Source: Phaeodactylum tricornutum CCAP 1055/1 (Eukaryota > Bacillariophyta > Bacillariophyceae > Surirellales > Neidiaceae). From it: a stretch of DNA of 64,000 nucleotides. The position numbers and the translations under genes were made by a program. The stretch lies in contig NC_011690.1 of the NCBI RefSeq assembly GCF_000150955.2, positions 62,001 through 126,000 on the forward strand, in the 5' to 3' direction. Shown piece by piece: positions 1 through 64,000 of this stretch (position 1 is the stretch's first letter; each line of letters opens with the position of its first letter). The notes below the pieces were generated by a model. It had not been told where the DNA came from and did not search any database. It saw nothing but the letters and a program-made list of their open reading frames with translations.

Positions 1-861
1 ATGTCGCACTGCAATCGGAGATCATCGGAAATCATTATTGGGGCAAACTGTCACATCTGTCTATGGGAGGGAGGGAACACGGCTGGTTTGGGTGGGGTCC
101 ATACTCGCCAACTCTTGGAGGATGAAACCACAGCACAGATCCACCGGGATCATATCAGCGACGCCTTTCGTTCTGACGATGATGACCATTTTGCAAAAAC
201 AGAACTGTTGTGTCTTGAAAACTCTCACAACATGATGGGAGGCGTTGCTTTACCGCTTTCCTACGTCGAAGATATTGGACACTTGACTACCGAGTTGGGA
301 ATTAAGCTCCACATTGATGGAGCAAGAATTTTCAATGCATCGGTGTGCCACAACGTACCCGTTGATAATCTTTGCAAGCCGGCAGATAGCGTGTCTGTCT
401 GCCTCTCAAAGGGTCTTGGTGCTCCCTTGGGAAGCGTCTTGGTGGGGGACACGGACTTCATCCGTTTAGCAAAACGTGCAAGAAAACGATGCGGAGGGGG
501 GATGCGCCAAGCTGGGGTGGTCGCGGCGATGGGACTCTACGCCATCCACAACAACATATCTAGGCTCGAGGCGGACCATAGAAGGGCAAAACGATTGGCA
601 AATGAGCTGCAAAAGAATGGCTTTTATCTTGCTAGGAACGGTGCCGTTGACACCAATATGTTTTACTTTGGTCTGCCAGATAACTCGAAAGTTGAGTGGA
701 AGGATTACTGCAAGATTTTACAGACCAAGCATGGCGTAGGCCTGACCGGCGGATATTCTCGTGGAGGGAGACTGTTCCGGGCCGTTACTCACTTGGACAT
801 TTCGGACAAAGACATTGACCGAGCGGTCGAAGCTATGGTCTTAGCCGCAAGGTTGAGCTAG
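1..861 (+). CDS. Threonine aldolase, PLP-dependent (5' truncated by window edge)
   Basis: Cleaves L-threonine or L-allo-threonine to glycine and acetaldehyde, using pyridoxal phosphate; an aminotransferase fold-type I enzyme. The frame is open from base 1 and the first visible residues already sit inside the PLP domain (HCNRRSSEIIIG, then the EGGN and GGVHTR motifs). Perhaps 70-90 residues are therefore missing to the left, and the ATG at base 1 is probably an internal methionine. Visible landmarks are HIDGARIFNA with the PLP-ring Asp near residue 106, and VCLSKGLGAPLGS with the Schiff-base Lys near residue 137. The C-terminal small domain ends normally at a TAG stop. The family call is firm; threonine versus allo-threonine preference cannot be read from the sequence. 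Confidence 0.93.
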   Translation: MSHCNRRSSEIIIGANCHICLWEGGNTAGLGGVHTRQLLEDETTAQIHRDHISDAFRSDDDDHFAKTELLCLENSHNMMGGVALPLSYVEDIGHLTTELGIKLHIDGARIFNASVCHNVPVDNLCKPADSVSVCLSKGLGAPLGSVLVGDTDFIRLAKRARKRCGGGMRQAGVVAAMGLYAIHNNISRLEADHRRAKRLANELQKNGFYLARNGAVDTNMFYFGLPDNSKVEWKDYCKILQTKHGVGLTGGYSRGGRLFRAVTHLDISDKDIDRAVEAMVLAARLS

Positions 862-1927
862 ACAAGTTTCCTTTGGGAGCCAATGTTACCTAATGTAAAT
901 GATGCACTTGCATAAATGCAAGGTGTTATATTTGAAGCGTTCAAATATTTTGATGGAAATGATCCGGGATTGCACGCTACATGGAGCTAACCAAGGCGTG
1001 CTAATGTGTTGGGAATCACTCGTTCAAGAGCAGTTGACAAACTGGGAGAAACAGGCAATCCCGCATATTGTTGGGCCAGGTTGTTCCTCTGATAGCTTCA
1101 ATTCGCTTGTCAGCAAGTGTCTAGTCCCAATTCAGTTGTGCCTTCGAGGTAAAGACTCACTATACCCAACCTGCAATTAAGTCCCGGTTTGGATTGGCGC
1201 AAACCCGTTTGTGGCATTGAAAATTGTGAGGACGTAGGCCCTCGAACGATTGACAAGGTCCTTTCAAATCTCAATGCTCATGGAATCATAAAAGAAATAT
1301 CGTTGGATCAGGACCAGACTTTGATTTTTGCTCGTCGGGCCTTTTCTCAATCATATTCGAAAACATTTTTGCTTCATGTTGCATATAAAAATAATCGACG
1401 GAAAAAAGAAAAGTTTGTCTTATATCGTTAAAAGAGCCGAGGAAGACACTTGATACAGATATTTTATGTCAATTGGCATAGAAATTTCTCACTCTTGGTA
1501 AATGATATGCATCCCCGCAATTATTTATTGGACAATAAGGGCAATATAGGCCTATCTTTTCCACATGTCTTCAAAAAATCTACATATTATCGTAAGTATC
1601 TAACGTCAACGCATTCACAGATAAATGTAAACATGAAAATGGAATGTTCGGATTAATTTTGTCGCAAAGGATTAGGATCATGAAGACTCCTCCTGACGTT
1701 TTGGAACCGTGCACGGAAATCAGATGCAAGGAACTAGTACAAAGCTACACGGGGGAATTCGTAGGGCAACCTCCGTCATCCTGTTCTGGGTAAGATCTAC
1801 CGTGAGATTGTACGGCACTTTAGTACCAGATCCGAAATGCGTAACATTACGTTTCGTCGCCTTCCAGTAACCGATCCCATACTTCGTCGGCCGAGAGGAA
1901 TCATTCTCACTGCACCAAGCCAACACA
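862..1927. other. Intergenic stretch, no supported gene
   Basis: About 1.07 kb between the threonine aldolase and the cyclin. Several short open frames occur on the plus strand (60-95 codons), but none has a recognisable domain. The part around 1.35-1.65 kb is AT-rich and low in coding character. I see no tRNA-like fold or repeat. The last few hundred bases presumably hold the cyclin promoter. Confidence 0.6.
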
Positions 1928-3016
1928 ATGGAAGCTATCCCCGTTACACCAGCGAAAGGCACTGCCATTCAGGGCCAAACAAGTTTCAATCGAAAGGTGA
2001 GACACATGGATAAGGCCCCGGTGATGGAGCATTTGCGAGTTTTGCGTCGCTTGGAATCGGAAACATATCCACCGTGTGAGGATTACTTGACGTTGTTTGG
2101 CCCTTCACATACCGAAGGCGTGACCGGCTACATTAGCGAGCGTTGGAGAGGAAGCATTTGCGAGTGGTGTTATGAAGTCGTCGATCACTTTCAGTTTGAT
2201 CGCGAAGTTGTCTCCATCGCGCTCAATTACCTGGATCGCGCGGTAGCGGCGAAAGCCAGGGATACTCTGAAAGCCATCCCGTATCTTGAGTTCCAGCTTA
2301 TTGCTGTTACTTCTGTCTACATGGCCATCAAATTGCATGGCGCGCATGAGACACATGATGGCCCTCGTCGCAGGCTACGCATCGATGCCTTTGTCGAGCT
2401 CAGCCGTGGACACTTTGAAGCGGGTGCGATCGAATGTATGGAACGTTCCATACTCTCGACTCTCAACTGGAGGGTGAACCCACCAACCCTTCTCCGCTTT
2501 ATTTCCAACCTTCTTGAACTCCTTCCTGAATGGTCTCCGCTTCCACATACCGTTTCCTACGGGGACGCATTGGGCGGAATCTACGATTACGCCAGATATC
2601 TTTCGGAGCTTTCTGTTTGTGTTTCTAAATTTTCATTTACCCTATCCTCTTCGGAGATTGCATTTTCCGCTATCCTGTGTGCCATTGAGGCACTACAGGC
2701 AACTCGAACAGTGCCGGACTTCGCTCGTTCCGATTTTTTAAAGAACGTCGCTGAAGCCACAGGTCTGCATGCCGACGAGCCGCAAATCCTGTCCGCTTGC
2801 GAGATGCTCCGGGAGCTTTACCCGAGCATTTTCGGAAGAGACGATGAACATCACCTCTTTGCCAGTCACGCATGCACAGTTGGTCAGCCTCAGTCTGTGA
2901 GCGGAAAAAAATCTCCAGTTTGTGTGTTGGAGGAGCAAGCGGAAAGCCCAAATACACGCCGCAAACGAAGTCGCAGTAGCGACGATGATAAACAACCTCT
3001 GTATTCCAGCTTTTAA
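1928..3016 (+). CDS. Cyclin, diatom-specific type
   Basis: A 362-residue regulatory subunit for a cyclin-dependent kinase. The cyclin N-terminal box covers roughly residues 55-180. It has the Arg-Trp segment (ISERWRGSICEWCYEVVDHF), the ALNYLDRAV helix, the TSVYMAIKLH helix and the closing MERSILSTLNWRVNPPT segment, as in cyclin folds. A weaker C-terminal helical region follows. The tail (about residues 320-362) is basic and Ser-rich (RRKRSRSSDDDK), which could serve as nuclear targeting. Diatom genomes are known for an expanded lineage-specific cyclin group (dsCYC), several of which respond to light or nutrients, and this sequence fits that group better than canonical A, B or D cyclins. Single exon. 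The ATG at 1928 is the first in frame. Confidence 0.88.
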   Translation: MEAIPVTPAKGTAIQGQTSFNRKVRHMDKAPVMEHLRVLRRLESETYPPCEDYLTLFGPSHTEGVTGYISERWRGSICEWCYEVVDHFQFDREVVSIALNYLDRAVAAKARDTLKAIPYLEFQLIAVTSVYMAIKLHGAHETHDGPRRRLRIDAFVELSRGHFEAGAIECMERSILSTLNWRVNPPTLLRFISNLLELLPEWSPLPHTVSYGDALGGIYDYARYLSELSVCVSKFSFTLSSSEIAFSAILCAIEALQATRTVPDFARSDFLKNVAEATGLHADEPQILSACEMLRELYPSIFGRDDEHHLFASHACTVGQPQSVSGKKSPVCVLEEQAESPNTRRKRSRSSDDDKQPLYSSF

Positions 3017-4133
3017 TGGCACATGTACATTCTTCCGTACCAGCTCCTTTGCTACCGTGATTCCCTCGACTGAAAGTGAGTATATAAAGCAATGGGTTTT
3101 GTCTGGCAACTTGTCGCCGGAGCCCCTTCGCTTTTCTGGTGATTTCTAATCGGTAAAAATCTTAAAACCGTTTACGCTTATAATTTTCCGACGCTTAGTG
3201 TTAACTTTGCTACTTCAACGGAACGAATCGCATAACGGAGTGGAGACGAATCGCGAGGCTTTTAGGTAAAGGTACAAAGGCGCTAGAGAGTCAATTGTCC
3301 GACTCTTAAAGTGCGCGGCAATCATCCGATCGTATCGGGTGAATCTTTCCCCTCGAAGGCCTTGCGCGCAGTACTGCCTATTCGTACAAATTTATGTGAA
3401 AAATTTAAGAATCATGATGAGAATGGCGCGATTTTCTAGAGTAAGTGAAAAACCCGCGAAAGAATATTATTTTCTTTGTCGAATTGATTTGGTACGAGTT
3501 TTTGGGGTAATCCGTTAATCTGCGTTTTGTTGCGAACTCGACCTCCTTACATTTGCTAAGAATTTTCGCCTATGCATTGTGCGCGGTCGTTCTCATCTCC
3601 TGAAGAGAACAAGCGTTCTCCTTTCAAAGAAAAGTTATCTACAAATCCAACCGACAGAAGAAAATGTTGATCTAGATTCTGCAGACGCACGCGGAACGAT
3701 CGCTCACAGCGAGCAAATTTCACTTCCAACTATTCTACAGAGCGAATTTTATGTGTGCACCATAGTGCGATGTGATTTGAACGTGTCCAGGAAAATATTT
3801 GTCGGCACTGTGATCTCAAACCGCTCTAAGCGACTGTTCATAGTCAATCCGTTTGTTCTCGAGATCGATGCGGAGGACCGTTCCGTTCCTACAGTGCTTC
3901 AAATTAATGACCATCTCGCTCGTCCAAATACTGCACTTCCAATAAATGTTCGAATGACGCACACCACACCAGAAAACAATTTGAGACGCTACCGTGACAC
4001 GACCATGAATCTATATTTGAGAGCCACCAACACCCATATATTCACATGATGCGCTCCATCAGATGAAACGGATGACCCTCTTACTCGGAAAAAATACCAG
4101 CAACGTTTTCTATCAGTGGAGGTTTAGGAAGCG
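3017..4133. other. Intergenic stretch between convergent genes, no supported gene
   Basis: About 1.1 kb. One 156-codon frame lies at about 3.58-4.05 kb on the plus strand, but it has no ATG near its 5' end and resembles no family I know. I leave it uncalled. The segment 3.15-3.55 kb is AT-rich without obvious repeats. Confidence 0.5.
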
Positions 4134-6163
4134 CTAGCTAGAAGGATTAGAATTAGAAATCAACGATTTCGCTCTTGACTGGCCCGTGACGATTGCGATG
4201 GCGTGATCAAAAGAGAATCCCGCAATCCGTTTAAGAAGTGGAAGTAGTGTTGATGTGAGTATTTCCTCCGGAGGTGTTAGTGAAGCCGAAAGCCGAGTGC
4301 ATACAGAACCGCTTGCCGTCCAAACATCCCGTAGATAAACATTGGCGACAAACCAGCCGGGATCACGGAGCCGTGAAAAAAGCTGCCCATATGGAAAGCA
4401 ATGCAATGTCCAATATCCACCGACCAATATAGCCGATACACCTTTTATCACCAAGTCAAGCATAGCAAAGAAAACATGGTGCACCAAAACGGTCGTAAAC
4501 ATAAAGAGTGAAACAGCGAAGAGAATGGTTCCCAGCAGCAATTGCATGGAATCGTACTCCATCGAATCTGTCCGAAGCCGCAGCACATTCCACTTTTTAC
4601 CGCGAAATACCCGCCAAAGTGCTGCTAGCAGATAAAGCTCGGCTTGGTATACACGCCGGAAGCAAGTAGCGAGAATGGTCAGATGAGCCGTCGCCAGGCG
4701 AAATGAGTCGTGCAGAAGCGCAAAAAATCCCGAACTACCCAACAAAACTCCGGTTAGGAGGACTGCGGTTGCGAAAAAGTCCGCTGATACTTCAAGCTTG
4801 AACATTGCCTGAACAAGGCTTCTGTGAATCGTCAAGATCGTATTAAGCTCTCGGCCAAGATTTTCCGACAGACGCTCATTTAGCTTGAAGCCGACGGGAG
4901 ATTTTCCCAGCCAGTCGATACTAGCACCCAATGTATTATAGTGAAATTCCCGCACTCGCTCCAGGGCGCCGTGCTCGGTAGCACTTCGAATATATAGTGC
5001 GAGGGACACGCCGAGAAAAGTACCGAGAATAGCATCGACAAGTGTTCGCCAAGTCTCATTTCGCAACTGCAGACTTGTGGCCGCACGTTCGTAGTTTGAC
5101 ATGGTTTGGTTGTCTTTCCAGCCTAGTAGCTGGTTATATGCGTTCATGAACGAGTAAATTGGGAAGATATCTGTGGTAGACAGGTTGCCAGAGTGTTGGC
5201 ATAGCAAGGAATACTGTCGAAAGTTGTAGATAGAAGCTCTACTCTTGAAAACGTTTGCATGAGTAGATGGATCACTGGAGTGCATGCGAGAAGAGCGGAA
5301 TTCGTGCGGTGAATGTACAGTTGCTTCAATTTGCTGCAGTAGTGTAAGCGCGTGACTAAGTCGTATCAATAGAGTGCCAGAAAAAAATGAGTCTGTAGGA
5401 CACGCTTCGTGACGGTAGAGAAGACCACCGTCTCGCTCATAGAGAAGGAGCTGGACTGTAGCGTGGTTGAAATCTTGGGAAGTGAGTTGCACGGGAAACC
5501 CTTTCTGGTCCTTAAACGTTGGGAACTGGTGCTGCATGGAAGGTATCCTCCCACCATTCGTGGGTGACCACAAGCCAACAATATCCAGATGATTCCAGCA
5601 TGTTTTCAGCACGCACGTTGAACACGAAATACTTTGCTGTGCGAGCAACTGCAGCCTCTTTGGTGCAGGTCGTCCCGGATCGTTCCGATTCTGGTGCGGA
5701 CTCTTCGGAGGGTCGATTCGCACTCCGTACGTGTAGGGTTGTTCGTCCAAGGTACGATACCTGCGCATACGAATGCATGATAGGGCCATTCCTCCTCCTC
5801 CTCGATAGCTTCATTCAATACGATCACCTCATGACTATCATAACGAGATCGCTTGCGACTCGAGCTCCAACCGACTATCCATCCTGCCGGTACCGGAGCG
5901 GTGCATAATTCGCTAGGCCAACACAGAATGGCAAAGGGCTTGTCCTCATTTTCCTCGGTAGCGCCTCTCTCCATCTTTGCATCGAGTCGAAAACAGATGC
6001 TCTCCTTTATCCCCCGAATTTTCTGTGTTTGAGATGTGATACTCTTAACTAAGATAGAACGCTGGCTGACTGGAACGACTCCACCGATCGCCGGCCGTTG
6101 TTGTGTAATGCCTAGTATGCTTGGCGGCTTTCGTTTGCTTACAGTTAGCACTTTTTTTCCCAT
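4134..6163 (-). CDS. GPI1: GPI-GlcNAc transferase subunit GPI1 / PIG-Q, two exons
   Basis: Subunit of the ER-membrane complex that adds GlcNAc to phosphatidylinositol, the first step of GPI-anchor synthesis. The C-terminal half matches the PIG-Q signature closely: a GASIDWLGKSPVGFKLN segment, then ALWRVFRGKKWNVLRLR, DSMEYDSMQLLLGTILF and further hydrophobic helices. The first exon (6163-5771) reads MGKKVLTVSKRK and carries a GWIVGW segment like the family N-terminus, then an acidic run. The downstream frame differs. A GTATGC donor at 5770 and an acceptor ending at 5649 (or 5637) give an in-frame intron of 122 (or 134) bp and a protein of about 635 residues. The intron is inferred by eye. The coding start is 254 bp from the divergent RFC gene. 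Confidence 0.85.
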
Positions 6164-6417
6164 TTTTGTGTTTGGAAAATTCCGTCCAAAAGCAGTCGCA
6201 TGAGCTTTCACTCTTCACAGCAAAGCAAGCACGGCACCCCATTGGCGTTTCCCTTCCACTCGCGCCAACGCGACGGACGACCCAATGTAACAATGATGCC
6301 TACTACTTACGGCTAGAGGCACGAGCATAGAGCAGACTACACTTTGCTCGACGGTCTCTTTTTCGGATTGTGTTGTCCATTCGTCCAGTTTGTTGTCGTT
6401 TGTCTACTTCAATAAGT

Positions 6418-7566
6418 ATGACCGACACAGCCGTAGCGGCATCAGTGCCCAGCGAGGCCAACAAAGAGAACAGCGTCGCGAAAGCGAAAAAGAGCATGGC
6501 GGGTTACCAGGTGCCGTGGGTGGAAAAATACCGACCGAGGGTATTGGAAGACGTCGTGGGGAACGAGGAGACGGTGAGTCGACTCCGTGCGATTTCCAGG
6601 ACGGGTAATCTACCGAATCTCATTCTGGCGGGTCCGCCCGGTACGGGCAAGACTACGAGTGTACACGCGTTGGCCCGACAACTGTTGGGTGCATCCTACA
6701 AGGATGCCGTCTTGGAACTGAACGCCTCCGATGCCCGAGGTATTGATGTAAGTAACGAATATTGTGCCATACTATCTTCTTGTATTATACGTGTCTTCTG
6801 GAAGAGACTTACACACATTTTCTGACCTTTCCGTTTCGTGGCTCAGGTTGTCAGAAATCGCATCAAGAGTTTCGCCATGAATAAAGTTACGTTGCCCCCT
6901 GGTCGCCACAAAATTATCATTCTGGACGAGGCCGACTCGATGACGTCCGCGGCACAGCAGGCTCTTCGAAGAACAATGGAGCTGTACTCCAACACAACGC
7001 GCTTTTGTTTGGCCTGCAACGTTTCGACCAAAATCATTGAAGCTATCCAATCGAGAGCCGCGATTCTTCGTTATTCACGGCTGGCCAACGAACAAGTCTT
7101 GACCTGCCTACTCAAGGTGTGCCAAGCAGAATCCATCTCGTACACAAACGATGCACTGGAGGCTATTCTTTTTACCGCGGAAGGTGATATGCGCCACGCT
7201 CTCAACAATCTTCAGGCCTCGTACTTTTTGACCAACGGAATCATTTCGCAAACTTCCGTTTTCAAAGTGTGCGACCAGCCTCATCCCAAAACTGTAGGTC
7301 AAATTATCAGCCATTGTACCAAGGGGGATACCAAGGCTGCCTGCGATCAGATGCAAGCGTTGTGGAAGTCGGGGTATTCCACCAACGATATCATAGGTAC
7401 CGTTTTCAAGGTCGTCAAGGCTCACGGCGAGCTTCCGGAAGCCCTCAAACTAGAGTACTTGCGCGAGATTGGCTTTACCCAAATGCGAATTTCCGATGGG
7501 GTAAACTCGCCGCTGCAGCTGCTCGGACTTTTGGCGCGACTCGCTCAAAAAATGCAGCAAACTTAA
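6418..7566 (+). CDS. RFC4: Replication factor C small subunit (yeast Rfc4 / human RFC2 type), two exons
   Basis: AAA+ ATPase subunit of the clamp loader that places PCNA on primed DNA. Exon 1 (6418-6747) holds WVEKYRP, the Walker A GPPGTGKT and the [10 protein letters not shown] segment. A 99-bp intron (6748 GTAAGT to 6846 CAG) follows. Exon 2 (6847-7566) resumes with [10 protein letters not shown], then the Walker [21 protein letters not shown], the sensor-like [15 protein letters not shown] and the C-terminal collar. The joined protein is 349 residues, normal for a small RFC subunit. The start was placed at MTDTAV, 31 codons before the conserved WVEKYRP. The position matches yeast Rfc4 / human RFC2 better than the other small subunits, because ARGIDVVRNRIK is followed by [17 protein letters not shown]. 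Confidence 0.94.
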
Positions 7567-7691
7567 GAGACTTTGGACTCGGTACACTCTCGTTACGCAA
7601 ATAATATCTAAACAGCAAACTAACGAAATACAGCTTTTATCAAACAAGCAAGGTAAGCAGCAGTCCCATTCTTTATCCAGTCGGGAGACTT

Positions 7692-8327
7692 TTATGGCTC
7701 GTAAACACTCTTGTATTCTGTCGTTTTGTACTGGTAATCAGGTTTGTATTCCGCAACGTCATATTTCTTAACTTTGTAGTCACTCCCGTACGTGCCCTTA
7801 TAAAATTCAGGAGCCTTGGGTGTGGGTTGCGGGACGTACGGCTTTTTCTGCATACTCGCGGCCGTAGAAGACTGAACCTGACCCGTTTCTTCTTTGAAAT
7901 TCTGTTCCCGAGCGACGCGGTTGGCTTCTTCCACCTGCCGCCGAATATTGTAATCAATAGCATTCACCTGTATGTTGGCGTACTTAATGCGATCCTTTTC
8001 CTCTTCGGACAGAATGAGGCCCTTTTGGGTGCCCTGTTGAAACCGAAGGCGATCGTGGTCGATCTGAGCTTGAGAGGACGAGGTAGGCAAAGGGACAGCG
8101 AGCGCAACACCGTCAACGGTCGGAATCTTCTCTTCCTTGTCCGAAACATCAGAAACGTACTCAACATGCGAGATCGGGACTGCGGTAGGGACACTTGCAA
8201 ATTGACTGCGATCGTTCTCGAGGACGGCTTGTGCGGTTGGAAGCAACGTGCCTTCCAGCTCGTCGAAATCTCGCAAAGGTGTCATTTCTTGGGTTTTCTT
8301 ATCGTTAGTTGCGGATGGGGTTGTCAT
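7692..8327 (-). CDS. Unknown protein with Lys/Tyr-rich tail
   Basis: A 211-residue single-exon frame that I cannot assign to a family. The N-terminal part is acidic and Ser/Thr-rich, followed by a charged helix-prone middle (about residues 90-145, KDRIKYANIQVNAIDYNIRR). The tail of about 45 residues is rich in alternating Lys and Tyr (YGSDYKVKKYDVAEYKPDY). There is no signal peptide or membrane helix, so a soluble, partly disordered protein is likely. It is convergent with the RFC gene (125 bp between stops) and divergent from TRM10. The coding call rests on length, an ATG start and protein-like composition. Confidence 0.68.
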   Translation of the reverse strand: MTTPSATNDKKTQEMTPLRDFDELEGTLLPTAQAVLENDRSQFASVPTAVPISHVEYVSDVSDKEEKIPTVDGVALAVPLPTSSSQAQIDHDRLRFQQGTQKGLILSEEEKDRIKYANIQVNAIDYNIRRQVEEANRVAREQNFKEETGQVQSSTAASMQKKPYVPQPTPKAPEFYKGTYGSDYKVKKYDVAEYKPDYQYKTTEYKSVYEP

Positions 8328-8795
8328 CCTTGTTGAACGTCAGTGGTTGCGTGCTTGTGTCACAAAACAAGGCGGGCCGGGCAACTAAGTGTACTTGTGT
8401 ATGGATTGTAAAGAAGTGGACTGGGAAACACGATACATTTTCATCCTTCGCAAGCACTTTGCCAGTCAGTTCTACGCCAATACAAACAGAAATCCGTTCC
8501 GGAAGTGAAGTCCTGTGATCCACGTAAACCCGGATGTTATTTTTACGATTCACAGTCAGCAATCTTCCGCGTGTGAGGGTAAAAGGTCAGTTTCATGTGA
8601 TTCTCATATATTTCGATTCACCCACTAAGGAATGTTGTCTTGTCACTGTGATAAATCTACCTTGCTCCCCACAATCCGTCGCCCCCAAAATGAAAACAAT
8701 TTTGGACACCGAAGGTCGGTAATGTGCTAGCAAAGTAGAGAGCTGGAAGTTGATTTTAATCCTTCTCCGGAACAAGAAACTTCGTCCGAGTCGCT
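8328..8795. promoter_or_regulatory. Divergent intergenic region between unknown gene and TRM10
   Basis: 468 bp lie between two head-to-head ATGs, so both promoters must sit here. I see no TATA box or repeat that stands out. The role is inferred from position only. Confidence 0.4.
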
Positions 8796-9737
8796 ATGAC
8801 CAACGAAAACAGTTCGGAGGATGTTAAAGTGTGCGGTATCATCGAAGGTGCACTATGGCATGATTCTCCTTCCGATGCACTTCCAGGAATTGCAGCACCT
8901 CCGAAAATCTCCAAGAATCAATTAAAGAAGAAACGGCGTCTCGAGCGTATGATGGAAGTAAAAAAGCGACGTAAACTTCAGGACAAAGAAGCCAAAGAAG
9001 CCAAGGCGCAAGCGGAAGGCAGAAATTTAGACGAGGTACGCCGGGACGAGGCCGAGCGTCGCCTTGTTGGTATTGGACGGAAGCGCCGACAAGAGGAGTG
9101 GGAAAAGAGAGAACGACTGGCTAGGGAATCGTCTTTTAGAGTGTGTCTGGACTGCTCGTTTGAAAAAGACATGACCGGTAAAGAAATAGGGAGTCTGTCC
9201 TTGCAGCTTCGGTATTGTTACGGAATCAACAAAAGTAGTCCACACCCCTGTCTTTTGTCTGCCACAGGCGTCGGGGGTGAAACGCTGACTCACCTGCAGA
9301 AAGTATCGGGCTTTGACGAATGGTCGAACCGAGCGTTTTCTTGTACGGAAAGGTCATTGGAAGATTACTATAGAGATAACATTTCGCAGATTGTTTACCT
9401 TACCAGTGACTCGCAAAATGTCCTGGAGGATTTGGACAACGAGAAAATCTACATTATTGGAGGGATTGTGGACCGGAACCGACTGAGACGAGCAGCCATT
9501 GATCGCGCTGAGAGACTCGGTGTTGCAACGGCAAGATTACCATTAGACAAACATCTTAAAGAGATGGCTTCGACTCGTGTGTTGACATGCAATCACGTGT
9601 TTGAGATACTCATAAAGTTTAGAGAGCATGGTAAGAGCTGGAAGAAGGCTTTGCATGACGTGTTGCCGCAGCGAAAAGAAGCAAAACTGATGGATGGCGA
9701 AGACAGAGAAGCTATTGAAGTGAAGGAAATTAAATAA
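8796..9737 (+). CDS. TRM10: tRNA (guanine-N1-)-methyltransferase, TRM10 family
   Basis: SPOUT-fold SAM-dependent enzyme that methylates N1 of purine 9 in tRNA. The protein is 313 residues. A basic and acidic helical N-terminus (KNQLKKKRRLERMMEVKKRR onward) leads into the core at about residue 110 (RVCLDCSFEKDM). Family signatures follow: IVYLTSDSQN, the IIGGIVDRNRLRR segment that builds the SAM-binding knot, and LGVATARLPL, with a C-terminal LTCNHVFEILIKF. The length and the N-terminal lysine-rich extension fit eukaryotic cytosolic or nuclear Trm10. Single exon. Its stop lies 17 bp from the stop of the convergent NOM1 gene, so the 3' UTRs must overlap. Preference for G9 versus A9 is not readable. 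Confidence 0.92.
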   Translation: MTNENSSEDVKVCGIIEGALWHDSPSDALPGIAAPPKISKNQLKKKRRLERMMEVKKRRKLQDKEAKEAKAQAEGRNLDEVRRDEAERRLVGIGRKRRQEEWEKRERLARESSFRVCLDCSFEKDMTGKEIGSLSLQLRYCYGINKSSPHPCLLSATGVGGETLTHLQKVSGFDEWSNRAFSCTERSLEDYYRDNISQIVYLTSDSQNVLEDLDNEKIYIIGGIVDRNRLRRAAIDRAERLGVATARLPLDKHLKEMASTRVLTCNHVFEILIKFREHGKSWKKALHDVLPQRKEAKLMDGEDREAIEVKEIK

Positions 9738-9754
9738 AATATGAGATTCCCGTT

Positions 9755-12562
9755 TTAAAAGAACTCGTCCACATCACATGATTTAATGGCAGCCTTCAGA
9801 TTCGCACGATATCTGCTTCCTTTCTTGTACCTTGGGCTTCCCTTAAGGACTTGCATGAAAAAAATGGTGAGGCTAGCCCTTAATGCCTCGCTCTCGTCGG
9901 CTTCTCCAAATCCATCGATGTCGTCCACACTGTCGGATGCAATCGCTTTTTTATGAGAAATTCCCGTCTCAAAAAGTTGCTGGACCTGAGATGGATCGTC
10001 AAATTTTTCCATAATACTAGACAAAAGAACTGTTGTAAAGACTAGCGCCGTCTCGGAGAGCTCGTCTGGGGAAGAAATATCAATCGCTTTCAAAACGTTG
10101 AGCTTCAAAATGTGATGGTCGACAATCAGACTGAACAAAAGTTTAGCAAGATTAGCAGCTTTGCGCACACTCATGTCATCAAACTGTTTAAAGACATCCC
10201 AGAACGCAAGCTGTATCGTAAATTTGCAAGATGATTGGTACTCGCAAATCCTTGCTCCTAAATGAGAGTAGAATTTGTTGTACGCTTTCTCGTTGCCACA
10301 GCATTCAATGAGGACTCGTACAGTATCTCGTTCGACGCGGTTTTTTAGCATTCCCGCCCTGACGAGTTTTTCAAAACAATCTTCACAGTCAGCAGAACTC
10401 ATGATTATGCAAAAGATCGATCGCCGCGTATCACTATTCATGCGATGTTTTGACGCTAATCTCAATAATTTTTCGTCTTCTATCGAAGGTTTGACCTCGT
10501 TTGTCGTCCCTTGGTTTGGTGATTCGCTACTTTTCTCTCCTACCAGATGGCCGACCCAAGATGCTCCAACTTTCCACCAACGCCCCTTGGTTTCTGCATT
10601 GAATATGTCTCTAAGACCAATCCGGAGCGATGAATCGGAAGCTTTATAGCCAACGTTGTTCTGAGCCACCTTAGATTTTATTTGACCGAGGAGTTTCCGT
10701 AGCTTCGTCGTCTTTTCTTCGAGTAACGCGTCTTGTTTCCGCTTTCGATTGTTCTTCAAATCAATGACTGCCGAAACCATGTACTCCAAGCGCGAAGCAT
10801 TCGTGTTACTTTTTTTTGCAATAGTATATTGTTTTTGGACAAGGAAAACAATTTCTTTTAAGGCCAACGGGTCGTCACTCCTCAGTGCGCGGCCAGAGTG
10901 ACTCAAAATAAGAAGAAGTAATTCCACATCAATTTCGGTAAAGCTTTCAATCAAGTTTCGTATAGCATCGTAGATAAGGGAGCAATGAACGACGCCAAAG
11001 TTGTAGAGGTAGCAGAGAACCAGTATAAGATTGCTGGTTTCCTTATTTACAGTCAAAGACTCTTCTCCTAGGGGGCTATCATTCTGACTGTTGACCGACC
11101 GGATAACCTCCAATTTTTTCCAGATTTCCAAAACCGTCTTTTCTATCAAAAACTCCCCAAGTTGAGCGGTGTCGCCCTTTTCAATATGTACACCGGTTAT
11201 GGCAGCCACATAAGCAGGAATCAGTCCTGTCATCAGGTGGCTTCTGGCGATACATGCGTTTTGCAAGTTATTCCAAATCATTGTATTCACATCTGAAGTC
11301 GGATGCATCGGATACAGCTGACAAATCGATTGAGCTACTGAAATCAATGCGTCGTCGGAAAGTCGATTCAATGCATTGTTCAAAGATCTTTGAATTTCAC
11401 GCAGGGCGTCTTGCCTTGCAGCGCTGTCCTCTTTCCCCTCCACTTCTTGCGTATTTCTTAAGTGAGGCGGAACGTACTTGCGGGGTTTTTCCATATTCTC
11501 TGCTGCGCCAATCTCTTTTCCGTAAATGTTTTCGCCAGCTGATGGTCGGTACGTATGTTCGGGTTCATGGTCCTGTTCTATGTCCATATCATCAGATTGC
11601 AAATTCTCTTGAGATTCAGATCTGTCCCTAGTCATATCATCTTCTAAAGCCTCATGATCCGAGGAGTCACTGCTTTGAGTCGACTCGAGACTATCCATTA
11701 CGCTGTCGTCCTCGTCGAGATCGTTAAAAGCCGGTTCTTTCATCGGGATTATTTCTTCACCTTCGCTTTCTGATTGGCCGTCATCGTCAGGGCTAGTATC
11801 GTTATCGTCGTCTGAATCTTCCTTTTTCGATTGTTTAACTACTCGATCCGTCAAATGATCCAAATCGTCCAAAAAGTCGATAAAGTCGTCGCCATAGCCC
11901 TCGAGCTTGGCGTATTCCTTTTTCAGTCGGCTCTTTTCCTTTTTGTTTCCGAGGCCTAACTTAGCTTCGAGGTCAGCTATTTCTTCGTCATCGCGACGGA
12001 GTGCAGCTGCCACATGCCAGTCCAAGTTGGAATAAACCGCTGTCTTTGCCTTTGCTCTGTTCTGTGACTTGTTGGTCTCGATGGTTTTTACGTCATTCCT
12101 TATCTGTACATAGCTTTCTAGGTCGCCCTCGTCCGCAAAATCTTCACCGTGAGTCACTCGTTGCATGATGCCATCCAGATCGTCCAAAAAGTCCCCAAAA
12201 TCGTCACCGTATCCTTCGAGTTTGGCGTATTCTTTATTAAGCCGAGATTTGTCCGCCTTACTGGACAATTTCAATTTGGCTTCGAGTGCAGCGATTTCTT
12301 CGTCGTCACGACGCAAGGCCGCCGCCACACCCGACTCCAGGTGTCCGTAAGCATCATTTTGTTTCGCCAATTTTCGTTCGGGTAAATCTTGAACTTTGCC
12401 CTTGCGTTTCTTCTTGTCCTTACTTGCCACGACGACAGGTTCGACGTGCGCCTCTTCCAGGAGCTCGGACGGGACCGGTGGGGGACGCCGCTTCTGTTTC
12501 TTGCGGACTCGCTCCTCTCGCCGACGGTCCTTTCGACTGATATTCTTTGTTTCTTCTACCAT
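9755..12562 (-). CDS. NOM1/Sgd1-like nucleolar MIF4G-MA3 protein
   Basis: Ribosome-biogenesis protein of the Sgd1/NOM1 family, which works in the nucleolus on the small subunit. The start is placed at MVEETKNISRKDRRRE (935 residues); the same frame stays open another 84 codons upstream, but that part looks non-coding. Order: basic nuclear-type region; two copies of a 56-residue module (about 81-136 and 185-240); a long acidic disordered stretch; the YVPPHLR motif; MIF4G-type helices starting about residue 390 (LREIQRSLNNALNRLSDD); the family signature LRIGLRDIFNAETKGRWW; and an MA3 domain from about 710 (DTRRSIFCIIMSSADCEDCFEKL). The duplicated module is unusual and is listed separately. Single exon. 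Confidence 0.9.
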   Translation of the reverse strand: MVEETKNISRKDRRREERVRKKQKRRPPPVPSELLEEAHVEPVVVASKDKKKRKGKVQDLPERKLAKQNDAYGHLESGVAAALRRDDEEIAALEAKLKLSSKADKSRLNKEYAKLEGYGDDFGDFLDDLDGIMQRVTHGEDFADEGDLESYVQIRNDVKTIETNKSQNRAKAKTAVYSNLDWHVAAALRRDDEEIADLEAKLGLGNKKEKSRLKKEYAKLEGYGDDFIDFLDDLDHLTDRVVKQSKKEDSDDDNDTSPDDDGQSESEGEEIIPMKEPAFNDLDEDDSVMDSLESTQSSDSSDHEALEDDMTRDRSESQENLQSDDMDIEQDHEPEHTYRPSAGENIYGKEIGAAENMEKPRKYVPPHLRNTQEVEGKEDSAARQDALREIQRSLNNALNRLSDDALISVAQSICQLYPMHPTSDVNTMIWNNLQNACIARSHLMTGLIPAYVAAITGVHIEKGDTAQLGEFLIEKTVLEIWKKLEVIRSVNSQNDSPLGEESLTVNKETSNLILVLCYLYNFGVVHCSLIYDAIRNLIESFTEIDVELLLLILSHSGRALRSDDPLALKEIVFLVQKQYTIAKKSNTNASRLEYMVSAVIDLKNNRKRKQDALLEEKTTKLRKLLGQIKSKVAQNNVGYKASDSSLRIGLRDIFNAETKGRWWKVGASWVGHLVGEKSSESPNQGTTNEVKPSIEDEKLLRLASKHRMNSDTRRSIFCIIMSSADCEDCFEKLVRAGMLKNRVERDTVRVLIECCGNEKAYNKFYSHLGARICEYQSSCKFTIQLAFWDVFKQFDDMSVRKAANLAKLLFSLIVDHHILKLNVLKAIDISSPDELSETALVFTTVLLSSIMEKFDDPSQVQQLFETGISHKKAIASDSVDDIDGFGEADESEALRASLTIFFMQVLKGSPRYKKGSRYRANLKAAIKSCDVDEFF
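11843..12322 (-). repeat. Duplicated 56-residue coding module inside the NOM1-like gene
   Basis: Two near-identical modules lie at 12322-12155 and 12010-11843. Each begins AALRRDDEEIA-LEAKL, continues with a Lys-rich helix, and ends KLEGYGDDF-DFLDDLD. About 48 residues separate them. They are similar at protein level (most positions identical) and partly at DNA level, which suggests an internal duplication rather than chance. In relatives I would expect a single such motif, but I could not compare. Confidence 0.85.
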
Positions 12563-13799
12563 GCTTATCCTTACAGTGATGGTGGGGAATGGGTTGGTCG
12601 GGTCCTCGCTTTGGATCGAGAGCCGGGAATCGTCTTTCCCAACAGTGTGATACAGTTTCCGGCCGATTTCTAGTTTTCGTGGTGACTGTTGACAGATGTA
12701 CGTGTCTGTTAACGAGAGTGGTACGACGACAGACGAGCCCGGGTGAGAACGTACAAGTAGGGCTCCAATATCCGGAAGTCCAGAGCTGAAACCAGCGGGC
12801 ACGTATACATACATCTAAGGTACAAGGACTTGTACCTCAACCAGGAGTTGAGGCCTATAGGCAAGGCAAATCTGTTCTGGCAGAGAGGAGACAAACATGA
12901 GTAACACAATTGCCAGTACAAGTGCAAGGTCAGGACTAAACCGGAGGAATTGCATACAACCCACCAGTTGGACGTGCAGATGTGCCTGCCATGTAATTCT
13001 CAAAACCATACTGCTTTGTCAGCTACGTTTGTCAGGATTATATGGTGAGATACTATAATCACATGGAATGCGGCTTATAGAGAGAGGCAGAGACTTGATA
13101 GTACTCTATGGCATTCTGTGTACAGTGAGTCCCACTTGTTGATAATTCCATTGGGCCTACTAAATCTTTCTTAATCCATTGTGACGAAACTGATATTCTC
13201 CCAATCTGTTGTGAAAAGATTGATAGTACCCAAGAACCTATCACGGTTACATACAGACCTTTAATGTCCTACAAATGTTCTAGTCTTCCCGTTTACATTT
13301 CAAACAAGTCATTGCCATATGAAACAGTCATTGGCAATTCAACTGAACCATACAAACACAATCACATTTCTCAATTTAGTCATGAATCTGTTTAGTTCAT
13401 TAATTTCCATCATTTGCATTCTTGCGTTTGTAGAGCTCATCAATAGAACTAATAAGAAAGTCAAATTTTCTGAACAAGGCCCTAAATGGATTCAGGCAGC
13501 TGCCAACAATATGGGCTGCCTAGCTCAAGGCGTATAACCCAACATGCCTGCCGGCACCAACACAATGCATTTCATTCCGCATACTGCAAAGCCGCACAAC
13601 CGCAAGGCCACTTACCTCAAGATTGTAGTGGCTATTAAGCTACACAAAGCCAAAATATACCGTATTAGTTTCACATCAATCCCTTGTGGCCGTACATGCC
13701 GCAATTATAGCAGACTCCCTGAATTTCTTGTAAGATCCTTCCTTGTTGCTTTTACCATCCGCTGCAAGAGCTAGCCCTCTGGCATCTTCCTTGGTTGTT
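12563..13799. other. Intergenic stretch, possibly decayed element flank
   Basis: About 1.2 kb upstream of the NOM1-like gene, running into the copia fragment. The part nearest NOM1 presumably holds its promoter and 5' UTR. From about 12.85 kb on, only short broken frames are seen. The segment may belong to the old element to its right, but I could not find a matching terminal repeat. Confidence 0.45.
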
Positions 13800-15980
13800 A
13801 CCAATGGCTAGATCTTTCAAATCCGCAACCCACAAATTGACTTCTTAAGTTTCTTGATTGTTGTGTCCTCACTTCCAAGATTCTTGTATGCCATTACAAC
13901 CTCCAAGTACTTGCTTGGTAAGTTTGCAATGACATGAGCGGGAGCATTTGCATAAAATGTAGTTCTTGCATACATGATACTAAGATATTCTGCTTCTGTA
14001 CTTGATAATGTGACTGTAGCTTGAGTTTTCAATGTCCAATTTGTGTTGGTCCTCCTCCAAATCACTTTATGTTACCCAAAACACTTTGTTGCATATTGTT
14101 GTTTGCAGCGCAGTTTGAATCTGCCCAGCTTACCAATCTCAATTCCTTTGGTCTTTGATAAATAAGTCCTTTTCCTTTTGTGGTCCCTAAGTATCCAACC
14201 AAGCATTCAAGGGATTTCCAGTGTTCTTCCCCTGGGTGTGACATGTGTTGAGCAAGTTTGTATGCTGCGTTAGCAATCACAGGCATATTTTTTTGTGCCA
14301 CATACATGATTTTTCCTGTCAGACTCCAAAATGCATCTAACATAACTGATTCTTCCCCTTTGTGTTTCTGAAGTGCTTTTCCTGGATAACCAGGCATAGA
14401 GACTGGTGATGCATAGTGTCCAGTCACATTTCTGAATGCTTCAATTGTTTTGTCAAAAAGCAAATCCACTGTTGCCTTGATAAAAGTATCTCCATGTTTG
14501 TCTTTTCCCCACTTGTACCACAAACCCAAATGTTTTTGCAACTTTCCAAGATCAGTATAATTGAATCTTGTCAAAATTTTTGTTTTGAACCACTTGACCA
14601 TTTTTTCTGTTCCGACAAGTAAAACATTGTCCACAAAGACAACTGCAAGTAAAACCAGATTATGTTTTCCGTTTTTGTTGTAAAACATGCATGGATCAGC
14701 CAAGCTCTGTATCATGTCCATTAAATCACTCATTACAAAATTTGCAAAAGTCTTCATCCACTGTAGCAGAGTGTGATGTTCCCAGTTCACAACAATATTC
14801 TTTTGTGTTGTCCTTGGAGATGAAACCAAGTTCTATCATTCCTTCCGGCCATTCAATGTAGACTGGTCAATCCAGGTCAGCTTCTAGGAAAGCTGCTTTG
14901 ATGTCAATCATTTCCAAAACCCAAGATTTTGATTTTTCCTTGTAGAGCAAGACTCCAATAGCAATTTGAATTGTAGAGTTGCTCACAACAGGAGAGAAAG
15001 TTTTGGTAAAATCCATATCTCCCAAGATTTTGGTTTCTCCTTGTAGAGCAAGACTCCAATAGCAATTTGAATTGTAGAGTTGCTCACAACAGGAGAGAAA
15101 GTTTTGGTAAAATCCACATCTGGGATCTGTAGATATCCCAGTGTAACACATCTGAACTTGTATTGCTTGCTACCATCCTGTTCAACTTTGACTTTAAATA
15201 CCCACTTTGTACCCAAAGGTTTTTGTCTGAGAGCTTTCACTTTTTTGCGTTTGACTTTCTTCCACACTCTCCTGCTTTTGAAATTCATAAATTTGCTCTT
15301 AACCAATGGTATCCACTTGGTCCTGTCTTTTCTGTTGATTGCTTGTTTCAATGTCTTTGGTTCCCCCAGATCCAATGAGAGCTCAGCACTGAAAACAAAG
15401 TAGATTTCTTTTTCTTTTGTTGATTCTGTACCATCTGTTTTTGCAGTGTTGTTGATGACCACCACTGACTCCATTCTGCTCATTGGATTGAGAAATGGCA
15501 ACTTGAGGCGTTTCAGCTCCCGCTCAAGATGCATTGTTTTTGGTCTTTTGATGGCAACTGCTTCTGGAGCATCACTTTCTTATTTTCCTGCTTCAGGAGC
15601 AGGTATTGCAGCAACCTTGTCAGGAGCATGATCAGGGCCAACATTCAGAGTTTTGTGAATGTTGTTGAAGACCTTGTTGTTGGTTGGCATTGTAAGGCGG
15701 GCATCCATGCCAGGTTTACTAATGGAGCCAAACTCTGCCCTACTGTCCTTAGGATCTGGACGTTTCCAGTCATCCCATGTAATGTCACAAGAGAGAATTC
15801 TTTTCTGTGTGATTGGGTTGTACATCCAATAAACATCCAGAGCTAAAACTATGCCAGTGACAAACTGAGAAGACTCTCACAATTACAGTCACCAACAAAG
15901 CATAAGTGGAACTTATCCAAATGGACATCAAGCAACCCAGTGAAAGGTTATATGAGCAAATATATAACAAGTGCAATGGA
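13800..15980 (-). mobile_element. Old Ty1/copia-type retrotransposon fragment (broken)
   Basis: Minus-strand fossil of a Ty1/copia LTR retrotransposon. Recognisable parts, from its 5' side: a post-integrase linker, reverse transcriptase (FTKTFSPVV and ADPCMFY segments) and RNase H (near 14.0 kb). It is broken, with several breaks; I found neither gag nor LTRs, so both ends are approximate. It belongs to a different lineage from the two elements at 21.7-35.4 kb, because its reverse transcriptase segments differ markedly. Loss of both ends and heavy decay suggest it is the oldest retroelement in the window. Confidence 0.82.
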
Positions 15981-16469
15981 TGCTACAATTGAATGACTGG
16001 CATACAAAAGACCAGCATCTCAATAAAGGAAGTAGATAGAAAGATAATGTGAAGCAACTCACAACTTAGAACAAGGTAACAAACAGAATGGTTGCATCTA
16101 GGTTAGGCAGTAGATATGGATATTCTACTGGGAACAAATGAGTATTTCAACACGTGTCTAACCAAGACCAAGTGTTTCATTCATTGCCATGAGAAAGACA
16201 CTTTCTGGTCTGCCAACCAAAATTGACGGCTGACGGACAGGTCGTGGAGATCGGTATGACGCACAGTTCCGTGACGTAATTCAAGAGGGACTTACATGTC
16301 GCCGGATCATGTTATTGCTTCCAAGTGGCAGGTGGAAAGCGCAATCAAAATCAGGAAAGGCACGTTCGCAGTCGGATGAATGTCACGAGATTGATCGTTG
16401 CGACGGAAAGGTTTACCAAAGTTTGTGGAGCCACTTGTGCCGTGACTCTTTCCCATTATTAGTGCAATT
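15981..16469. other. Intergenic, upstream of plastid YbaB-like gene
   Basis: About 490 bp with no coding signal. The left half may be the 5' flank of the old copia fragment. The right half is where the promoter of the YbaB-like gene at 16470 should lie. Confidence 0.45.
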
Positions 16470-16976
16470 ATGAAAGTTTCTCTCATGTTAATATCCGCTT
16501 TGGCGTCCGTCGGCGCCTTTTGCCCAGCCGTCACACCGCCCCAGACTTTGTCGTCACTGTATCTGTTTGGCGGCGGTGGTGGCAATCAGGGTGGTGAAAA
16601 GAAGGGTCCCGGGATGATGGATCAACTCGCCATGTTCAAAAAGGCGCAGGAAATGGCACAAAAGAAGAATAAACTGGACGAAGAACTAAAACTGATGACA
16701 TTCTACGGAGAAGGCAGCGAAGGCAAAGTGAAGGCTACCATGAAGTATGTGCCGGTGGCCAACCCCATGGATCCTAATCCGGACTACGAAGCCACTGTCT
16801 TTGAGTTTGACGACGAGTTTTACGAGGCGGCGTCGACCGAGGAACTGGCGGCAGCGTGCAAAGAAGCACTCTTTGACGGCATTAAGAATACCAACGAAGC
16901 CGTATCGGACAAATACCAAGTCCTCCAGGCAGACTTAATGGAAGCCTTTGGGCAAGCGGCACCGCCGAAAGAATAA
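16470..16976 (+). CDS. YbaB/EbfC-family protein with plastid-type bipartite leader
   Basis: A 168-residue relative of the bacterial nucleoid-associated YbaB/EbfC proteins, which bind DNA as dimers. The first 17 or so residues form a signal peptide (MKVSLMLISALASVGA) followed directly by FCPAV. This fits the ASA-Phe-AP type cleavage motif that directs proteins into diatom plastids. A short transit-peptide-like stretch and a Gly-rich patch precede the core. The core (about 48-162) opens with the family pattern MMDQLAMFKKAQEMAQKK, then GEGSEGKVKATMKYV, and ends in a long helix. The middle carries a Pro/Asp insert not usual in bacterial versions. Plastid nucleoid or stromal DNA binding is inferred. 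A second such protein lies 4 kb away. Confidence 0.82.
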   Translation: MKVSLMLISALASVGAFCPAVTPPQTLSSLYLFGGGGGNQGGEKKGPGMMDQLAMFKKAQEMAQKKNKLDEELKLMTFYGEGSEGKVKATMKYVPVANPMDPNPDYEATVFEFDDEFYEAASTEELAAACKEALFDGIKNTNEAVSDKYQVLQADLMEAFGQAAPPKE

Positions 16977-17177
16977 ATGCATGTTTCGGTTTCTGTCACA
17001 TTTCTTTCTCTTAGGATTTGCCTATTTCTCACTACGGTTCGAAAATCAATCGTATCCCGTACTATGGAATGGACCAAATGATCTCAAGGGTTTGATTTAT
17101 AGTTAAGCTGTAAATTACTTCGTATGGTCTGTGCATCATCGTGTCTCTGCCAAAATTGCAGATCTACTGGCACTCCC

Positions 17178-19029
17178 CTACTCCTTGTCCTCTACTTCGG
17201 ATACGACCGCTACATCTGACTTGGCCGTACTGTGATGGTTCGTCAACGCCAACTGTTCATCCGTCGGTTTCATGGCCGGGAATAGCAGGACTTCCTTAAT
17301 ATTGTTCTTGTTGGACAAAAACATGGTAAGGCGATCGACACCGAGACCAAATCCACCAGTGGGTGGGAGACCGTGTTCGAGAGCCGTGACAAAAGAGTCG
17401 TCCATGACCATGGCTTCGTTATCACCAGCACTACCAGCCTTGGCTTGTTCCAAAAATAACTTGTACTGTGTGACAGGATCGTTTAATTCGGTGTAGGCAT
17501 TGACCAACTAAATGAAAAAAAAACGGTGTGTGAGCAATCGGAGTACAAGAATTGGTGTCCCAATACTGTACAGTGGCCACCGGTGTGGAACGCACCTCGC
17601 GACCCGCCGCAAACATTTCGAATCGTTCCGTCAAGAACGGCTTGGATCGGTGATGCTTAGCCAAGGGGCTCATAATTTGAGGGTGTTCGGTAATAAAAGT
17701 GGGGTGAATGATGTGGTCTTCCAGGAATTCTCCCACCATGGTATCCAGCAAGCGGGATGTTGTATGCGGGGGTGAACACTCCAAGTTGTGTTTGGTCAAA
17801 ACTGCGAGCAGCTTCTGATCGACTTCAGGGTCGTCCATGGCCGGTAACTTTTCGCCAATCGCTGCTTCAATACCTTCCATCATGGAAATGCGCTTGAACG
17901 GGGGAGTAAAGTCAATCTCGACTTCTTCCATACCGGGCTTGGGTGAGTACTTAATTTTGTAGTCACCAGTAATTTCCTTGACCATGCTACTAACGAGCTC
18001 CTCGCACATATCCATGAGATCATTGTAGTCGACGTAGGCCATGTAAAATTCGAGCGTGGTGAATTCGGGGTTGTGGGTTAAATCGATACCTTCATTGCGG
18101 AATTGGCGTCCGATTTCGTACACCCGATCGAGTCCACCAATCACCAACATTTTGAGGTACAGTTCGGGTGCAATGCGTAAGAACAAGTCCATGCTCAAAT
18201 CGTTGTGGTAGGTTACAAAAGGCCGCGCCACGGCACCCCCGGGAATCATGTTCATCATAGGTGTTTCGACTTCCAAAAAGTGTCGTTCATCCAGGTACTT
18301 GCGAATTTTGTTGATAACTTTGGCTCGAATTTCGAACGTCTTGCGGACATCCGCATTGACGATCAAATCCAAGTAACGTTGGCGATAGCGCGTTTCCATG
18401 TTGGTGATTCCACCCAAATTGGAGTCACCCTTGGGGAAGGGCAACATATGCAAACAAGGCGACAAGAGCTGAATTTCGATCGGAAAAATGGAGAGTTCGC
18501 CCTTTTTAGACTTTCCTGGACGTCCCTTGACTCCAACAATGTCACCGCGTTTGATGGTCCGGTGGATCTTGAAGAAGGCTTCTTCGCCGGCGGCGTAGGA
18601 TTTGAGGTCGGACATGATCTGCACCTTGGTTCCGTCGCCGCGCAAGTCGTAAAAGTAGAGCTTTCCCTGTCCACGCACGGACACAATGCGACCGGCAATG
18701 GAAACAATGGTGTCTTCCAGCTTGGCGCCGTCCGTCGTCTGTTTCATAAACTCGGTTGCGTAGTCCGGCAAGCGGTAGTCGACGTGAAATTTGTGCGGAT
18801 AAGGGTCGACGCCTTCGTCTTTCATGTTTTGTACAAGGGTTTCGCGATTCGCCTTGTACTGACTGGGATCCATTTCTTCTTCGTCGTCTTTTTTTGCTTG
18901 CGATGGATTGGCGGCGGCGTCGGCCTTCTTTTTCGCGTCCTTTTCGGCCTTGAGCTGGGCCGCACGTTCCGCCTTGAGCTGCTTTTTCAAAGCATTCTTC
19001 GACAGCGGTTCCGTTTGCTCTTCCGACAT
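17178..19029 (-). CDS. KARS: Lysyl-tRNA synthetase, class II, two exons
   Basis: Charges tRNA-Lys with lysine. Exon 1 (19029-17596) starts MSEEQTEP with the Lys/Ala-rich N-terminal extension typical of eukaryotic cytosolic LysRS, then the OB-fold tRNA anticodon-binding domain ([23 protein letters not shown]). The class II core follows, with motif 1 ([11 protein letters not shown]), RIAPELYLK and motif 2 ([18 protein letters not shown]). An 88-bp intron (GTGCGT donor at 17595, TAG acceptor ending 17508) splits the conserved segment [11 protein letters not shown] exactly. Exon 2 (17507-17178) carries motif 3 ([11 protein letters not shown]). The joined protein is 587 residues, close to the animal enzyme. 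No organelle leader is seen, so this is the cytosolic form. Confidence 0.95.
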
Positions 19030-19709
19030 GTTGACGGTTGTTGGTAGTGACGTGATGATTCAAGGTGAATCGAAAGTTTCGCTCGTGTCACCTCCAGGAT
19101 GCTCCCGTTGCGGATAGTGTTGTTAATGTTGTCGTTGTTCGAATTTGATTCTTCGATGTGTCTGTAATTGATAGTGAATCGGTCGGTTGGGGATGTCCAA
19201 CGGAGAGGTCGGTTGGGTCGTTCCGGAGATGGGACAAACAGGCTATGGTCCTTTTCACTGTAAATACGAGATTGCTGAGTGACGCGAGGGTCTGGATTTT
19301 GCTGCGCGCTCCAAACGTCCAAACTTCCCGCAAGGCCACTTTCTCCGAAAGACACCCGGAGAAAATGGTTTGTGCGGTCGTCCTAGAAAGAATCGTCCGT
19401 ACGTCTTTCCAACACACCAACGGTACTCCTCAGAATACAGACTGTCCAGTCCAGCAAGCGATTTTTGCCAAGGCCGAATCAGATCGAGCGCCATCGTTGC
19501 GACCATGAAAATTGGCACCAAAGCAAAGTGACAAGGACGGAAACCGGCGTTGTCTTACATTGTAGCGGACTACGATTTCGCTTTGAAACCTCCTGATTGT
19601 AGAATTGTTTTTTATTCTTCCTGATTCCGCTGGTACTTTATCTAGATCGAACGAGACCGAACCTGTTGCTTCTGTTCGCAGCACCTTTGCTTTTCCAACC
19701 CAACAAATC
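19030..19709. promoter_or_regulatory. Divergent intergenic region between LysRS and eIF3h genes
   Basis: 680 bp between head-to-head ATGs of two translation genes. It must hold both promoters. No domain-bearing frame is present. A shared bidirectional promoter is possible, but the length also allows two separate ones. Confidence 0.4.
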
Positions 19710-20815
19710 ATGTCTGCGGCTGTCCTAGAACCTGAGGAGCGTATCCATGAAGTCCACATTGAAGGCCTGGTATGTATTGACTATTTTGTGGTTTCGGGAA
19801 GGCGTACGAGTGGAGCGTTTTATTCCGTGCACTTCTTTCTGACGAGTGCGAAATACTGATAACTTTCTTGTTTACCCAGGCCTTGCTCAAGATAGTCAAA
19901 CACTGTCACGAGTCTTTACCACATATGGTGTCGGGATCGTTGTTGGGCTTGGGGGTCGGCAACGGCGTTCTCGAGATTACCCACGCTTTTCCTCTGCCGG
20001 CAGGGTCCGATCATCACAAACAAGCCGACAAGGGGGATGCCGACGACGACGCGGCTTTGACCGAAAGTGAACAATTCCAAATGGAAATGATGCGCATGCT
20101 TCGAGAAGTCAACGTCGATTACAATTGCGTCGGATGGTACCAGTCCATGTATTTGGGTATCTACTCAACATCAAGTTTGTTGGAGAATCAGTTTTCGTAT
20201 CAAATGGATCTCAGTCCCAACGCCGTCGTTGTTTTGTACGACCCCATGCAAACTGCGCACGGCAACCTGACGCTCCAGTGCTACCGACTGACGGAAGAGT
20301 GTCTTCGCATGAAGGCCGATAACATCAACGCCTACATTAATCCCAAGAATATTTTCGAACGCGTCCCCGTCAAACTCACCAACCCCGGACTGGCGCGGGT
20401 CTTGTTGGCCGATTTGGCCGTTGCCGGTTCGGACGCTCCCCGACTGGCGCAAGATGACGACGATGGTCTCTACGATGTCCACGCCGACACAACCTTTGAT
20501 CGACTGGATTTGAGCACCAACCCGTACTTGGAAAAACATTTGGAATTCTTGTGCACGTGGGTGGATGATTTGGCCGCGGAACAGCACAAGTTTCAGTACT
20601 ACTCACGGCAACTAGCCCGTGGTGGCGCCAGCCGCAGTGATGACACGAATAAGAAATCGGAGGGCGGCACGAGCTGGGCGTCCAGCGACGCACCGCGGAG
20701 AATGGAGAGTCTACTGATTACGAACCAGATTCGTAGTTATTGTGACCAAATGGATCACTTTGCCAGTGATGGCTTGAGTAAGCTGTACTTGACCGGAGGC
20801 CTGCATAAGGAATAG
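19710..20815 (+). CDS. EIF3H: Translation initiation factor eIF3 subunit H, two exons
   Basis: MPN-domain subunit of the eIF3 complex that loads mRNA onto the 40S ribosome. Exon 1 (19710-19769) encodes only 20 residues (MSAAVLEPEER to HIEGL). A 110-bp intron (GTATGT at 19770 to CAG at 19879) follows. Exon 2 (19880-20815) resumes ALLKIVKHCHE and gives the MPN fold, with VNVDYNCVGWYQS, FSYQMDLSPNAVVVLYDP and CYRLTEE. The metal-binding JAMM motif is absent, as expected for the non-catalytic eIF3h. An acidic stretch near residue 70 and a Ser/Gly linker near 275 are variable parts. The joined length is 331 residues, near the usual 340-350. Confidence 0.93.
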
Positions 20816-20954
20816 GCCAAGTAAGCGGTAAGAATGATCAACAAAACAGCAGACGCATGCTAAAAGTATCGTAAAGCAACTTTAGATGAGTGCAGCTTTG
20901 TTTCTATTCGGTTGTAGTAACAGTCAATACGGTAGATATTTGTGCACAAAAAAT

Positions 20955-21518
20955 TCAGCGATTACTATCCAGGCCCAGTTCTGAGTAAAAGGATTTCATC
21001 TTTTCCTCCATGCGCTCAACCGACTTGGAGTGGGCTTCCTTCATGGCAGAGGTACACGCATTGTTCACGTCCAGCACGTCCGCGGACTCAAAATAGGTCT
21101 CATCAATATTCACGCCAGTTGGTCGTTGCTGGCAATCAAATGTCACTTTAACCTTGCCATCTGCGGCGACGCCTTCGACCGACGTCGAAGCTAGCTCTTG
21201 CATAAGCGAAGCAGTCATTTTTCCGACACGCTGGGAGCGCTTAAAATTGTCCATAGAATCCATGATACTCGGTACACCCTCCAAATTCCCCAGTTGCCCT
21301 TCTCCGTTGTATCCGTTTTTCTCCTCACTTTTCCCCGAGAACCATCCACCAATATTAAACCCGCGTAAAGCGGAAGGGTTTGTTTGCGAGGGACGCCGAA
21401 ACCGCAACCGGCCTTGAGTGTTTCGGCCATCTTCCGTCCTCATCGGTCCCAAAGAAAATGCATATGCATGCGCAACAAACGCTCCCAACAACAGGCTTCC
21501 ATACGCGCAGAGGACCAT
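20955..21518 (-). CDS. Second YbaB/EbfC-family protein with plastid-type leader
   Basis: The start is placed at MVLCAYGSLLLGAFVAHAYA, a clean signal peptide, rather than at a farther upstream in-frame methionine that gives an unlikely extension. The cleavage region AYA-FSLGP has the Phe typical of diatom plastid leaders. The 187-residue product has a Gly-rich linker and then the YbaB-like core from about residue 85: a long helix (SMDNFKRSQRVGKMTASLMQ), the strand pair VEGVAADGKVKVTFDCQQRP with VNIDETYF, and a second long helix to the end. That order is the YbaB/EbfC dimer fold. The Gly-Lys-Val strand is clear. It is convergent with eIF3h (139 bp between stops). Its ATG lies about 235 bp from the LTR of the neighbouring retroelement, so its promoter abuts the transposon island. 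Confidence 0.8.
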   Translation of the reverse strand: MVLCAYGSLLLGAFVAHAYAFSLGPMRTEDGRNTQGRLRFRRPSQTNPSALRGFNIGGWFSGKSEEKNGYNGEGQLGNLEGVPSIMDSMDNFKRSQRVGKMTASLMQELASTSVEGVAADGKVKVTFDCQQRPTGVNIDETYFESADVLDVNNACTSAMKEAHSKSVERMEEKMKSFYSELGLDSNR

Positions 21519-21753
21519 AGGCTTTACGATCTTTTTCAAAACAAACGTTATGTTTTGTTCAGCCGAGAAAGAGAGACAGACGACTTGTTGCCCTCTCGGT
21601 CGAGACGAAAGTAACAGAAACACAGTATGACGACTTTGTAATGTCACCGAGTTTCCTATCGTTGTTTCTGCCCTTACAACCCTCGTAGTTGTTAGTAGGC
21701 TTCGGCTATGATGGAGCACGGATTCAAAATCACTGACCTATGGCACTTGATCG

Positions 21754-21902
21754 TAGAAAAACCCTACGACAAGCATATCGGGGTTCGTTATCCCTTTATC
21801 TTGGGTTTATGCTTCTAAGTCTTTGTTTTACGTCTTTTTATCATATCTACAATCCTTTGGTCCCACAGACACGTTTTAGCCCATTATCGTTGCAGTTTTC
21901 TA
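21754..21902 (+). repeat. Left LTR of older copia element
   Basis: Direct repeat of the segment at 35209-35357. It begins TAGAAAA and ends TTTTCTA, a 7-bp perfect inverted end, instead of the usual TG...CA. Four further bases (gttt) are shared past the end, so the true border could be 153 bp. Confidence 0.85.
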
Positions 21903-22599
21903 GTTTATCAGACCCAGTGTTCTAAGCTGAGGTAGCGGGATCAAAGGTAGGGTGATTCGTTGTGATTTGAGTGTTTGAGTGATCGCCAAGTCCGATAGTG
22001 CCTGGGGAGGTAAAGCTAAAATACCTGGCTCTTCATGTTGTTGTTGAGTCGCCGAAGCCTGCAGAGGCCTGGAATATACTGCCAGTTTCTCGTAATGGTC
22101 CATGTGGTAGACATGTTGATTGGTAACTGGGTTTCGTATCCGTCTAACGGTCTGAAACGAGGCAAAATCTCCATGGTGGGACACTTCCATGGATCTCTTC
22201 ATCTACCGAAGAAGGTGCATTGCACAAGAATTTAGTGTTTGCTAAAAGCTCGGATCCAAGCTTTATCCATGTGTGGATGATAAGTAGTTTGTTTGCATGG
22301 AACATTTACTTATACAGCAACAATTATCGGACTTGTACCAAACGGTAATTGTGGATCCTCCACTCTGATAGATATCAGCCAAATATCTCGTATTATGGGT
22401 TGTGACATGAAAATGGTGTTTGTCGCGTTTTATTGAAATGGTTCCCAAATGGTATTCAATATCAATATCACTTATATGGTATTTATGTGGTGTTCACATG
22501 TGATGTTATCAGTGATCAATAATTCTCGTGTTCATGTGGTGCAAAAAGAACACTGAATGTTGTCGAACCAGCTTACGAAGTTTTATGAAATTTAAGACA

Positions 22600-25040
22600 G
22601 GTGAAGAAGACAAGAGTTGACCATGGCAGCTGCTTTAGCTCTAGTTCGAAATGCTTTACAAGCAATCGGCATTGTTGATGTCAAACAACGCGATGCTATC
22701 ACGGATTCGATTACATCTATGGATGTTTTCGAGATCGCAACGGATGATTTCATCAAGGACATGTGTAAGAACATCCGTCGTCCCGGGGGTACGCTTCCGA
22801 ATCCTAATGCAGAACAACCTGGAGCCCCGGCCATGATTCCTTGCAATGGTGTAGCAATTTCACCCACTGCGGAGGAGCATCTTGTGTTGTTGGCATACTA
22901 TGTTTGTCACCTCAAGCACACTTCTCGGCCTTATCCGGCTCAGTTCAATGCGGCGCGTATTTTCTTGATGATTGAAATCAAGAAGCGTGAGAAGGAAGAC
23001 AGAGAGTTAGCGAAAGACCTTGTTGCTCCTGGACAAATTGAAGACCTGAAGAAGATCCGTGATGCCTTCGAAAATATTGCGGAATATTTGCTTCAAATTC
23101 GAGGAACAACGGGAGTTCCATTGGCTTATGTCATTTGTGAAGACAAAGAAGTTCCTGAAGGTCCAGATAACGACTATCAAGATGCGTTTGAAGAAATGAT
23201 AGCGTGATGTCTGAATGAAGAAGAGTCCTATGCAGCAGATAATGCTCAAGTGTGGTCTATTATTCGCGTTTGTACTCATGGTGGTCCTACTTGGAGCTGG
23301 GTATCGGCTTATGCTTGAGCTTGTAATGGTTGTGCGGCTTGGTTTGCACTTCGCTCGCATTATTTGGGACCGACTAATCAGTCGAAGATTATGACGCGTG
23401 CTGAAGGTGATCTTGAGTCAAAGTTCTACAACAGAGAGCGTTGTAACTTTACTTTCAAACGTTTTGCTGAGATTCATCAGCAAGCTCATACAGATCTGGA
23501 AGAGTTTGGAGAGCCATTGACAGAGGCTGCAACAGTTCGGAAATTTTTGAAACGGATTCAGGCATTGTTTCTCAATTCTGCAATTGCCACTGTTTGTGCT
23601 AACCCATCTTTGAAAAATGATTTTGAAGCCACAGTGAATTTCCTCAGTGAGTTTATTGAAGAGCAGAATCAGGCTCAGCTTCGGAATATTTCGTCAGGTC
23701 AATCTGGTCACGGTTGAGGACAAGGTAGAGGATCAGGTCAAGGTAATAAAGGTTGCAGTGGACGCGGTGATAAAGGTGTTTTCAACAAAGGTTCGACCAA
23801 GGGCATGGTGGATAAGTATTATACCTTTGATGAATACAAGAGTATGAATGCTGAACAGAAGCGTCACTTGCATACGTTATGTCAAGAAGCTGGTGGTAAA
23901 CGCAATGCTTCTACTGTTGATTCTCTGTTGATTCTCAAGAAAAGGATGACAAGAAATTGAAGACGAGTCGTGATGATACAAGCTCGCTTACTTCGAAGTC
24001 GTCGGCAGGTCGAAATATGTCGCAGAGAAGTTCGAATATGTCAGTGGTATCAACACGTTCTATCTCTATACAGTCACTGGAGAGTGCATTTATATCACAT
24101 GCGGTCATGCAAACATTCAAATGATTTCGTCACACGAAAGTACAGTATCAGTTGTGTTGTCTAGTATTTCGGTGTCACTTGATGAACAGCATTTTGTTGA
24201 AGCACTTGAGAAGACATGTCTTGTGAGTGTTGCTCAGTTGTCAAATTACAGGTACAGAGTTACTCCGGAAGAGTTAGCCAGATGTTGGAATATCGGTTTA
24301 TCTGCAGCGAAACAAACTTTATTGGCTACGACTCAGAGAGGAGTCAAGGATATTGCCAGTCGGTCTTTAACACAGAGAGTCAAGCCAACTACCAGTCAGC
24401 TCAGATACCGACATCTCCGTACAAGTGTGTATATGAATACAATGTTTTCTTGTGTAATGTCTTTGAGCGGAAACACCTATGCCCAGATTTACGTCAACGA
24501 TCTTGATTGGACACATGCTTATGCTATGAAGTCAAAAGGTAATGCCCATGAGACATTGGATTTGTTGTTTCACCGGGAAGGTGTTCCAGCCGAGATTATT
24601 TTGGATGGCGCGAAAGAATTGGTGCAGGGTGAATTGAGACGGAAGGTTCGTGCGGCAGGATCTCATGCTAGACAGATTGAACCTTACTCACCGTGGTTAA
24701 ATTGAGCTGAGACTGCAATCAGAGCATTGAAACGCATGACTAACATGGCTATGAAAAAGTCATCTGCACTGTTATATTTATGGGATTTTTGCCTGGAGTT
24801 GCAAAGTATGATTCGATTGTCAATTGCCCATAACATTTATGCATTGAACAATGATGTACCGAACATGGCAGTGTCAGGTGATACGACGGATATCAGTCAC
24901 TTACGTGAATTCGCTTGGTATAATTGGATATGGTATTTGGACCCAGTCGACTTTCCGGTAGACAAACGGAATCTAGGTCGCTGGCTTGGTCCTGCGCATG
25001 ACATTGGTGATGTTATGTGTGCGCGTATACTTGTTTGAAG
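22600..25040 (+). mobile_element. Gag-like and integrase remains of older copia element
   Basis: The first third encodes a helical gag-like product starting near 22.62 kb (MAAALALVRNALQAIGI). The later part shows a copia-type integrase core (TYAQIYVNDLDWTHAYAM and the PYSPWLN segment) that resembles the same region of the nested element. Broken; edges are rounded. Confidence 0.75.
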
Positions 25041-25750
25041 TGGTCAAGTGGTATCTCGAACTTCTTACTCGCCACTTTCTACAGCTGATCTTAATTCCAG
25101 GGAGGTGCAATTAGACAAGTCCTCATTTGACGCAACTTTGAGCTATAATAACTGTGATGATGCTATTGCCCCTGTGTTTCCTGAAGAGTATAATGTATTT
25201 TGCGCTTATTCAGATGATTCGACAGGGGACAAGCCGACAATGCCTCAAGCAGACGAGTTAGATCACGAAGCTTTTGATGAATACCTTGATGCTCAAGTTG
25301 TGTTACTGTACAAAGACATTGCTACCACTGGAACAGTCATTGCGCGTAAAAAGGATTGCAATGGTAACGTGGTAGGGAAATCACATCCCAATCCTGTTTT
25401 GGATACAAGAGTTATGGAAGTCCAGTTCCCGGACGGTAATGTGCAGAAATTTGCTGCTAACGTTATTGCGGAACACTTATATTCGCAGGTGGATGATGAA
25501 GGACGCCGGTTTCGAATAGTAGATGAGATCATTGATCACAAGATGGATGGATCGGCAGCCGCACCTGACGATATGTATTATACGGACAAGCATGGTGTGA
25601 AACGCATAAGACAAACCACTAAAGGCTGGGTATTGTTATTGCAATGGAAGGACGGATCTACAACTTGGTTTCCTCTTAAAGATCTGAAGGAATCGAATCC
25701 AATTGAAGTCGCCAAATATGCCATTGCTAACAAACTGCTTCATGAGCCAG

Positions 25751-26447
25751 TGATAAGATTCTACCTGCTTACGAGTGTATTTGTAGAATACGACGAAAGA
25801 GTAGAAGTTGGGGGGAAAGCCTCGTAGAGGCTCCGATTGTTTTAATCGGTAGGTTTTTAGATTGAGATTGTGAGACTAAAATAGAGGTTCCAAAATGAAA
25901 CCTTTTGTGTTGGAAACAGAATGTACGAACGTAGAAACCCCGTAGCCAATGTACTGGCTATCGAACCATTGACATAGTTTTTGTCGAGATGATTGGATCA
26001 CCTATGTGATCGCCAAACCATCGAGTTCGGATGGTGCCAACAGTATCTGTTGACAACTTTCATCTAGGGAAACCGTATGGTAATCAGGAATATTTCGTTC
26101 CTAGCATATCAGGTTTGATAAGACGAGTTGTCTTATACGCCTCATGCAACGGAACCAGAGTTGTGTATGTTGCAAACATTTGGGTGCATAACGCAAATAT
26201 TTGGTTTCCTATGAGACGCTTCGTATTTTCCTCCGGCATGCCACACACGGGAAATGAACCCGACGAGGACAGTCGTCTGGCCACTGCGTCTGTCCTACGA
26301 CAGAGCCAGGAAAAAGGAAATGGCAATGAGGCCAAGATCTAGAGCTAGTGAATCCTAGATAGATGTTCCAACAAACAATGCTAAGGCTAAGCAATTCTAT
26401 CTACAACGTAGTATCAAATTGTAGCATTGTGTGGCTATAATTTATCA
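25751..26447 (-). repeat. 3' LTR of younger copia element
   Basis: 697 bp, the same as 32504-33200 as far as I can read. It contains a chain of small perfect hairpins (see findings). A plus-strand 103-codon frame inside it is antisense to the element and is not called as a gene. Confidence 0.92.
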
Positions 26448-26538
26448 CTCCCTTCAATCTTGTAGTCCGGGAGTACAAAATCCGGGCGAAAGATTGGTTC
26501 CAAAAAATTTGAGAAGCGAAGGTCTTATTGCCCTTGGG

Positions 26539-29500
26539 TCAATAAAGTATGTGACGAACGAGGAATTTGTGTTGTGGACCAGGTAGGCATTTCGTCAACG
26601 TGTCGGCCAAATTTGAGCCGGTAGGTTCATGTGCGATCCGCATTGCCCCGCTAGCAATGCTTTCGCGAACCTTGTGATAAGAAATAGCATTATGCTTTTT
26701 CTTGAGTACGGACGAGGGAATCGTCGCACTGGTGACAACACTCATGTTGTCACAAAATACATTTGCGGGACCGTCAATAGGGATACCAAGGACACGTAGG
26801 TTGTAACGCAATGTAATGATCATTTCGGAAGCGATGCGCATAGCAACAAATTCAGATCCGTAAGTCGAGGCTTCGACTGTGTTTTGTCTCTTAGAGTACC
26901 AACGAATTGGTGTGCCATTGATAAAAGCGAGTATGCCCGTAGTAGAACGTCGCGTGACGTGGCAATCTGCGTGGGCAGCGTCGACAAAGACAGAAACTTG
27001 CACAGCGCGCCCTAAAGGTGGGGGCATATCCGGGGGCAATTCTTCTTGTGCGTCGGGGTATTGTTCTTTCCAAGAAGGGTTGACAAAATTAATATGCGAA
27101 AAATCGCGCGTGTGCGGGTCGCAGACGAGTTTGGAGTTCAGGTGACGTTTGAGGTAACCGAACATGCGGAGGACAGCATTATAATGTCCGATCCGTGGTC
27201 TTGCATTGAAGCGAGACATTAAACCGACCTCTTGAGTGATGTCGATCCGACCGAGTTCCGACGTCCATAGTAGAATGCCAATTAGGCTCATATAGTAGTT
27301 CGTGCGGTCATCGGTGAGGTAACCCGATGTATCTAACTCAGGGTGATATCCGTGAGGAAGCGGGGTCACAATGCGACTGCTGCTAGGCAGTTTTTCACCG
27401 AGCGTCTGCTCGATGTTGAGAATTGCGCTTGTTAAGTACTGTTTTGCAGACATGTACCACGCTTTGGTGCCATCGTTAAATGTATGCACTCCGGTGGTTG
27501 CCCCCAGAAATGTTTTGGGTGCAGAGCCGCCCTTAAGTGTATAAGGGATATTTTCAAGCGCTTTTAAAATTGCTTTAGTATCAGCTGAAACGATTGTTAA
27601 ATCGTCGACGTAACTGATAATATATTCATAATATTCAGTTTTGTCAAGCCTTTGTGCCTTACGAAACCACATATCGGGGTCCGCTTTAGACGATACAAAA
27701 CCCAGGAATCTGAGGTTTTGTGCAAGATGAGAATGCCATGCGGCACCGCTTGACTTGAGGCCATATAACGCTTTCGCGATTAATACGACTTTGCCTTCGT
27801 GTTCACCGAACTCGGGCCCGGCGATTGAGAAGACTTTTTCGCGACAATCGGCATTGACGTATGCATTGCCGATGTCAACTGACACAAGGTCAAGGTTATT
27901 GAGGCTTGCAAGGAGGAAGCCAAGGCGTACGCTCTCGCGGGAGGCGACGCTAGAGTAAGTATCTTCGTCTGGTGGGTCGGTGACGTGTCCGCCGGCGACG
28001 AGTCGGGCTTTACGCCGGAAATCCATTTTTACATCGAAAATGATCCACATGGGGATTCTTTTGTAGTCGGAGGGCGCTCGTTCTCCCTTATCCTTGATAG
28101 TGAAGGTTTTCATGCTCTCAAGTGTATCCATTTCTTTGCGAATTGCATCGCGCCAGAGGTGATTGCCGTTCTGCTTGTCCAATTCGTAAGCGTGGGGTAC
28201 GTTGCGAGGGACTTCTATTCCGTATTTGTATCGATTTTTCTTTTTTCGCGTCTTGGCAGCACGGATCCATCGGTCGGCCTTTTTCAGCACGGTGGGAGCC
28301 CAATAAGAAAAGGCATGTTCAGATAGGAGATCGTGGTCGGCCGCATATTTGGCCACCGGGTAGGGATTGCTCTCCTTCAAAGAGGTGAGGGGCTCCCAGG
28401 TAAATTCACCGTTGGCCCATTTTACGCGTAGAAACCATCCACGCGTACGTCCCCGACCACCGCGGGGGCGTTTTTGATGATCGACAATATCATCAAAAGT
28501 GTACCATTCATTTCCGTCATCATCGATCTGCTTATAAACAGCATCAAGGAGAGCTTGGTAACCGTGGACTTCCTCGGTACCGTCGTCGAATTCGACGACG
28601 AAATTTCCAGGGTCGTCGTTAGGGACTGGAGTACCGTCGCGATCGCGCTTGGTAACTCGGCCCTGGCGCTGAACCGCACCCGAAGTGAGTAGAACGTCAG
28701 TACCAATAATTAAGGAGGTGGGGTCCTGATCCGGTGAGTCGTTCTCGAAGAAATCGTCAACCGTGAGCCCGGGATCCAGTTGAATATGGTCGTCCCCTTC
28801 GTTCAGATCGTATAACACGTGTCTGTTACGGGTGTTGCCATCGCCGGGATCGTCGGATCGCCGAGCGACTTTCATCGCTTCGTCACGGCGGAAAGCCGGC
28901 GCTTTGATTTTGTTACCGAGGGCGAAATCAGAAGGCTGATAAATCTCCCTTATGGTGGCGTCAAAAGTAGCGAGGGCAGTCTGCAGAGCAGACGAATCGA
29001 GGTTTTGGAGAGGTGTAACGGTAGATCGAGTGATTACAGTACCCTTGGCTGTCAAAATATGGTAGCACAAGGCTTGGCCCACATTGGTGGCAATACCTAA
29101 CCAACGGCCGACTTTGGCTTTATTTTGTGGAAATTTGACATCGGGATTGTCAAAATACTGAACTGGTTCGAAAAATTCGAAAACCAGGATTTCAGAAATA
29201 TCATGGGTGTCGCCAGTCATCGCAGTAAGAGGCGTGATCCAGGCCAGCGCTTTTCGTGCCGTGTGGTTACGTACGAAAATGACGTAGGCAAGGGCGTAGT
29301 CCCATAATTGTTCGGGACACTTGGTGGTTTCGAGAACGAGGCGCGTGTGAATGCGCGCAGCACCAAATTCGTGTTCGCAGCGATTTTGCCACGGAGAGTA
29401 GGGTTCAGTGACCGTCGTCTTTATCCAGTGACTGGAAGTTAATTTTTTCCATTTGCTAAGTGTTTCCACTTTCGCGTTATCGGTGTGCAATTGTGCAGGA

Positions 29501-32448
29501 ATACCGATGTTGTGGATGAATTCGGCGAGACCCTGGTCTGCCGCGGACTCTGCTTTCATTAGGTAATGATAGATAAAGTAAGAGTCACCACAGACAAAAC
29601 CCTGAGTATGGGTATGTCCACGCGAGGATTTTATAGAGGATTTAAAAGTATCACTATAAAGTGTGCATTTCAAACGTCGATACCGAAGTTGTTCAAACTT
29701 GGTTTTATAACGACGATGCAAAGGCATTTCGCCCGTGCGCTCCGCTAGTTGTGTAGTGGCGGTAAGAGTACGCTCAACTACTTCCATCGGCACATGTCCG
29801 AGAATTCGCCGTAATGTATCGCGGTCGACGTCCATCACCCGAGGGCTGGATATGGACGCACCGATAGTGGCGTATTTGATATCGCGAACGACGTCGCGAG
29901 GGTTCATGACACGGTTATGGAAATCCGGTACAACGGATCCAGGAGAAACGGGTAGTGGAGGCCAATCAGGGAGAATGTCAACCTGTACGCTGTCGGTGTA
30001 GCAGGCACGACGAGAACGATCGTGTCGCGTGTACTTTGCTTCATTTTCTTCCCAATCTTTACTGTTGGGGTCCCATGGTTGATCGCAAGTGAGATCAATG
30101 TGCTGACAGTTGTCAAGCTCATGTTGAGTAGGGACGCGAGAATACAACAGAGATGCACGACCTTTGAGCTCAAACGGGATATAATCACCGTCGAGAGTTT
30201 CGATGCCGTGAAGGGATTTGCCTTGCGACAAAAATTTTGGAATGTCATCGGTTTGATGTCCGGCATGTCGGATTTGATTCAAATTAATGAGCGAGGTGGT
30301 CTGTGTGGGCCCGAGGTTCAGTGCCTCATGAAAGATGAGAATCACGGTTGTTCCGTCGTCATAATCATAGGCGGTTGCCGCCGTGACAACCGGAATCCGT
30401 TCAAACGTTTCACCGTCATCATGAAAACCGCGAAGGCTGACTGATCGACCCGTGTATGACAATACAGAGTACCCGGCACCGACGCAGACGGTGTCTGCAC
30501 CAGTATCAATTACCGCTTCACCATAATTGGTGGGAGTTTTTGTTCCGCGTGAGCGGTTCTGACGAATACGAACTAGTGTCGCATCGTTAAGTCGGAAATC
30601 CGACTTGCGCCAAGGGGCTTGATCGAAATGACTGCCGGAGCGGACCATACGATTCAACGATACGCGATTAGCGTACCGACCAAAGAGGACACCTGCACCA
30701 AATGTCACTTTTTTTGCGGTGACGTGGGGTGAAATGTCTGTGGGTGCGTCACGAAGTAGGGTTTCAGGGGTACTGGGATCTACTTGGACGTGATTTTCGC
30801 ATGTATGTTTACGAATAGTTTTTTTACTACTAGGCAGTTGTGAATAAGATTCAACGGTTGAACTAGAGTTATCTGTATCTGAGGATTTAGCCCTTTTGGC
30901 CTCACGGCCAGGGGGTGCAATACTGCGTTTTGCGCTCAAGATACTCTCCCTGATAGCTGGGGTTAGGGCTTCCCACAGCTCAGGAGGTAAGACGTGTTTA
31001 TGAGGGCGGGAAGGTTTCTCAGCCCCCTTGTTCGACGGACGGTTGGACGAGCCACGCCGTTTGTTGTCGTTACCACGTTGGTTGCCGGTGGCTCTGCCAG
31101 TGGTCTTTGTCTGACGTACGTTCCGTGAGTCGCTTCTGTCCTTGGAACTGAGTTTCGTCGCGGACGTACGCATGTAGTTGACGACCCGATTAAAATTCCA
31201 GTCATCGAGTCGCGCTTCGGCAGTTGCCTTATAAGGAAGGAGTGCCGGATCAGTAATCCCTTTAAGAAAGAAATTCGTTTTCTGAGCGTCCGAATAGCCC
31301 TCCTTGTTACGCAAAAGGGCATTGTTGGCAGTAATATGCCGAGCGACATATTTGGTGAAGGAAAACTGTTTGGACAGTCCTGTATACACCGACTCCATAA
31401 CTGTCGCGCGAGCCTGCTCGGTAGTGAGACCCACTTGGCTCGTTCCTTCATAGAAGGCACATAGAGAAATCCAGGCACTGCGTCCGTCCTTAGTGTGCTC
31501 GTGGGGCTCAACAAGTCCCCAGGCGTCCCCAGCGCTGGTTAGCGACATGAGAGTATAGAAGATTGTTGCGTTCCTGGTGATGTTGACAACTGGGGAGAGT
31601 GCAAACAAATCTGAAACGTCACGGGGCGACGTATGGGGTCCGGTTGGGTCGGCTTTCGAATACCGATCCGAATGGTGCGCGATGCACGCGGTAAAAGTGG
31701 ACCCACTTGCGCCTGCCCACGCTTCGAAACCGTAACGAAAAGTGAGCCACTTTTTCTGCGAACCATCAAACGGTTCAGGCAAGAGGCTAGTAGCCGATTT
31801 TTCAGCCTTTGCAGCCGTCGTAGTCACGTTATCATACGACGCCGCGGCTCTAGTCATCATCTCAAAGCGTAGCACGGAAGCCGTGAACTCTTTGGCGACA
31901 TCGACTGAGTTGGGTGCATGATGCATCCATTTTGCGAAGACGAGTATTCGCTTGGTATGCATGGAGCCCATTTTGAGCCGCATGCAGAGATCATTGATGT
32001 CCTCCTTCGTGAGAAGACGGAAATCATCAGATGATTTAATGCCGTTGTTCAACATTGCAGCCGCAACTGACAATGGAACACAGATGACGTCACGGAGGAC
32101 GACCATCAAGGCCTTTCGTTCAACACGATCTTGCCGAGGAACGGAGTCGAGACCGTCACTGTCTTTAGACAAGTGAGGCTCTGCGTCGATGACGCTTTTC
32201 TCAATCACGCTGACTTCGTCAGACGTGTTCTTGCTGCGAGCCAAAGGCTTTGCAGTCTTTTTGCCATCACCTTCATCATCCGAAGATGCTGGCGATGGCG
32301 GTGCGGTGCCCGAAGGCTCCTCACCGTCGGAGGAGTCGAATCCTCCGAACTCCTCATCCTCTTCGGATGCGGACGCGGCATCAGCCGGTGAGTCCGTCGC
32401 TGCGGCAGGGGCCGGAACAGCGGGAGTGACCTTCCTCGGACGACGCAT
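26539..32448 (-). CDS. Gag-Pol polyprotein of younger copia element
   Basis: One uninterrupted frame of about 1969 codons from the ATG at 32448. Parts in order: Ser/Asp/Glu-rich N-terminus; gag-like helical region (about residues 60-420); basic Arg/Lys-rich linker; aspartic protease around the VIDTGADTV motif (near residue 660); copia-type integrase; a chromodomain-like segment (GWFLRVKWANGEFTWEP); reverse transcriptase (YGLKSSGAAW, then YVDD); and RNase H ending with the LADTLTK motif. Gag and Pol in a single frame is usual for many copia elements. No zinc knuckle is obvious in gag. Related to the older host element along its whole length, but clearly a different family. Confidence 0.93.
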   Translation of the reverse strand: MRRPRKVTPAVPAPAAATDSPADAASASEEDEEFGGFDSSDGEEPSGTAPPSPASSDDEGDGKKTAKPLARSKNTSDEVSVIEKSVIDAEPHLSKDSDGLDSVPRQDRVERKALMVVLRDVICVPLSVAAAMLNNGIKSSDDFRLLTKEDINDLCMRLKMGSMHTKRILVFAKWMHHAPNSVDVAKEFTASVLRFEMMTRAAASYDNVTTTAAKAEKSATSLLPEPFDGSQKKWLTFRYGFEAWAGASGSTFTACIAHHSDRYSKADPTGPHTSPRDVSDLFALSPVVNITRNATIFYTLMSLTSAGDAWGLVEPHEHTKDGRSAWISLCAFYEGTSQVGLTTEQARATVMESVYTGLSKQFSFTKYVARHITANNALLRNKEGYSDAQKTNFFLKGITDPALLPYKATAEARLDDWNFNRVVNYMRTSATKLSSKDRSDSRNVRQTKTTGRATGNQRGNDNKRRGSSNRPSNKGAEKPSRPHKHVLPPELWEALTPAIRESILSAKRSIAPPGREAKRAKSSDTDNSSSTVESYSQLPSSKKTIRKHTCENHVQVDPSTPETLLRDAPTDISPHVTAKKVTFGAGVLFGRYANRVSLNRMVRSGSHFDQAPWRKSDFRLNDATLVRIRQNRSRGTKTPTNYGEAVIDTGADTVCVGAGYSVLSYTGRSVSLRGFHDDGETFERIPVVTAATAYDYDDGTTVILIFHEALNLGPTQTTSLINLNQIRHAGHQTDDIPKFLSQGKSLHGIETLDGDYIPFELKGRASLLYSRVPTQHELDNCQHIDLTCDQPWDPNSKDWEENEAKYTRHDRSRRACYTDSVQVDILPDWPPLPVSPGSVVPDFHNRVMNPRDVVRDIKYATIGASISSPRVMDVDRDTLRRILGHVPMEVVERTLTATTQLAERTGEMPLHRRYKTKFEQLRYRRLKCTLYSDTFKSSIKSSRGHTHTQGFVCGDSYFIYHYLMKAESAADQGLAEFIHNIGIPAQLHTDNAKVETLSKWKKLTSSHWIKTTVTEPYSPWQNRCEHEFGAARIHTRLVLETTKCPEQLWDYALAYVIFVRNHTARKALAWITPLTAMTGDTHDISEILVFEFFEPVQYFDNPDVKFPQNKAKVGRWLGIATNVGQALCYHILTAKGTVITRSTVTPLQNLDSSALQTALATFDATIREIYQPSDFALGNKIKAPAFRRDEAMKVARRSDDPGDGNTRNRHVLYDLNEGDDHIQLDPGLTVDDFFENDSPDQDPTSLIIGTDVLLTSGAVQRQGRVTKRDRDGTPVPNDDPGNFVVEFDDGTEEVHGYQALLDAVYKQIDDDGNEWYTFDDIVDHQKRPRGGRGRTRGWFLRVKWANGEFTWEPLTSLKESNPYPVAKYAADHDLLSEHAFSYWAPTVLKKADRWIRAAKTRKKKNRYKYGIEVPRNVPHAYELDKQNGNHLWRDAIRKEMDTLESMKTFTIKDKGERAPSDYKRIPMWIIFDVKMDFRRKARLVAGGHVTDPPDEDTYSSVASRESVRLGFLLASLNNLDLVSVDIGNAYVNADCREKVFSIAGPEFGEHEGKVVLIAKALYGLKSSGAAWHSHLAQNLRFLGFVSSKADPDMWFRKAQRLDKTEYYEYIISYVDDLTIVSADTKAILKALENIPYTLKGGSAPKTFLGATTGVHTFNDGTKAWYMSAKQYLTSAILNIEQTLGEKLPSSSRIVTPLPHGYHPELDTSGYLTDDRTNYYMSLIGILLWTSELGRIDITQEVGLMSRFNARPRIGHYNAVLRMFGYLKRHLNSKLVCDPHTRDFSHINFVNPSWKEQYPDAQEELPPDMPPPLGRAVQVSVFVDAAHADCHVTRRSTTGILAFINGTPIRWYSKRQNTVEASTYGSEFVAMRIASEMIITLRYNLRVLGIPIDGPANVFCDNMSVVTSATIPSSVLKKKHNAISYHKVRESIASGAMRIAHEPTGSNLADTLTKCLPGPQHKFLVRHILY

Positions 32449-32503
32449 TCGTTGTCGAGGTTTCAAAACTCAAAAATTAGAGCTGGGTTGGGTCTGAGTA
32501 AAC

Positions 32504-33200
32504 TGATAAGATTCTACCTGCTTACGAGTGTATTTGTAGAATACGACGAAAGAGTAGAAGTTGGGGGGAAAGCCTCGTAGAGGCTCCGATTGTTTTAATC
32601 GGTAGGTTTTTAGATTGAGATTGTGAGACTAAAATAGAGGTTCCAAAATGAAACCTTTTGTGTTGGAAACAGAATGTACGAACGTAGAAACCCCGTAGCC
32701 AATGTACTGGCTATCGAACCATTGACATAGTTTTTGTCGAGATGATTGGATCACCTATGTGATCGCCAAACCATCGAGTTCGGATGGTGCCAACAGTATC
32801 TGTTGACAACTTTCATCTAGGGAAACCGTATGGTAATCAGGAATATTTCGTTCCTAGCATATCAGGTTTGATAAGACGAGTTGTCTTATACGCCTCATGC
32901 AACGGAACCAGAGTTGTGTATGTTGCAAACATTTGGGTGCATAACGCAAATATTTGGTTTCCTATGAGACGCTTCGTATTTTCCTCCGGCATGCCACACA
33001 CGGGAAATGAACCCGACGAGGACAGTCGTCTGGCCACTGCGTCTGTCCTACGACAGAGCCAGGAAAAAGGAAATGGCAATGAGGCCAAGATCTAGAGCTA
33101 GTGAATCCTAGATAGATGTTCCAACAAACAATGCTAAGGCTAAGCAATTCTATCTACAACGTAGTATCAAATTGTAGCATTGTGTGGCTATAATTTATCA
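32504..33200 (-). repeat. 5' LTR of younger copia element
   Basis: 697 bp, the partner of 25751-26447. On the element's own strand this is the promoter-bearing LTR. The inner border is followed by gtttactcagaccc; I could not match a tRNA primer with confidence. Confidence 0.92.
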
Positions 33201-35010
33201 CCAGCTTTTGCTTGGTGGGTACCAGACGTATTGCAGAAACGTGATTGTATTATTTCAGCGGTAAAGACGAGATTTATTTCAGCGGTAAAGACAAGATACC
33301 TGAAAAGGACTCACAAGTTTGGTATTTGTATGCCAAAATCGGTCAAGCAAGCTCTCGAGATTGACCGAGATACTAAAACTTCGTTGTGGTCGGATGCAAT
33401 CAAGAAGGAAATGACAAATGTTATGCCAGCATTTAAAATTCTCGATCAGGATGCTCCTAAACCAGTTGCTCATACATGGATACCATGTCACATGATATTT
33501 GAAATCAAAATGGATTTTACTCGCAAAGCCAGATTTGTCGCCGGGGGACATGTTACAGATCCGCCGAGTTCAATTACATATGCCAGTGTTGTTTCGCGCG
33601 ATACTGTTCGCATTGCTTTACTCATCGCATCTTTGAATTCATTGGATATACTTGGTGCCGATGCGCAGAATGCTTATTTGAATGCTCCAGTTCGCGAAAA
33701 GGTATATACAACATGTGGTCCAGAGTTCGGAAAGTCAGTGGAAGGTCGTTATACACTTATTGTTCATGCGTTATATGGTTTGAAGTCAAGTGGGGCAGCA
33801 TGGCATGCTCACTTAGCTGCAACAATAGAGGAGTTGCATTTTATCTCTTGTCTTGCAGATCCAGATGTTTGGCTTAGACCAGCTCAGAAACACAATGGTA
33901 CGAATTACTATGAGTATGTGCTTATTTATACCGATGATTTCCTATGTATCAGTACAGATCCGAAGAAGATCCTGGATTCGATCGGTATGCATTTTAAACT
34001 CAAGCCTGAATCAATTAAGACGCCCGAGGTATATTTGGGAGCAAATCTTGGACGTTTTACGCTTCCCGATAATCCATCGAAACAGCGATGGTCGATGAGT
34101 TCCACGAATTATGTGAAACAGGCAGTTGCAAATGTTGAAAAGGATTTGGATGAAGTTGGAAAACGTTTATCTACAAAGATTACGTCACCTATGTTGTCAA
34201 ATTATCGACCGGAACTCGATGTTCCCCCTGTGTTGGATGCGGAACGTGCTAAATATTTCCAGTCACAGATAGGAGTTTTGAGATGGGCAGTTGAAATTGG
34301 TCGCATTGATATAATGTGTGAGGTGTCTATGCTCTCATCTTTTCTCGCGATGCCGCGTGAAGGACATCTAGCTGCCGTTTTTCATATTTTCGGATATTTG
34401 AAGTCACATCACAAGTCTCGATTGGTATTTGATGATTCTTATCCGGTGATTGACAACAGCTTTAACAATGATGCGGATTGGACAGATTTTTACGGTGATG
34501 TTAAAGAGCCTATTCCACCAAATGCTCCGGAACCACGTGGTAAGGTGGTGGAGATTATAGCTTTTGTTGACGCTGACCATGCGGGAGACCGTGTTACTCG
34601 TCGTTCTTGGACAGGTGTTTTGATTTATATCAATCGTTCTCCGATTATGTGGTTCTCGAAGCGTCAGAATTCAGTTGAAACGTCTACTTTTGGTAGTGAG
34701 TTTGTTGCATTAAAGATTGCTACTGAGATGATACAAGGTCTACGATACAAGTTACGTATGATGGGTATTCCTATTGATGGTCCGGCTAAAGTTCTTTGTG
34801 ACAATATGTCGGTTGTATACAATACTACGGTATCAGAATCAGTGTTGAAGAAGAAAAGTAACGCGATAGCGTATCATTTCGTACGAGAGAATGTTGCCAT
34901 GAAAGTGATCAAAATTGAATATGAACCATCAGAAACAAATCTAGCGGATATACTTACGAAGGTTCAAACAGGTCCAGTGAGACAAGCTATCATACGAAGT
35001 ATTTTATGGT
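33200..35010 (+). mobile_element. Reverse transcriptase / RNase H part of older copia element
   Basis: Long plus-strand coding remains with copia reverse transcriptase (RKARFVAGGHVTDPP, YGLKSSGAAW, IYTDDF) and RNase H (AFVDADHAGDRVTRRS, then the LADILTK end). It follows directly after the nested element's right LTR and the ccag duplication. Belongs to the same element as 21754-25750. Confidence 0.85.
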
Positions 35011-35208
35011 GATTCAAGTTACAAGAAGGGTTTGCCGACTTTCCCGTTCTCAACAGATTCAATGTTGGGACAAATTGCATTTGCATTATATTTGTCATTG
35101 CATGCAGTGTCGAAGTTTTATTTTTATTTGGTTCCCTATTTTTCCCATTGTGGTTTTGAGGGGACACATTTCGCCAAGGTTATGTTCATGGTCTCAATGT
35201 GAGGGGAC

Positions 35209-35357
35209 TAGAAAAACCCTACGACAAGCATATCGGGGTTCATTATCCCTTTATCTTGGGTTTATGCTTATAAGTCTTTGTTTTACGTCTTTTTATCGTA
35301 TCTACAATCCTTTGGTCCCACAGACACGTTTTAGCCCGTTATCGTTGCAGTTTTCTA
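35209..35357 (+). repeat. Right LTR of older copia element
   Basis: Matches 21754-21902 over 149 bp with about four differences. It is preceded by a purine tract (gtgaggggac), as expected at the 3' end of a plus-strand LTR element. Confidence 0.85.
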
Positions 35358-35456
35358 GTTTCAAAGTCAGTATGAACGATGCAGCGTGAGTCGCTTGAAT
35401 AGCTTTCACTGTTCGCGTTCCTATTTCTTCCCTGACTGATTATTAGTGAATGAATC

Positions 35457-35510
35457 GGGGATGGCTAGTACGCACCCCTTTTCGTGAATGAGACCCACAC
35501 CCACGACTCT
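35457..35510 (+). repeat. Left terminal inverted repeat of MULE
   Basis: Begins GGGGATGGCTAGTACGC and ends CCACGACTCT. It is the inverse of 40765-40818 with two mismatches in the middle. The left border is 99 bp past the older copia element's right LTR. Confidence 0.85.
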
Positions 35511-35789
35511 CTGCTTCGTTGTCAGGCCTAATACGATTAACTGTCGAAGTGCGAGTCGACTAATATAAAAACGGCTGTGAGGCCTTTTGCAATTTACTGT
35601 CAAACGAGATTTGCCGAGCCGGTTGCGTCGACGGCTTCAAAATTTGGCTCTTTCGACAATGAAAATTTAGGATTGACAGTGAAGATTGAATGCTTTCGTA
35701 CCATTCAGGAGGGATGTCAACTGGTGTATTGTACTTCCAGGTCCATTTGGACCCCGAAAGTCCTCCAATGTTGTAGTTTGTTTTTCAAT

Positions 35790-36625
35790 CGTACCCAAGT
35801 AGCCATGGAACATTTAAGCTGCCCAAGCGATATGTGTTCGAGTTGATGGTGTTGAACACGTCAACGCTTGACTGAATGGTGTGTATGCTTCAAGAACTGG
35901 ATAGGCTTTCTCTCATGTTGCTGGTGTCTGGTGTCGCATCCCACACACTTTGTTGCTTAAATGCTTCAATGCTCTTGGTCTCGAAGTGGGAACGCAAACG
36001 CTCCCACAAAAAATCCAAGTCCACCAAAACGCTCCTCATGGATCTCTTTCCCAACAATACCAACATTGAAGGCGCTACCATTATCAACGCGTGTTACGGA
36101 GGCACCGCCGCCCTGCTCAACGCTTTTTATGGGTTGTTTTTGACGAATGGGACGGCCACTACGCCATCGTCGTCGCCGCCAATATTGGTGCCTACGCACG
36201 CGGCCCCGCCCGACCCACTAGTGGGGCTGGCGCCGTTGCCATACTTGTGGGACGCGATGCGCCCTTGTCCTTTGACCCATGGACCCAAGCCACACACCGC
36301 CAATGTTTGGGGCTTTTACAAACCCAATCATACTGTGAAATACCCAACCGTGGATGGCGCACTCATGCTTCAAGCTCTAGAAGACGTCTACACTCGCTTT
36401 CCCGAAAAAGTCACCCTCCGAGACGGCGCCACGCACAGTGGAATACAATTCAAGGCCAAATCACCCAATTACCTTGTCTTTCACGCACCTTACAACAAAC
36501 TCATGCAAAACCTATTCCCACATTCCCCTCAGCGCGACATTTACCGTCGCTACTGGCAGCCCCCTTGCTCCACCCATTGTCCTGCGGGAAGCCAAACGGG
36601 ATTCCGTCTTGCAGCCTGTGACAGG
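35790..36625 (+). pseudogene. HMG-CoA synthase fragment carried in the MULE
   Basis: Several short stretches in different plus-strand frames match HMG-CoA synthase in the right order. These are PKRYV near 35.85 kb; STKTLLMDLFPNN followed by INACYGGTAALLNAF with the catalytic Cys codon near 36092; DGHYAIVVAANIGAYARGPARPTSGAGAVAI; VWGFYKPNHTVKYPTVDGAL; and NYLVFHAPYNKLMQ near 36.49 kb. Frame changes between these blocks, stops, and loss of the spacer around residues 30-80 show that it is not functional. The match covers roughly the N-terminal half of the enzyme, which condenses acetyl-CoA and acetoacetyl-CoA in the mevalonate pathway. Whether it derives from a spliced or unspliced source cannot be told without the parent gene. 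Confidence 0.8.
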
Positions 36626-36639
36626 TAAACTGCAGGTTC

Positions 36640-37190
36640 TGGCCAGCACGCGGGAAGGCACACACCAAAGCTTGGCGTAGAATTGCCTTTGTCCTTACGG
36701 GAACTGCTGCCGGTTTGCCCAAATTAGACAACGAAAGTTCCGAGGGAAACTCCATGTGGGCTGCGGAGGAAGAGCACAAGGCGCTAGCTGATGCATTCAG
36801 CAAGCAGAGAACTGCCCGTATTCTGACCAGCATTCCTCAGGCAATTCCGTTTGATTGTCCTGTGAAGCTTTTTGATGCCTTGCTTTGTTCAGACAAAGAG
36901 AAAACACAAAGCAAGAATGAAGAGAGGCGAGACACTGTAATGGCCATGACGGATTGGACAATCCGTTTGCTGGACATAATCTGGAGAGACTAACCGAGTC
37001 GCGAACTTTCCGACAACGACAAAGGCGCCTTTGCACAACTGGTTTCTCGTGCACGCAAAACAGAATCAGAAGGAAAAGACCCTACGAGTTTGATTGCAAA
37101 TTCTTGTTCCGCGTAATTGTCCTGGGCAACGCTCAGCTTGCTCAGTTAGCCGGTTGACGAGGTCCCAACATGCAAAGCAATGCCGCCTGT
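36640..37190 (+). pseudogene. Uncertain decayed coding remains inside the MULE
   Basis: A plus-strand stretch of 92 codons (about 36.72-36.99 kb) and shorter neighbouring ones look protein-like (WAAEEEHKALADAFSKQ). They may be the downstream part of the captured HMG-CoA synthase or a third captured piece. I recognise no domain. Confidence 0.35.
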
Positions 37191-37194
37191 GCCG

Positions 37195-37577
37195 GTACGA
37201 CATACTGGTTTCTGGACGTGCTCAACAAGTAGTGGTTGTGGCCGGGGATAATGCTGTGGGAGAAACGCTGCTGCCTTGGTTGGGATCCGGATTCCGCGCT
37301 TTGTGCCACTACAGCTGTTACTGTGGAAGACGCCGCTTTGCCGTTCAATAAGCGTCGATTCGGGCATGTTGCTGCTGCTGGCGGTATGGGCTTGGTCCTC
37401 AAAACAGAGCTGAGTATGGTAAAAGACTATTGCCGTATCCGTCCTTCAGCCGTCAACAAAGGTGACAATGAAAGCAAAGCCGGCGTTGACACCAAAGGCT
37501 TGGAAATGGCCAATACGTTGGGGCTACAAGTACACCTTAGTGATTTTGCATTGGAAGGTCTGAGGACTCTAGTATAA
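37195..37577 (+). pseudogene. Probable beta-ketoacyl-synthase fragment carried in the MULE
   Basis: Plus-strand codons read AGDNAVGETLLPWLGSGF, then across a frame change ALCATTAVTVEDAALPFNKRR and GHVAAAGGMGLVLKTE. The spacing of AALPF-KRR and the Gly-rich GMGLVL-E resembles the ketoacyl-synthase domain around its second catalytic region, as in polyketide or polyunsaturated-fatty-acid synthases. Only about 100 residues are present, with a frame break, so it is a fragment. The family call is moderate; other thiolase-fold enzymes are possible. Confidence 0.45.
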
Positions 37578-37700
37578 GGCATGATGGTTCTGACAGAGGA
37601 AGAGTGCCAAGAATGGCTCACAATTATAATGAGGGATGCTACAGTCTTTAACATTTTCCTATAGAATGCTTCTCATGATGACAAATAGGTCTCACTATCA

Positions 37701-40610
37701 TTACTTGTTCAGCCACCAAAATTTTGCCTTTGTTTCTTTTTGTCTGTCTCTTAGATTCTTGCTCTTTGAAGGACTGTAGCTTGGCCTGAGCCTTTGGCCT
37801 ACTGGTTCTTTTCCAATAGCTGGGCCAATACTGTAATCTACCATACCTGACCCTTCTGCAACATGTTTCTGTAGCAATTCCAAAGTTTCCTGCATTCCTT
37901 TTGTCATTATGTCAGCAGCTTTTGAATTGAATTTGGCAAGTTTTGAGATTTCCTCGTAAAAATGAAGATTGTTTGTGTATGGACTTTTACCCGATTTTGA
38001 GAGATTTGAATCAATTTCTTCAACCTGCATGACAGTTACATCTCCAACATCCATTTCACTATCCAATTGAGTTTCAATAGCATACCCCTGGGAAAGGCTG
38101 GTCAACTCTTGCACCATACCGCTTGCTGCAGGAACTGTTTCCTGTTCAGTGCTTTTATGCACATAACATCCAGGTTGTCGTGAAAAAGAATCAGCCCATC
38201 TGCTGTACTTCTGGATAATGGTGGGCTCGCTTGGAAGTGATCTCTTAAAATAGTTGTACTCTCTCTCACCCTTTCCAACTTCCCACTGATTTGTGTTTTC
38301 GAAATGTGGCCCTGGCCGCTCCTTCTTATACAATTCCTCTAACTGGTCCGACAGATCATGATATCCAGGTCGATGCAGGTAAACATCCCAAATTTTTGTC
38401 CATCTCACAGAAACGTCTGTTGATTGTGGTGGTCGGTTAAGTACTTTGTAGATGTGAGCACATGGAGAAGCTTGTCGTTGGAACTTGCCGCAACTACATT
38501 CCAGATAGAGTTCACCTTCAATTTCCGTAATTTTTACGATGCGGGTGCGCTCAAACTGTGGAATCATAAATTGGCAAAAGTTGCTGTCGTTGAAATCCTG
38601 GTAGGTCTCGCTTGGAATTTGGTACCATGCTCGCTTTACCCAAAATTCTTTTGGACCCGGGCAAAAGAGGTCATATTTTTTGGCTGCATTGAATTCATGG
38701 GATATGGTTTCCTGTATGCAATCTACTAGGTCGGATATATTGGTGTAGTTTGCTGCCTTTGTCTTCTTTGTAGCATTGAGGTTATGAACTGCTTTTTGTT
38801 GCCTCTTCACTGTTCGCAATTGAGTCCCTTCGTTTATTGCCCGTGTTGCTTTTGGCACCGAAAAGTTTGGCTTGACCCCATCACCCCGTCGTTTTAGAGC
38901 ACTGTTCTCTGCTTCTCCGTAGGAACTTGCGGACGTGTTGAATGCTCTCACGTTCAGAAAATGGTATCGAGCCCAGCGTTGCTCGTGCGGAAACAGAGAG
39001 GACGTCAAAAATGCATTTATCTGCGAAACAAGGGCACAACCCATTCCGCCCAAATTTGTATCAAGTGCCTCCGGAGATTTCAGCCAGTCAATCAAAAGCC
39101 CAGTTGACAAATTGTACTCCTCTTGCGTCTCAATTTTTGTCATCCAGCTTTCTATCCACTTCAGGACCACATGGAATAGAATTTTTGCTTTTGTTCCACA
39201 GTTTCCAGTCTGTGCTTTCATAAGACTGCCGCGATAGAGTAGATGCCAATGGCATAGTTTGTGCCGACACAAGCTATACCAAGTAGGTATTGCATCTAAA
39301 AAAGTACCATACTCTCGCGGGTCTCCATCAGTAATCAATAGACGCATTCTGTTCAGCCCCTGTTCAGGTAAGAGCTGTGGAATGCATCTTGTCCACACCC
39401 ATCGGAAGGCCCAACGAGATTGTTGCGGTAGAAAGGCCCAAAGTGCTGTAAACGTGTTTTGATTTGATGTCTTTCCCGAAAACAAAAACAGCGGCCGTTT
39501 TGCATTGTTGGTACCTTCTGTCACATCTGCTACCATGATCTCGGAATAGCGAGCAAAGATTCTTCTACTCTCGTTGTTGGTCCAGGCCACTCCTAAAAGC
39601 ATTTTTTCGTTGCCCTTCAACTTGAACGCCCTCCGCGTCCTATCTATATAGTCATCAAGCTCTCCCCTTGGATCAATAGCATCTAGCACCTTTTCATTGA
39701 GCACTTCTTGTTGGGCAATTCCTCCAGAGATACTCCGTGTACTGGTGTGTAGGTGCCGACGTCCAGTTTTTGCCCTCTGCTTGTAAACAGTGAATAAAGG
39801 GGAATCTGGTTCATCATATATGGCACAGAAGCTGACATCCGGGGTGCTCTCAAGATAAGCTAGAAGTTGATCCGCTTGCGTCGTGAAATTATCGTTTGCA
39901 CCAAATTTGTTCCGTTCACCTTTTTCAGCTTGCATCCGTATATTTTTTAGAGATGAACCTGACAAGATATCTCCAGTTCGTATGTTCAGCAGCCGCCCAA
40001 TCACGCTTGGTGGGGCATTACTTTTTGCTGCATCAAGTGCTATTTTTACTTCACCACCGTCAATATAGGAAATACTCTTTTTTACCTCACATGGATCCAT
40101 TGGTAAATGATGACAGTGAAACCTGCAGCTGCCTTTTACACCTCCAAAAAGACACCATTGTTTATGTTCTGTCATCCAAAAAATACTGAACCGAAAAGGA
40201 CACTCTTTTCCCTTTTGTGGACGTATGAAGGAAACGTTGCGATGTTTTATAGCCACATTGGATAGACTGTTTTGTTTTGTTTTGTACCTATCCGCATCAT
40301 GGGATCTACTTCTAAAGCATTCAAAACGTAGTCGCCTCTTTTTTGCATCCCATCCTCGTTCGACTAAGGGAAACTTTCCATTTGCAGCAGCAATCTTAAT
40401 GGCCTTGGCTAGACTATTTCGGCAATTTGAGGTAGAGTCGTATCCTTCCGGAAACATAAAACACTCTCCAATGCGTTTACAATCTAGACCAATGTAATCG
40501 CATAGATTAACTTCCTGCCCTTCTTTCGATGGAAAAGGGATGCACTCAGTCATCCACTCCTTCTTGCTGGCAATGTTGTTGTCAAGCAATTGCTTCAAAG
40601 AGCAATCCAT
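37701..40610 (-). CDS. MULE transposase with FAR1-like and SWIM zinc domains
   Basis: A single frame of 969 codons from the ATG at 40610; the frame stays open a further 8 codons without an ATG, so a short upstream exon is possible. Order: N-terminal zinc-binding region of FAR1/WRKY-GCM1 type (RLRFECF to CPFRF, HCHH, about residues 90-170); the DDE catalytic core with Asp near 362 in VADVTEG and Asp near 428 in LLITDGD; the CRHKLCHWH motif; a later acidic segment (SYGEAEN) that could give the Glu; and a SWIM zinc finger (CSCGKFQRQASPCAHIYKV). The C-terminal quarter is charged and variable, ending basic. The frame has no internal stop, so the protein could be functional. Confidence 0.88.
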   Translation of the reverse strand: MDCSLKQLLDNNIASKKEWMTECIPFPSKEGQEVNLCDYIGLDCKRIGECFMFPEGYDSTSNCRNSLAKAIKIAAANGKFPLVERGWDAKKRRLRFECFRSRSHDADRYKTKQNSLSNVAIKHRNVSFIRPQKGKECPFRFSIFWMTEHKQWCLFGGVKGSCRFHCHHLPMDPCEVKKSISYIDGGEVKIALDAAKSNAPPSVIGRLLNIRTGDILSGSSLKNIRMQAEKGERNKFGANDNFTTQADQLLAYLESTPDVSFCAIYDEPDSPLFTVYKQRAKTGRRHLHTSTRSISGGIAQQEVLNEKVLDAIDPRGELDDYIDRTRRAFKLKGNEKMLLGVAWTNNESRRIFARYSEIMVADVTEGTNNAKRPLFLFSGKTSNQNTFTALWAFLPQQSRWAFRWVWTRCIPQLLPEQGLNRMRLLITDGDPREYGTFLDAIPTWYSLCRHKLCHWHLLYRGSLMKAQTGNCGTKAKILFHVVLKWIESWMTKIETQEEYNLSTGLLIDWLKSPEALDTNLGGMGCALVSQINAFLTSSLFPHEQRWARYHFLNVRAFNTSASSYGEAENSALKRRGDGVKPNFSVPKATRAINEGTQLRTVKRQQKAVHNLNATKKTKAANYTNISDLVDCIQETISHEFNAAKKYDLFCPGPKEFWVKRAWYQIPSETYQDFNDSNFCQFMIPQFERTRIVKITEIEGELYLECSCGKFQRQASPCAHIYKVLNRPPQSTDVSVRWTKIWDVYLHRPGYHDLSDQLEELYKKERPGPHFENTNQWEVGKGEREYNYFKRSLPSEPTIIQKYSRWADSFSRQPGCYVHKSTEQETVPAASGMVQELTSLSQGYAIETQLDSEMDVGDVTVMQVEEIDSNLSKSGKSPYTNNLHFYEEISKLAKFNSKAADIMTKGMQETLELLQKHVAEGSGMVDYSIGPAIGKEPVGQRLRPSYSPSKSKNLRDRQKETKAKFWWLNK

Positions 40611-40764
40611 GTTGCAATAGAAGGGCACCTGCAACGCAATTTTTCATTCAACTATGGTGACCTATATCATTGTCAACATTCTGTTTGGGGGCTTTGCCGG
40701 CTTGGCATTGCTCTTTTGAATCCCAATAGGCCTCAAGCAATGGCCTCAAGCAACCTCGCTTTAC

Positions 40765-40818
40765 AGAGTCGTGGGTGTGGGTTTTATTCACGAAAAGGGG
40801 TGCGTACTAGCCATCCCC
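40765..40818 (-). repeat. Right terminal inverted repeat of MULE
   Basis: Inverse partner of 35457-35510 with two mismatches over 54 bp. A small direct repeat (ggcctcaagcaa twice, about 40.73-40.76 kb) sits just inside it. Confidence 0.85.
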
Positions 40819-41318
40819 TTTCTATCAATCAGAGCTCGCGTGGAACAAGAGAAGGGGCCACGTGGTCTGTGGTTGAATCATGTAACCAATTAAAACGCCA
40901 GGATCATGCAAAAGTGAACAATGGATGGGCTCGAATTCATTATTTAAAACATTAAAATATATATATGTACTTATATTTGCACTATGGATTGACTCTTTAA
41001 GTGTTGAAACTGCCGGCAGTGGTCGAAAACATTTTGTTAACTGGATATTTTTAAGAATGTTGATGAACAAAGATTTTCGCCCTGGTCTAGTAGATTTCAT
41101 ATATGCGATGGCCAGAAAGCATTCCTCGAGGGCAATTTTGCCGATTGAGCATTCTAATCTTCGAGGAGCCTCTGCAGCGGCAAGGAAAAGGCATTCGCGT
41201 TAAAAATTAAGCGTTCTAGATTGTCTCTTTCGCAAAACGACTCTGTGCTTCTTATCGGAGACACATTTCTTGCACATTACCGAAAGATATCTTGAAACTG
41301 TATTTGGCTACCTCTACA
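40819..41318. other. Intergenic between MULE and unknown gene
   Basis: 500 bp with short frames only. The first part (to about 41.0 kb) is AT-rich. The right end is the presumed promoter of the gene at 41319. Nothing recognisable is seen. Confidence 0.45.
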
Positions 41319-42095
41319 ATGGTGGAGGTTGTAACGGTGGAATCCCGGCCTCGTCGCTCGTTCGGTGGCTTGTTCAAGATTCGCTCTTCCAAAAGCGAGT
41401 TTGGCATGGATACCTCCTTCGCAACGGCCACTACCGTTTTCGATGACTCCTGTACCGTTTCTCGGCGTAGTTCGGGATCCTCCGGCCATTTTACCTACCC
41501 AAGCAATCATTCCAAAGGTTGGGCCCGTGCAATGAATTATCTTCGCCGTCGATCTCCTTCCACTATCATTGTTGATACAGAAGATTTTGAAGAAGATATC
41601 AGAAACAAGAATTCCTCGGCAAATCGAGTCCATGACTTTTTCGCGAAGGAACTTAACCGTTGCGAACCCAATCAGTTGCGTTTGCTACGCGAGCAGCGGG
41701 AGGAAGGAACTCGGGTGGTAATTACAGAAGATGACGATGACGACGACGACAAAGATACGAATTCAGCAAGCAACGCTTCCGCCGTAGCGGAATCCGAAAA
41801 GTCAATTGATTGTGAGTCATCCTCCGCCGACATTGCGTTGCAGTCGCGATGGCAGGCGCTTGATATTCAGCGCCGACTACTCGGTGCCAAGCATCCGGAT
41901 GTACAATTTCTGGAACGCCAGATTCGCCGTCGGGTTGTGGTGACCCGTGCGCACAACCGCTGTGGAGATTCCTTTCTTTTGTCGCCCCGCCACCATCGTC
42001 ACCAATCTGCCCAGTCGGAGCGAGCAAACCCCTACTATCCCTACAACGAACCACGATTTTCCCCAGCGTTTGTGCCTCGGCCCTCGGATCAGTGA
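41319..42095 (+). CDS. Unknown Ser/Arg-rich protein with one TPR-like helix pair
   Basis: 258 residues from the ATG at 41319 (MVEVVTVESRPRRS). I do not recognise the family. The N-terminal 90 residues are Ser/Arg-rich, followed by a charged region, an acidic run of eight Asp/Glu (near residue 140), and a helical segment near residues 175-205 (QSRWQALDIQRRLLGAKHPDVQFLERQIRRR). That segment resembles a kinesin-light-chain-type TPR repeat (AL-IQRRLLG-HPDV). Only one such repeat is present, so a TPR fold is doubtful. The tail is rich in His, Pro and Tyr. No signal peptide or membrane helix. Codon composition is like neighbouring host genes. Confidence 0.65.
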   Translation: MVEVVTVESRPRRSFGGLFKIRSSKSEFGMDTSFATATTVFDDSCTVSRRSSGSSGHFTYPSNHSKGWARAMNYLRRRSPSTIIVDTEDFEEDIRNKNSSANRVHDFFAKELNRCEPNQLRLLREQREEGTRVVITEDDDDDDDKDTNSASNASAVAESEKSIDCESSSADIALQSRWQALDIQRRLLGAKHPDVQFLERQIRRRVVVTRAHNRCGDSFLLSPRHHRHQSAQSERANPYYPYNEPRFSPAFVPRPSDQ

Positions 42096-42500
42096 ATATT
42101 AACTGCGTCAGGCTCAAGTCGAAAGGCTTATTTTCTATTATTTCTCCCATTTTCCATGTTGTCCTCCCAGTGTTCTACTATAGCACTATTTTTTGAGGAG
42201 CCGTTTCTCGCAATGATTGGACATGTGCCAAGTTCTTTCGGTGGAAACCCCATTTTGTGTCTTTTTCTTTTTCCCTGTCAATCAACTAACTGTAAGTGAT
42301 ATTACTCTACTTCATCTTAATACATAAACTTTTATCGTTGCATTTGATGTGTACTCCTATTAGAAACTTTTGTTTTCAAAGATTAAAGTCCTGCTGAGAG
42401 TATCTGTAAATTACTGACGCGAAATGGAAACCAGGTTGGGAACTTCATCGTCGACTATTGATGAACTCGACTTCTCCCTCTTGAAACGGGCACTTTTTCT
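42096..42500. other. Intergenic between convergent genes
   Basis: 405 bp holding the 3' ends of the unknown gene and the p24 gene. No structure noted. Confidence 0.5.
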
Positions 42501-43531
42501 TTATCGTCCGAGAACAGGCGCACCTTTGAACCATCTTCGAATAGTAAAGACTTGAAAGCCAGTCACGGCCATGAACAAGATCGTCTCCAACAGAGAACTC
42601 AGCACCATGCGGGAATGAGAATGCTCGTTAGTAGCTGCATGAACAATAAGACGATGGCGTTCTTGTTGTTGTTTGGTTTGAATGTCCGCCAAAAGCCGCC
42701 GTAACGTCTTTAACTTGTCTTTCGTCGAATCAAAGTCTTCGTCCTTGATGCCCTCCATCACTGCGGAGTCTTCGTCCATGAGTCTGTCTTCGTCTGACAC
42801 CTCCTTTTGCTCCAACGTCATGACAGCACCGTACTCATTCAATCCAAAATCTGATTCTTTGCGCATATCGATCTCCACCACAATTTGGTTATGACTTGAG
42901 TGTATACAAAATCGGTACCATCCCGCAAGTTCAGCTTTGACAGTTTTCTGATACGGCTCCCCCTCCTTGCGAACCTTTCGTTGCTGCATAGCCTTTTGCT
43001 GTTCCCTTCGCTGGCGCGCTTCCAAAGCGTTCTTTCGTTCCACTGCTCGTCGTTGCTTGCGTTCTGCCGCCGATTCGTCGTTGGATACTGGCGAAATCTC
43101 AAAGTCTTCGTCATCCTCGCTTTCCAACGTTAGATGCTCAAAGTCGACTGAGTCAATAAAATTGATGGCCTCGGGATGACGCTCTTTATCAAACTGCTCG
43201 ATGCTTTGCATGAGCTCAATACCGGTTTCCGTGTCAAGGCTGGCCACCGGCCCGGTGAATTGCACGTTAGCGAGTAGCTCTGGACCCGATAGCACGAATA
43301 CCGCCATGGTAACCGATTCCCTGTAGCGTAGCGCATTTTGAGTCAATAATTTTGCAAAATGCACTCTAATCTGACACTCTAACTTTGAATTTGCACTTAC
43401 CCCGCATTTAAAGTTTCGTACAGACATTCTGATCCGCGTTGGTTGACCGTCATCTGCACTGGCAGCGCAGTGACCGTCCCCAACCAAATTAGGCACCATG
43501 ACAGCAGTACTTCTCCACCAAGTCGACACAT
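42501..43531 (-). CDS. p24 / emp24-GP25L family protein with charged insert, two exons
   Basis: Single-pass cargo-receptor-like protein of the ER-Golgi vesicle pathway. Exon 1 (43531-43401) gives a signal peptide (MCRLGGEVLLSWCLIWLGTVTA) and the GOLD start GSECLYETLNAG. An 80-bp intron (GTAAGT at 43400 to CAG at 43321) joins in phase to exon 2 (43320-42501): ESVTMAVFVLSGPELLANVQFTGP, the rest of the GOLD domain (AGWYRFCIHSS), a coiled coil, and the membrane helix with the QVFTIRRWFKG end. The usual p24 is about 200 residues; this one has 316, because about 90 residues (acidic, then a Lys/Arg/Gln coiled coil) interrupt the GOLD domain. Without the intron the frame would give a false N-terminus lacking the signal peptide. 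Confidence 0.88.
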
Positions 43532-43933
43532 TGTCGGCAACTGTTTACACAATAAAAGGGCCTTTTTGAAGCGAGAGAATAGAAGGATCGATTCGGTGTT
43601 GGTAAAACGAGTTTACGTATCTATCACCTGGCGGGAAGGGGAGGACAACAGCGCTTGCAAAAGACAGCCGTCTTCCGGTCTTTTCCAGTAAACAAATTAT
43701 TGCTTTCCCAATCAGGAGGTCGGTCTCGGTCAGTCACAGTCAATGCTCGCCTATCCTTCTATTGCGTGGGTTTGTCGATTTGTAGGATATAAGGGATTTC
43801 GTTTACGCTATAAATGTAAGTGTCCACGACAACGTCCGTACGACATCCGATGCTAAACACGCAAAAAATTTGAGTATCTACAAATGGAAATCTACTGTGA
43901 TACCTATGACAAAGATCAATGTCAATACGATCA
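43532..43933. other. Intergenic between two minus-strand genes
   Basis: 402 bp containing the p24 promoter and the 3' end of the WW gene. No further signal seen. Confidence 0.45.
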
Positions 43934-46242
43934 CTAATAGCCGTCTGTTCCGAGTCCAGGGTGCTGCCATGGATCGTCTGTATCCGGGCTAGGTCCACCT
44001 TGCGGCCGTGGCGGTGGTCGTTGTTCGTTTTGCTGCGGCTGCCGTTGTTGTGGAGAACCCGGCCCCCCTCTTGGTCCGCCTGGCCCACCTTGCTGGTATT
44101 GAGGAGGATAATGTTGTTGCTGGCCCCATTGTGCCTGGAGTGGAGGCTGCTGGCTCTGCGCGGGTGGACGATATTGAGGATCGTGCGGATACGAAGGATC
44201 CGACCGAGGCTGCGGTGGCCCGTAGCCTGGAGGGTACTGCTGTCCAGGATACGTCGGATACCCTCCACCTTGGTGGTGCATAGGCGGAGGATACTGCGGC
44301 TGCCCGTGAGCAGGATGGCCACCCTGTTGTGGCGGATAACCGGGTGGCGGACCACGAATAACTTGCTCTCTTTGTCCACCATATTGTCCAGAGAGAGAAT
44401 ATTGCGATGGCTGTCCATTTTCGTTTTCAAACACGGATCCGAACGTATTCTTTGCTTGTCCCCACCAACCTGAGGGAATTACAAACATCAACGTTAAGAA
44501 CAATCTTGGCAATCGCGTGCATGCTTTACATGATACTTTCACTTACTCGCACTAGTGGTACTTAGGGACTGACTGGCTCCCTTGGCTCCCGTGACCACCG
44601 ATTCCCGTGCATGATCGACGGCTTCCTTCGTACGGTTACTCAAGCCTAGAATGTTCTGCCAAGTCCGGCCCAAAGCTTCCTTGACAGGACGTGTCGTGTC
44701 CTCTGAAATCAACTGTCGTTGTGGCTGCTGAGATTGTTGTTGCGTTCCGTACCCTCGAGGAGTATTGACACCGTGAGATGGCTGCCCGTATTGACCGTAA
44801 GGACCTCCGTAAGGTTGTCCGTAGGGACCACCATACTGACCGTGATGAGACTGCTGCTGCTGTTGTTGTGGATGGGGTTGCTGCTGTTGGTACTGAGGAG
44901 GTAGTACCCGTGACTGTGAAGGCGGTCCCTGTTGCTGCAATTGTTGTGGATGAGTTGGACGCTGCTGTCCGTACGGATGTTGCTGCATGATTTGCTGCCG
45001 CGGTGGCATCGCAGTCCCTGGCCGTTCCTGATATTGTTCCCTTTCTTGGATAGGAACACTCTGCTCTGGATCACGATGAATGGATTGCTGGGGCGAAGTG
45101 CGTTGATATTGCTGTGGATTATGGGGTTCCGGCACAAGTCCGAATACGGAACTCCGAGGATTGACGCCATACTGGTCTTGATGCTGTACCGGTAGTAATT
45201 GCTTTTCTGGCTGCGGGCGGTTGGCATCCGGTACATGGCGTCCAAATGTGTCCGCCGACACGTGATCGGACCTTGGTTCGTACGGCCGTTCATGAACGTC
45301 TTGCTCTCTGCGAGGTTGCTCGACAGAGCGCGGTGCTCCCCAGCTACCCGTATGACTCGTGGGAGGTCCTTGGTCGGGCCGATCTACATTCAACTGACTT
45401 TCAGAAAAGCCCTCCAAACGCTGCTCATTGTCAACCACCGGCTGTCGCTGAGCAGGAAAATGACCAGTATCCCGTCCTGGTCCTTCTTGCTGGAAATCCT
45501 CGGTCGCTGAATTATCTGCAGTAGCCATGTTCTGATTTTCCCAACCATGTTGGTCAAGTTCCGGTATTGCGCCGCGTTCTGGTTCTGCTGGGGCTTCCTT
45601 TGGTGAAGATTCAGGATCATGTTCCCCTGGCGAATCCCATGATGCAGAGTTCCGCCAGGCGTCTTCCGATGAGTGCTGCTTATGTTCATGATCTGATTCC
45701 TGCGGAGACTCTGCGTCCAGCATTTTGTCGGCGTGTGTTTCCTTCACGTCCGATTCTGCCATCCGTGTCGCCCTGTTGTCGTTGTCTCGTGACTCGTCCG
45801 CTCCACTCAGATTTTGTCTCGTATTGGTCTCTGGGGGTTGAACCTCTTCCGCTTTGGCCTCGTCTTCCAAACGCAAGGGGCGGTCCCAAGTGGTTGTTCC
45901 ATCGTTGGCGTTGTAGTAGTATAGTTGTCCCGAGGCAGGGTCCAAGTGTTCACTCCAGCCTTCCGGTAGCGGTGGCAAGTCGCTTACAGGCTCCGCGGTG
46001 GACGATTGCCCGTAACTGTCGTACGCGGATTCTTGCGGAGACGTTTGAGCTGGCCACGCGTTGTTGCCATTGCGGTTGACGTTTCGTTCGTTTCCCTGGG
46101 CGTACGCATTGCCGTAGTAAGTACCGGGATTGAATGGTGCCGACGCCTCGACTCCGCACGTACCACCACCGCCAGTAGTAGGCCAGCTCGCGTACGCCGT
46201 TGACACCAGCAACACTACAATCGTCCGTTGATCGAACCTCAT
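43934..46242 (-). CDS. WW-domain protein with signal peptide and long Q/P-rich region, two exons
   Basis: The start is placed at MRFDQRTIVVLLVSTAYASW, a signal peptide; the frame also stays open for 44 codons upstream. Exon 1 (46242-44547) encodes a WW domain near residues 88-125 (LPEGWSEHLDPASGQLYYYNANDGTTTW), an acidic Ser/Glu region, a long Gln/Pro/Tyr-rich low-complexity region, and a short helical piece (RPVKEALGRTWQNILGL). A 77-bp intron (GTAAGT at 44546 to CAG at 44470) joins SAS-WWGQAKNTFG. Exon 2 (44469-43934) adds a Pro/Gly/Gln-rich tail. The total is 743 residues. WW domains bind Pro-rich motifs, so the tail could bind the domain itself. A WW domain behind a signal peptide is odd; with Trp after the cleavage site, plastid routing is also conceivable. 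Function unknown. Confidence 0.78.
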
Positions 46243-46929
46243 TGTTGTTATCGTTCTGCTCACTGTGTCCCAAAGCAAGGAAGCAAATGCGGTCAGTTTG
46301 TTGTGACTACCAAAGCCAACCTCGATCGTTGTTAGATGTCGCAAAATGGAGTGAAGACAGAATGGAGCAAGCACGATGGGGATGTTGAATGGTTGAAAAA
46401 GTGGAAAGTATCGGGTTCGTCATCGTGGAGGGTGCAAACTTCCACGTGTTGGTCTGTTTTAGAGTGAACAAATCCAGCGGTAGTGGATCTGGTGATGTGA
46501 CATAGGTGACATAGGTAGTATGTCACAGCACCTGTATTTAAATCATGTATCACGTATCATCACCTCCTGTATGGAATGTACCGTAAATATGGACCTGCGT
46601 ATCCACTATGGTGAGATTACCTCAAGAGGAAGACGTACGCTTGGTGAACCGATCAATACACGATTCACACGAATCCGTCAACGAACCCTTTCCATGTTTG
46701 CAGGTAGAATAGGGTACGCTACACTAACAGCTAGACTTTGCACCCGTACAATAATTACATCGGCGGCACTGCTGGTGTTATTTGCCCAGCTTAACAGTAA
46801 GCTACTTACCTACCTGTAAGGAGGTTACGTTGTGCTGTAAGCCGAAACTCGTTGAATTGCTGTGGTCTCAATCTATCTAGTAGTCATATTTGGAGTGTTA
46901 CCAATACTTGTAAGAGACACTGGATCTCG
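46243..46929. other. Intergenic, no supported gene
   Basis: 687 bp between the WW gene start and the 3' end of the transporter gene. A 99-codon plus-strand frame (46520-46819) has an ATG but no recognisable domain and sits in a region of ordinary base composition. I leave it uncalled. Confidence 0.45.
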
Positions 46930-48504
46930 TCATTGTGGCCGAGCTGTTTCCATCCGAGCTGAACCCAACAAGATCAAAGCGGCAACAACAGCACTACCGA
47001 GGAGCATCAAAAACATAGTGGGGGCCACTTCGATACTGTAGCCTCCAATTGTCACCCACAGAAACCCAAACAGCTCGGCGCCGCTTTCCAAGATTCCTGC
47101 CACTACGGCTTCGTCCGCGGGAAAGGTCAAACTACTCCCCAGCTCCAGTCCGACCGTGTTCCAGGCCGCTAGCGAAAATCCGGATCCCACCACACCTACC
47201 GTGAAAGCGACTGATATTGGCCACGCGGGTGCCGTCTGTGACATGACCGCAGTCAAGAGGATGATGCAAAAGGCCGCGGTCGTCAAAAATGCCAAGGAAA
47301 TCAACTGCGGTTGTTGGGTCCAGTCTACCAAACGCCCCGATCCAAAGGAGCCTACCGTACCAGCTGCCTGGTAGGAAAAGCCCAACCATCCGACGGCTTT
47401 GCGCGACCAGGACCGCGGGAGTAGTTGTCCCAGAAAGGTTGGTATTGTGTAAAAGACGCCCACAGCCATGCCAAAGGAGATTGTGCAAGCTATCCGATTA
47501 CGATTGGCAAAAAGACTTCGGACTGAAGCTCCGTAGCTGAGACCAATTGGGGCGCCCTTGTGGTCGTCCGCTTCCGTAGCCTCGACCAACGGTGCCGTGT
47601 CGTTGACCACATTGGAGTTCTCCTGGAGCCGGATATTCTTTGTTGCAACGACATTATTACATCTACGGCTTAAGGATGCCGACTTGCTCGGGGGTGTGGG
47701 AGGCGCGTCGGCACCCAAAAGAGCCACCAGTAGCAGGGCAAGTACGGCAACTCCCACTTGTAGCCAAAGATATTTTTTCAAGACGACGGTATCAATCGCA
47801 ACATTACCTTGATGCGTGACAAGCTCGAATGGGATCACAATGGTCGCTCCCAGTCCGAGAGCCGTGCCAAACTGATTGGCGAGCACGCCCAAGGCCGTAG
47901 CCGTCGCCCGTTCCGTATCACCAAACCACGTACCGGCAATGGAAGGCGGAGTGGCCAAGGTAAAAGTCTGGGCCACTGCGCATAGCAATGTCGCCCAGTA
48001 CACGGTCGTGTAATCGTGCATGTAGGCGTACCGCAGATAGGCTCCCGTCGCGTTGCACACGCCGCCAATCAAGAGTCCCCGGTAGAGACCAATGTAGTTG
48101 ACAACGAGATATAGTGCCACAATCGATCCCAGCACGTATACGTAGAGGTAGATGCCGGAAAGTTGGTCGACCTGGCCTAGGGGTACATCCCACATGTCGG
48201 CAACCAACGGTGCAATCGGCGACCAGGTGATCCAGAGCCACGCCGAACTCATACTCAGTACACCAAAGGATGCCAATACACTCCACCGTTGGGTGTACAA
48301 TACGTACACTAAAGCGTCGTGGTGTGTTGCTTCCCGTGGCTCCCCGTACCGATCTCGCGAGCTGGTGCTGGTACGAGACACATCCGTGGGCGATGATTGT
48401 CGGTGAGGCACCAGGAGGAGCGTGGAATCATGCAAGTAAAGTGTCGTAACGTCCGACATGGTGGTATCGGGGTTGCAATCGACCGGAAGGCGGACCGGGA
48501 ACAT
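46930..48504 (-). CDS. MFS transporter, FLVCR/MFSD7-like
   Basis: 524 residues (509 if the second Met, MSDVTTLYL, is used), with about 12 predicted membrane helices after a 65-residue cytosolic N-terminus. The opening RWSVLASFGVLSMSSAWLWITWSPIA, then the VDQLSGIYLYVYVLGS helix, and the NATGAYLRYAY segment match the FLVCR branch of the major facilitator superfamily. Members of this branch move haem, choline or ethanolamine. The hydrophilic middle loop (about residues 275-330) carries Ser, Arg and acidic residues. The C-terminal six helices follow (ISFGMAVGVFYTIPTFLGQLLP onward). The substrate cannot be told. Single exon. Divergent from REV1, with 626 bp between starts. Confidence 0.82.
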   Translation of the reverse strand: MFPVRLPVDCNPDTTMSDVTTLYLHDSTLLLVPHRQSSPTDVSRTSTSSRDRYGEPREATHHDALVYVLYTQRWSVLASFGVLSMSSAWLWITWSPIAPLVADMWDVPLGQVDQLSGIYLYVYVLGSIVALYLVVNYIGLYRGLLIGGVCNATGAYLRYAYMHDYTTVYWATLLCAVAQTFTLATPPSIAGTWFGDTERATATALGVLANQFGTALGLGATIVIPFELVTHQGNVAIDTVVLKKYLWLQVGVAVLALLLVALLGADAPPTPPSKSASLSRRCNNVVATKNIRLQENSNVVNDTAPLVEATEADDHKGAPIGLSYGASVRSLFANRNRIACTISFGMAVGVFYTIPTFLGQLLPRSWSRKAVGWLGFSYQAAGTVGSFGSGRLVDWTQQPQLISLAFLTTAAFCIILLTAVMSQTAPAWPISVAFTVGVVGSGFSLAAWNTVGLELGSSLTFPADEAVVAGILESGAELFGFLWVTIGGYSIEVAPTMFLMLLGSAVVAALILLGSARMETARPQ

Positions 48505-49130
48505 TGGAAAGCCGCACCCAATGTGAAGAGACGACGGTGACCGTGTTTATCAAACGAACAATATGTACCGCCACATTCTGTGCCGCCAGGAAGTAAGCAT
48601 GGGGTCTTTGACCGACGCCCGGTTGCGGACGGTTCGTGATGTGTATCTCTCACGGTCCGTTGTGGATAAGATTCTCACCCCAAGCTTGTTCGAGAATCTT
48701 CCCGTTGGTTCCATTCGCAAACGTGTCCCGGTGATATCGGTAGGTCTGTGACTGTGAATGCGAACGGGGGGGGGGGTTGACGCGTGACAGACTGACAGAC
48801 AGACAGACGGAAACTCACAGTCTGCTTCCAGCGATTGGACTTTCAGTGTCCGTCTGGCTGTCGCTTTGGTCCCACACAGCCAAAAAAGGTGTCGGATGCT
48901 TTTCTTGGCGACTTTCGTTGGCACGAACGCACAGTCGAGAGGAATGGCGACGGCATCGATTCCTTTCCCATTTTCGATCGGCCATCCAAGGAAATAAGAG
49001 ACTCCGTAAAGCACAATGGACCCCTGCTAATAGATAGGCATGGTGACGAAGTGGGTAGTGTCGTAGAAGGGAGGGACTGGATTGGATTGGGAGAACAAGT
49101 CTTTGTTGATCGTGTGGAGTGGCAGGCAAG
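48505..49130. promoter_or_regulatory. Divergent intergenic region between MFS and REV1 genes
   Basis: 626 bp between head-to-head starts. It holds a run of about eleven G (near 48.77 kb) followed closely by a short imperfect GACA repeat (near 48.79-48.81 kb). Promoter role inferred from position. Confidence 0.45.
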
Positions 49131-52100
49131 ATGGTGAAACCGCCCAAAACGATGCAGCCCGAAGCCGTGGACCTCACGAAAACAGGACGAGCGGCAGGCA
49201 AAGCCTTTCAGGAAGACACGTTTCATCTCTACATGGCTCGAAAAATTGATCTGCAACGCCAGCAAATGGGTCTCGTGTTGCCTCCGGCGCCGGATGACGC
49301 TCTGGGGACTGTCCAAGCGCCGAGCACACCGCTGCGAGACCGACAGGTACACCGATACATCCCACGCGAGGATTCTGGGTCGCCTCACAAGAGAAATATT
49401 TCGGTGCAATTCTCTCCCAGTGTCGTGGATAACGCCAAGCCACCTCGTGTCCAGAAACGCCCCCGCTCGTCGTTGGGCTTGACTTCTGTCCTGAAACGTC
49501 TTCAACGTCGACACGGAAAACCACGCAAATCCGGGCGACGAGAGGAATCGCGACGACATCGAACCCCTTCCGCATCCGAACCCACCGTTCCTTTACTATC
49601 CCAAACGTGCGGCGACCTTGATGTTTTAGTCGAAACCAACACAACAGAGTCCGGAACGAATTTGTCGAACAGTGCGCAGACCCCCGAGACATGCCGTATA
49701 CCCGAATCGGGCTCCATCCCCACTTTCCGGACGGACGCGGCCATGGACCCTAATATCTCGCCACCATCCGTGTCGCCGCCAGTGGGACGTAGATCACGAC
49801 CGGATCTGTTCTTTTACGGAATATGTGTGCTGGTGAATGGATACACAAATCCCGATACGGAGACTTTGCAACGAATCTTGCACCGACACGGAGGCGACTT
49901 GGAAAAGTACGAAACCTCACGCATTACCCACGTCATTGCCGAACACCTGTCGACGGCGAAAGCCAACATGTACAAACGACGTAAGCGCAATCCCGTACCG
50001 GTCTGCCATCCGTCCTGGATCACCGATTGTGTCCGAGCCCAAAAGCTTTTGCCCTACGCCGAGTATTTGCTGCCCGAAATTCGGGACCAAAACGAAGGAA
50101 TGTCATCGATTGCGACGCTTTTTCGCCAGAGTCCCGCGGACACGAAACCAGTAACTGTTATGATGGGTCCTGTAGACTTCAATCGCCGAGGATTGCACGA
50201 GTCCACTCACACTACTGTCGAGCGTCCGAATTCGTGTGTCGAAACAGTCAAGCCGGACGACTCTTCTAGTAAGACGAATGAATCGACTCTGCAACCAATT
50301 CCTATTACCCGACAACAAGACTTATTAGAGTCTACTGCCGTGGCTACAAATACAAGTGAGTCTGTAGATGACAAAGGACCAATGAAGCCCCTTCAGTTAC
50401 AACAGACAGATGGAAAATATATCAATGGACAAATCCGAACGGTTGGGACGGATCCAGACTTTCTCACCTCCTTTTTCGAAAATTCCCGTCTGAGTTTCAT
50501 TGGTAGCTACAGACAGCGCGTCATTACGCGTACCAGTCCCGCGAAACAAAGCCGTTCCTTAGACTCCCGACGATTCGTCATGCACGTCGATATGGACTGT
50601 TTCTTTGCTTCGGTAGTGCTCCGAAAATTTCCTGAGTACCGAGACAAGCCCGTCGCCATTTCTCACAACGGCCAATCTGACGATTCATCTCGAACCAACG
50701 GAGTCCTTCAAGTCTCGAAAGACTCAACATCAGAGTGTGCGACTTGCAACTACGAGGCACGAAAGTATGGCATCAAGAAAGGCATGTACTTGGGACGTGC
50801 CAAGATTTTGTGTCCAGAACTCGTCGTCCTACAATACGATTTTGACGGTTACGAGGAAGTTGCGGAGCAAGTCACAGATATTCTGTTTGAGCATGCGTCC
50901 AGATTTGACGGAACCGTGGAACAGGTCTCTTGCGACGAATCGTATATCGAGTTGTTTTTATCGGACGATCCCACCGTTACAGCTCAGGAGCAAGCCGCAT
51001 CGTTGGCCGAGATGATTCGGCAGCAGATTTGGGAAGCTACACAATGCACTGCAACCGTTGGTGTTTCCAAGAACAAGCTTCTGGCCAAGCTTGCTACGGA
51101 TAAAGTCAAACCAAATAGGTCTCACTTGGTCGAGAGCCACCGAGAACTGCTGCAGGACCTGGAGCTTCGATGTCTACACGGAATAGGTTATAGAACGGAT
51201 CGAAAGCTGGCCGGAGAGGAATTGGTAACGATTCAGGATGTCTGGAATCTTGGCGATCACGCAGAAAGTGAGCTGTCCCGAATTTTGGGCCCGGGATTGG
51301 GAAAGAAAATCTTTGGTTTCTGCAATGGAGAGGACGATCGACCTGTACAAGCAGCTGAGCGAAAAACGATCGGGGCTGAGGTAGGTTGAACATTGCTCTT
51401 CATTTATGGAGAATCGATACTCGCTAGTGTGCTCAACCTATCCCTTTTTCGTGTACAAGTGTAACTACGGTGTTCGATTTGATGGACCATATGGAGTCGA
51501 CTACATGATAGATGGGTTGGCAAAGGAAGTTTCGAAACGGATGGAGAATGTTGGGACGAAAGGAATACGTGTGACCTTAAAAATTAAGCAGAAAAAAGCT
51601 GCTGCTCCGCCACCGCCGAAATTTTTGGGTCATGGGAGTTGCCACAACCTATCCAAGAGTATTGATACACGAAATAGTGTGCCGACAAGAGAATGGGCGG
51701 AAATTTCACATCTTTGTCAAGCTATGTTTGTTGAGCTTCAGGTAGATTTAGAGGATGTGCGTGGCATGGGAATAGTTTTGAGCAAACTGACACCGGATAT
51801 GGGAACAGCATTGAAGATGCCTGACTCAAACCAGTGTATGAGGAAATGGTTTCAATCCGTACCCGACACAAATAGGAATTCTTTTTCCACATTCGATGGA
51901 GATGACTTAAAAGGGTTAATTGGGAAGCAACAACATTTTTCGGAGGAGCAGGCGAGGGATGACGATCTTGGAATCCCCACGACGAAGGATGGCATTGTAG
52001 TACTTTCTTCCACACAAGATTCAGTACAGGTCGTGGACGACACGATTGCCAGCCATTTGAGGAACAGAGATGAGGACTTTGATTGTGATATTGCTATTCC

Positions 52101-52952
52101 TACTCTCAGTCAAATTCATATGAGTCAAGTTGAGTTGTTGCCGAGTTCTATGAAGAAGCAAATTATGGCTCAGCTAGAACAGAAACGAAACTTAGAATTT
52201 GAAGACACTGCATATTTTGATTCCACAAAGGTAGCTCGCTTTCGTCAGACGGATGTAAAAAGACGTGAGTACTCTTCGAATGGATTTAAGCGTCTACCTC
52301 CTCTCCAGAGCTCACGTTCGCCTCTTCGGGTTCACTCCCCACAGTTTTCCGGTTAGCTGCGGTCAAGTCTGGGGAAGACTCTCTCGCCGATACTTTAGGG
52401 GGTGCTGTCTCCTTGACTCAGTTTGGTACCCTTCCGTTAAAGATGCAGCTACAAATTGCGAACAACGATGGCTGTTCAGTAGGCCTTGTGTCGCCGAGAC
52501 AAAAGGCCCACAAAGCTGTCCTCCGCGAAGAAGCTCAGGTAGCGGTAGAAAGACAGAAGCGAAGATCATCTGCGATTAGGACGATGCAGGCCGATCAGTC
52601 CATGGCGATAGCGAGTAGGCGTGAGACCGTGAAATCCTCGACCGCACCGCAGACAGCATGGAAAGTTTCTAGCCGACAGCTCTTTTTTCGAGAGAACATT
52701 ATGCCCTTGACCAGGTTCATGGATGTAAACTCGGCAGAAAGTACAGAGGCGGTGAACCAGGTAAAAAACTTTCTTGTCCTTTTTTTAAGTGAGCAGAGTA
52801 TGTCGAATGTCGTTGTCCTGTTGCGCTCGATCAAGAATCGAAAAGACTCTTGGGGAAGAGATTCGTTTGGTTTAATTTTGCGATACGTACACGAGCATAT
52901 CAGAGAGACGCACAAGGTTCAGATAGACACAGATTACTTGCGGCTGACATAA
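49131..52952 (+). CDS. REV1: DNA repair protein REV1 (Y-family dCMP transferase), three exons
   Basis: Translesion polymerase and scaffold. Exon 1 (49131-51380) has a BRCT domain near residues 225-315 (FYGICVLVNGYTN to HPSWITDCV) and the Y-family palm (MHVDMDCFFASV, then CDESYIELFL) with the acidic catalytic residues. A 79-bp intron (GTAGGT at 51381 to AAG at 51459) joins IGAE-CNYGVRF. Exon 2 (51460-52264) gives the little-finger domain (KGIRVTLKIKQKK, KFLGHGSCHN) and one UBM-type ubiquitin-binding motif (SQVELLPSSMKKQIMAQL). An 80-bp intron (GTGAGT at 52265 to CAG at 52344) leads to exon 3 (52345-52952) with the REV1 C-terminal four-helix domain (VNQVKNFLVLFL to ILRYVHEHI). The total is 1220 residues, near the usual length. 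The start is the first true ATG. Confidence 0.93.
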
Positions 52953-53033
52953 ACCGCAAAGAGTAGAGGACAAGGTAACGTTCTTAATATTTTGTTTGTA
53001 CATACCCAGTGACTGTCTAATGAAAGTGGTGGG

Positions 53034-54638
53034 TTACTCCATACGAGATTCGCCGTCGTCTTCAAGGCCGCGCAGCTGTACACGATCCAATCCTTGGATG
53101 TAAGATTCTAACTGGTGATGTTTCCACAAGCTCTTGCTCAAAAGAACATCGTTGAGTTGCCACAAGACGGCCGCCCGTAAGGCTTCCCTTCCGCCCTTCA
53201 ACTGGGCGCCAACTTCGTGTATGCTACAGGCGTGACTAAGCCGCCTTGGTCGTATCAAATATGCTCGGCCTGGTACCGCCAAACGCGCTTCTTCGCCTTC
53301 ACTACCGTGGGCGTGGGTTTTCAAGCTATCTTTAGCCAAGGAAATGGTGTCAGTAACCCGGCCGAAACCCAACATGTTGCCACGCTTGAGTACACGGTGG
53401 GTGCGTTTGAGCAAACGTGTCAAACTAGCTGGTGATGCTCGGCCCACTACATCGTCTCCATAGAGAATGGACGTTACAAATTCGGCAGGTACATTGGCCG
53501 ACATTGATGGCGGGGCGCCAAGTGTCACCGCTGAGCATCGTTCCTTACCGAGCCCTTGCAACGGAGCGACATCGGTGGAGTTCGAAGCCGGATCCAGATC
53601 AACGTCGGTTTGGTTTAGCTCTGGTTGCCGTTTCTTTCTCCTCTTCTTGCTGTTTCTGGCTCCGGGCATAGGCAAGCTACCATCCAGAATTGCGGCAGCC
53701 AAAGCTGCAACACCTCCGGCCAAAGACCGCCCCACAATATGCACGGCCGAAGCACGGTAGGTTCGCAAAAAGGGCTCAAGTTCCCGCAGCACTATCCCAG
53801 CAGTAGAGAAGAGGGTGGGCTGCACGGACGCCGCTTCCTTTGTCGCCAATCCTTTGTACAGGTGTACATGGTGCAGCGGTTGCGATATGACATCAAGTAT
53901 TTGCGATAGGTCTTGTGCAGCGCTGTCACCAAGGACAATCAACAAGCGGCCTCGCGCTTGCAACTCTTTGGTTCCTGGAGCATCACGTGCTTCTACAGCC
54001 AAGTCTTCAATCCCTCCGTGCTGCACACCCGCTCCACCTTGGTAGAATTCTTCATACAAAAGAAGTATTCGGATGTTCAGACCAGTCGAATCCACTATTC
54101 GAGTCGTATTGAGTAGCACTTGCCGGTTCGCAAGCGCGCCGTTGTCGGTAGAGCAGTTATTTGTATCAACGGAGGATTCAAATGCCACTAACTCACAAAG
54201 TTCACATGCCCCCAGACCATCCGCCGTCGCCCCCGCCCGTGATGCACTCCGCCGGGCTCTCCCCGCAACCTCTACATCCACTCCATGTGCTTCTCCGTGC
54301 ACGCGTTGATACGTTTCGTGCGCGGCCCCATCCAAACCTTTGAACGTTTGGGAAGTTGCCGACAGTGTCTGGAAGGCCTTGACGATATCTCTGATTTCGG
54401 GAACCGGCTTGCCGTCCGAAGAAGGCAATTTTAATTGCAAGGCTTGTGCGAGAGATTCATATGTCCGCCATTCAACAGAATTAGCTTTAGCTGCCGTCGA
54501 CCTTTTCGTTGCCCCTCCCCGCCACGCGGCAATCGGAGATGGCGGTGTCAAAATTTCGGGATTGGTGGCTTCAACAAATCCTGCAAATGGCTTCAGTAAA
54601 GCGATGCATGCCCAACAGAACAGGCGAAGAAGGTGCAT
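53034..54638 (-). CDS. Class-3 lipase-like alpha/beta hydrolase with signal peptide
   Basis: 534 residues. It begins with a signal peptide (MHLLRLFCWACIALLKPFAGFVEA); Phe after Ala could allow plastid routing but is not decisive. The first 180 residues are variable. The hydrolase part includes LLIVLGDSAAQDL (strand and oxyanion region), the nucleophile elbow VHIVGRSLAGGVAALAA (GxSxG with Arg where lipases have His), a Lys/Arg-rich loop, then AVTLGAPPSMSANVPAEF and SILYGDDVVGRASPASL (the acid region, as in diacylglycerol lipases), and a later His in HACSIHEVG. The layout fits Lipase_3. The substrate, likely an acylglycerol or galactolipid, cannot be told. Convergent with REV1, 81 bp between stops. 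Confidence 0.8.
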   Translation of the reverse strand: MHLLRLFCWACIALLKPFAGFVEATNPEILTPPSPIAAWRGGATKRSTAAKANSVEWRTYESLAQALQLKLPSSDGKPVPEIRDIVKAFQTLSATSQTFKGLDGAAHETYQRVHGEAHGVDVEVAGRARRSASRAGATADGLGACELCELVAFESSVDTNNCSTDNGALANRQVLLNTTRIVDSTGLNIRILLLYEEFYQGGAGVQHGGIEDLAVEARDAPGTKELQARGRLLIVLGDSAAQDLSQILDVISQPLHHVHLYKGLATKEAASVQPTLFSTAGIVLRELEPFLRTYRASAVHIVGRSLAGGVAALAAAILDGSLPMPGARNSKKRRKKRQPELNQTDVDLDPASNSTDVAPLQGLGKERCSAVTLGAPPSMSANVPAEFVTSILYGDDVVGRASPASLTRLLKRTHRVLKRGNMLGFGRVTDTISLAKDSLKTHAHGSEGEEARLAVPGRAYLIRPRRLSHACSIHEVGAQLKGGREALRAAVLWQLNDVLLSKSLWKHHQLESYIQGLDRVQLRGLEDDGESRME

Positions 54639-54968
54639 GATATGACAGTTTGAAGAGCTTTTATGGAATACTCTTGCTGCAGAAGTGCCTTACATTAGCT
54701 GCTTCACTGTCAAAGTCGGGTTTTCGCAATTTTACGGTTTCAAAGTCAGAGTTACTGTCAGTGAGATACCTACAAACCTACCCCTACTACGGCTGACCTA
54801 CCCCTACGACAACTTCTTGTTCATGAAAAAAGTGCGGGACAGACGGACGGACGATCCAAAACCGACACAGAAGGAACGCTTTTGACAAGCCATTCTTTGA
54901 TTCGAAGAATCAAAAGACGATTGAGATACTCCTTACACTTAGTGGCTGGTCTACTACCATTGATACAT
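54639..54968. other. Intergenic between lipase-like and RRM genes
   Basis: 330 bp upstream of the lipase-like gene. It includes a tgacctaccc-type repeat around 54.78-54.80 kb. No gene seen. Confidence 0.4.
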
Positions 54969-56065
54969 TTACTCGGCCCAGTCCAAGCGGATAGGGCGGC
55001 CTAGCAGAGTTTTGCCGTTCAGAGTAGCTGCTTTTTCGCAGGCTTCCGTGTTCCAAAACTCGACGTAACCACTGTAAAAAACCAAAAGCAGGCAAACGTG
55101 AGCTTGTGATGGCACACATCGTACAATCGCGTATGTTAATGTAGGTGTAGTCCAAAAATCAATCACCCGACGTACCATCCTTTGAAGTCGCCCGAATCTT
55201 TGTGATGTAGCCAGCGCACGGCTTTGACCTCCGATTCGACATTGCCAAAGAATTTCGTAATTGCATCATCATCAATTTCGTACGAGCAGTTCCCGGCGAA
55301 CAATTTAGTACAGGTTTCGGGTTTTTCACTCATGGCCTTGATACCTGACCCACCCGCTTGTCCCGTACTGCCACCTGAAATCACCTTTTTGACTGGAGGC
55401 CAAATGTCGCCTGGTCGAGAAGGGGCAAAATTGACTTTTAGGGGACGTCCCATGAGTTGCGACCCCGCCATTGCAACAGCCTTTGCCGCCGATATTGACG
55501 TTTCCATTTCAATAAATGCGGATCCATAAAATTTGCCCGTTTCCTTGTCAGTAATCCACTTAATGTGTGTCACGTGAGCTGGCAGAAATGCTTCCAAAGA
55601 TGCTTCATCGACAGCGAATGGCAAATTTCCAAGAAACAGGCGAGTCACCCCGGAAGGATTCCCTTGGCAGGGCTTATTCTTTTCTTCGGGAGAAGCTTCT
55701 TCCTGTTCTGAGGGTTGACCTGGTTGGGTTTCGTCGCTTTTGTCGTTGTTGTTATCGCTGTGCTTTTGCTTTTTCGTGCATTCTGCTAAAGTCTCTCCTT
55801 TGGATTTGCGCTTCTTCCCGCTCGATTTTTTCAATTTGACAAGTCCTTCGGCATCAATTTTCAGTTCCCCATCGTCTTCCAGGGCCTTGACAACACGCTT
55901 GAACTCCTTCTTGGCTACCTTATCATCCTCGTCCATCTGCAGCGAGAGCAGGACCAGTTTACGAAGTTTTTTTACCTTGACGCTTTCTTTTTTGCCGATG
56001 CCCGACAAGGCAGAAAGAACCCCGCTTTTCCACTTCGTATCATCTTCCGTATCTACGGCTGTCAT
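54969..56065 (-). CDS. Nucleolin-like RNA-binding protein with two RRMs, two exons
   Basis: Exon 1 (56065-55176) encodes a charged N-terminus (about 130 residues, Lys- and Glu-rich, KKSSGKKRKSKGE) and RRM1 (RLFLGNLPFAVDEASLEAFL, with RNP1-like GKFYGSAFIEM). It also encodes most of RRM2 (KLFAGNCSYEIDDDAITKFF). A 103-bp intron (GTACGT at 55174 to CAG at 55072) interrupts RNP1. Exon 2 (55071-54969) supplies its end, GYVEFWNTEACEKAATLNG, and the stop. Without the intron, RRM2 would be cut short. The joined protein is 330 residues. The lysine-rich start plus tandem RRMs resembles nucleolin/Nsr1, so a nucleolar role in rRNA processing is inferred. The N-terminal helices (VKVKKLRKLVLLSLQ) are also seen in some nucleolar proteins. 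Confidence 0.87.
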
Positions 56066-57029
56066 GTTGTGTTCAGTGGATTGATGTATTGACCAAAGTT
56101 ACTGTCTTTCTAAAATGCAGGATGGGATTTGATGTTGATGCAACTCTCACTTCATGGGCCGTTGTCATGTATTGTTGGATGGCTCTCCGGACGTGCTTGG
56201 GTCACGAGATAGACACAGCTTGTCGTGACTCAAAATATGTCACTTGTGACAATGATTAGAATCTGTCGACATTCTGGGTGCTATTGGTACACGAGAAGTA
56301 AAATATTGAGAGTACTGTCACCTACTGAGTATATAGGCGAAGAAAAAAACGACGAAGACTCAAGGTAAAAGACGAGACGTGATGGGAAATGCACGGATAC
56401 ATTTCTATACAAAATAAAGCCTACCGAAACCATGGCAGCTGAGACGAGCCCATAGAGAGTTTGCTCGACCCTGTGGGGATCGACGATTCATAGCAATCTC
56501 TGCCATGTACGACAGTATTAATGGCGGAATCTCTGCGACGACGACTACAATTGATCGTGTTTTTCAACACCAATCCCATCCATTTGATTTATATCTGTTC
56601 CGCCGTTACTTTCAGCTTCCTTTATGGAAAGTTTCTTGCCTTTGGTATTCGAGTCGGCCGAAATCAAGACGACAAGACGAAAAAATCAGCTTTTGCAGTT
56701 TCACTCGGCCGTTGCACTTTTCGGTAGCCAGTCATACATAAGAGAAACATGTGAGGTGCGAACATGTATGCCCGTCACTTGTTGGTGCAAAAAGAGACCG
56801 CTCAACTAGTCAGGTCTTTGTTGTGCTCAATTGCAGGGATTGTCTTTGCACCACTTGTACCCGAAATGGAAGATGGCATAGCGATATCGGATCTATAGAT
56901 TTGGAGTTTCACTGTCGACCATTGCCAATTTATCCGTAACGACCCCCTTGTGTTTGCTTCTTGGGCTGTTGTATGATGTCGACGACATACAAATAATCAC
57001 TGGCCTGGACAGTATTATCATTGCCCTTC
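56066..57029. other. Intergenic, no supported gene
   Basis: Upstream of the RRM gene and left of the nitrate-transporter-like remains. Several short plus-strand frames overlap at 56.5-56.94 kb; none has a domain. Some may be further decayed remains of the transporter. Confidence 0.45.
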
Positions 57030-57310
57030 CGTCTGTATTGGGCTGACCAAAACTTTGAGTGATTTGAGCATTCTCGTAGTCAGCGCGTTTTTCTGTGTCG
57101 CTGGTGGTGCCTTTGTCATGTCGCAGTATTTGACCACTCGACACTACAGCAAATCTATAATGGTCACGGCAAATGCCTTGGCCATAGGTTGGGGGAATGT
57201 TGGGGCTGGAAAAAGGGAGCTTGTGATCCGTATAGCGTGGCTTTGGTGACTCGGAATGGGCAATGGACTTTCCCAATTGCTCCAGCCTTCTATACGGTAC
57301 GGACCAGTCT
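57030..57310 (+). pseudogene. Decayed NRT2-like nitrate transporter fragment
   Basis: A plus-strand stretch reads FCVAGGAFVMSQYLTTRHYS, then VTANALAIGWGNVGAG, then LVI. NRT2 nitrate/nitrite transporters carry a nearly identical pattern (QFWT- -F, then TANA-AAGWGNLGGG). Surrounding sequence shows stops, and no start or remaining helices could be followed. It covers only about 90 residues of a protein of about 500, so it is a remnant. Diatoms carry several NRT2 genes that could be the source. Confidence 0.55.
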
Positions 57311-57960
57311 TGCGGCTACGGCATTGCAATGACGCATCGAAGGGGAAAAGACAACGAAGTAAAAGTATATGGCTTGCCTGGGATTTTGACGCTTTTTTCA
57401 ACGAGTAGGCGAGGCGCCACCATTGGTTATTTGAAGCTGCTATCTGTTCAAAATGCGTGCTGGTTCAGAATTTACTTCCGGATATTTTTAGTCCATCCAA
57501 AGAGTGTGCGGTAGCCATTGCAGCAGTTTTGAACTAACAGTAAGTGACGTGTTTTTAGGGGTTTGACCGTGAGGGGCTTTTTCAGTGAGGGAGCCAGCTA
57601 GAAATGGAGTATGCTAGAACTTTAAGTGCTACTCATGATCATACAAAGGAGTATTGCCATTGAAATATATTGGGACTGTTGTTCGTTTATGCTTACACAG
57701 GAAGTCTGTCTGTGCCATACACTCGTCTGGGTGGATATATACTAAAACCAATTTACTTCTATTTCCTGCTTCAAGCACGAGGAGGGACTACCTTTTTACC
57801 ATCGCTCTATGCGTTGGTCCTCCTCATACAAGGAGGCCGCGATTGATGGTCTTTCTCAGAAATGCATCCAATTAGTTTGCATACTGCTGCCATCTTGGAT
57901 CACAAAACGGCGAATGCATGACACGGAAAGACTTCCAGTATAAGCATAAACGAGTAATGG
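57311..57960. other. Intergenic, no supported gene
   Basis: 650 bp downstream of the decayed transporter. Short frames only, no domain. Confidence 0.5.
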
Positions 57961-59241
57961 CTATTCATTAAAGGCTTGGTGAAACTCAGTTTGGTACAAA
58001 TATTCTTCAATGTTCAGATCTCGATTCTTGGTCCCGTGTGGCATCATCCAGGACGCAGCTTCGGCGGCATCGTAAAAGTCGGCGAGTGCGGAGGCGTCCG
58101 CGGAGGACCGTACCAAAACAATTTTCTTGCGCAAATCTCGCGGCAGAAAGGGTTTCAGCATACCGTGCCACAACACGTGCGCCAAAATCGGCGGGGCGTC
58201 AACCACGAAAACTTTGTGTACGGTGGTGGCGTAGTGGTTGCGGAAAATACGCAAAAATTCACGGGCCAAATGCATCGGAGGTAGACAACCTGGGGAGAGC
58301 TGCGAAAAATGCACCACGGCATTAATTTCGCCAGGGTGACGGCTACATGCCAGGGCCCGCTCCAGTGTGTAAATGTGTTTCTTGACGGTCCACACGCCGT
58401 CATAGACACACGTCTCTTCAGTGGGCTTGAAGATGTAAGTTGCTCGACCTTGTCGGTCGTACCCGCACACGTACAAATCTCGGGATTGCAGATGTTGATC
58501 GAGTGTTTGTTGACAAGTACAGGAAAGCTGTGTACTGGAGCATTGAGTGCTTGGACGAAACAGGTGACGCAAGTGATCAACGTTGTACGTTCGGCGGAAT
58601 TGGATTGTATTTTGGAGTATTTGTAGCGCTTTCCTTTGTCCCGAAGCGGAGAATAGCGAGATCTGCCGTGCGGCTTGATGTGCCAAGCATGACGCGTAGA
58701 GTCGACGATGGCGAGCTCGCACGGGACAATCCAGAAGCGTAAGCGGAGTTATTGTAGTAACGGGAAAGGCTACATCGTAGGCGTAGCTAGCTCGGGCCGC
58801 GGACTCCAATTCGTCAGGGCTCAGTTGATCGAGTAGTGCGTTGATCTGCTGGTCGACTTCACCACATTGGCACGCTGCTTCGCCTCTATCGTTTTCCAAC
58901 ACCATAACGGGAACCTCCGAGGCAATTTGTGTGGTTACCGTTGTCTTTTGTCTCCAGGGCGGTGCTTTGGGAGGAGAACCAGAGCGACGGCCGATGTGGG
59001 TGGCGGAGGTCGCAAAGACGTGCGGCGCAGCGTCGACTGTGTGCGTGGAAGCGGCGACGAATAGCAGCACCGAAGAGCACAAGAGGGGCTCTACCGATCC
59101 AAGGATTCCCAGGTGTACCACCAAAGACAGCAAGGAAAGAATAGTGAGGAGTATCCTGACGGCATTTGTTGGTAGTAGAGAATGCTTGTTGGCTACAGCG
59201 CAAGCCACAATCTTCACGTTGCTCATTGGCAGAAACCGCAT
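57961..59241 (-). CDS. CRAL-TRIO (Sec14-like) domain protein with N-terminal membrane segment
   Basis: 426 residues from the ATG at 59241. Residues about 25-70 are strongly hydrophobic (AVRILLTILSLLSLVVHLGILG and a second run), giving a signal anchor or two membrane helices. The middle has a helical N-lobe (FSASGQRKALQILQNTIQFRR). The C-terminal 160 residues fit the CRAL-TRIO lipid-binding fold: YVCGYDRQGRATYIFKP, INAVVHFSQLSPG, LAREFLRIFRNHYATTVHKVFVVDAPPIL, then LPRDLRKKIVLV. Such proteins carry phosphoinositides or other lipids between membranes. The Cys-rich loop (TQCSSTQLSCTCQQT) is unusual. The ligand is unknown. The tail keeps the usual ending pattern of the fold. Confidence 0.8.
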   Translation of the reverse strand: MRFLPMSNVKIVACAVANKHSLLPTNAVRILLTILSLLSLVVHLGILGSVEPLLCSSVLLFVAASTHTVDAAPHVFATSATHIGRRSGSPPKAPPWRQKTTVTTQIASEVPVMVLENDRGEAACQCGEVDQQINALLDQLSPDELESAARASYAYDVAFPVTTITPLTLLDCPVRARHRRLYASCLAHQAARQISLFSASGQRKALQILQNTIQFRRTYNVDHLRHLFRPSTQCSSTQLSCTCQQTLDQHLQSRDLYVCGYDRQGRATYIFKPTEETCVYDGVWTVKKHIYTLERALACSRHPGEINAVVHFSQLSPGCLPPMHLAREFLRIFRNHYATTVHKVFVVDAPPILAHVLWHGMLKPFLPRDLRKKIVLVRSSADASALADFYDAAEAASWMMPHGTKNRDLNIEEYLYQTEFHQAFNE

Positions 59242-60144
59242 CGAGCACAGTAGTTCCCGTTACAGAAAGGAAACAATTTTGCGAGGGGGGAATCACCGCA
59301 CAGACAATTCGAGACAGATCCGATGGAATGCGGTGCGTTGGGGACTACATGCTGTGGATAAATAAGGTCAGGAAGGATAGAAAGATACCCCCGGGGAGTC
59401 CGATCGGTGGCGCTGCTGCTCATAGGTTTCTGCTCTGGAGTGGGTCGAGATCGGATTTTCTCGACGACATTTTGGTCCAGCCTTTATTTAACTGAAAGGC
59501 CCTAGTTTCCGAGTCGATTCACGGCCGTGTGACTTTTCAGTTCCAGCAAGACTTTCCTTCACAGTCAGTCAGTCAGTCCACCAGTCAAACCATCGTAACA
59601 GCTTACTCACTGCAGTACTGGAAGTGTAATTGATTCGAACTATGGATAGGTCTACGAAATTTCGGAATTTTCGGCAAATGCGGTTTTCTTATTGCAGTTT
59701 ATTCCGTCCGGTACTGATAGGCTGTTTCGGAATCAGTTTCGTTAAATAATTTGTCCATACCAAAATCATATATGGCTAATTGGCTTAATGGGGCGGGGGC
59801 AAGAATCTCAACCCCGGACTGGATTTTGTTGCCCCTCGCGGGATGGATCTTGTGCTCGCGACACGGTACCCATTTCGTACACGGAACGCTGGTCCAAAAC
59901 AAAGACTGCCGCACGGAAGCAAGGTCTACCTACTACTACTAACGGTATCGAATTCGCACAAACACGATCGTCGAACGTCGGAGAATCCCGACCCGCATCC
60001 ATTATTGCAGGCCTTACTGTCAGTGTGCGGGAATTGCGGAAACCCCCAACAAGAGAGAGTCCCACGCCCACCACCAAGCTCAATTGTCGCCTCTGCGACA
60101 CGACCCTTCCGCAATAGATTAGATTCCGTACACGGTTTCGTATT
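59242..60144. promoter_or_regulatory. Divergent intergenic region between CRAL-TRIO and C2 genes
   Basis: 903 bp between head-to-head starts. It contains a short cagt repeat (near 59.56-59.58 kb). Several unrelated short frames near 59.8-60.1 kb overlap on both strands and are not supported as genes. Confidence 0.45.
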
Positions 60145-63100
60145 ATGAAAGACATTTTTCATTTGCGCAAGCACAAAGAGGATGCGGACGATCTTAGCAG
60201 CCCGAAAGAATCCGCAGGCGGCTCGACGAACAGCAGTCCCAATCGTTCACCCAATAAAATGACCAACGTATTGACCGGAGTCACCAAGGTTGTCGGCAGT
60301 ACGGTGACCAAGGCCAAGCAAGGAGTCGTCCCGGCATTGGGCGGGTTCAACAACGCCGGACCGAATACCGCCGTCGTCAAAGTTTCGGAACAGTGGGATA
60401 TTCGCATGCCACCCGTCAAGAAACACATGATGGGAGGGCATATGGTACCCACTATGCGCAGTACGGTCGCCTTTTGGTCGCAGAAACATCGTCGCGTCTC
60501 GATGGAGATTCGAGGACCGCCGGACGATGCCGAAGGTAACGTTAAGCCCAGCGCGGCGGGGTTAAAGCGCAAGAATCTGGAAGATAACGAGTTTGTCGTG
60601 GTGCGAATATTGAAAGAAAGCAAAGGACAAGGGGATCACGACTCTGACGACGACGATGACCAGTCCGTTGTCCCATCAGGGGCCGCGGACGAAGGAAATA
60701 TGGTGGTGGATCACAGTGGCAAACACTGGAAAACACACGGAACGTACCGTCTCGAAGATATTGATATTCTCAAATCGCACGGCAAGACGGTAGAAATGCG
60801 TCTCGGATCGGGCAACGAAATGGTGATTCGCGACGTCAAGTTTGAAGGCGAAAAGGAGGCCAACGCCTTTGTCAAAAATTTGGAACACTTAGGGACGTTG
60901 GAAAAAACTCGCGCCCGCCAACAGGTGGAGCTCTACAAGTCCAGTAGGACCGCCAGTGACTCAGCCAGGAAGGGTATGTCGCGGGCTTTGGGACCCGACG
61001 GTAGCGACGGTGACGAAAAGATTAACATTCTCGTCGAAATCGTCTCGGCGATGGACTTGCCTGTGGCCGATCTCCTTTCTACCGACGCCTATGTGATTGT
61101 GCGCATGGGAGGAAGTGAAGTACATCGCACGTCGGTTATTTCCAAGAACCTCAATCCGATTTGGACGCTTTCGACGGGATCACTCTTCTTGATACAAAAG
61201 ACACCGGAAGAGTTTTTTGGTGCCACGTCTGGGATGAGCTTTCTCTTGAAGGATTATGACGCGTTTGGTGCTAATGATGTGTTGGGTCGTGTTAGCGTCT
61301 CGCTGGATGAAGTGCTCAAGGCGACCGGAGAGCGAACGGAGTACGATATCGCCCCCGATAAGCCCGGCAAGTCGGCAGCTGGCGAAACAGCTGGCAAATT
61401 GTACTTGCGAATCAAGCCAGCAACCCAAGATGATATTGAGGTAAGGGTCTAATAGCGGTAGTTGTTGATCGCGTCAATTCTGAGCAGTCTCATATTGTTC
61501 TCACGTTCGGTCTACTCTGTCTCTCTCCATAAGTTTATGAAGGTTCTTCCCGCAAACGCCAAGAAAGGTGGAGTCTACATCGATGAGACCTATCTTCCTC
61601 CCCGTCCTCCAAATTCTAAGATTCTCAAACGTATGACGAAGCGTGGAGAGAATCGCGAACATTTGGTACGTTGAGTAATTTTTTGACATTGGACGCACTT
61701 TGACAAAGTAGAGCATCCTCATTCCTTCACCCCTTTTTGCATGCAGCACCGCGTGAAACCGTTCCCCGATCCAGACCGCCCAGAAGATCAAACAAAGTGG
61801 TTGACCGAAGAACAAATAGAGAAGGAAGCCATGAAGCCCTCGACCAAATGGGTAGAGGCTGGATCAGGCAGTTTGGGCAAGGTTTATTTTGAGATTCTCA
61901 AATGTGATAAATTGCCAAACATGGATGCGACGACGCTGAACATACGTGACAAGACTGATGCGTTTGCGTGTAAGTCTCAACTTTATTCGATGAACTGGTG
62001 CCGAAATGCTCGACTAATTTCCTCGCTTGGCCGCCTTCTTTCCTACAGGTATCGCATTTGAAGATTGTAAGTTCCAGAATCGAGATTGTTTTTTGTTGTC
62101 CATCGTCTGACTCTTTTGATCTTTTTTTTCCCAAGGCCTCATTAATACGGATGTTATCGGTGACAGTCTGTCGCCCCGCTGGCCACACTGGTCGAGACGG
62201 GCCTTTGCATTCAATATTGATCACCCTTCGTCGGACATGTTTGTTAGTGTCCTGGACTACGATCCGCCAATGGGTGTCGGACAGGTTGCCTCTCGAGCCA
62301 CATCGACAGTACATGACCCAATTGCCCGCTGTTTGCTTAATGTGTCCAAGCTTTCGCCAAATACGGTTTACACGATGGATGTACGTGTGTGTTTTAGAAA
62401 GAATGTTTCTTGCTTCTCATTCCTCACTTGTGCCGCGTGTTTCGTAGTTTCCGCTCTTTTACGGAGAGCTTGCCGAGCATCGTAAGAAGCAACGAGGAAC
62501 CATGACAGTGCGAATGCGTATTGAATGGAACGATATTCGCGGTGCCATGATCAAGGGCATCAAGCCTTCTATCACTAACTATGTATCTTGCTCTAAGATG
62601 ATTGACTACCAAGTAGCCCATTACACAACCGAGGGGGTGGTGCGTTGAATACATTTCTCTGCTTCAACATTTTAGCGATGATCAATCTCACTTAATCTAT
62701 CGTTTTTGGTGTTTTCGTCCAGCATGATTACAATAAGTGAGTTGTCAAAGGGTATCCTATGAGTTTGAACGAATTTCGGTTTTGTCTTACGACCATATAT
62801 TTTGTTTTCAGGTGGAGCATGACGACGTTTACGAAGCATATTGAAGAGTTACAAAGCTATGAGAAAGTCCTGCCTTACCTGCAAGAGGCGGGTATGACGG
62901 TATGTTGATGATTGGTACAAGCATGAATTCCGCAGTTATCGAGAAGGATCTAAACCTTGGCTGCACACATTTTCCAGTTATTGCTCTGGCGCGGTCATCA
63001 TCCAGTTGTCGTCGCGGGCAAGACCTTCAATCTGCCTTTGCATTCAATCACAGCTTTTGCATGGGCCATTCTTATTTCGTGGAATTTTAATTTGTTCCCG

Positions 63101-64000
63101 TCTTTTCTTGTTTTTTCGATTGGTTGGGCGATGGTTGCGTCTTCCGAGTATCAGCGTAAAACACCATCGCCGTGGCATCGTTGCCGCAGCTTTTTTGTCT
63201 TGTTCAACATGTTGGCCACGAGCAAGACGCAGCCTTTTGTTATCAAACCCAACCAGAATATAGAGGCCGTGAAAGCCTTCAACGAAGCCGCAGCCGAACG
63301 AGAAAAGCGTCATCTCAAGCAAAAGGAATTAGAGTTGAAGCACGACGAAGAATTGCGGAAGGAGCTCGGAGAAGAAATTAACGACGCTGAAGCCGGCGAC
63401 GTGGATATAGCTACACAAAGCAAGAACCCACTCTCAGCACTGACGTCGTTGAATCCTCTAAAAGGTGTCTTGTATCCAATTCAGTTGCAATTGGGTCAAG
63501 GGGTTGTAGCGCTTCGTATCGCCAAGAGCATTTTTCTGTGGGAGGAATCTTACTATGCCTTTTGGATTACTATAGCGTGTTTTGCTGGATCTCTTGTGAT
63601 TTGTTGGGTTCCATGGGGCTGGGTTCTGCGTTGGATCTTTAGAATTGCAGTGCTTGTCATCTCCGGGCCGTGGATGATGATTGTTGATCAATATTACTTT
63701 CGGGAAGACCCCAATCTCACGGAGAAGGAAAGGGAGAACGCAGTGAAGGCTCGTCTCCAGTCCCGCTACACGGCCGTCTTACAGGCGGCGACAAACTATC
63801 AGATTCGGAAAGAACGGGCAATCAAACTGAAAGATATGAAACGCTACATGTTCGGAAAATATCTTTTGCGTGTTCCACGTTTCATGGAAGACGAGTTCAC
63901 CGATATTCCGCTACCTACTTCGTACGCGGAAGCCTACGATCCAGACAATGCCACTCCAGTGACTATCGCGGAGCGCAAGTTTGGACAAAACCTGTCGGGT
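60145..64000 (+). CDS. C2-domain membrane protein, at least nine exons, 3' end outside window
   Basis: Exons by eye: 60145-61440, 61534-61665, 61747-61969, 62049-62066, 62136-62380, 62448-62639, 62723-62736, 62812-62899 and 62978-64000, all GT-AG and in phase; the second exon could start at 61543 instead. The N-terminal 290 residues are basic with a PH-like strand region (TYRLEDIDILKSHGKTVEMRL). C2 domain 1 follows (INILVEIVSAMDLPVADLLSTDAYVIVRMG), then C2 domain 2 (KVYFEILKCDKLPNMD, with CIAFEDC spelled by the 18-bp exon). The last exon has membrane helices in two groups (SITAFAWAILISWNFNLF; YAFWITIACFAGSLVICWV) around a charged coiled coil. Tandem C2 plus C-terminal helices resembles MCTP-type Ca2+ or lipid-binding membrane tethers. 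1077 codons are visible and the frame is still open at the edge. Confidence 0.82.

Follow-up and report, generated by a model that had tools for sequence, protein, structure and literature searches.

A Mutator-like element of Phaeodactylum tricornutum that unites a transposase with host gene pieces, and the loss of six target bases at related insertions

Results

Structure and copies of the element

The window, as we call the whole stretch of 64,000 nucleotides analysed here, derives from the diatom Phaeodactylum tricornutum and carries at positions 35457-40818 a single mobile unit of 5362 bp, with 54-bp ends, an open transposase gene and decayed cargo. Its features are, from left to right:

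35457..35510, plus strand: left terminal inverted repeat (GGGG...), also in three full and four small two-ended copies
35457..35730, plus strand: left end region, about 71-72% identical to four non-autonomous copies
35687..35819, minus strand (antisense): part of a gene that encodes a RanBP zinc ribbon and FG-like repeats (C2:1379250-1379382, 82%)
35980..36510, plus strand: HMG-CoA synthase (HMGS) exon-2 piece (C27 parent, 88%)
36510..36728, plus strand: C-terminal end of HMGS and linker of a fused gene (C27 parent, 84%)
36722..36951, plus strand: HECT ubiquitin-ligase coding piece (C16:322878-323107, 92%)
36950..36995, plus strand: HMGS-ketoacyl synthase (HMGS-KAS) piece, resumed 3' of the HECT piece (C27 parent, 87% over 46 bp)
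36994..37456, plus strand: ketoacyl-synthase piece of the fused gene (C27 parent, 81% with gaps)
37442..37620, plus strand: P4-type (phospholipid) ATPase coding piece (C16:518554-518732, 83%)
37704..40610 (from the ATG, stop excluded), minus strand: 969-codon MULE transposase with a SWIM zinc finger (open reading frame and Pfam)
40673..40818, minus strand: right end region, 77-81% identical to the four non-autonomous copies that match the left end
40765..40818, minus strand: right terminal inverted repeat (...CCCC), also in three full and four small two-ended copies

The inverted arms are 54 nt long and 96% complementary, with the two mismatches given in a preliminary description of this DNA, which had also rightly proposed a SWIM-type transposase of 969 codons. 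On the minus strand, its frame matches the Pfam MULE (1.4e-6; 29.1 bits, cut-off 27.6) and SWIM (3.4e-5; 23.7 bits, cut-off 19.6) families, and an alignment points to D362, D428 and either E566 or E568 as putative catalytic residues; a structure model was too weak for use (mean pLDDT 43.6).

We found three full-length copies of this family (family A) in the genome, namely the one in the window (C22), C3:493310-498671 and C61:283498-288866. The copy on C3 is identical to that in the window across all 5362 bp, and the one on C61 differs by 24 substitutions and two small indels. As all three hold the transposase and the whole cargo inside the same ends, and their flanks differ, the cargo travels together with the transposase as a single unit, as the preliminary description had supposed; the identity of two copies at different places over 5362 bp further indicates that this movement was recent. 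Four small, non-autonomous copies share the left end with the window element, and in all seven two-ended copies the flanks diverge immediately outside the ends. The missing ends of five one-ended copies (four right, one left) were sought in fetched stretches of up to ∼7 kb, where no score exceeded 16, the highest value obtained when one of these loci was shuffled 100 times. A sister family (family B) has ends of ∼136 bp, and its transposases are ∼65% identical to those of family A in the best stretches; further matches to family B lie at C18:546996 and C42/C37.

The transposase frame is open in 3/3 full copies, although on C61 a 2-base insertion close to its end alters the last residues. Differences per codon position are 0.26/0.21/0.53 against C67 and 0.28/0.23/0.53 against each of the family B copies on C9 and C25, the pattern of a coding sequence kept under constraint. 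Against a degraded relative on C18 they are nearly equal (0.077/0.105/0.109 over 247 codons), so that constraint is visible only against C67 and family B.

The cargo is a mosaic from at least four host genes

Pfam matches to the N- and C-terminal parts of HMGS lie on the plus strand of the element, and four cargo pieces align in order to C27:93960-99460 at 81-88% identity. Once its two introns are removed, this parent reads through HMGS N, HMGS C and ketoacyl synthase in one frame. The HMGS and ketoacyl synthase remnants, whose order and strand had been described correctly but which had been taken for two genes, are thus, judged from these alignments, derived from one fused host gene, and their identity to it bears out that the cargo is decayed. 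Relative to the parent, the join at 36510 between the HMGS pieces is a deletion of 713 bp, and the ketoacyl-synthase piece is joined through one of 476 bp, with 2 shared bases at the join. Neither deletion matches intron borders, and as both parent introns (∼136 and 90 bp) fall outside the retained pieces or within deleted sequence, these pieces favour neither spliced nor genomic capture. The sequence ahead of the HMGS piece matches too weakly to favour either: among 500 shuffles, scores as high came up at a frequency of 0.034 with the spliced exon 1, of 0.184 with intron 1 and of 0.094 when the stretch was left unspliced.

Beyond the HMGS-KAS pieces, to which the cargo had been limited in the preliminary description, three more host genes contributed, with separate parents that match at 82-92%: the HECT ligase, whose piece sits inside the HMGS-KAS piece, the P4-ATPase, and the gene on C2, which we read from its zinc ribbon and FG-like repeats as probably nucleoporin-like. 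The cargo is therefore a mosaic from at least four host genes, beside the element's own transposase. We rejected a 9-bp duplication flanking the HECT piece, since its left copy matches at only 6/9 positions and fits the HECT source as well; in our reading, template switching accounts for it.

Capture is seen elsewhere in these families. The four small family A copies carry pieces of an open frame on C3 and of the FG-repeat gene; intron loss was rejected for them, as two neighbouring pieces in them are 279 bp apart in the C3 source and this gap is open coding sequence. In family B, a 435-bp piece of an open frame on C29 adjoins the transposase in 5 copies. The degraded relative on C18 holds 1.29 kb of the same fused parent, a longer piece than the window element has, adjoining transposase relics (86-89% identity). 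An uptake of the fused gene by this relic independently of the window element is conceivable but doubtful. No join is common to the two cargoes, and the changes that they share outside CpG are few (4 sites, whereas 15 and 21 are private), with 11 more shared at CpG. Non-CpG divergence is also higher in the cargo (43 of 369) than in the backbone (67 of 884; P 0.028), but this excess falls short of significance when the right end region (15 of 176; P 0.30) is the only reference, the rest of the backbone in this comparison being coding, and gene, strand and place 3' of the transposase are all the same.

Insertions lack a target-site duplication and, at four of five sites, 6 bp of target

No target-site duplication was found at any of the 7 two-ended copies of family A, including the identical ones on C22 and C3, or the 4 of family B, where only 5 bases of right flank served for the copy B-C1, which shares this flank with B-C25 and is not independent of it. 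Such duplications are not mentioned in the preliminary description, and their absence is the most surprising result of this analysis. The positive control, a Copia LTR within copy C3b, does have a duplication, AATGC, of 5 bp.

Empty relatives, which are related repeats and not alleles, were available for five insertions of the two families, and at four of them 6 bp of the target are missing. At A-C24 the lost hexamer is ACAAAG, present in 9/9 aligned Copia copies (more distant Copia matches were left out) and apparently two codons of the Copia reading frame; the last base of the element is here T and not C, so that 5 lost bases and 1 changed are possible. At A-C26, AGTTAG is lost and resembles its neighbour (AGTTAC/AGTTAG); at B-C9, CCATAC is lost if the ends are taken as GGGG/CCCC, the loss being 8 with GGGGG/CCCCC; and at B-C3, whose empty relative has other indels too, AGAACT. 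The fifth, B-C62, whose left end lies within a duplicated stretch, is not a clean 6-bp loss, as CGCAGGT is replaced by AGCTA (6-7 bp lost, 4-5 gained). A two-sided empty site was also sought for C22 (the window), C3a, C61, C29, C3b, B-C25 and B-C1, and none was found. Insertion without duplication, with 6 bp of target missing, is thus shown at four sites of family A and its sister family.

The losses could be secondary to an ordinary MULE chemistry, with end joining trimming the target and the common 6 reflecting coincidence or a local repair habit. The 5-base replacement at B-C62 is of the kind seen in end joining, but the same number recurs at four sites in two families with transposases as distant as these, and no duplication was found at any of the 11 copies checked, not even at the identical ones on C22 and C3; we regard this explanation as unlikely. 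More improbable still is a gain of 6 bp by the empty sites, or a semblance of loss produced by indels in relatives that are not orthologous. The empty sites do have other small indels, and the A-C26 hexamer resembles a near-tandem copy. It is improbable, however, that 6 bp were gained four separate times, each time precisely at an insertion point, and the A-C24 hexamer is present in all nine aligned Copia copies. Finally, the alternative that a transposon inserted beside an old HMGS pseudogene next to an unrelated left repeat, with which only the decay of the cargo would agree, is refuted by the three full copies at different places, since both additional ones contain the HMGS piece, none of the three ends within 35457-37700, and the left end is common to three full and four small copies.

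Discussion

The element is, in our view, quite probably an autonomous Mutator-like element of the diatom group, with a SWIM-type DDE transposase and GGGG...CCCC ends, which accumulates host gene pieces through template switching and deletes 6 bp of its target on insertion. Template switching is suggested by pieces that end at arbitrary points of exons and by the short shared bases at joins, and would occur when breaks or stalled forks within the element are repaired. The cargo is a passenger, decaying while the transposase is kept. On insertion, the transposase may attach the two ends of the element to target strands whose cuts are spaced by 6 bp, with a stagger opposite to the usual one, and the six intervening bases would be left as flaps and trimmed off, not filled in and duplicated. 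Whether this amounts to a diatom lineage of DDE cut-and-paste elements with inverted stagger, a fixed 6-bp deletion and repeated uptake of host pieces while staying autonomous is, in our estimate, evenly balanced. If so, a DDE transposase is able to use the opposite stagger, and a lineage deleting a fixed 6 bp would escape annotation programs based on duplications. We know of no eukaryotic DNA transposon with inverted stagger and a fixed target deletion. Among the papers listed in a literature search, judged by titles and the beginnings of abstracts, none concerned a DNA transposon with a fixed target-site deletion. Target-site duplication is treated as a signature of DNA-transposon insertion, and packFinder uses it to find elements.

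Comparison with known systems

MULEs are defined by, among other things, a target-site duplication of 8-11 bp (PMC6446971); the window element has the transposase domain and terminal inverted repeats of a MULE, and no such duplication. In this it resembles group 37 (MULE-Diatoms) in the classification of Dupeyron et al. (2019), listed in their table as 'No TSD and not indicated' (PMC6446971), with which it shares the diatom host, a SWIM transposase in one ORF, terminal inverted repeats and the lack of a duplication; by these features it would belong with them. The table entry gives inverted repeats of 123-124 bp and '-' for other motifs or ORFs (PMC6446971), as compared with 54 bp in family A and ∼136 bp in family B, and with the host-gene cargo and the 6-bp target deletion seen in these families. 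Maumus et al. (2009; PMC2806351) distinguished two families of Mutator-like elements in P. tricornutum itself, one of them close to TpMuDR1, and the passages concerned mention neither cargo nor target deletion.

Host sequences within related elements have precedents. MULE-Cc of red algae, a sub-group of group 36, is likewise a MULE with one ORF and SWIM, and has 'Various inserts, potentially host derived', for which the parts concerned give neither source genes nor insertion sites (PMC6446971). The Pack-TIRs of animals, for which gap filling or template switching has been proposed as the route of capture, are also multicopy chimeric elements; unlike the families described here, the multicopy examples in the passages concerned carry target-site duplications, and none there has a transposase (PMC8277862). 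The Pack-MULEs and Pack-TYPE elements of plants similarly hold host coding pieces between DNA transposon ends, but are defined as non-autonomous (PMC8903248), whereas the window element, with host gene pieces between MULE ends, has a complete transposase within the same unit. Gene capture by transposons is therefore not confined to plants, as this diatom element shows, and the union of a transposase with multi-gene cargo in one element makes it possible without the need of a non-autonomous carrier.

One mobile unit with host-gene cargo

The MULE family of the window element, here family A, is represented by at least 23 matches to the first 144 bases of that element in the whole genome (27.45 Mb, 88 contigs; repeat counts are lower bounds). 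A second full copy (C3:493310-498671) is the same at 5362/5362 bp, and a third (C61:283498-288866) differs by 24 substitutions and by two indels, both small; one of the indels alters the final residues of its transposase.

Features of the window element and its cargo, with match to the parent gene
35457-40818: whole element (window on contig C22), 5362 bp, 54-bp inverted ends with two mismatches
Minus strand: transposase reading frame, 969 codons, MULE and SWIM domains
Element 524-1054: piece of the parent at C27:93960-99460, 88%
Element 1054-1272: piece of the same parent, 84%
Element 1494-1539: piece of the same parent, 87%
Element 1538-2000: piece of the same parent, 81%
Between these pieces: HECT ligase gene piece, 230 bp, 92%, sense
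After these pieces: P4-type ATPase gene piece, 179 bp, 83%, sense
Left side: 133 bp, 82%, antisense, from a gene encoding a RanBP zinc ribbon together with FG-like repeats; nucleoporin-like by our reading

Because all three full copies hold the cargo (99-100% identity) within flanks unlike one another, the proposal of the preliminary description that the interval is one mobile unit is borne out, and its alternative, a transposon inserted beside an old pseudogene with a separate left repeat, is refuted. Four further two-ended copies (1150-1881 bp) have these ends without the transposase, and five additional element ends were found single. Near 14200-14335, two near-identical stretches of contigs C53 and C45 contain a palindromic element only ~140 bp long, also with related ends. 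Before the window element lies a Copia-type frame (33180-35357, by reading of the ORF), with an LTR-like end ~100 bp from the element that has at least 45 genome matches (40 of 149 candidates scored).

The remnants of HMG-CoA synthase and ketoacyl synthase described earlier are present and ordered as stated, all four pieces keeping the order and orientation of the parent, but they derive from one fused gene rather than two, since the minus-strand C27 parent reads as a single predicted 1098-aa frame once two introns are read through (HMG-CoA synthase N, 7.6e-72, and C, 3.7e-69; ketoacyl synthase, 3.7e-12). The host thus has a predicted protein that joins HMG-CoA synthase and a ketoacyl-synthase-like domain in a single frame. 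The joins within the fused-gene pieces mark where 713 and 476 bp of the parent have been deleted, off intron borders, and short shared bases are seen in the alignments at joins of cargo pieces; template switching would yield such joins.

Age and decay of the cargo

Excess change at CpG is expected of methylated transposons. The window cargo differs from its parent at 6-8% of non-CpG positions and, where either sequence has a CpG, at 21%, and for both cargo 35980-37456 and its C18 counterpart such CpG positions differ ~2.7-4.8 times as often as others. These differences uphold the earlier view that the cargo is decayed and its capture not recent, and make methylation-type decay likely.

The degraded C18 relative (right end region 90%, transposase relics 86-89% identity) holds, flanking the transposase on the same side as in the window element, 1.29 kb of the fused parent (85.6%). 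A single capture shortly before their lineages split is the simpler account, though the non-CpG changes they share are few (4, vs 15 and 21 private) and the two may, less probably, have taken up the gene independently. Over longer times the transposase has stayed conserved: differences from C67 fall 0.26/0.21/0.53 by codon position, with similar values against two family B copies, and those from the C18 relic fall evenly (0.077/0.105/0.109), as for a dead copy.

Gene uptake elsewhere

A sister family, B, was found in copies on C1, C9, C3 and C25, with ends of ~136 bp (GGGGAACATTG...) and a transposase ~65% identical to that of A in the best stretches, but broken by stops. Five copies have in common a kilobase 3' of the transposase (98-100%), matched on C62 over 717 bases (91%) and in shorter parts at three further genome places; it includes a 435-bp piece of an open frame from C29 (89%). 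Small family A copies carry pieces of a C3 open frame and of the FG-repeat gene. Gene uptake thus appears, from these sequences, to be a habit of the elements and not an accident. Two family B left ends (C62:15360 and C62:32904) have flanks identical over 97 bp or more, which marks a duplicated stretch.

Insertion with loss of six bases

MULEs are described as making target-site duplications of 8-11 bp (in the relevant part of PMC6446971). None was found at the two-ended copies of family A (0/7) or at those of family B (0/4, two of the four sharing one flank). Searching the insertion flanks in the same genome gave empty relatives, which are related repeats and not alleles, for five of 12 two-ended insertions (seven A and four B, plus B-C62 and leaving aside the tiny C53/C45 element); for the window copy this search gave no empty site. 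A-C24 lies within a Copia frame that reads ATT-ACAAAG-G in 9/9 aligned Copia copies (more distant matches left out), and its filled site lacks ACAAAG, with the last element base changed. AGTTAG is missing at A-C26 (one aligned of four equal-length empty places), CCATAC at B-C9 (a 6-bp count if GGGG/CCCC are taken as the ends) and AGAACT at B-C3; B-C62 is unclean, with AGCTA in place of CGCAGGT. As a control, a solo Copia LTR within the non-autonomous copy C3b (C3:115104-116984) has a 5-bp duplication, AATGC, by comparison with copy C29.

In standard DDE insertion the element is joined to 5'-staggered cuts and gap filling duplicates the target. Here the two joints would stand in opposite stagger, 6 bp apart, so that the six bases between them would be joined to neither end of the element and would be lost as 3' flaps, giving a fixed 6-bp deletion; untidy flap repair would give small replacements such as that at C62.

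Comparison with known systems

Two Mutator-like families in P. tricornutum are mentioned by Maumus et al. 2009 (PMC2806351, in the part consulted), and Pack-TYPE elements are non-autonomous by definition (PMC8903248, likewise in part). Among the cases listed in the relevant part of PMC6446971, the nearest is a MULE of red algae whose inserts may come from the host. In the portion of the literature listed by our search, a target-site deletion of fixed length was reported for no DNA transposon, and the same part of PMC6446971 has no mention of one for MULE-Diatoms. Since its table enters 'MULE-Diatoms' as 'No TSD and not indicated', absence of the duplication was already on record.
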